This document shows positions 1-28,050 of a stretch of DNA of 28,050 bases, piece after piece; the stretch's first letter is position 1, and every line of letters starts with the position of its first letter. The position numbers and the translations under genes are program-made. The notes under the pieces were generated by a model, which had not been told where the DNA came from, did no database searches, and was given only the letters and a program-made list of their open reading frames with translations. This stretch comes from Bacteroidota bacterium (GTDB taxonomy: Bacteria > Bacteroidota > Ignavibacteria > Ignavibacteriales > Melioribacteraceae): the NCBI GenBank assembly GCA_021812745.1, contig JAKAMS010000001.1, forward strand, positions 1 to 28,050, written 5' to 3'.

Positions 1-475
1 CTTTTCTTGATTCAAGCACGCCGCCTCTGCCAGCAAGAGAAGTAGCTTTGAATAAAGGATTAGAACCTGAATAATCATCAAACATTTTATAAGCTTCGTC
101 GTTATTGCCGAGCATCGAATAAGCGTTAGCTAGATAAATTTTTGCGGTTTCACCATTTTCGGTACTGCCATACTCATCAACAATTTTTTTCAAACCCATT
201 GTGTTTGAAGAGGGCTGCCCATCAATTGCATCTTTGAATGCACCCGAATCGTAAAGCGGAATAACTTTTGCTAAAAGACCGGCTGCAACTTTATTGTCGC
301 TGGCTCTTTTATTCATAAAAAGAGTAACCGCAACAACTACCAAAGCTACTGCAGCAACACCGATTAATATTTTGGCCTGGTTTTCAAGAAAAAAGTTTTT
401 AACATTATAATAACTTGTAACAAGTCTGTCTTCTTTCATTTGTTTTTTGGTGATCTTTTTTCTTCTCTCTAACAC
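1..475 (-). CDS. TPR-containing single-pass membrane protein, YfgM-like (partial, C-terminus outside window)
   Basis: An open frame runs leftward off the window edge; about 158 codons are visible. The start is a GTG at 475 preceded by a GAGG at about 6 nt; the first ATG (codon 13) has no such site. The protein has a basic N-terminus, a hydrophobic segment near residues 37-58 (ILIGVAAVALVVVAV region), then a soluble helical part with tetratricopeptide-like pairs, including IVDEYGST and AKIYLANAYSMLG. This architecture, a short cytosolic lead, one membrane helix and a periplasmic TPR, is that of YfgM-like proteins, which in Bacteroidota carry the same IVDEYGST-type stretch. YfgM in E. coli works with PpiD near the Sec translocon; whether this one does is unknown. 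It lies 54 bp downstream of the PHP gene on the same strand and is likely co-transcribed with it. Confidence 0.8.
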   Translation of the reverse strand, partial: MLERRKKITKKQMKEDRLVTSYYNVKNFFLENQAKILIGVAAVALVVVAVTLFMNKRASDNKVAAGLLAKVIPLYDSGAFKDAIDGQPSSNTMGLKKIVDEYGSTENGETAKIYLANAYSMLGNNDEAYKMFDDYSGSNPLFKATSLAGRGGVLESRK

Positions 476-529
476 TTTTAACCTCGTTTGTTGGTATATC
501 TAAAAATTCGGGGCGAAATCTAAGAAAAA

Positions 530-1579
530 TTATAGACCAATTCTAATATGATTTGAAAAAATCCAGGCATTTTGGTTTAAGTAGACTTCTGCACGGTAAA
601 TGCCCTTTTCCTTAACCAAAAACTGAAGAATTGAACTATTTGACGAAAAAATCTCTTCTCCGTTTTTAATGATTTTGATCTTAACATTCTCTTTAGGAGA
701 TACAATTTGCAATTTCAGATCGTTCACCAGCGGGACTGTATCTCCCATTTGGTAAGTATTCTTCCCTTCTTCCGCAAAAAATCTGAATCCTTTTGCATCA
801 CCATGATAAGAGTTAGATACAAAACATCTGCCCTCTTCAAGTGATTTATAAATTTTTTTTTTCGCCGAATTGATCTGGTGTGATTCAGTTGATATCTTGA
901 GCTCATCATTTAGAAGCAGGTGTGTTCTAATGGATTTGAATAAGACTTTGTAAGGAAAAACTTCCATTTCAACAAAACCAAAAACATTTACTTTATGAGC
1001 ATGGGCATCTACGCCGCCAATACCAACTACTTTCCTTTTCAGATTTAATTTGTCCCATAATTCAAGAGTATCGCGCGGCGGAGCCGAGATTGATTTAAGC
1101 GGATGTAAAAAATAATTGTATTTATTCTGTTCCGTCAAACCTTCCATCCACTCAGACATATGATTCCAAATTTCAATTCCGGTAAAGTCCTCAGTATTCC
1201 ATTCGGTCCAAGGATAAGCCGGGTGTTCCTTCATAGAAGATCTTTTTTCGTTGGGATGCGCTATAAAACCGATTCCCCCGGCATCTTTTACTTTACTTAC
1301 ATATTCTTTTGCCGGAATGCGTGTAGAATATGGCTCGTTAATACCGAATGCGAGATAATGATTTTTGTTCTCTTTATCATTTATCTCACAGCCGACAAGT
1401 AAAAGCGTTTTACCATACCAGCCCTCGAATCCTTCATTGAGAGCACGCAATGTATTATGATCGGTGAGCAAAATAAAATCAAGCCCGGTTTCGTTTGCGA
1501 ATTGAGCAATATCTTTTACTTCGCCCGAGCCATCGGAATAAACCGAATGGATATGTAAGGCACCAACGTATTCAAACAT
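530..1579 (-). CDS. PHP-domain metallohydrolase, CehA/McbA-like
   Basis: A 349-residue protein with PHP (polymerase and histidinol phosphatase) metal-site motifs in order: H9-x-H11 followed by D16, TDH at 39-41, E65 in the CEIN stretch, AHP at 107-109, and a late DAHAH motif around residue 200. These supply the usual ligands for a two- or three-metal phosphoesterase or hydrolase site. The last ~90 residues look like a beta-sandwich add-on, as in CehA/McbA-type members. Substrate cannot be read from sequence; relatives include phosphoesterases and a carbaryl hydrolase. No signal peptide, so it is probably cytosolic. The ATG at 1579 has a GGGA upstream. It follows the ABM-fold gene by 58 bp, so it probably belongs to the dapF unit. 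Family call is firm; function is open. Confidence 0.85.
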   Translation of the reverse strand: MFEYVGALHIHSVYSDGSGEVKDIAQFANETGLDFILLTDHNTLRALNEGFEGWYGKTLLLVGCEINDKENKNHYLAFGINEPYSTRIPAKEYVSKVKDAGGIGFIAHPNEKRSSMKEHPAYPWTEWNTEDFTGIEIWNHMSEWMEGLTEQNKYNYFLHPLKSISAPPRDTLELWDKLNLKRKVVGIGGVDAHAHKVNVFGFVEMEVFPYKVLFKSIRTHLLLNDELKISTESHQINSAKKKIYKSLEEGRCFVSNSYHGDAKGFRFFAEEGKNTYQMGDTVPLVNDLKLQIVSPKENVKIKIIKNGEEIFSSNSSILQFLVKEKGIYRAEVYLNQNAWIFSNHIRIGL

Positions 1580-1637
1580 TTAAAATCCCGAATTATTCTG
1601 GCGGGAGTTAATCCAAATAAATGAATGATATGAACAA

Positions 1638-1943
1638 TTAAGCGTTGTTCACTTCAAACAATGTTGTGTACTGTGTTGACTGCTCTTTGATCATATCGGA
1701 AAGCTTTGTCATTAGAATATCAATGCGTTCGTCTGTATTGTCTTCAAAATTTTCATACGATTCTTTACTCTTGAATATATAGATCTCTTCAAAGCTATTA
1801 GGTTTATTTTTTTGCTCAAACACAGAATAATTTTCTAAACCATCTGCCTTCACTAAATTCTTTAATTCACGAACTACATCTAAGTATTCTTCCCGTTTTT
1901 CCGGAAAAACATTATAACGAATGGAAAAAATGACTTTACTCAT
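1638..1943 (-). CDS. Small dimeric alpha/beta-barrel (ABM-like) protein
   Basis: A 101-residue protein starting VIFSIRYNVFPEKREEYLDVVREL, with later FEEIYIFKSKESYENFEDN: a beta strand, helix, then strands ending in a motif where a residue pair (EEIYIFKS) precedes a helix. This is the pattern of antibiotic-biosynthesis-monooxygenase (ABM)/dimeric ferredoxin-like barrel proteins. The Asn/Trp/His residues of true quinone monooxygenases are not obvious, so it may be a non-enzymatic or heme/ligand-binding member. A GAGGAG lies 5 nt before the ATG. It sits 17 bp after dapF and 58 bp before the PHP gene, all on the minus strand. The fold call is an inference from pattern; the gene itself is convincing. 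Confidence 0.7.
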   Translation of the reverse strand: MSKVIFSIRYNVFPEKREEYLDVVRELKNLVKADGLENYSVFEQKNKPNSFEEIYIFKSKESYENFEDNTDERIDILMTKLSDMIKEQSTQYTTLFEVNNA

Positions 1944-1960
1944 TGAACTCCTCGATTATA

Positions 1961-2815
1961 TTATATTGATAATTCTCCATTAAAAATTATTTCTGCAGGA
2001 CCGGTTAAAGAAAGTTCCTGCACTTTTTGACCCTCAATCTTAAAATCTACCGTTAATTCATCACCGCTTCGCGGATGAATTTTAATAGGCGGATTAAAAT
2101 TATTTTGTACAAAAGCAATTAAAGCCGCGGCAACAGAACCGGTTCCGCATGCAAGAGTTTCCTCTTCAACGCCGCGTTCATAACTTCTGATATTAATCTC
2201 ACCGTTATTAAACTGAACAAAATTTACATTCGTTCCTTCTGGTGCAAAATCTTTGTGATAGCGAATTTCCCGTCCAAGTTCAAAAACCGGAAAATCATTA
2301 ATATCATTATAGAAAGAATTTACTTCCGCCGGATTTTTAAGAACATCATTTATTTTTATTACAATATGCGGTGAACCAGTATGAACATAAGATGCCGGAA
2401 TGAACTGGTTTGCAGCTTTGATTTTGAAATTTTGTTTCATCTTCTTAGGATGATTAAGAAAAAACTTAATCTTTCCGTTCTCTAATAACTGTCCGGAATA
2501 TTCAATACCATTCGCAATAAATTTGATTTCATCCTGAGCTAATCTTCCGCTAACATTTCCATACCTAATAGCGCAACGTGCACCATTTGCGCATAAACTT
2601 CCGGTAGAACCATCCGCATTAAAATACTTCATCTCGAAAGCATAACCTTCCAAATCCGAGATCAACAGAACGCCATCTGCGCCAATACCAGTACGTCTTT
2701 TACACAGTTTAGCAATGACTTCCGATGTTAATTCAAGTTCCGGATTGATTTTTTTATCAAACAAAATAAAATCGTTACCGGCACCGCTCAGTTTTGTGAA
2801 GTAAATATGCTTCAT
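1961..2815 (-). CDS. dapF: Diaminopimelate epimerase
   Basis: A 284-residue protein of normal DapF length, converting LL- to meso-diaminopimelate for lysine and peptidoglycan synthesis in the cytosol. The N-terminus (FTKLSGAGNDFILFD) is the classical DapF opening. The two catalytic cysteines of this cofactor-independent racemase are C75 in LCANGARC and C223 in LACGTGS. The first motif is CANG where most homologues have CGNG. HTGSPH at 145-150 and PEGTNVNFV at 192-200 are further conserved blocks. It is the first gene of a probable minus-strand unit with the ABM-like and PHP genes. The start ATG at 2815 begins MKHIYF. High certainty. Confidence 0.96.
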   Translation of the reverse strand: MKHIYFTKLSGAGNDFILFDKKINPELELTSEVIAKLCKRRTGIGADGVLLISDLEGYAFEMKYFNADGSTGSLCANGARCAIRYGNVSGRLAQDEIKFIANGIEYSGQLLENGKIKFFLNHPKKMKQNFKIKAANQFIPASYVHTGSPHIVIKINDVLKNPAEVNSFYNDINDFPVFELGREIRYHKDFAPEGTNVNFVQFNNGEINIRSYERGVEEETLACGTGSVAAALIAFVQNNFNPPIKIHPRSGDELTVDFKIEGQKVQELSLTGPAEIIFNGELSI

Positions 2816-3008
2816 TCTGGTTTCAAATTTACGGCATAAATGTCCTTAAAGCAACGAAAATTGGACGCTGGCACGGTTTTTATGTCTGCAAAATTTGGCT
2901 TAGACTCACATTATAATCATGGTGGGCAATAATCATTGCTTTCTGATGTGTATATTTGTTTAAGAAAGACTAACGGTAATTTAGTGATGTAACAAGGGAA
3001 AATATTGA

Positions 3009-3464
3009 ATGAATTACTATATAATTGACGGCAACAATTTGATCGGTCGGATCAAATCATTACAGCAACTTCAGAAGAAAGATAAACAGGCTAGCCGGGA
3101 AAAATTAATTTACATTCTAAATAGACATTTTGCAGGCAAGAAAGTAAAACTTTCACTTCATTTGGATGGACATCCGAATTCCCCTTTATCAATTTCAAAA
3201 GGAAAAATAACGTATTCATTTAATCAGCCATCCGATAACTTTATTAGGAAAGAAATTGAGAACTCTTCCAACCCAAGATTAATTATTCTTGTAACTTCGG
3301 ACCATAGTCTGATGAACTTCGGGAAAGTTTGCGGCTGCAAAGTAATACCGTCCGATGATTTTTACAAAGAAACCGAAAAATCTTTAGAAAGAAATGATGA
3401 AGCCGATAAGATCAGCCAGTTAGAAAAAAATAATGATGAGTTTCTAAAACTTTTCCAGAATTAA
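3009..3464 (+). CDS. YacP-like NYN-domain protein (putative PIN-fold ribonuclease)
   Basis: A 151-residue protein opening YYIIDGNNLIGRI, the acidic DGNN signature of NYN/YacP PIN-like nucleases, with a second acidic cluster in the conserved LVTSDHSL stretch (about residues 94-101) and a helix NFIRKEIE before it. YacP/Rae1 of Bacillus is a ribosome-associated endoribonuclease; the same activity here is only an analogy. The C-terminal ~30 residues are charged and helical. An AAGGGA lies upstream of the ATG. It is 124 bp upstream of the Nramp gene on the same strand, and the intervening sequence shows no clear terminator, so read-through into the transporter genes is possible. Confidence 0.82.
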   Translation: MNYYIIDGNNLIGRIKSLQQLQKKDKQASREKLIYILNRHFAGKKVKLSLHLDGHPNSPLSISKGKITYSFNQPSDNFIRKEIENSSNPRLIILVTSDHSLMNFGKVCGCKVIPSDDFYKETEKSLERNDEADKISQLEKNNDEFLKLFQN

Positions 3465-3588
3465 AAAAAGTATAACTATTCACATACATAGAACAATTTA
3501 TTTTGTCTCTTAGATATGATTAACTAAATTGCAATATAGAAATAACAGTTAAAGAAACTCCAATAATTTCCTTTGGGGAAGCACCTTA

Positions 3589-4905
3589 ATGTTCTGGATA
3601 AGCAAAACCATACATTATCTAAGCAGGTTTAAGCGCCGCACAATATTACTTTTTGCTGTTATAGGTCCCGGTATAATAACAATGGTTGCCGATAATGACG
3701 CGGGCGGCATATCAACTTATGCGGTAACCGGTTCAAAGTATGGATTCAATTTGCTTTGGGTATTTTTCATTCTCATACCGATGGCTTATTTTATTCAAGA
3801 GATGACGGTTCGTTTGGGCGCAGTAACAAAACGCGGTCATGCTGAAGCAATCTTTGACGGTTTTGGAAAATTTTGGGGATGGTTTTCAATTTTTGATCTT
3901 GCTGTTGTTAATTGGCTTACTCTGGTTACAGAGTATATCGGTATGACAGAAGCAATGCTGATGTTTGGTGTTCCTCCGTGGATTACATTTCTATTTGTAA
4001 CAGCAATTTTGATGATGGTTGTTCTTTCCGGTAAATATTGGACGTTCGAAAAAATTACACTATTGTTTTGCGTTTTCAATCTTGTTTACATACCTGCAGC
4101 ATTATGGGCAATGGACACGCCTACAGCACCGGGCTGGGGTGCAGTTGCGGGTGGCTTTATCAATCCAAAATTTCCAGGCGGATTAACACAAGACTTAATT
4201 TTTATTGTGATGGCAAATATTGGAACTACAATTACTCCATGGCAAATATTTTTTCAACAGAGTGCAGTTGTTGATAAAGGAATGGATGTAAGAGATATTA
4301 AGTATGGCAAGATAGACACACTGGCTGGTTCAACATTAACCGGTATTGTCGCAGTTTTTATTATTATCGTTACAGGCGCCGCATTTTATTATCACTCTCC
4401 GCAAATAATCATTCAAGACGCAAAACAATCTGCAGATGCTTTGGTTCCTTTGCTTCCACACGGGCAGGGAGATTGGGCTCGGAGATTATTCGCAATCGGT
4501 CTTTTCGATGCTGGTTTTCTTGGTGCTTTATGTATCTCGCTTTCAACATCCTGGGCGGTAGGAGAAGTATTTGGCTGGGCACACTCTCTTAATAAAAGCG
4601 TAAAGGATGCACCATGGTTTTACGTTGTTTATCTTGGAACCTTAGCAACCGCAGGCGCTATTGTGCTGATTCCAGGCGCACCGCTAATTACAATTACAAT
4701 GTTCGTTCAGGTTGTAGCAGTTACGTTATTACCCGCGGCGTTAATGTTTCTGATTCTGCTTTTGAATGATGAAAATTTGATGGGCGAATACAAAAACACC
4801 AAGACACAAAATATTATCAACTGGGGAATTACAATTTTTGTAGTTCTTATCTCAACACTCTTTGGCTTAACTATCCTATTTCCCGAATTCATTAAGTTAG
4901 TGTAG
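3589..4905 (+). CDS. Nramp (SLC11)-family divalent cation transporter with non-canonical metal site
   Basis: A 438-residue polytopic inner-membrane protein with Nramp hallmarks: IGPGII leading into TM1, SKYGFNLLW after it, and a TM6 unwinding region. The canonical TM1 DPGN reads DAGG (D37-G40): the ligand Asp is kept but the Asn is Gly. The canonical TM6 A-T-x-M-P-H reads T-T-I-T-P-W (213-218), so the Met that favours soft transition metals is Thr and the usual His is Trp. Loss of this Met is a known feature of Nramp-related magnesium transporters (NRMT) and of some other divergent members. The start ATG follows GGGGA. The next gene, 10 bp on, is an MgtE-like regulator, which supports Mg2+ as substrate. 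Family is firm; Mg2+ specificity is inferred. Confidence 0.9.
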   Translation: MFWISKTIHYLSRFKRRTILLFAVIGPGIITMVADNDAGGISTYAVTGSKYGFNLLWVFFILIPMAYFIQEMTVRLGAVTKRGHAEAIFDGFGKFWGWFSIFDLAVVNWLTLVTEYIGMTEAMLMFGVPPWITFLFVTAILMMVVLSGKYWTFEKITLLFCVFNLVYIPAALWAMDTPTAPGWGAVAGGFINPKFPGGLTQDLIFIVMANIGTTITPWQIFFQQSAVVDKGMDVRDIKYGKIDTLAGSTLTGIVAVFIIIVTGAAFYYHSPQIIIQDAKQSADALVPLLPHGQGDWARRLFAIGLFDAGFLGALCISLSTSWAVGEVFGWAHSLNKSVKDAPWFYVVYLGTLATAGAIVLIPGAPLITITMFVQVVAVTLLPAALMFLILLLNDENLMGEYKNTKTQNIINWGITIFVVLISTLFGLTILFPEFIKLV

Positions 4906-4915
4906 GAGAAAATTT

Positions 4916-6199
4916 ATGGCACAATTAAATAATCATACTATTAAGATGCACGAGTTGCCATCGGGTACAAAAGAATTTAGATTTTTAAATTTTCTCGAGC
5001 TTATCAAACTGCCAGTTTGCGCCGGAAAGATCAAAGACAAGATCGGAAAGGTTACAGATATTGTTTTTAAGCTTAGCGAACCATTCCCCGAAGCAATTGG
5101 AATTTATATAGAACATGGCTGGGGAAAACCCACAGAATTTGTCCAATGGGATAAAGTAATAAAGATTGAGGATGACGCGATTTTTGTTCAGAAACTTGAA
5201 GAAGGAAAAACTTATCCCCCTTTTGTTGATCAGCCCGGATGGATTTTAGTAAATGAGCATTTAATCGGTAGAACAATTCTTGATATGGATGGAAGAAGAA
5301 TTGAAGTAGTTAATGATGTTCATCTTCTTGAAACAAAAGAAAAAATGATAATCGTTCATGTTGATATTTCATTCAATGGATTCTTGCGAAAGTGGGGTTT
5401 CAGAAGAATAAGAGTGATGAAAGATCAGCTTATACCATGGAAATATGTTCAGCCGTTATCGCTCGAAGATGCGGGAAGCAAAGATAAAGTTTCACTTTCC
5501 ATTACCAGAAATCAAATCAAAGAATTGCCGGCAGAAGACCTTGCAGATGCTCTTGAAGAACTTTCAGGTGAAGAGCAGCAGGCGGTCTTTTCCGCACTTG
5601 ACTCAGAGACTGCGGCAGAGACATTAATAGAAGCTGAGCCCCGGGCTAAAAGACAACTGATGTCAAATCTCCGCAAGGAAAGAGCACAAAATATTTTATC
5701 AGAAATGTCAATTCCTCAGCTTGCTAATTTGTTTTCTGTTCTTCCTAACGACGATGTTATTGAATTAATACAATTGGTTCCGGAAACCGACGCAGAAAAA
5801 ATCAGCAAGATCCTTTCGGAGAAAGAAGAAACTGCCCGTGTAATGATGACATCTAATTATGTTGCAGTACCAAAAGAAAAAACTGCCGGAGAAATCTTAA
5901 AATCATTAAAAGGCATGGATGTTGACCGGAGTAATATATCATACATTTATATAACCGCTCCCGAGGACAACACTCTTCTTGGCGTAGTTGATATAAGAGA
6001 ACTTGTTATTGCGCCGGATGGGACTTTGCTGGCAGATATAATGGTCTCCCCGGTTGTTACAGCGGAAGAGGAAGATCTTAGAGACGATCTTGAAGAATTA
6101 TTTGCTAAATATCACTACAGAATGATCCCGATTGTGGACAGACACGATAAACTTCTGGGCGTCATTAAAGATAAAGATATTTTGGCAGGGGCAGATTAA
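4916..6199 (+). CDS. MgtE-like soluble regulator: PRC barrels, MgtE_N and two CBS domains, no membrane channel
   Basis: A 427-residue hydrophilic protein. Residues ~30-110 and ~115-185 look like two PRC-barrel-like beta modules (KIGKVTDIVFKL; IGRTILDMDGRRIEVVNDVHLL). Residues ~205-305 match the MgtE_N superhelix (LPAEDLADALEELSGEEQQAVFSAL, then short repeated helical units). Residues ~310-427 hold a CBS pair, with LLGVVDIREL and LLGVIKDKDIL as the two typical CBS endings. In MgtE channels, the N domain and CBS domains bind Mg2+ and gate the pore; the five-helix pore is absent here. AGGAGA precedes the ATG. Its position 10 bp after the Nramp gene suggests it senses cytosolic cation and gates or stabilises that transporter. 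Domains are well supported; the partnership is inference. Confidence 0.88.
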   Translation: MAQLNNHTIKMHELPSGTKEFRFLNFLELIKLPVCAGKIKDKIGKVTDIVFKLSEPFPEAIGIYIEHGWGKPTEFVQWDKVIKIEDDAIFVQKLEEGKTYPPFVDQPGWILVNEHLIGRTILDMDGRRIEVVNDVHLLETKEKMIIVHVDISFNGFLRKWGFRRIRVMKDQLIPWKYVQPLSLEDAGSKDKVSLSITRNQIKELPAEDLADALEELSGEEQQAVFSALDSETAAETLIEAEPRAKRQLMSNLRKERAQNILSEMSIPQLANLFSVLPNDDVIELIQLVPETDAEKISKILSEKEETARVMMTSNYVAVPKEKTAGEILKSLKGMDVDRSNISYIYITAPEDNTLLGVVDIRELVIAPDGTLLADIMVSPVVTAEEEDLRDDLEELFAKYHYRMIPIVDRHDKLLGVIKDKDILAGAD

Positions 6200-6222
6200 A
6201 AAAATTTAAGCAGAGGTTGAAA

Positions 6223-6336
6223 ATGCCGCGAGTAAAAACAACTCCTATGGTAAAGTTTGCCATGATATTTTTAAGATTGTATCTGATTATAATGCTGGTA
6301 CTGATCGGATTTAAATTTTTCAAAAGTATTTGGTAG
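6223..6336 (+). CDS. 37-residue single-helix membrane microprotein
   Basis: A short frame starting at an ATG that has GAGG 6 nt upstream (CAGAGGTTGAAAATG), 23 bp after the MgtE-like gene. The product begins MPRVKTTPMVKFAM, has one strongly hydrophobic stretch (about residues 12-31, IFLRLYLIIMLVLIGF) and ends KFFKSIW. Basic residues flank both sides of the helix. No family is recognised. The good ribosome site, position at the end of a transporter/regulator pair and clean transmembrane design argue it is real. Small membrane proteins that bind and stabilise transporters exist elsewhere (for example MgtS with MgtA), but a role here is a guess. Confidence 0.6.
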   Translation: MPRVKTTPMVKFAMIFLRLYLIIMLVLIGFKFFKSIW

Positions 6337-6403
6337 TATAATTTTCCCGTAACGATTATCTTTTTTAGGAATTGCGAGTCAAAGTAAAAATTAAGTTCTA
6401 CAA

Positions 6404-6580
6404 TTATTTTTTGATGTAAGCGTTCAGACCAATTATTACATTTTTACCATCTACAAGGCACTGTGTGGTTGTGTTTCCATGCGTGGTTGCTACCACCAAT
6501 GTTTTTCCGGACGCACTTGGTGTTGGCTCTTGTAAATCAATGCTGATGATAAGTTTCCCATTTTCTATTTTGGCTTCCAT
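6404..6580 (-). CDS. 58-residue conserved-looking protein of unknown function
   Basis: A short frame whose ATG lies 1 nt after the stop codon of the BtpA-family gene; GGAGAG inside the end of that gene serves as its ribosome site. The product opens MEAKIENGKLIISID, contains EPTPSASGKTLVVA, then THGNTTTQCLVDGKNV and IIGLNAYIKK. It reads as a short all-beta protein with a Ser/Pro-rich turn and no signal peptide or membrane segment. The composition, third-position pattern and tight coupling indicate a real gene. I recall small uncharacterised proteins with a similar SASGKTLVVA-type core, but cannot name a family or function. Confidence 0.7.
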   Translation of the reverse strand: MEAKIENGKLIISIDLQEPTPSASGKTLVVATTHGNTTTQCLVDGKNVIIGLNAYIKK

Positions 6581-6581
6581 T

Positions 6582-7373
6582 TTATCGCTCTCCTATTTTT
6601 TTAATGAACACTTTCACTCTCTCATGATCAATTGGATTTGACCATATACCATCTTTCTTAAAATAGGATCCGATAATTAGAGCATCGCAATATTCTAAGT
6701 ATTGAATTACATTTTTGTCAGTTATACCAGAGCCGGCGAGTACCGGAATATTAACATTCTCTTTCACTTCTTTAATTTCATTCAGTGATGGTTCTTTACC
6801 TGTTGCGCTTCCAGTTATAATGACTCCATCGCTTAAAAAGAATTCCGCTGCTTTGGCTGTTTCAACAATATCTGTATCAGACGTAATTGAGTGCGAGCTG
6901 TGTTTTTTCTTGATGTCTGTAAATATTAATACATTCTCCGCTCCAATTTGTTTTTTGTAGCGCAACAATTCGCCGGCATCTGAATTAAACGTTCCTTCAT
7001 CGGCAATGTGAGCGAACACAAATCCTTCTGCTCTAATGAAATCCGCTCTGGCAGAATGTGCGGCGGCAACAGCGTTTTTATTTGCGCCCGCAAGAATTTG
7101 AATTCCGGTAGGCAGTTCATAATTCTTCTTGATCTCATAAAGTATTATACTCATGAGCGATGTAATTTCCGGTCCAACAATCCGGTTAAGATAAGGTACG
7201 TCATGCATATTTTCGATCATCAACGCATTTATACCAAATGAGCGGTAAAGCGATGCTTCCGATTTTGCTTTATCAATAATTGCTTTGACGTTTCCAGAAT
7301 ATTTTGGCGTTCCCGGCAGAGGATCAACATGGATCATACCAATAATTGGTTTGTGAATATTAAATAAGTTCAT
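6582..7373 (-). CDS. BtpA/SgcQ-family TIM-barrel protein
   Basis: A 263-residue protein with features of the BtpA/SgcQ family: IIGMIHVDPLPGTP at the N-terminus, NALMIENMHDVPY, IQILAGANKNAVAAAHSA, DFIRAEGFVFAHIADEG, and a C-terminal phosphate-site-like pair DGVIITGSATGKEP and IPVLAGSGI. The family has a TIM-barrel fold. BtpA in cyanobacteria affects photosystem I levels, and SgcQ is a putative sugar-metabolism protein; the reaction is not established for most members. No photosynthesis gene is nearby. It is followed directly by the 58-residue gene, with a 1-nt gap. Family call is firm; biochemical role unknown. Confidence 0.88.
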   Translation of the reverse strand: MNLFNIHKPIIGMIHVDPLPGTPKYSGNVKAIIDKAKSEASLYRSFGINALMIENMHDVPYLNRIVGPEITSLMSIILYEIKKNYELPTGIQILAGANKNAVAAAHSARADFIRAEGFVFAHIADEGTFNSDAGELLRYKKQIGAENVLIFTDIKKKHSSHSITSDTDIVETAKAAEFFLSDGVIITGSATGKEPSLNEIKEVKENVNIPVLAGSGITDKNVIQYLEYCDALIIGSYFKKDGIWSNPIDHERVKVFIKKIGER

Positions 7374-7591
7374 AGTATTTTATAATTTATTTGACACCTT
7401 AATATATAACCTAGACAATTATTTCTCACTAAAATCCTTACTAATAATTAATATGGTGGTTGTGTTGTAAGTTTTTAGAAAGGAAACGTGGCTCAATTAT
7501 TTTTATTTGATTTGTTGGATTACTAATTGTGAAGAACAATATGATCTATTGGTAATGCATGCAATTGATGAAAGATATTTTTCAATAGACA
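7374..7591. other. Intergenic stretch with no supported gene
   Basis: About 218 bp between the BtpA-family start and the GIY-YIG remnant. Both strands carry only short frames without ribosome sites (for instance a 29-codon minus-strand frame). It must hold the promoter of the BtpA unit at its left end, but no motif there is good enough to name. Confidence 0.5.
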
Positions 7592-7834
7592 TTAGAAATA
7601 CTTTTTAGAAAATGCTCTGCCGGAATGACTCTTCAAGTATTTTTCAAAGGAATACGCTTTGTGTTTATCTGAGAATGAAATTGCAGTAGTGAGTCGCCAA
7701 GGTTTGTATTTTGATGTATGAGGCGATCCCCCTCGATTATGTTTGTCTAACCGTCATTTAAGATTTGTAGTACAACCGACATAATAATTTTCGTGATAAT
7801 TAATACTTTCTAATATGTAGATGTAATAAAACAT
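7592..7834 (-). pseudogene. GIY-YIG nuclease-like gene interrupted by an in-frame TGA
   Basis: Reading the minus strand from the ATG at 7834, an 81-codon frame gives MFYYIYILES, then YYVGCTTNLK, a TGA at 7754-7756, then RLDKHNRGGSPHTSKYKPW, and later KAYSFEKYLKSHSGRAF before a TAA at 7592-7594. This is a near-complete GIY-YIG domain of the small UvrC-like/YhbQ type: YYIYIL corresponds to GIY, YYVGCT to YIG, and RLDKHNRG carries the usual Arg/His. Relatives usually have LKxRL at the break, so TGA most simply replaces TGG (LKWRL). One base separates it from an intact gene, so it is a young pseudogene or a sequence error. Confidence 0.8.
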
Positions 7835-7869
7835 GGTCTAATAGTTTTGAGCCTAATTACTCTTAGACC
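7835..7869. repeat. Inverted repeat abutting the GIY-YIG remnant start
   Basis: GGTCTAA at 7835-7841 pairs with TTAGACC at 7863-7869, with a 21-nt AT-rich middle that can add a few pairs. On the minus strand it lies between tmRNA and the remnant ATG. It has no U-run of terminator quality (followed by ATGTTTTATT). Confidence 0.4.
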
Positions 7870-7879
7870 GAACTTATCA

Positions 7880-7909
7880 GCTTCATTTTTCGCAAGCTCA
7901 AAACGAAGC
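7880..7909. repeat. Inverted repeat just downstream of the tmRNA 3' end
   Basis: On the minus strand GCTTCGTTTT and the later AAAAATGAAGC can form about a 10-bp stem (one G-U pair) around a GAGCTTGCG-type loop, starting 4 nt after the mature tmRNA end. It could be a tmRNA 3' processing or termination hairpin, but no U-tract follows. Confidence 0.4.
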
Positions 7910-7913
7910 CAAG

Positions 7914-8262
7914 TGGAGGTGGCGGGAGTCGAACCCGCGTCCGAAATTATAATCCAATGAACTTCTACACACATAGTCTCTTTTTTAATTTCATCCCGTT
8001 AACATCAAGAGACAGATTTTAACAGGACTATTCCGAAATTTAGTTCGCCTCTTCTATCCGGAAGTTCGATTCAGCTATCACGCCAAGCGGCGTTCTTTCA
8101 ATCCCCGGCGTGAGCGGAACTGAAGAACGGCTGCGTAAATTACGCAGCTAAAGCGTAGTTATATTCGCCTTTTATCTTTTTTACCGTCGTTTAACGTGTC
8201 TACGGAGAACACGGTGTGCAATTCAAAGAACAGATAACCCCGTCGAAGCCAATGTCACCCCC
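7914..8262 (-). ncRNA. ssrA: Transfer-messenger RNA (tmRNA)
   Basis: The 5' end reads GGGGGTGACATTGGCTTCGA, and the 3' end carries a TpsiC arm (GCGGGTTCGACTCCCGC) followed by CACCTCCA. GGGGGTG and CACCTCC form the 7-bp acceptor stem with one G-U pair; the final A is the discriminator. CCA is not encoded, since CTT follows. The tag reading frame is at 8140-8169 and reads GEYNYALAA then TAA, starting from a GGC resume codon as in Bacteroidota/Chlorobi-type tmRNAs. With SmpB it rescues stalled ribosomes and marks the nascent chain for proteolysis. The length, about 349 nt, is normal for a one-piece tmRNA. It lies 51 bp after the cobalamin adenosyltransferase gene on the same strand; whether it has its own promoter is not visible. 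Confidence 0.97.
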
Positions 8263-8313
8263 GAAAAAAAATTGATAATGGAAAATTTAGAATTGAGAAT
8301 TAATAAAGAAGAA

Positions 8314-8862
8314 TTATTTTTTCCATTCAATATCAGAATGCTTTGACGAAAAATTTTCAAATCTTGCCAATACAAATAATAGATCAGAAAGACGGTTCAA
8401 ATATACTTCAATCTGATCATTAATTCCTTCTATTCTTGATAATGCAACGACTTCACGTTCGGCTCTGCGGCAAACAGTTCTTGCATGATGTAAAATTGCA
8501 GAAGCTTTTGAACCTCCCGGTAAAATGAAATTTTTTAATGCCGGAAGTTGTGAATCGAATCTATCAATCAATATTTCAAGCCGCGTTACAAACTGTGAAT
8601 CTATGCGTGGTATAACAAAATTTTTATTTTCTTTTTCAAGCGGTGAAGCTAAATCGGAACCTACTGTAAATAAATCATTCTGTATACCAGAAATTACATC
8701 TTTAAGTTCCGAATCAGATAATTCAGCTGCGGCAATACCAAGAACAGCATTCAGTTCGTCAGTAGTACCGTATGCTTGAATTCTCAGATCGTCTTTCCAA
8801 ACTCTTTTTCCGCCAAAGAGAAATGTCTCTCCTTTATCACCAGTCTTGGTATAAATTTTCAT
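8314..8862 (-). CDS. Cob(I)alamin adenosyltransferase, PduO type
   Basis: A 182-residue cytosolic enzyme that transfers adenosine from ATP to Co(I) corrinoid to form adenosylcobalamin. The N-terminal ATP loop reads YTKTGDKGET (residues 4-13). YGTTDELNAVLG follows, then PGGSKASAILHHARTVCRRAER, the signature helix with the Arg residues that bind ATP, and finally YLNRLSDLLFVLAR. Length and motifs fit the PduO/MMAB family. Its ATG overlaps the end of the YgfZ gene by 4 bp (ATGA), so translation is likely coupled. It implies that the cell uses AdoCbl enzymes, such as methylmalonyl-CoA mutase or class II ribonucleotide reductase, none of which lie here. Confidence 0.95.
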   Translation of the reverse strand: MKIYTKTGDKGETFLFGGKRVWKDDLRIQAYGTTDELNAVLGIAAAELSDSELKDVISGIQNDLFTVGSDLASPLEKENKNFVIPRIDSQFVTRLEILIDRFDSQLPALKNFILPGGSKASAILHHARTVCRRAEREVVALSRIEGINDQIEVYLNRLSDLLFVLARFENFSSKHSDIEWKK

Positions 8863-9953
8863 TTTGATTCCGGCAGACCATAAAATTGTAATGCTAACTT
8901 TTTTTTATTCGATTCAATTGTATAGTGCTTTCCGTCTTCCAAAGTTTTTTTTCTGATTATAGCTAAACCCTTACGCTCAGGCAATATTCCGGTTTTGGAT
9001 AAAGTTGTAACCTTGCCTACTTCATTATTAAGTGAATCAAGAATTACAAAAGAATCAGTTGGATTGACTTCATCGTTCAATCCTATTTGCAATAATCTTT
9101 TCTGAACTTTGTCATACGTATCAAGTCTTGCTATAACTTCTTGACCGATATAACAGCCCTTAGTAAAACAGACTTCATGAATAAGCTCTACTTCATGCGG
9201 ATTAGTTTCGTCATTAATTTCGTTGGGGTAAACGGGGATTTTATTTTCAATTCTGAATGCATCGAATGCATCATCACCCGCCACATTAAGATCAAAAACA
9301 CTTTTAATACTAAAAAGATGTTCTATAAAATCAGCGCTCTTTTCTGAATCTATCAATGTTTTGAAAATCTTAATTCCATTTGCTTCTTGATTAACAAAAA
9401 TGTAGAGCGTAAAACCGTCAACATCAAACCTTCTCACGCTGGTAAAGTCAAGTGTGTTGATCTCTTTTCCAATCAGAAGTGTTAGAAATGATTCCGACTG
9501 TCTCCCAATAAAATCAACAACAACAAAATTACCGGAGACATCTTTGATTTTAATATCTTCCGCGATTATGAATTTATCAATCCAGCTGTAAAGCTGTTTG
9601 CTATTCTTCGAATTGCCGATTAGAAGGAAATCATTTTCAAAACTGATAAGTGTAGTACGGTCAATAAATCTTCCCTTTTCATTTAGGAAGAGTGTGTTTT
9701 TCTTTTCAAATACTTTAAGATCTTTAACGGTATTTGAAGAAACCCGGTGTAAAAAGTCCAATACATCTTTGCCGCTTAATTGAATCAGCATTGGTTCAGA
9801 ATTGATTCTGAGACCAATTCCGTTGCGCAGAGAATCGAATTCTTCTCTTGCCGAAGTAAAACTTCGGAACGTAGAATCGTCTTTTACGTTATTAGAAAAT
9901 TTTTTATTTAAATAATCAGTTATGGATGACACAGTTTGGTTCTCCAGAAACAT
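8859..9953 (-). CDS. ygfZ: YgfZ/GcvT-domain folate-binding protein (Fe-S cluster assembly factor)
   Basis: A 364-residue protein resembling the T-protein of glycine cleavage but with the YgfZ signature KGCYIGQE at residues 265-272, including the conserved Cys267. The surrounding stretch GDDAFDAFRIENKIPVYPNEI and the following VIARLDTYDKVQKRLLQI are also typical of the YgfZ subfamily. YgfZ proteins use tetrahydrofolate and help assemble or repair certain [4Fe-4S] enzymes such as MiaB. AAAGGA lies before the ATG. The gene overlaps the adenosyltransferase gene by 4 bp and follows the lipoprotein gene by 23 bp. Strong family call. Confidence 0.9.
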   Translation of the reverse strand: MFLENQTVSSITDYLNKKFSNNVKDDSTFRSFTSAREEFDSLRNGIGLRINSEPMLIQLSGKDVLDFLHRVSSNTVKDLKVFEKKNTLFLNEKGRFIDRTTLISFENDFLLIGNSKNSKQLYSWIDKFIIAEDIKIKDVSGNFVVVDFIGRQSESFLTLLIGKEINTLDFTSVRRFDVDGFTLYIFVNQEANGIKIFKTLIDSEKSADFIEHLFSIKSVFDLNVAGDDAFDAFRIENKIPVYPNEINDETNPHEVELIHEVCFTKGCYIGQEVIARLDTYDKVQKRLLQIGLNDEVNPTDSFVILDSLNNEVGKVTTLSKTGILPERKGLAIIRKKTLEDGKHYTIESNKKKLALQFYGLPESK

Positions 9954-9976
9954 TCTATCCTTTCTCTTTTATATAA

Positions 9977-10834
9977 CTAATATTTTCTAAACCATCTTGG
10001 GTTTCTATCCGATATGTAAAGCTGTCTCTTCACACTCCAATAAAACGGAATCGAATCTAGAACGCGTATTGAATAAAGTGAGTCTTGCAGAGTACTTTTC
10101 GAAAATAGAAATTCATAATAATCCGGAAATTTATCATTGTTAATATTTGCAAGCGTTCTTTTTAAGGCAATTCCGTTATAAGTTTCCATAAGATGAGGTG
10201 GTTTTCGCCAGCCATCAACCATAAAGAAGTTATAATTTCGATGACCTGAGATAATTCCATCTTCATAATTCATTTCAACGTACTTAATATTTTTTGCGCT
10301 CCAATTTTTGATCGAAATTCGATTGAAGCCGCCATGAATTGGAACTTCCGACTCCCAGAGTTTTTCGAACTGTCCATCTTTGCACTCAAATAAAGTCAAC
10401 CAGAAAAAAGCAGTGCCCAGTTTTGTGCTGTCTAAATTTATATAACTTGATTCATACCCGACTACATTTTGTGTCTCGATGTTGCGTTCGCTAGGTTTTG
10501 ACTTAGCAATTACAGCAAGAACAAAATTTCCGCCGTCTCTGAAATAAACAACCGCTTCCTTCGGTACATTGAAAGTGTAAGTTCTATCAAACTGAACAAG
10601 ATAAGTTCCTTTATCATAATTGTTGAGAATAAATTCTTTTAAAGAGATAGTATCGCACTCAAACCGGTTCTTAGTCTGTTCTTTCTGAATATCTAGATTG
10701 TAATTTCTAAGCTGTTCATCTTTAGCGCTTGAAGTAGCGGCATCGCCTCCCACTTCCCCCTTTTTGGATGTACATGATATAAGAGCTATCAATCCCAAAA
10801 GAGAAACCACTATAAATAATTTATAGAGTTTCAT
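9977..10834 (-). CDS. Predicted lipoprotein of unknown function
   Basis: A 285-residue protein with a signal peptide and lipobox ALIS-C21 followed by TSKKGEVGG, so it should be lipidated at Cys21 and placed in the inner or outer membrane. The rest is a beta-rich domain with several aromatic residues (DKGTYLVQFDRTYTF; FFWLTLFECKDGQFEKLWESEVP; NYNFFMVDGWRKPP). No family is recognised. AAGGA precedes the ATG. It lies between the M20 peptidase gene (about 43 bp upstream) and ygfZ (23 bp downstream), all on the minus strand. The gene is convincing; no function can be assigned. Confidence 0.8.
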   Translation of the reverse strand: MKLYKLFIVVSLLGLIALISCTSKKGEVGGDAATSSAKDEQLRNYNLDIQKEQTKNRFECDTISLKEFILNNYDKGTYLVQFDRTYTFNVPKEAVVYFRDGGNFVLAVIAKSKPSERNIETQNVVGYESSYINLDSTKLGTAFFWLTLFECKDGQFEKLWESEVPIHGGFNRISIKNWSAKNIKYVEMNYEDGIISGHRNYNFFMVDGWRKPPHLMETYNGIALKRTLANINNDKFPDYYEFLFSKSTLQDSLYSIRVLDSIPFYWSVKRQLYISDRNPRWFRKY

Positions 10835-10877
10835 TGTACTATCCTTTTTTGTTTGAAAGACAAATTAGTAACCAATA

Positions 10878-12245
10878 TTACATCTTCGAAAATTCATCCA
10901 GAAAATATGCCGAGGCGTAGAGTCCTTTCTCAAAATTCTCTAAAAGAAAATGTTCGTTAGGCGAATGAATATCGTCCGAATCCAGTCCTAATCCCATTAA
11001 CACAGCTGGAGCTTTTAATTGTTTTACAAAATCAACAACAACAGGAATTGAACCGCCTTCACGCGTAAAAATTGTTTTTTTACCGAAAGCTTTTGATGTT
11101 GCTTTTGCCGCCGCATTAATAGCTTTACTTTCCAAAGGAACTACAACACCATATCCATAATGTAGAGTCCGCACTTCTGTTTTTATGCTCTTTGGAGAAA
11201 GTGAATAAATATGTTTTGTAAATTCCTTTGCAAGTTTAACTGGGTCTTGATTTGGAACGAGCCGCATGCTGATCTTAGCCAATGCTTTAGAAGGAAGAAC
11301 GGTTTTTGCTCCTTTCTCTGTAAAGCCGCCTATGATTCCATTGCAATCCAAAGTTGGACGTGTCCACAATCTTTCTAAAGTTGTAAAACCTTTTTCACCT
11401 TGTAACTCTTTTACGCCAAGTTCTTTTGCATATTGTTTGTCGGAAAATTTTAGCAGTTTGAAATTATCTTTTTCATTCTTAGTTAGCTTCAGAACGTTTT
11501 TATAGAAATTAGGAACAGTTACTTTGCCATTCTTGTCGTGCAGCTTTGAAATTATTTTTGCCAATTCATTAATTGGATTTGCAACTGCGCCGCCGAAACT
11601 TCCGGAATGTAAATCGCGGTCCGGCCCGGTTACTTCAACTTCCATGTAAAGCAGTCCGCGCAAACCATAAGTAATTGTAGGAATACCCTTAGCATACATA
11701 CTTGTATCGGAGATTAAGACAGCGTCACATTTCAGTAAGTCTTGATTTTCTTTTAAGAATAGAACAAGATTATCGCTGCCAATTTCTTCTTCACCTTCAA
11801 GAATAAATTTTACATTTAGAGGAAGTTCTCCGAGTGTTTTAAAAAATGCTTCAACACTTTTGATATGTACAAAATGCTGACCTTTATTATCGTTTGCACC
11901 GCGCGCCCAAATTTTACCATCATGAATCACCGGTTCAAAAGGTTGATCTTTCCATAACTCTAATGGATCAGCAGGCTGAACATCATAATGACCATAGATC
12001 AAAACAGTAGGTTTGCCTTCTTTACCCATCCATTCAGCATAAACAAGCGGATTGCCTGCAGTTGGAAATATTTCAACACGGGTCATTCCCGCATCTTTTA
12101 ATTTTTGAACAGCAAAGCCTGCACATCGAATCATTTCATTCTTATGCGATTCAAGCGTGCTAATACTTGGAATTCTTAAATAATCTTTTAATTCTTCCAG
12201 GTAATTGTTAAAATTATTTTTCAAATGATTTATGACAACTTCCAC
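10878..12245 (-). CDS. M20-family metallodipeptidase
   Basis: A dipeptidase of about 455 residues with the di-zinc site of M20/M25/M40 enzymes. Motifs, numbered from an upstream GTG at 12257: YGHYDVQPAD (H90, D92), RGANDNKGQ (D123), LEGEEEIGS (E156-E158), SDTSM, and a final DDIHSPNEHF supplying a His ligand. A lid/dimerisation domain interrupts the catalytic domain, as is normal (HSGSFGGAVANPINELAKII). It probably cleaves dipeptides in the cytosol; no signal peptide is seen. I place the start at the GTG at 12245, because GGAGG ends 5 nt before it; the GTG at 12257 would add four residues. First gene of the minus-strand unit with the lipoprotein, ygfZ and adenosyltransferase genes. Confidence 0.92.
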   Translation of the reverse strand: MEVVINHLKNNFNNYLEELKDYLRIPSISTLESHKNEMIRCAGFAVQKLKDAGMTRVEIFPTAGNPLVYAEWMGKEGKPTVLIYGHYDVQPADPLELWKDQPFEPVIHDGKIWARGANDNKGQHFVHIKSVEAFFKTLGELPLNVKFILEGEEEIGSDNLVLFLKENQDLLKCDAVLISDTSMYAKGIPTITYGLRGLLYMEVEVTGPDRDLHSGSFGGAVANPINELAKIISKLHDKNGKVTVPNFYKNVLKLTKNEKDNFKLLKFSDKQYAKELGVKELQGEKGFTTLERLWTRPTLDCNGIIGGFTEKGAKTVLPSKALAKISMRLVPNQDPVKLAKEFTKHIYSLSPKSIKTEVRTLHYGYGVVVPLESKAINAAAKATSKAFGKKTIFTREGGSIPVVVDFVKQLKAPAVLMGLGLDSDDIHSPNEHFLLENFEKGLYASAYFLDEFSKM

Positions 12246-12257
12246 AAATTCCTCCAC

Positions 12258-12545
12258 TCTTCTCAGTTAAGAAATAACAATGAATGAGATGTAACTCGCC
12301 ATTTCAAATTTACATCTATCAATTTCTGTATTCAAGTAAATAAGCAATTATTTAGCTGAAATCATTGACGGCAAGCGGTATGGACAGAATAAAAAATGGG
12401 AAGAGAAAATTGCTCTTGACTACTTTCTCTAAGATGAAATTACAACATGAAGCTCAAATAATCATTTCTCCTCAATTAAGTAAAGGTTTTGGATTCTTTT
12501 CTATTTATGGTAAATTTCGAATACAAAGCCGTGTAAAAATTACTT
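12258..12545. other. Divergent intergenic region, no supported gene
   Basis: About 290 bp between the M20 dipeptidase and lptF, transcribed away from each other, so both promoters should lie here. A 64-codon plus-strand frame (12365-12559) has no ribosome site, unusual composition and overlaps lptF; I do not accept it. No promoter match is convincing. Confidence 0.5.
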
Positions 12546-13910
12546 ATGATAATTATTAAATACATACTGAAAAACCATCTCATTCCATTTTTATTTTCGA
12601 TTTTTATTTTGCTCTCTGTTTTTATTCTTCAATACATGGTCAAGATGGCAGACCGTTTAGTTGGAAAAGGATTAAGCGCATGGATAATAATTCAGTTGGT
12701 TACATATAGTCTTGCATGGATGGTTGTACTAGTAGTGCCGATGTCGGTTTTAATTGCCACGCTTATGGCTTTCGGTTCTATGTCTCAGAACAATGAAATC
12801 TCTATACTCAAAGCAACCGGCGTAAGTTTATATAAGATGATGATTCCCCCGCTGGCGGCAAGCATATTGATTGCACTTTTTCTTGTTCATTTCAACAACA
12901 ATATTTATCCGGATGCAAATCACGCATTGAGAATTTTATTGGAAGATATTTCGAGAAAGAAACCAACACTTTCTCTTGTTCCGGGAGTTTTTTCGCAAGA
13001 AGTTCCAAATTATTCAATACTTGCCCGTGAAATTGATCAGAATACAAATCAATTAGAACAGATAACAATTTACGATTATTCCCGGCAGCCTAAGGTAGAT
13101 ATTGTAACTGCAGCAACCGGCAAAATTTATTTCTCGAAGAATCAAAAAAAATTAATTTTGGATCTGAACAATGGCGAGATTCATGAGACTGATAACACTC
13201 AAAAAAATTCTTACCAAAAACTTCAGTTCAAGCGCCATAAAATTGCTATGCCCGCAGATCAATTTACTTTTGAACAGTCGGGACCGGGCGGACAGAGGGG
13301 TGACCGAGAACTTGGAGCGCCTCAGCTCAAAGTGCTTGCAGACAGCGTTGCAAAAATTCAATCGTCCTATTTTGCTGATTATAGCAAAAGAATAAAATTG
13401 TTGATTAAAAGTAGTAGTCTTTCCCCGCTTGCCGGAAATAATTCAGAAGGAAAATTTGTTTACATAAAAGCGCAACAAAAAATTAAAACAGATGAAAATT
13501 CCATGACGGACATTTTAGTCCGGATGGATTCCAACGACAAGGAATACGATAGATATTGGGTTGAGATTCACAAAAAATATTCTTTACCCTTTGCATGTAT
13601 AATTTTTGTTTTGATTGGTGCACCTTTAGGCACAATGATGCGTAAAGGCGGATTTGGAATGGCGGCTGGAATGAGTTTAATTTTCTTTTTAGTCTATTGG
13701 GCATTTTTAATAGGCGGGGAAAAATTAGCCGACCGCGGGCTGCTTTCACCTTTGATGGGCATTTGGAGCGCCAATATTTTTCTTGGTATACTCGGAATTT
13801 TATTAATGATTAAAAGCGCCAGAGAAAAAGTAACTATCAGTTTTGATTTCTTTAACAAACTTATTCCAAAGTCTTGGAGATCACAAACGGAGAATGATGA
13901 AAATTCTTGA
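12546..13910 (+). CDS. lptF: LptF/LptG-family LPS export permease (LptF-like)
   Basis: A 454-residue inner-membrane protein. Three transmembrane helices lie at about residues 10-32, 52-76 and 100-118, then a periplasmic jellyroll-like domain (~125-340), then three more helices (~345-425). The segments AFGSMSQNNEISILKATGVSLYKMM and LIGAPLGTMMRKGGFGMA are typical of YjgP/YjgQ permeases, the first being the cytosolic coupling loop for the LptB ATPase. The Lpt complex extracts LPS from the inner membrane and feeds it to the periplasmic bridge. No strong ribosome site precedes the ATG. It overlaps the following permease gene, as lptF-lptG pairs commonly do. The F/G assignment rests mainly on order. 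Confidence 0.87.
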   Translation: MIIIKYILKNHLIPFLFSIFILLSVFILQYMVKMADRLVGKGLSAWIIIQLVTYSLAWMVVLVVPMSVLIATLMAFGSMSQNNEISILKATGVSLYKMMIPPLAASILIALFLVHFNNNIYPDANHALRILLEDISRKKPTLSLVPGVFSQEVPNYSILAREIDQNTNQLEQITIYDYSRQPKVDIVTAATGKIYFSKNQKKLILDLNNGEIHETDNTQKNSYQKLQFKRHKIAMPADQFTFEQSGPGGQRGDRELGAPQLKVLADSVAKIQSSYFADYSKRIKLLIKSSSLSPLAGNNSEGKFVYIKAQQKIKTDENSMTDILVRMDSNDKEYDRYWVEIHKKYSLPFACIIFVLIGAPLGTMMRKGGFGMAAGMSLIFFLVYWAFLIGGEKLADRGLLSPLMGIWSANIFLGILGILLMIKSAREKVTISFDFFNKLIPKSWRSQTENDENS

Positions 13911-14979
13911 CCGCTACCTTATAAAACAATTTCTTCAGACAATTCTTTTCGGATTGCTCGCTTTCACTTTGCTCTTCGTTGTAATTGATTTAATGGAAAA
14001 CCTTGGCGATTTTTTAGATCAGAATGTGCCAACTCACCTTATCATACAATATTACATTGTGTTTATTCCGGAAATGATTCGCTTAATGACGCCAGTAGCG
14101 GTTCTTCTAGCCAGTTTATTCACTGCAGGTAAAATGGCGAACACAAATGAATTAACAGCTATTAAAATTAGCGGTGTTAGTCTTTATAGATTCATGGCAC
14201 CCTTTATTATTACCTCACTATTGATTAGCATTTTTTCTATCTACTTCGGAGGCTACATAGTTCCGTTAGCCAATAAACAGAAAATATTCATTGAACAAAA
14301 TTCAATGAAGAAAGGAATAGTTTATTTTGGCAACAACATTTTCTTTCAGGACAGCAGCACTAGAATAGTAACAATAAACTATTACGATGTTTCCCAAGGG
14401 CAGGCAAATCAAGTAAGCATTCAGGAATTTAATCCGAATGATAAGACAAAACTCGTCTCACGCACAGATTCATTCCGTATGAAATATGACCCCGCAAAAA
14501 AATCATGGTTTGTTTACGATGGCATTACGCGCACATTCACAGATTCAACAGAAACTATTGAAAAATTTGCCATGAAGGAATTTAAGGATTTGAATTTCAA
14601 GCCGGATGACGTTATTCAGAAACAGCGCAAACCGGAAGAAATGACTTTAACCGACTTGAATAATTATGCACAGGAACAATTACGCACCGGTAATAATCCT
14701 ACATCAACACAAATCGAATATCAGTCAAGAATAGCTTTTGCATTTGCAAGTGTAATTGTAGTTTTGTTCGGGTTGCCAATCTCAGCAAACAGAAGACGGG
14801 GCGGCTTAGCAATCCAGTTTGGTATTAATCTCCTAATCACTTTTATTTATCTTGTATTTATGAAAGTCAGTCAAGCTTTTGGTAAGAGCGGTGTTTTGAA
14901 TCCTTTGATAACTGCATGGCTTGCTAATTTTATTTTTCTGCTTGCGGCAATTTATAATATAAAGCGGGCACAAAAATAA
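13897..14979 (+). CDS. lptG: LptF/LptG-family LPS export permease (LptG-like)
   Basis: About 360 residues with the same six-helix plus periplasmic jellyroll architecture as its neighbour. It opens KILDRYLIKQFLQTILFGLLAFTLLFVVIDLMENLGDF, a common LptG-style start, and has TAGKMANTNELTAIKISGVSLYRFM as coupling loop and LFGLPISANRRRGGLAIQFGI in the C-terminal bundle. The frame is open from 13843, but I place the start at the ATG at 13897 (or the adjacent one at 13894): GGAG lies just upstream and homologues begin at this point. The first 17-18 residues of the longer frame lie inside lptF and look like read-through. Overlap with lptF is about 14 bp, implying translational coupling and equal amounts of the two subunits. 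Confidence 0.87.
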   Translation: MKILDRYLIKQFLQTILFGLLAFTLLFVVIDLMENLGDFLDQNVPTHLIIQYYIVFIPEMIRLMTPVAVLLASLFTAGKMANTNELTAIKISGVSLYRFMAPFIITSLLISIFSIYFGGYIVPLANKQKIFIEQNSMKKGIVYFGNNIFFQDSSTRIVTINYYDVSQGQANQVSIQEFNPNDKTKLVSRTDSFRMKYDPAKKSWFVYDGITRTFTDSTETIEKFAMKEFKDLNFKPDDVIQKQRKPEEMTLTDLNNYAQEQLRTGNNPTSTQIEYQSRIAFAFASVIVVLFGLPISANRRRGGLAIQFGINLLITFIYLVFMKVSQAFGKSGVLNPLITAWLANFIFLLAAIYNIKRAQK

Positions 14980-15053
14980 TCTCACATAAATATTAACCCG
15001 AGAGTCAAAAGCAGTGAGGTATCTTATCATTTCCGAATGTGCTGCTTTACTGC

Positions 15054-15070
15054 ATCCCGAACAGCGGGAT
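15054..15070. repeat. Short palindrome between convergent genes
   Basis: ATCCCG pairs with CGGGAT around a 5-nt loop. It lies 24 bp before a second, related palindrome with the same CCCG/CGGG core. Position between convergent lptG and the cyclase gene suggests a terminator or REP-like element. Confidence 0.5.
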
Positions 15071-15093
15071 TTCTATCTGGCATCCACTAATAG

Positions 15094-15118
15094 ATTCCCG
15101 CTTAAAGTTTGCGGGAAT
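15094..15118. repeat. REP-like palindrome (ATTCCCGC / GCGGGAAT)
   Basis: ATTCCCGC and GCGGGAAT form an 8-bp perfect stem around TTAAAGTTT and are followed by GACGCC. The GCGGGAATGAC sequence is a widespread intergenic palindrome type in bacteria. It lies in a convergent gap with higher GC than its surroundings. It may act as a bidirectional terminator, though no U-tract directly follows on either strand. Confidence 0.6.
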
Positions 15119-15173
15119 GACGCCAAAAGTGGTGTGAAATTTAAATCGTAGATATAAAAAAAAGTTGTATTCT

Positions 15174-17390
15174 TTATTTTGATTTCATCTCGAAAACACC
15201 ATCCCAGTTTTCATTCGGAGGATTCTTAAGATAGAATTCGCAGCGCTGCATATAAACTTTAGAAGGATAATCGCCAAGTTTTTCAAATGATCTTTTGAAA
15301 TAATTTTGTGCGGCTTCAAAACTCCGGTTGCGGTATAAATCTATAGCTTGAAAATATAAATCCATCTCTTCTATTGCACCCTCAGCTTTTTTATCACCCA
15401 CAACACTTATTAATTCATAAACTTTAGTCGGTTTGCTTTTCCCTTTTACACGAATTATATCTAACTCTCTAGCAAGAATTTTCTCTTTGCACTTTTCAAG
15501 AGTGGATTCGCCAATCATTATATTTGTTCCATATTCTTTATTGGCACCTTCAAGTCTCGAAGCTAAATTTACATCATCACCAAGAACAGTATAATCAAAA
15601 CGTTTAACTCCGCCAATGTTGCCAACAATTACATCGCCACTATTAATTCCAATTCTAATTCGAATTTGGGCTTCACTGCTCTTGGACCATTTTTCTCTCA
15701 TCTCAGCTAATTTATTCTGCATTTGTAAAGCAGTTAGACATGCTTTATAGGCATGGTCTTCAACTTCAATTGGCGCGCCCCAAAAAGCCATTACAGCGTC
15801 GCCCAGATATTTATCAAGTGTTCCTTCATTTGTAAGAACAATCTCAGTCATCTCATTTAAGTACTCGTTAATAAAGCTAACCAGTTCTTCCGGCAGTTTG
15901 TTTTCAGCAAATGTTGTGAAGCCCGCAATATCACTAAATAGAACCGTTACATTTTTCCTTTCGCCGCCAAGACGCAGTTTATCGGGATTTAACAAAAGCT
16001 CATTAACCACATTCTTGCTTACATACTGACTAAACATTCCTTTAATCAAAACATTCTGCTGACGTTCACGCAAGAAATGATATGCCGTGCTGCTAAAGTA
16101 GCCAACAATTACAGCAATAGAAGGACTTACAATTGCTATTACAAGTTTGTTATGAATAAAAAGGTGAATACTCAGTTCATAAATTCCAGCGACAAGAAGA
16201 ATGATAAAAATTACGTTTAACACTTCTACGAAAAGACCTATTCTAAACTTTATCTTTCTAATAAATGAAGAGATATAAAATGCGATAGCAGTTAACAGGA
16301 AAACCGAAAGGAGTTCACTTTCTTTGGACTGTTTGAAGAGAAAATCATTACTAAGAATATTTTGAATTATGTTGGCGTGGAATTCAACGCCGTAAATCAG
16401 ATTATCCCCTTTGCGCTTTCCTTCAGCAAAAGAACAGGCGAGCAAATCTCTGTCTTCCGGCATTGTGGAACCAATAATTACAATTTTATCCTTCAATTTA
16501 CCGCTCTGAAGAATGCCGTAGCCCGGATCGTCCCATGTATTGATGTCAATGCCGGAATTAATTTCATAAATCGTCTTAAAATTTTTGTCATCAATAACAT
16601 CCATAAGTTTTACATACGGGAATGTTTCACTTGGACCGTAGAAATTTATTAAGACGGTTGTCGCATCAAACTGCGGAATTTTTTTCTCGCCAAGCTGAAA
16701 GTAACCGTTTTTTCTCTCTGCCGTTAAACCGTTTTTTAATCCATAATATTTATTTAGCAGGGCAAAACCGAAACTCGGAATCCTTTTTTGTGTTATATCA
16801 GTATATCTAAATGGTAAATATCTGCGGAAGACTTTATCAAAATCCGGCGGCGGCTGAACAATTCCTACTGAACTGTCAACACCATAAAACATATTTCCAT
16901 AATCTTCATTAGTTTTTATAACATTTGTTTTTCTTTGATCAATCTGTCCTTCAGTCGTCTCATCAATTTTTCCCGCTAGAACAACTTTGCCGGATTTTCT
17001 GATAGCACGCATCATTAATGTATCATTCTCCGGAGAAAATGGGTCCTCGCCCGGCATCTCAATATCAATCCCGATTGCCTTTACTCCTGCTTTAGTCAAA
17101 TTTTCTATTGCTTTTGCGTAAATAAATCTTGGAAACGGAGACTTATTATACGGGGGTGGAATTTGATCGAACAGATCCTGAGTCATTTCAACAATTATTA
17201 CTTTAGAGGAATCGGCAATATCAATCTTTCCCCTTTTAAGAAATCTTTGATCAATTAATTTTAATTCCAGTTCTTTGAGAGGCGAGAAATTGAAAAGATA
17301 ATCTTGCGTAAGAAGAATAGTGAAAAGAGCGGCGGAAAGTACAACTGCAAATTTCTGGATCAACCCTTTTCCTTTAGAACCGCCGCTCAT
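15174..17390 (-). CDS. CHASE2-domain class III adenylate cyclase
   Basis: A 738-residue membrane protein: TM1 at ~12-28, a large extracytoplasmic CHASE2 sensor at ~35-345 (with VIIVEMTQDLF, AIGIDIEMPGEDP and DKIVIIGST), three helices at ~356-435, and a cytosolic cyclase domain at ~477-660. Metal-binding aspartates are D487 (LFSDIAGFT) and D531 (KYLGDAVMAF). K527 and T601 (FDYTVLGD) are the purine-specifying pair; Thr in place of Asp is typical of class IIIb adenylate cyclases. N608 and R612 stabilise the transition state. Thus it should make cAMP under control of a periplasmic signal. The last ~75 residues are helical and TPR-like. It is the last gene of a four-gene unit, 15 bp after the barrel-like gene. 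Domain call is firm; the ligand is unknown. Confidence 0.93.
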   Translation of the reverse strand: MSGGSKGKGLIQKFAVVLSAALFTILLTQDYLFNFSPLKELELKLIDQRFLKRGKIDIADSSKVIIVEMTQDLFDQIPPPYNKSPFPRFIYAKAIENLTKAGVKAIGIDIEMPGEDPFSPENDTLMMRAIRKSGKVVLAGKIDETTEGQIDQRKTNVIKTNEDYGNMFYGVDSSVGIVQPPPDFDKVFRRYLPFRYTDITQKRIPSFGFALLNKYYGLKNGLTAERKNGYFQLGEKKIPQFDATTVLINFYGPSETFPYVKLMDVIDDKNFKTIYEINSGIDINTWDDPGYGILQSGKLKDKIVIIGSTMPEDRDLLACSFAEGKRKGDNLIYGVEFHANIIQNILSNDFLFKQSKESELLSVFLLTAIAFYISSFIRKIKFRIGLFVEVLNVIFIILLVAGIYELSIHLFIHNKLVIAIVSPSIAVIVGYFSSTAYHFLRERQQNVLIKGMFSQYVSKNVVNELLLNPDKLRLGGERKNVTVLFSDIAGFTTFAENKLPEELVSFINEYLNEMTEIVLTNEGTLDKYLGDAVMAFWGAPIEVEDHAYKACLTALQMQNKLAEMREKWSKSSEAQIRIRIGINSGDVIVGNIGGVKRFDYTVLGDDVNLASRLEGANKEYGTNIMIGESTLEKCKEKILARELDIIRVKGKSKPTKVYELISVVGDKKAEGAIEEMDLYFQAIDLYRNRSFEAAQNYFKRSFEKLGDYPSKVYMQRCEFYLKNPPNENWDGVFEMKSK

Positions 17391-17405
17391 AATTTATTCG
17401 TCATA

Positions 17406-19817
17406 TTAGATTGTTACTCTTGCTGTTAACCCGATGATTGAATTAGTTGCTGAATCCGGGATTCTATAAATTCTAAACTGAAACATTAAGTTAAGATTTA
17501 GCAATACGTTATAATCTGCCGTGAACTCAAGTGCTTGCCTCTTAAAATCTCCAAAACTTGGACTTAGATTTGCTGTAAGCTGTAATTTATTTTCCAGCAG
17601 TCTATATCTTCCGCCAACGTTTAGCGTGAAGTAATTAAAAGCAATTCCTTTGATATCACTTGCGCTATATACAAAACCAAACAATGACATCAGCGATTGA
17701 GTCCAATAACTATTTACATTAAGAGAAGTTGAATTAAATTTTGCATTCGTCATTGCCAAACTTTTATCGTCTCTGGTAGATGTTGTAAATGAAAGCGAGC
17801 TGTTATGTTTAACTACTGCTACAAAATCATAAGATAATTGTAATAGAATTCTATTTGTCACGTCATCAACAGCATACTGCCCGTTTGTAGGATCGGAGGT
17901 TTTCAGATTGTTATTGTTTAAATATTGATTGTAACCAATCGTAATGTTAGGAAAATTCGTCCTCGGAAAGATTGAAACTGATGCGCTTAGAGTTTGATAT
18001 GTAGTTGTAGCAATTTTAGTTTTTTGAAGATTATCTTGCAAACTTTCGTAACCGAACGACACGAATAATTTATTATCGAACATTCTGAATCTATCAACAA
18101 GATTTAAACCCTTCACATCGGTTCTTAAAAATGATTGACCGAATGATTGAAATTCGTTACCGCGATAGATATACGAAGCACGAAGAGAATTATTAAAATA
18201 GTTGAGTGCTAAGGCAGCTTCTGCAGCAAGTGAAGAAAGTTCCTGAGGGTTCCATGGACCGATATACTGATTTACAGTAATAAATTTACCAAGAATGTCT
18301 CTAGCTTTTTTTACATTGCTTGGATCAACATTAAAATTACCATTCGGTCCAAATACAGAATCAATTTGTGCGTCTGTTAAATTTCCGCTTGAAATATCTT
18401 TATTATAAACATCTACTGCCGCTTGAGATGTAAATAAAATATTCTGATTATCAAAAGCGAACATCAAGTCGGTGCCAATAACAATATTTTCTTGAGGGCG
18501 GGCGCCAAATTCAATAGAATTTTTATCGTCTTTAGAATGCAAATAACTTATACCAAATTGGAAATTTTCTCCGCTTCCAAATGAAGGTCTAATTGCAAAA
18601 ATTGTTCTGTTATATGTACCAAGTTCAACTTTGCCAAACGAAAAACCATTGTATTTACTACTATTGATTGGAATAATATCATTTCCCAAGGGGGCGCTAC
18701 CGGAAGTATATTTCTCCAACAAAGTACCTTCTACCTCACGCGCTGTTTGTCCTGAGGTTACTTGTACATTTATAAATCCCAAATTAACCGCGCCTGTAAA
18801 ACCACGGACACGTTTACCATCCATTATTAAATTTGGAAAACGAGGGAATGCATCTCCAATTTTCAAATCGAGCCAATCACCGCCTTGTAGTGAAGCAGAA
18901 AATCTATTGTATGGTTGTAAATTACTTTTTTCCTCTGAAGTTAAATAAGCATAACCATTCATCTTCCATTGATCAATAGAACCGTTAAATTCCGCAGCAA
19001 TATTATTTCTCCAAACCGATTCAGAACCAAAACTTTCACTACGAGATTCACCCATAGCGTAGCCATTGTATTTCCATCTTGAACTTACAGCCATAGCAAC
19101 TTCAGCTGAAACTGTTTCAAAACTTCTGGAAATAGAATTGTACAAATTTCCTTCTTTGTCATAAACCTCTACTTTCAGCAACTTGGAACCATAACTTACT
19201 TTACCGCCAAGATTTTCTGCGCTGAGAACTATTAAATCTCCGGCAATTAATTCGCTCGATGAAACATCCACATTGTTTAAGAAAATTTTGGTTTTTTTAA
19301 TGTCAACTATATCCGGCGCCTTTATGAATGAAATTGATATCAAAAAATCTTCTTCGGACATCAATTCACCATCGTTTGGACTTAGAATTATAACTTCTTT
19401 ATCCTTCTGTGAGACTGAAGAAACAGCTATTTGTAAAGGATTAACTCCTTTTTCAACGTCCAAAGGATAAGTCTGAGTTGAACCGTCTTTGATTCTAATT
19501 ATCAAATAATATTCAATATAAGGCGGTTGTATTATATCTGCAGGTAATGTTACAGATGCTGTATTACCGGCAACAAGCATCTCCGATTGTTTAAATTCAT
19601 TTTGACCGAATGATTTGTAGGCAATGCTTATATTGGAAATATTATCCGATGAGAACAACTCTGCTGAAATTGATAGCGGAGTTTTTTCTTTTGCGTCGCC
19701 AAACTTTACTGATGATATTATGTTGCTGATCTGTCCGGACGTTTTTTCATTTGTAAGAAAAATTAAAAACAGACCGAAAATAAATACTTCCTTAAAGATT
19801 ATTTTTTTTCTATTCAT
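17406..19817 (-). CDS. Large exported protein with Ig-like N-terminus and probable outer-membrane beta-barrel
   Basis: About 803 residues. The ATG at 19817 has GAGGA 7 nt upstream; a TTG at 19829 in the same frame would add four residues but includes that ribosome site, so I reject it. A signal peptide ends near TSGQ. Residues up to ~240 read as two beta-sandwich (Ig-like) repeats, the second opening with ILSPNDGELMSEEDFLISISF. From there to the C-terminus the chain alternates polar and hydrophobic residues in many aromatic-rich strands with N/G/D-rich turns, as in outer-membrane barrels, ending ...IIGLTARVTI rather than with the usual aromatic. No family name can be given. It sits between a FecR gene (27-39 bp away) and the CHASE2 cyclase gene (15 bp). 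Confidence 0.8.
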   Translation of the reverse strand: MNRKKIIFKEVFIFGLFLIFLTNEKTSGQISNIISSVKFGDAKEKTPLSISAELFSSDNISNISIAYKSFGQNEFKQSEMLVAGNTASVTLPADIIQPPYIEYYLIIRIKDGSTQTYPLDVEKGVNPLQIAVSSVSQKDKEVIILSPNDGELMSEEDFLISISFIKAPDIVDIKKTKIFLNNVDVSSSELIAGDLIVLSAENLGGKVSYGSKLLKVEVYDKEGNLYNSISRSFETVSAEVAMAVSSRWKYNGYAMGESRSESFGSESVWRNNIAAEFNGSIDQWKMNGYAYLTSEEKSNLQPYNRFSASLQGGDWLDLKIGDAFPRFPNLIMDGKRVRGFTGAVNLGFINVQVTSGQTAREVEGTLLEKYTSGSAPLGNDIIPINSSKYNGFSFGKVELGTYNRTIFAIRPSFGSGENFQFGISYLHSKDDKNSIEFGARPQENIVIGTDLMFAFDNQNILFTSQAAVDVYNKDISSGNLTDAQIDSVFGPNGNFNVDPSNVKKARDILGKFITVNQYIGPWNPQELSSLAAEAALALNYFNNSLRASYIYRGNEFQSFGQSFLRTDVKGLNLVDRFRMFDNKLFVSFGYESLQDNLQKTKIATTTYQTLSASVSIFPRTNFPNITIGYNQYLNNNNLKTSDPTNGQYAVDDVTNRILLQLSYDFVAVVKHNSSLSFTTSTRDDKSLAMTNAKFNSTSLNVNSYWTQSLMSLFGFVYSASDIKGIAFNYFTLNVGGRYRLLENKLQLTANLSPSFGDFKRQALEFTADYNVLLNLNLMFQFRIYRIPDSATNSIIGLTARVTI

Positions 19818-19856
19818 TTTATTCCTCAAATGGTTTAAGGAACTCTATAAAAATAT

Positions 19857-20564
19857 TTATTTATTTTCTGACGAGTAATATTCTATTTCAATATCGCCAA
19901 GTTTGGTCTTAATCTTTACTTTCTTCGTATTTGTATTTTTTATTGAATTATTCTTGTTTTTATCTTCCTGCGATTGCGGTGTAATACTGATATTTCCGGA
20001 ATTATCAATCCTCGCAGTATTTCCTGCTGTAAGAGATCCACTTTTTTTATCTCCTTTCAGAGATTCAAAATCAACTTTGCCTCTGTCTAGTCTTATTACG
20101 GTAGAGTTATTATCATCAACTTCAAGAGAACCTTCAGTGCCGCGTATTGAAGCAACCGCAGTCGGAGTTGTGAATTTAAATTCTTCATCTTCTTGTTTGT
20201 TTACTTCGAAACCGATTGTGCCTTTAGTAAGAACTGTATTTTTATTATCCAGTTTTTTATTACCCGACTTTCCGTAAACATTGAGGATTGCATTTTCTCT
20301 AACACGTAAGAGCCCTGAGCCATCTACAAACAAAATAAGCGCTAATGATTTTGGACCAGTCTTAACTTGATCGCCGTCATTTAACGGCAACCCGGTTTTA
20401 GCAGTTTCCCAATCACTTTGCCCACCTTTTTTATATGTAACATCAATTACAATTTTCTTTACCAGGGCAACAGGAGTATCAGCCGGAGCTGCTGATTTCT
20501 TGCCGGAGTTAAAACCCAGCAGTAATGGTATTATAAAAATTAGTAGTAAACTTTTCGCTTTCAT
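19857..20564 (-). CDS. Exported FecR-domain protein
   Basis: A 235-residue protein with a signal peptide (MKAKSLLLIFIIPLLLGF). A FecR-like domain follows: LNDGDQVKTGPKSLALILFVDGSGLLRVRENAILNV, then the diagnostic TPTAVASIRGTEGSLEV and a ribbon of beta strands. Unlike classic FecR anti-sigma regulators it has no N-terminal cytoplasmic segment, so it is likely periplasmic. FecR-domain proteins without a sigma factor often sit beside CHASE2 proteins, as here. The C-terminus is Lys/Asn-rich and ends in KTKLGDIEIEYYSSENK. AAAGG about 10 nt upstream of the ATG is the ribosome site, placed immediately after the stop of the preceding gene. It probably senses or relays an envelope signal to the cyclase two genes on; that role is inferred. 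Confidence 0.88.
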   Translation of the reverse strand: MKAKSLLLIFIIPLLLGFNSGKKSAAPADTPVALVKKIVIDVTYKKGGQSDWETAKTGLPLNDGDQVKTGPKSLALILFVDGSGLLRVRENAILNVYGKSGNKKLDNKNTVLTKGTIGFEVNKQEDEEFKFTTPTAVASIRGTEGSLEVDDNNSTVIRLDRGKVDFESLKGDKKSGSLTAGNTARIDNSGNISITPQSQEDKNKNNSIKNTNTKKVKIKTKLGDIEIEYYSSENK

Positions 20565-20579
20565 AGTTTTATCAACCTT

Positions 20580-21653
20580 TTATTTAGCAGTAAAGTTTAT
20601 TGAAATAAGAGCGTCTTTATGTGTTTCTAAAAATGAAAGTATCTGTAAAAAATCAGATAGAGCGATTGTACGGTTATTTTCATCCGTGATTTGAATTTGA
20701 TCAATAGAAATATTTCCGCTTGATAACTTAGCTACAAATTCTTGGTTGACCTGACCGGAGATTAAATTTGCCAGACGAATTAAATCCGGATTAATATTTG
20801 CAGCATCGGATTGATTGTTGCCGGATTTATTTAATAGGAAAGAAACAGGAGCGCTTTTTAACAAAGTGCCGCCGCCGGGTCCGGATACATATGCGCTTAC
20901 AGAAAGAACAATCCGCTGACCGCTTACCCATTGACGATCTAGAATAGTGCTGAGATTAACAACATTAGCAGTTCCAACATCTTTATCCTTGATCAACGGG
21001 TCGCCGCCATTCAGAGCTTCTTCTAAACTGGAATTACCTTCGGGCACTACGTTAGCACGAACAATATAACTCGTTGCACCAGCAACAGGAGTCCATTGCG
21101 CTTGAACATTACCAACATCGTATGAACTTCCATCTTGAGGTGATAGAATGGAAATTGTCTGAGCAGGGTTCAAAAAATCAAAATCTCTTGGAAAAGGAAG
21201 TTGGCTTAAAAAATTCCCATGGTCATCATATAACTGTAATGTTATTCTAATCACACCGGTGGGCTTTCCTCTTTTAGCTAATTCTTCGGCAAGATTTTTA
21301 TCGCCATCTATTGATTCTAGTCTGATATCGGAGTTACCAACATCTGCATTAGTAAAACTTCTCGCCTTAAAAACTTTTGTCTTGAAATTAAATATTTCGC
21401 GGAAACTACTGCTCAAGTCCATTTTCCAGTATGCTTGTCCCTGCACGACAACATTCATACCTTCCGGAACAATGGTTATTTGAAAAATTCTTGGCTGGTT
21501 GCTAAGATCATTAGAAATTAAAAATGCGCCTAAATCAACAGTACTTAAATCCTGGAAGACTTCTAAACTGATTTGAGGCGTCTGTGCTCTTAATAATAAG
21601 GAAGTGTTAAAAAAAAGAAATAGAGTTGTTAAAAAGATGCTTGCCCTTCTCAT
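20580..21653 (-). CDS. Secreted protein with fibronectin III-like domain
   Basis: A 357-residue protein with a signal peptide ending near LLLRAQ (residue 23). The first ~160 residues are beta-rich and end with PFPRDFDFLNP. From ~165 a fibronectin-like domain begins with the common ISILSPQDGSSYDVGNVQAQWTPVAGATSYIVRANV pattern and runs to ~275 (SAPVSFLLN). A helical tail (DLIRLANLISGQVNQEFVAKL) follows. No enzyme motif is present. GGGAG lies before the ATG. It is the first gene of the unit with FecR, barrel-like protein and CHASE2 cyclase (15-bp gap to FecR). A ligand-binding or adhesive role in the periplasm or at the surface is plausible but not shown. Confidence 0.82.
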   Translation of the reverse strand: MRRASIFLTTLFLFFNTSLLLRAQTPQISLEVFQDLSTVDLGAFLISNDLSNQPRIFQITIVPEGMNVVVQGQAYWKMDLSSSFREIFNFKTKVFKARSFTNADVGNSDIRLESIDGDKNLAEELAKRGKPTGVIRITLQLYDDHGNFLSQLPFPRDFDFLNPAQTISILSPQDGSSYDVGNVQAQWTPVAGATSYIVRANVVPEGNSSLEEALNGGDPLIKDKDVGTANVVNLSTILDRQWVSGQRIVLSVSAYVSGPGGGTLLKSAPVSFLLNKSGNNQSDAANINPDLIRLANLISGQVNQEFVAKLSSGNISIDQIQITDENNRTIALSDFLQILSFLETHKDALISINFTAK

Positions 21654-21710
21654 ATATTTACTCCCATAAAGTCAACTTATTGTAAACAAAAAGTTCTTTA
21701 CCCCATAAAT

Positions 21711-21739
21711 AAAGTAGCTATTTCTTTTAATTAACTCAA
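21711..21739 (-). promoter_or_regulatory. Possible promoter of the FecR/CHASE2-cyclase unit
   Basis: On the minus strand TTG (21739-21737) is followed after about 20 nt by TACTTTA (from 21716), which resembles the Bacteroidota -33 TTG / -7 TAnnTTTG pattern with one mismatch at the last base. It lies about 60 bp before the first gene of the unit. Single sequence match only. Confidence 0.25.
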
Positions 21740-21780
21740 GAAATGATTTTAAGTAAAAAATGAATTGTGATATAGATTGG

Positions 21781-21806
21781 AAAAGAGGTTCTCAAAAGAG
21801 AACCTC
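21781..21806 (-). terminator. Rho-independent terminator of the DUF3467 gene
   Basis: GAGGTTCTC and GAGAACCTC form a perfect 9-bp stem around a TTTT loop on the minus strand, directly followed by TTTTCC. It lies about 6 bp after the DUF3467 stop codon. Confidence 0.85.
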
Positions 21807-21812
21807 ATTATT

Positions 21813-22139
21813 TCAATTTACCTTTTCGTTCTTGTCGCCGCTAATAAAACCGAATTGAGGGGTTGGTTGTGCATCAATTTTGATTTCGCCGAATCGGGAT
21901 TCGAATTTATCAATGTTATCTTTCAATGCGCGCATTAACATTTTTGCATGCTGTGGAGTTGTGATGATTCGGGATAACACTCTGGCTTTAGGCACACCCG
22001 GCACTACTCGTGTGAAATCAATTACAAATTCTGCCGGCGAGTGTGTTATGATAGCAAGATTTGAGTAGATACCTTCAGCTTCTTTTTCACCAAGTTCAAT
22101 ATTTATTTGCTGTGCATTTTGATCATTATTCTGGTTCAT
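21813..22139 (-). CDS. DUF3467 family protein
   Basis: A 108-residue protein matching the DUF3467 pattern: INIELGEKEAEGIYSNLAIITHSPAEFVIDFTRVVPGVPKARVLSRIITTPQHAKMLMRALKDNIDKFE. The family is widespread, small and cytosolic, with no established function. I set the start at the ATG at 22139, which has AAAGGTG 5 nt upstream. A longer frame from 22181 would add 14 residues, but that segment runs through the stem and U-tract of the preceding gene's terminator and is not credible. The C-terminus is charged and ends KNEKVN. The gene is framed by two terminators, so it should have its own promoter or depend on read-through. Confidence 0.88.
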   Translation of the reverse strand: MNQNNDQNAQQINIELGEKEAEGIYSNLAIITHSPAEFVIDFTRVVPGVPKARVLSRIITTPQHAKMLMRALKDNIDKFESRFGEIKIDAQPTPQFGFISGDKNEKVN

Positions 22140-22160
22140 TTTTTCACCTTTGATGTTCAT

Positions 22161-22196
22161 AAAAAACCCACAATCCCGCATTAGCGTGACTGTGGG
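22161..22196 (-). terminator. Rho-independent terminator of the exported TPR gene
   Basis: On the minus strand CCCACAGTC and GATTGTGGG pair (9 bp, one G-U) around a 12-nt loop, followed by TTTTTT. It starts about 24 bp after the TPR gene stop and ends 22 bp before the DUF3467 start. Confidence 0.85.
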
Positions 22197-22219
22197 CTCA
22201 CGTTCAAATAGAATTAATA

Positions 22220-23380
22220 TTATTTGTATTGTTCGGCTTTCTTATATGCTTCTTCAGCTTCTTTCTTCATACCAAGGTTTGCATAAACCTGTGCTAGACT
22301 CGTCCACACTCTGCCTTCAGTCGGTTTAATTTCCAAATATTTTTGAAGATATGGAATAGTCTCTCTAAACTTTTCTAAGTACGATTTATCGTTATCTTCT
22401 TTTTTTAGCGCTACCTCTCTTAGATCATTGCCCCAGCTGATATATGTAGCGGCTAAATTATAATTAGCGTCTAGATTATTAGGATCCATTTTAACAACTT
22501 CTCCAAGAACTTTTGTTGCTTCTTCATATTTTTTAGATTTTAGAAGAACAACACCATAAGCATATTTTATTTCTCTGTTAGTAGGAGTTCTTTCTGATAA
22601 AGTCTTGAATGACTCCATAGCTACATCCAACTTGTCAGAAATATAATAAGCATTTCCTAGTTGGAGAAGTATATCGGCATCTGTTGGGAATTTTTCTCTT
22701 CCTTTTTCTAGTACAGAAACTGCTTTGCCGTACCATTCAAATGCTTTCACACTATCAGCCGCATTTTTTGATGTGGAGTATGAATCCATTAAGTTAGAAC
22801 CCTTTAGCAAATAAATCTGTCCCAATCTTGAAAACGCAAATGCAGGTTTACCCATTGAAGTTAATTTTTCCAATACAGGTACAGACGCATCAGTTTCTCC
22901 CATATTTAGATATGAAGCGGCAACATTTTCATAACCTATTGAAGAATCCGGTTCGCAAGCAATCGAATTATTAAATTGTTCGATCGCTTTTGCAAAAAAT
23001 ATTTTCATGCTGTCCGGTTTACTAGTCTTAACTGCATTATTGAAGAATCCAACACCTTTGTTAAAACTTGTCTGCCATGTATATTTCTTATAATCAATAA
23101 TTTGCAGTTCAAATTTTTTGCTTATGGCAAGAGATTTGTCGAATGCTTTCAACATTTCTGTAACGTTTCCTTCTTCACTGTAAACGCCGCCTAATAAAAA
23201 CCATCCTTCATCACTCTTAGGGTTTTTTTCAACTTCTTTAAGCAAGGTCTCTTTGGCTTTTGCATATTGCTTATGTTGGAGATACATCTTTGCGCCGGTT
23301 AATTCAGCAGATGCGCATTCGAATGCTGTAAATCCTAAAACCATACTTAAAAGACTTAAACCAATAAGTACTTTTTTCAT
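22220..23380 (-). CDS. Exported TPR-repeat protein
   Basis: A 386-residue protein with a signal peptide (MKKVLIGLSLLSMVLGF) and probably cleavage after AFECASA; C22 sits in a poor lipobox, so lipidation is uncertain. The rest is tetratricopeptide repeats: AKMYLQHKQYAKAKETLLKEVEKNPKSDEGWFLLGGVYSEEG, then repeats around residues 120-160, 205-265, 270-310 and a final VWTSLAQVYANLGMKKEAEEAYKKAEQ. TPR arrays mediate protein-protein contacts in the envelope. AGGAGA precedes the ATG. It ends in a strong terminator and starts next to a divergent gene (add). No specific partner can be named. Confidence 0.88.
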   Translation of the reverse strand: MKKVLIGLSLLSMVLGFTAFECASAELTGAKMYLQHKQYAKAKETLLKEVEKNPKSDEGWFLLGGVYSEEGNVTEMLKAFDKSLAISKKFELQIIDYKKYTWQTSFNKGVGFFNNAVKTSKPDSMKIFFAKAIEQFNNSIACEPDSSIGYENVAASYLNMGETDASVPVLEKLTSMGKPAFAFSRLGQIYLLKGSNLMDSYSTSKNAADSVKAFEWYGKAVSVLEKGREKFPTDADILLQLGNAYYISDKLDVAMESFKTLSERTPTNREIKYAYGVVLLKSKKYEEATKVLGEVVKMDPNNLDANYNLAATYISWGNDLREVALKKEDNDKSYLEKFRETIPYLQKYLEIKPTEGRVWTSLAQVYANLGMKKEAEEAYKKAEQYK

Positions 23381-23561
23381 TTATTCTCCTGTTATTAAAA
23401 TAAAAATTGCATTTTTTATGTGCGAAAAATAACCATTTTAAGAAGGCGAAGTCAAGGCGAATTTGGTGCGCAAAGTTGAGCGGAAGTATATTTCTTCAAT
23501 AATCAGCGTTAATTGATTTTCGGAACGCAAAAGGATAATTTTGAAAGAAAGGAAAATAAAA

Positions 23562-24650
23562 ATGAAGACCGAAGAAATAATCCGCGGCGTTCCGAAAGTA
23601 CTTCTTCACGACCATCTTGACGGTGGATTAAGAACTCAAACCATAATTGATCTTGCAAAAGAACTAAAGTATACAAAGCTGCCTACATCTGATGCGGGTG
23701 AACTTGCAGCCTGGTTTTTTCGCGGCGCTAACAAGGGAAATTTGGTTGAGTACCTTCAAGGTTTTGAACATACTTGCGCTGTTATGCAAACAAAAGAGGG
23801 ATTAACACGCATAGCTTATGAAATGATGGAAGACATGCATAAAGACGGCGTTTGTTATGTTGAGACTCGTTTTGCACCGGTCTTTCATACCGAAAGAGGT
23901 CTTTGGTATGAGGATATTATTTCGGCTGTTTTAGAAGGACTTGAAAAAGGGAAAAATGATTTTGGAGTTGGCTACGGATTAATTCTCTGTGGTATGCGTA
24001 ATATGAAAAACACATTAGAGATGGCGGAACTTGCCGTTAATTTTAGAAGAAACGGTGTAGTTGGTTTTGATCTGGCGGGTGAAGAAGGCGGTTATCCACC
24101 CAAGAAACATCTCGATGCATTTCAGTTTATCAAAAGAGAAAATTTCAATATAACTATTCACGCCGGCGAAGCTTTTGGAAAAGAATCTATTTGGCAGGCA
24201 ATTCAAATCTGCGGCGCTCACCGTATAGGACATGCAACGCGGTTGATTGAGGATATGGTTTTCGATGCACAAGGTAATATTGTTGCATTAGGGCAACTTG
24301 CTCAATACATATTAGATACTCGCCTCCCGCTTGAAATAAATTTATTGAGCAACGTTCATACAGGAGCGATTGATAAATTAGAAAATCATCCCTTTATAAA
24401 ATTGTATAATGAAAAATTCAGAGTTTTCCTTAATACAGATGACCGATTGATGAGTGATACAACACTTACTAAAGAATATTCCATAGCGAGCGAGATGTTT
24501 GGGTTGACCCTGGATGATGTAGAGAAACTAAATATAAATGCAATGAAATCTTCCTTCATTCCGTACAAAGAAAGATTACCATACATTTACAATGTAATCA
24601 AACCCGGTTATCAAAAGATGCGGGAAAAACTTCTTTCACTAAAAGTATAA
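23562..24650 (+). CDS. add: Adenosine deaminase
   Basis: A 362-residue zinc enzyme converting adenosine (and deoxyadenosine) to inosine. Metal and catalytic residues of the ADA family are visible: H16 and H18 (LLHDHLDGGL), H200 and E203 (IHAGE), H224 (RIGHATR) and D293-D294 (LNTDDRLM). The LLHDHLDGGLR opening is of the actinobacterial-type subfamily rather than the KVELHVHLDG of E. coli. I use the ATG at 23562, which has AAAGGA about 8 nt upstream; a TTG at 23541 in frame would add seven lysine-rich residues and contain that site. First gene of a plus-strand run with an unknown protein, hutU and a SerA-like gene. Confidence 0.93.
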   Translation: MKTEEIIRGVPKVLLHDHLDGGLRTQTIIDLAKELKYTKLPTSDAGELAAWFFRGANKGNLVEYLQGFEHTCAVMQTKEGLTRIAYEMMEDMHKDGVCYVETRFAPVFHTERGLWYEDIISAVLEGLEKGKNDFGVGYGLILCGMRNMKNTLEMAELAVNFRRNGVVGFDLAGEEGGYPPKKHLDAFQFIKRENFNITIHAGEAFGKESIWQAIQICGAHRIGHATRLIEDMVFDAQGNIVALGQLAQYILDTRLPLEINLLSNVHTGAIDKLENHPFIKLYNEKFRVFLNTDDRLMSDTTLTKEYSIASEMFGLTLDDVEKLNINAMKSSFIPYKERLPYIYNVIKPGYQKMREKLLSLKV

Positions 24651-24676
24651 TCTATTTCCAGAAGGCAAATACCAAT

Positions 24677-25015
24677 ATGGCAAAACCACTTTTCAAAAAT
24701 TATGCGTACACTCTTGATAAGAACGAGAGAAAAATTCTTACAACTTTCTGCAAGACAATGCTTAAACAAATGGAATCGGATGAAAGATTCTATGCAGATA
24801 TAAAATCATTCAATTCAATAATTGATAAGCTCAACGAAGGCAATGACGAAATAAAATTAACTAAAGATGAAAAAACAAAATTAGTCTTCCGGTTAAAGGA
24901 AAATGTTGACCATATGAAAAAACAAGCAACAAAAGGATTTTTTCTAAAACGCTGGTTCTATAAATCGGCTTACTCGCAATACGACAAACTGTTACAAAAT
25001 TACTTTTTGGATTAA
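24677..25015 (+). CDS. Small helical protein of unknown function
   Basis: A 112-residue, strongly charged, mostly helical protein ([39 protein letters not shown] ...), rich in Lys and Phe/Tyr, without signal peptide, cysteine motif or known domain. Residues ~40-80 could form a short coiled coil. It begins 26 bp after add and ends 2 bp before the hutU start, so it is very likely in the same transcript. No family is recognised, and its placement alone does not reveal its role. Confidence 0.72.
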
Positions 25016-25017
25016 AG

Positions 25018-26676
25018 ATGGAAACCATAGAAAGAATTATCAAGGCACCAACCGGCTCTAAAATAAGTTGTAAAGGTTGGATTCAAGAGGCGGCAATGAG
25101 AATGCTGATGAACAATCTCGATCCCGATGTTGCAGAGAGACCTGAAGATTTAATTGTGTACGGTGGTTCCGGTAAAGCCGCACGAAATTGGGAATCATAC
25201 GAAGCAATCATTTCATCACTGAAAAATTTAGAGAATGATGAAACTCTAGTTGTTCAATCCGGCAAACCGGTTGCAATTTTCAGAACACACGAAAACGCAC
25301 CGCGTGTAATTATTTCGAATGCCATGCTCGTTCCCGATTGGGCTACTTGGGATGAATTCCGCCGTCTTGATGAGTTAGGATTAACAATGTACGGTCAAAT
25401 GACTGCCGGAAGCTGGATCTATATAGGCACACAGGGAATTTTGCAGGGCACGTACGAAACATTTGCCGAATGCGCCCGTCAGCATTTCAATGGAACTCTA
25501 AGCGGAAAATTCTTACTAACAGCAGGACTCGGAGGTATGGGCGGCGCACAGCCATTGGCAGCAACTATGAATGGTGCTGCTTTTCTTGGAATTGATGTTG
25601 ACCGCACTCGAATTCAAAAAAGAATTGATACCGGTTATCTTGATGTTATGACCGAAGATTTAGATGAGGCGCTCAAACTTATTCTTGATGCTCAGAAAAA
25701 TAAAAAAACTCTCTCTGTTGGATTGGTCGGCAATGCGGGCGAAATCCTTCCTAAAATTTTAGAAAGAAAAATCTCACCGGATATTATTACAGATCAGACT
25801 TCTGCACACGATACTCTTAACGGTTACGTCCCGATGGGAATGAGTTTTGAAGAAGCTTTAGATCTTCGCAAAAGCGATCCTAAAAAATATATTGCTTTAT
25901 CAAAAAAGACTATTGTTGAACACGTTAAAGCCATGCTGGAATTTCAAAAACGCGGATCAATCGCTTTCGATTATGGAAATAACATCCGCGGTGAAGCAAA
26001 AGAAAACGGTTTGCAAAATGCATTTGATATTCCCGGCTTTGTTCCGGAATATATTCGTCCTCTCTTCTGCGACGGCAAAGGTCCTTTTAGATGGGCGGCT
26101 CTGAGCGGTGATCCAAAAGATATTTACGAAACCGATAAAGCTATAATGGAAACGTTCCCGGAAAATAAAGCACTTATAAGATGGATTGAACTCGCACAGA
26201 AGAAAGTGCACTTTCAAGGATTGCCCGCGCGAATCTGCTGGCTCGGTTACGGCGAGAGAGCTAAGATGGGAAAAATTTTCAATCAGTTAGTTGCAGATGG
26301 AAAAGTTAGCGCTCCAATTGTTATTGGAAGAGACCATCTTGATTGCGGATCTGTAGCGTCACCAAACCGCGAAACGGAGGCAATGAAAGACGGCAGCGAC
26401 GCAATTGCAGATTGGCCGATACTTAATGCGTTGTTGAATGCCATCGGCGGTGCAAGCTGGGTTTCTGTTCATCACGGAGGTGGCGTTGGAATTGGTAAAT
26501 CAATTCACGCCGGAATGGTTGTAGTTGCAGATGGAACTAAAGAAGCTGAAGCGCGTTTAGAAAGAGTTTTGACTTACGATCCCGGAATGGGAATTGCGCG
26601 TCATGCAGATGCCGGATATGAAAGAGCAATTGATAATGCAAAAAAATTCTCTGTAAAAATTCCAATGATGAAATAA
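25018..26676 (+). CDS. hutU: Urocanate hydratase
   Basis: A 552-residue enzyme of histidine degradation that hydrates urocanate to imidazolonepropionate using tightly bound NAD+ as electrophile. The N-terminus has the family's [21 protein letters not shown]. The C-terminal half carries [14 protein letters not shown] with the conserved Cys, [14 protein letters not shown], and the late [15 protein letters not shown]. Length matches the family (about 550). It starts 2 bp after the unknown 112-residue gene, with only a weak GGA before the ATG, suggesting coupled translation. The other hut genes (hutH, hutI, hutG) are not in the window, so the pathway must be completed elsewhere or the operon is split. 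High certainty. Confidence 0.97.
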
Positions 26677-26694
26677 AAAAAAGAGGTTGAAGAA

Positions 26695-27639
26695 ATGAAA
26701 GTATTAATCGCAGACAAATTTCCGGAAAATCACATTAAGACTTTGAGAGATGCCGGATTCGAAATTATTTATGAGCCGAAAGCCGGAGAGAATGATATAC
26801 CAAACGTAGTTAAAGATGCTGAATTTATAGTTGTGCGTTCAACTAATGTTAATGCGGCTGCAATCAATGCCGCCAGCAATTTGAAAATTGTAATCCGTGC
26901 CGGCTCAGGTTACAACAACATTGATGTTGCCGCTGCAACCGCAAAAGGAATTTCAGTTTCTAACACTCCCGGCAAAAATTCAATAGCTGTTGCGGAACTT
27001 GCAATGGGTCTGATTATTTCTCTCGACAGAAAAATTCCGGATAACGTAAAAGATTTTAGTAACGGCGTCTGGAACAAAGCAAAATATTCCAAAGCCGAGG
27101 GACTTTTTGGAAAAACTTTAGGAATAATTGGCGTTGGAAATATCGGCAAAGAAATTGCAAAACGTGCGCAGGCATTCGGAATGAAAGTTATCGGCTACGA
27201 TGTTTTCAAAACTGAAGGAATTGGTATTGAATATATTGATGATGTTGAAAAATTAATTTCAATGGCTGATGTAATTACTCTCCACGTTCCGGCAAATCCT
27301 CAAACAAAAGGAATGTTCAACGAAAAATTATTTGGATTGATGAAGAAAGGCGCAATGCTGATCAATACTTCCCGTGCCGACGTGATTGACGAAGACGCTC
27401 TGATCAAAGCCGTAAAAGAAAAAGGAATCTTCGCCGGTGTTGACGTATTTAAAGGCGAACCGGAAGGAAAAGACGGAGCCGTTACTTCTAAACTTCAGAA
27501 TATTGAAGGCATTTACGTTACTCACCATATTGGTGCTTCAACAGAGCAAGCACAGGATGCTGTTGCTGAAGAAACTGTTAAAATTATTATGGATTATAAA
27601 AACACGGGGAATGTTTTGCATTGTGTAAATAAGAAGTAA
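26695..27639 (+). CDS. serA: D-3-phosphoglycerate dehydrogenase-like 2-hydroxyacid dehydrogenase (short, no ACT domain)
   Basis: A 314-residue NAD-dependent D-2-hydroxyacid dehydrogenase. The Rossmann motif GxGxxG is at 146-151 (GVGNIG) with D169 as the NAD-selecting acid. Catalytic R227 (NTSRADVIDE), E255 (GEP) and H278 (HHIGAST) are present; the HIGAST form of the His motif is typical of phosphoglycerate dehydrogenases. It has no C-terminal regulatory ACT or ASB domain, so it is a short type 3 PGDH, or possibly another hydroxyacid dehydrogenase. GAGG is 8 nt before the ATG. It lies 18 bp after hutU and ends before a strong terminator. PGDH is the first step of serine synthesis; substrate is likely but not proven. 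Confidence 0.87.
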   Translation: MKVLIADKFPENHIKTLRDAGFEIIYEPKAGENDIPNVVKDAEFIVVRSTNVNAAAINAASNLKIVIRAGSGYNNIDVAAATAKGISVSNTPGKNSIAVAELAMGLIISLDRKIPDNVKDFSNGVWNKAKYSKAEGLFGKTLGIIGVGNIGKEIAKRAQAFGMKVIGYDVFKTEGIGIEYIDDVEKLISMADVITLHVPANPQTKGMFNEKLFGLMKKGAMLINTSRADVIDEDALIKAVKEKGIFAGVDVFKGEPEGKDGAVTSKLQNIEGIYVTHHIGASTEQAQDAVAEETVKIIMDYKNTGNVLHCVNKK

Positions 27640-27659
27640 AGAACCAATCTAATTTTATC

Positions 27660-27697
27660 AACCTTGAAGACCGCTGTAAGATCTTCAAGGTTTTTTT
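27660..27697 (+). terminator. Rho-independent terminator of the add-hutU-serA unit
   Basis: AACCTTGAAGA and TCTTCAAGGTT form an 11-bp stem around CCGCTGTAAGA, running into seven T residues, about 20 bp after the SerA-like stop. On the opposite strand the hairpin is followed only by TTGATAAAA, so it serves the plus strand best. Confidence 0.9.
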
Positions 27698-27700
27698 ATG

Positions 27701-28050
27701 CTATAAAAACTTCACATCAAACATATCGTCAATAATTCCGTGGTAGAAGACAAGTCTGATCAGCTCGTTTACGGCATTCACTTCATTATCGGTCATATCA
27801 AAATAGAGTGAACCAATATTTTGAATAATGAATGATTTTGCTTCCGCGCTTAGAATTGAAGGATCAATAATTTTTTCAATCTGTTCTTCAATAATCAAAT
27901 CAACTGCATTAACAGACTCATTAAATTTTTGAAGCGCTTCTCTATCTGGAGACGTAAAGACATAGTTCACATACGGAAATTCCATTAGCTCCGAAGCTTC
28001 ATCTGCCAGACTTAACGCATTTTGAAAATCCCAAGAAGTAAAATTTTCAT
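27701..28050 (-). CDS. Unknown protein (partial, N-terminus outside window)
   Basis: The minus-strand frame stays open from the TAG at 27701 to the window edge, giving at least 116 residues. Upstream of the internal ATG at 27985 the frame still codes sensibly (ENFTSWDFQNALSLADEASELM), so the gene starts beyond the window. The visible part is acidic and helical (DREALQKFNESVNAVDLIIEEQIEKIIDPSI), ending VFYHGIIDDMFDVKFL. No family is recognised. It converges on the SerA-like gene with the terminator between them. Confidence 0.75.
   Translation of the reverse strand, partial: ENFTSWDFQNALSLADEASELMEFPYVNYVFTSPDREALQKFNESVNAVDLIIEEQIEKIIDPSILSAEAKSFIIQNIGSLYFDMTDNEVNAVNELIRLVFYHGIIDDMFDVKFL

What the first reader, a model, noticed from the sequence alone, without database searches (positions are those of the whole stretch)
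15174..21653. Four-gene envelope-to-cAMP signalling unit (secreted Fn-like, FecR, barrel-like, CHASE2 cyclase)
Seen: four minus-strand genes with gaps of about 15, 27-39 and 15 bp. Three are exported and the fourth joins a large extracytoplasmic CHASE2 sensor to a class III cyclase. Known: FecR and CHASE2 proteins often neighbour each other. Inference: the barrel and Fn-like proteins add a surface or outer-membrane part, so that a signal at the cell surface is passed through FecR to CHASE2 and read out as cAMP. No characterised system with all four parts is known to me.
Basis: partly seen in the sequence, partly recalled or inferred. Interest (0 to 1): 0.7.

Follow-up and report, generated by a model that had tools for sequence, protein, structure and literature searches.

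The report
Outer-membrane-to-cAMP four-gene signalling module
Four neighbouring genes that stay together widely in one class of bacteria (Ignavibacteria and close kin) look like a single signalling chain that runs from an outer-membrane barrel through the periplasm to an inner-membrane enzyme making the messenger cAMP; pieces of this kind are known elsewhere, and this complete set was not met in the papers searched.

The parts
20580..21653 (-). FN-like exported protein, 357 aa: signal peptide, two Ig/FN3-type beta domains (about 25-160 and 162-279), then a helical tail
19857..20564 (-). Exported FecR-domain protein, 235 aa, without an anti-sigma part
   Evidence: Pfam FecR 7.2e-11, residues 65-164; upstream of the barrel within 1.5 kb in 105 of 106 assessable loci
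17406..19817 (-). Outer-membrane beta-barrel protein, 803 aa
19083..19730 (-). Two N-terminal Ig-like domains of the barrel protein (residues about 30-245)
   Evidence: Secondary structure; first domain homologous to a C-terminal domain of 15 divergent FecR proteins; weak match to peptidylarginine deiminase residues 331-408, E 0.013-0.017 (that this is its Ig domain is recalled)
17409..19073 (-). Barrel domain, residues 249-803, about 26 strands (my count from the secondary structure; not settled)
18234..18401 (-). 56-residue helical insertion between two barrel strands (residues 473-528), candidate plug or lid
   Evidence: Mean column entropy 1.00 against 1.15 for the whole barrel and 11 of 56 positions invariant in 35 sequences, so only a little more conserved than average; some shorter loops are more conserved (0.46-0.81). 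Role is inference.
15174..17390 (-). CHASE2 adenylate cyclase, 738 aa
   Evidence: CHASE2 and Guanylate_cyc Pfam matches; downstream of the barrel within 1.5 kb in 106 of 110 assessable loci
16287..17300 (-). CHASE2 sensor domain (residues 31-368) between hydrophobic stretches 9-33 and 358-436
15417..15956 (-). Class III cyclase domain (residues 479-658)
   Evidence: D487, K527, D531, T601, N608, R612 each invariant in 48 of 48
21785..21806 (.). Perfect 9-bp hairpin between DUF3467 and the FN-like gene, possible upstream boundary of the unit
   Evidence: pattern found on the + strand; on the minus strand it is followed by only four T. 6 such sites found in the stretch against 5.0 expected, so weak.

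Best explanation
The four genes encode one trans-envelope signalling module with cAMP output. A ~26-strand outer-membrane barrel holds two Ig-like domains in the periplasm. The exported FN-like protein and the FecR-domain protein bind there, probably by Ig-Ig contacts. FecR then touches the CHASE2 domain of the inner-membrane cyclase. A change at the barrel (ligand, cargo or assembly state) alters the FecR/FN-like complex and so switches the cyclase; cAMP acts through CRP-type regulators. Shown here: the parts, their conserved linkage and co-occurrence, the barrel prediction, invariant catalytic residues, and homology of an Ig domain between barrel and FecR proteins of divergent lineages. Inferred: localisation, physical contacts, direction of signalling, ligand and targets.
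For: Order and short gaps conserved down to 37% barrel identity (L052). In 112 loci FecR upstream in 105 of 106 and cyclase downstream in 106 of 110 assessable. Co-occurrence in 391 genomes 158/3/17/213, Fisher p 6e-85, but the genomes are related, so not a real probability. In four loci where the cyclase is not linked (L049, L054, L059, L064) FN-FecR-barrel stay together and the same genome still holds the cyclase on another contig. Barrel fold. Ig domain shared by 15 FecR proteins and the barrels; no other family hit at E<=10 among 6954 ORFs from these loci. Six catalytic residues invariant 48/48. Residual mirror-tree correlations FecR-cyclase 0.52, FecR-barrel 0.49, barrel-cyclase 0.36, FN-like with the three 0.20-0.30; TPR control 0.08, -0.17, -0.26, -0.19 with FN-like, FecR, barrel, cyclase (18 loci). 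cNMP-binding proteins in 16 of 16 genomes tested, but also in 10 of 14 controls. Precedent: in S. meliloti the outer-membrane protein NsrA is needed for signals that act through the CHASE2 cyclases CyaK and CyaD1/D2 (passages: PMC7529298, PMC13001267).
Against: Two related genomes (G058, G066) have dxr-rseP-cyclase with none of the three envelope genes at the locus and no barrel match in the genome (at most two candidates per genome were scored there), so the cyclase can be kept without the barrel. 13 genomes with only a weak barrel match (E 8e-4 to 4e-9) have no cyclase at 1e-60. No complex could be predicted. The window's own FecR lacks the shared Ig domain. Raw mirror-tree correlations of the barrel are higher with flank genes (LptG 0.77, DUF3467 0.75) than with FecR (0.63). 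A FecR gene of S. [quoted passage not shown] In 5 loci (L068, L070, L073, L075, L086) the exported ORF upstream of FecR could not be tied to the FN-like family, and in L103 and L044 none was found.
Confidence: 0.55

Rival explanations
1. Envelope-state monitor: the cyclase reads whether the barrel/FecR/FN-like complex is correctly assembled (envelope integrity or stress) and not an outside ligand. FecR would bind free, unassembled barrel Ig domains.
For: In many loci the unit sits next to envelope genes: LptF/LptG or an rseP-type M50/PDZ protease. The Ig domain shared by FecR and barrel fits an occupancy sensor. No TonB plug or other known ligand domain was found in the barrel by Pfam.
Against: The neighbouring housekeeping genes differ between lineages; a large dedicated barrel conserved over its whole length suggests a function of the barrel itself.
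Confidence: 0.25
2. Conduit or exporter: FN-like, FecR and barrel form an outer-membrane transport or secretion device (Mtr-barrel- or usher-like), and the cyclase only controls or accompanies it.
Against: No CxxCH in the sequences of the four families examined and few cysteines outside the cyclase, so no Mtr-type haem conduit of their own; no chaperone or cargo gene in the unit; the cyclase occurs with the barrel in 158 of 161 genomes.
Confidence: 0.13
3. Chance or inherited linkage of unrelated genes.
For: Flanks are also syntenic in many of the closer relatives, and raw tree correlations with flank genes are high.
Against: The four genes stay while flanks change; co-occurrence; shared Ig domain.
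Confidence: 0.04

Closest known systems
Sinorhizobium meliloti NsrA - CyaK/CyaD1/CyaD2 - Clr
   Same: Outer-membrane beta-barrel protein required for cAMP signalling by CHASE2-domain cyclases, read out by a CRP-family regulator (passages)
   Different: No FecR or FN-like partner is described as part of perception in the passages seen; NsrA was not compared by sequence (its paper is not held). Here the parts lie in one conserved unit with a periplasmic FecR protein.
Campylobacterota CHASE2 adenylate cyclase clusters
   Same: CHASE2 cyclase clustered with a FecR-domain protein, proposed as one pathway (passage in PMC9239204)
   Different: Those clusters hold a cAMP phosphodiesterase and a TPR protein; the FecR protein is called an outer membrane protein and no separate Ig-barrel is named. 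Here no phosphodiesterase is in the unit.
Burkholderia BiofilmReg operon (RR - LysM/FecR - CHASE2 histidine kinase - DUF4136)
   Same: FecR protein next to a CHASE2 sensor with another output domain (passages of PMC5192318)
   Different: Output is a two-component system and no outer-membrane barrel is described
FecA-FecR-FecI cell-surface signalling
   Same: Outer-membrane barrel, periplasmic FecR domain, inner-membrane step (works-like; recalled, with a short description in PMC5498481)
   Different: No TonB plug/STN match, no anti-sigma FecR, no ECF sigma gene in the window; output is cAMP
Outer-membrane barrel of the Mtr complex (6r2q_B, taken as MtrB from recall)
   Different: 12% identity, no Pfam match for the window barrel, no haem motifs in the four families

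Membership tests
Class III adenylate cyclase with CHASE2 sensor | CHASE2 and Guanylate_cyc domains above cut-off | tested here: met
   139 bits (cut-off 26.3) and 107.8 bits (cut-off 21.9)
Class III adenylate cyclase with CHASE2 sensor | Two metal Asp, adenine-selecting Lys and Thr/Asp, Asn and Arg (residue roles recalled) | tested here: met
   D487, D531, K527, T601, N608, R612 each 48 of 48, (window plus 47 of the 53 loci with a cyclase; L002, L003, L005, L034, L038, L055 left out as incomplete or suspect)
Class III adenylate cyclase with CHASE2 sensor | cAMP made on stimulation | not testable with these tools
   needs an assay
Campylobacterota-type CHASE2-AC/FecR cluster | FecR-domain protein clustered with the CHASE2 cyclase | tested here: met
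   FecR and cyclase lie in one unit with the barrel between them
Campylobacterota-type CHASE2-AC/FecR cluster | cAMP phosphodiesterase in the cluster | tested here: not met
   No cyclic-nucleotide phosphodiesterase domain among the 19 window proteins scanned (a PHP-domain gene lies far off at 530-1579)
Campylobacterota-type CHASE2-AC/FecR cluster | TPR protein in the cluster | tested here: inconclusive
   A TPR gene lies two genes upstream (22220-23380), but its distances do not follow the four genes and many loci show no hit for it
NsrA-type receptor | Outer-membrane beta-barrel | tested here: met
   Predicted model and fold match; not measured
NsrA-type receptor | Sequence homology to NsrA | not tested
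   NsrA sequence not at hand; paper not held
FecA/FecR/FecI cell-surface signalling | TonB-dependent receptor with plug and signalling (STN) domain | tested here: not met
   No Pfam family at E<=0.1 for the window barrel; in 20 divergent members only two single weak matches, Porin_4 and DUF7840
FecA/FecR/FecI cell-surface signalling | FecR with a cytoplasmic anti-sigma part | tested here: not met
   Only PF04773 above its cut-off; N-terminus is a short hydrophobic leader
FecA/FecR/FecI cell-surface signalling | ECF sigma gene nearby | tested here: not met
   None among the 19 window proteins scanned plus the two LptF/LptG genes
MtrB/PioB | Mtr-type barrel fold | tested here: met
MtrB/PioB | Sequence family membership | tested here: not met
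   No such Pfam match; A1 profile finds no Mtr chain at E<=10
MtrB/PioB | Multihaem cytochrome partner in the unit | tested here: not met
   0 CxxCH in 47 FN-like, 48 FecR, 35+20 barrel and 48 cyclase sequences; genes elsewhere in the genomes not searched

The most novel reading that the evidence does not exclude
A plug-free, sigma-factor-free counterpart of FecA-FecR-FecI with cAMP output: a ~26-strand outer-membrane barrel, gated by a helical insertion, passes its state by an Ig-domain handshake to a periplasmic FecR protein that directly gates a CHASE2 adenylate cyclase. It would be a CHASE2 system in which every trans-envelope part is encoded in one unit, and it would suggest how barrels such as NsrA reach CHASE2 cyclases.
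Probability: 0.3. Interest if true: 0.75.

Novelty: new variant of a known kind. Interest (0 to 1): 0.55.

Why it matters
How an outer-membrane barrel can switch an inner-membrane CHASE2 cyclase across the periplasm is, as far as the passages seen tell, open even in S. meliloti. This unit names all candidate parts, shows that they are kept together widely in a bacterial class, and gives a testable contact (a homologous Ig domain in barrel and FecR). A record named Stygiobacter electus strain 09-Me, not labelled a MAG, carries the unit (L023).

Tried and rejected
Mtr-type electron conduit: suggested by the best fold match, rejected as the main reading because the four families have no haem motif. 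TonB-dependent receptor: no plug or STN match. Artefact of close relatives only: rejected by changing flanks. FecR beside other CHASE2 proteins: exported ORFs next to the CHASE2 cyclases of L118 and L123 and near the CHASE2 proteins of L117 and L122 gave no FecR match in Pfam, so a general FecR-CHASE2 pairing is not supported by those four paralogues. Two divergent upstream ORFs (A7: L070, L086) could not be linked to the FN-like family by profile, 9.6%. NCBIfam gave only sub-cut-off matches. Spread beyond the class: the phylum-wide search did not complete. Among the listed protein hits that bear a name (120 of 592 and 120 of 589 listed; most have none), names are Ignavibacteria-type taxa, Melioribacter(aceae), Stygiobacter, Bacteroidetes/Bacteroidota or 'bacterium'. 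Exact strand number and sidedness of barrel loops could not be settled, because model coordinates are not given.

Full report
WHAT IS THERE. The window is from an Ignavibacteria-like genome: the closest full locus, L001, matches the barrel at 91% in a MAG labelled Bacteroidetes bacterium, and many other records are labelled Ignavibacteriales, Ignavibacteria, Melioribacter(aceae) or Stygiobacter. No whole genome is held for the window. Four minus-strand genes lie at 21653-15174 with gaps of 15, 39 and 15 bp. The cyclase has CHASE2 and Guanylate_cyc domains and the second protein a FecR domain; the FN-like and barrel proteins match no Pfam or NCBIfam family.

CONSERVATION OF THE UNIT. A scan of the genome collection (one genome for each of 84,980 species, by the tool's description) with a 35-sequence barrel alignment gave 56 loci. 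By tblastn with the window's proteins all four genes are in the same order in 45 of 56; of the 11 others, 8 are cut by contig ends and 3 are real exceptions (L044, L049, L054). Median gaps are 16, 44 and 9 bp. L034, among the 45, is broken; its LptG is broken as well, so an assembly error is likely. I then fetched 60 regions, chosen mostly for low barrel scores, and tallied 112 loci (L111-L114 left out) with profile HMMs, counting a partner on the same strand within 1.5 kb (FN-like within 3 kb): FecR upstream in 105 (1 absent, 6 cut), cyclase downstream in 106 (4 absent, 2 cut), FN-like in 84 (18 not recognised, 10 cut). Of the 18, 17 have FecR, and 16 of these 17 have a same-strand ORF of 355-411 residues right before it; 11 match a profile of the divergent FN-like set A6 (E 3.5e-35 or better; 5 of the 11 built it), 5 do not (L068, L070, L073, L075, L086); L103 shows none. 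A6 matches the window-type FN-like profile at 98.6% probability, E 7.7e-16; A7 (L070, L086) does not, 9.6%.

CO-OCCURRENCE. In 391 genomes of the class of G004 the barrel profile matches 174 (161 at E<=1e-60) and the cyclase profile 175 at E<=1e-60 (at most two candidates per genome were scored). Both occur in 158, strong barrel only in 3, cyclase only in 17, neither in 213. None of the 13 weak-barrel genomes has the cyclase at that cut. Of the three barrel-only genomes, G031 and G358 have the barrel's downstream end within about 110 and 145 bases of a contig end. Genomes are related, so the Fisher p (6e-85) overstates the case. In G009, G011, G120 and G382 the cyclase lies on another contig while FN-FecR-barrel stay together.

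EXCEPTIONS THAT COUNT AGAINST. Four genomes have a strong cyclase (E<=1e-140) without a strong barrel (G050, G058, G066, G155). In G058 and G066 the order is dxr, rseP-type protease, cyclase, with no room for the other three (the protease ORF ends at 7770 and the cyclase ORF begins at 8012 in L126); in G050 the contig ends just upstream; G155 was not fetched. FN-like and FecR elsewhere in these genomes were not sought. In other divergent loci the unit follows the same protease gene (L070, L075, L086, L089, L106, L108, L109; in L090 also dxr). Pfam was run on L106, L090 and L126 only; the others were named by eye. The two genomes therefore look like joint loss of the three envelope genes, and the cyclase can be kept without them.

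EVIDENCE FOR CONTACT. A profile of the barrel's first Ig domain (residues 28-135) finds, among 6954 ORFs of these loci, only barrels and FecR proteins at E<=10: 15 FecR proteins of divergent lineages carry it after the FecR domain (whole-protein E 2.6e-12 to 2.1e-5, eight of the 15 sequences). The count of 19 in that output is of domain rows, not proteins. The window's FecR lacks it. A mirror-tree test on 18 loci, after removing the mean of four flank genes, leaves FecR-cyclase 0.52, FecR-barrel 0.49, barrel-cyclase 0.36, FN-like with the others 0.20-0.30, TPR control 0.08 to -0.26. Before removal the barrel correlates more with LptG (0.77) and DUF3467 (0.75) than with FecR (0.63). This is suggestive, not a proof.

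MECHANISM. Best reading: barrel (and FN-like) at the outer membrane, FecR in between, CHASE2 cyclase in the inner membrane, cAMP out, CRP-type proteins as readers (cNMP-binding proteins in 16 of 16 genomes and in 10 of 14 controls). The order and direction are inferred. The main rival is a monitor of envelope assembly.

WHAT IS KNOWN. S. meliloti: perception of signals 1 and 1' requires the outer-membrane protein NsrA and the inner-membrane cyclases CyaK and CyaD1/D2 (PMC7529298, passages); CyaD1, CyaD2 and CyaK are CHASE2 cyclases and NsrA a beta-barrel (PMC13001267, passages). [quoted passage not shown] Burkholderia: LysM/FecR protein beside a CHASE2 kinase (PMC5192318, passages). Searches for CHASE2 with FecR and adenylate cyclase, CHASE2 with FecR, Ignavibacter with CHASE2, CHASE2 with outer membrane, periplasmic and adenylate cyclase, Melioribacter with cyclase, and any two of 'CHASE2 domain', 'gene neighborhood' and 'cyclase' (12 of 182 listed) showed no title or abstract start describing this four-gene unit; most subscription papers are not held.

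VERDICT. A real module conserved widely in the class; new variant of a known kind; interest 0.55.

Noticed in passing
L117:5867-8326, L119:5142-7655, L120:4629-7112, L121:4912-7416: CHASE2 domain fused to a sigma-54 activator (AAA) domain in one protein of 819-837 aa, i.e. a membrane sensor with a transcription-activator output; 4 of 4 scanned.
   Followed up: partly
L126 and L127: dxr - M50/PDZ protease - CHASE2 cyclase with no FN-like, FecR or barrel gene between them; apparent joint loss of three genes.
   Followed up: yes
L070, L075, L086, L089, L090, L106, L108, L109: In divergent lineages the module lies downstream of an rseP-type gene (in L090 dxr-rseP), unlike the window, where it lies between DUF3467 and LptG/LptF.
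   Followed up: partly
window 4916-6199: MgtE_N + CBS + PRC-barrel protein right after an Nramp transporter gene (3589-4905); looks like a regulator or partner of the transporter.
   Followed up: no
window 9977-10834: 285-aa protein with no Pfam match between M20 peptidase and GcvT-like genes.
   Followed up: no
L034: The module is broken in this genome (FecR piece, barrel fragment, large gaps), and so is LptG; likely assembly error.
   Followed up: no
L044:2033-6678: Barrel and cyclase with no FecR or FN-like hit upstream; the ORF before the barrel matched none of the four families.
   Followed up: partly
L122:6481-7710: Short CHASE2 protein (409 aa) for which Pfam found no output domain, followed by exported-looking ORFs.
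   Followed up: no
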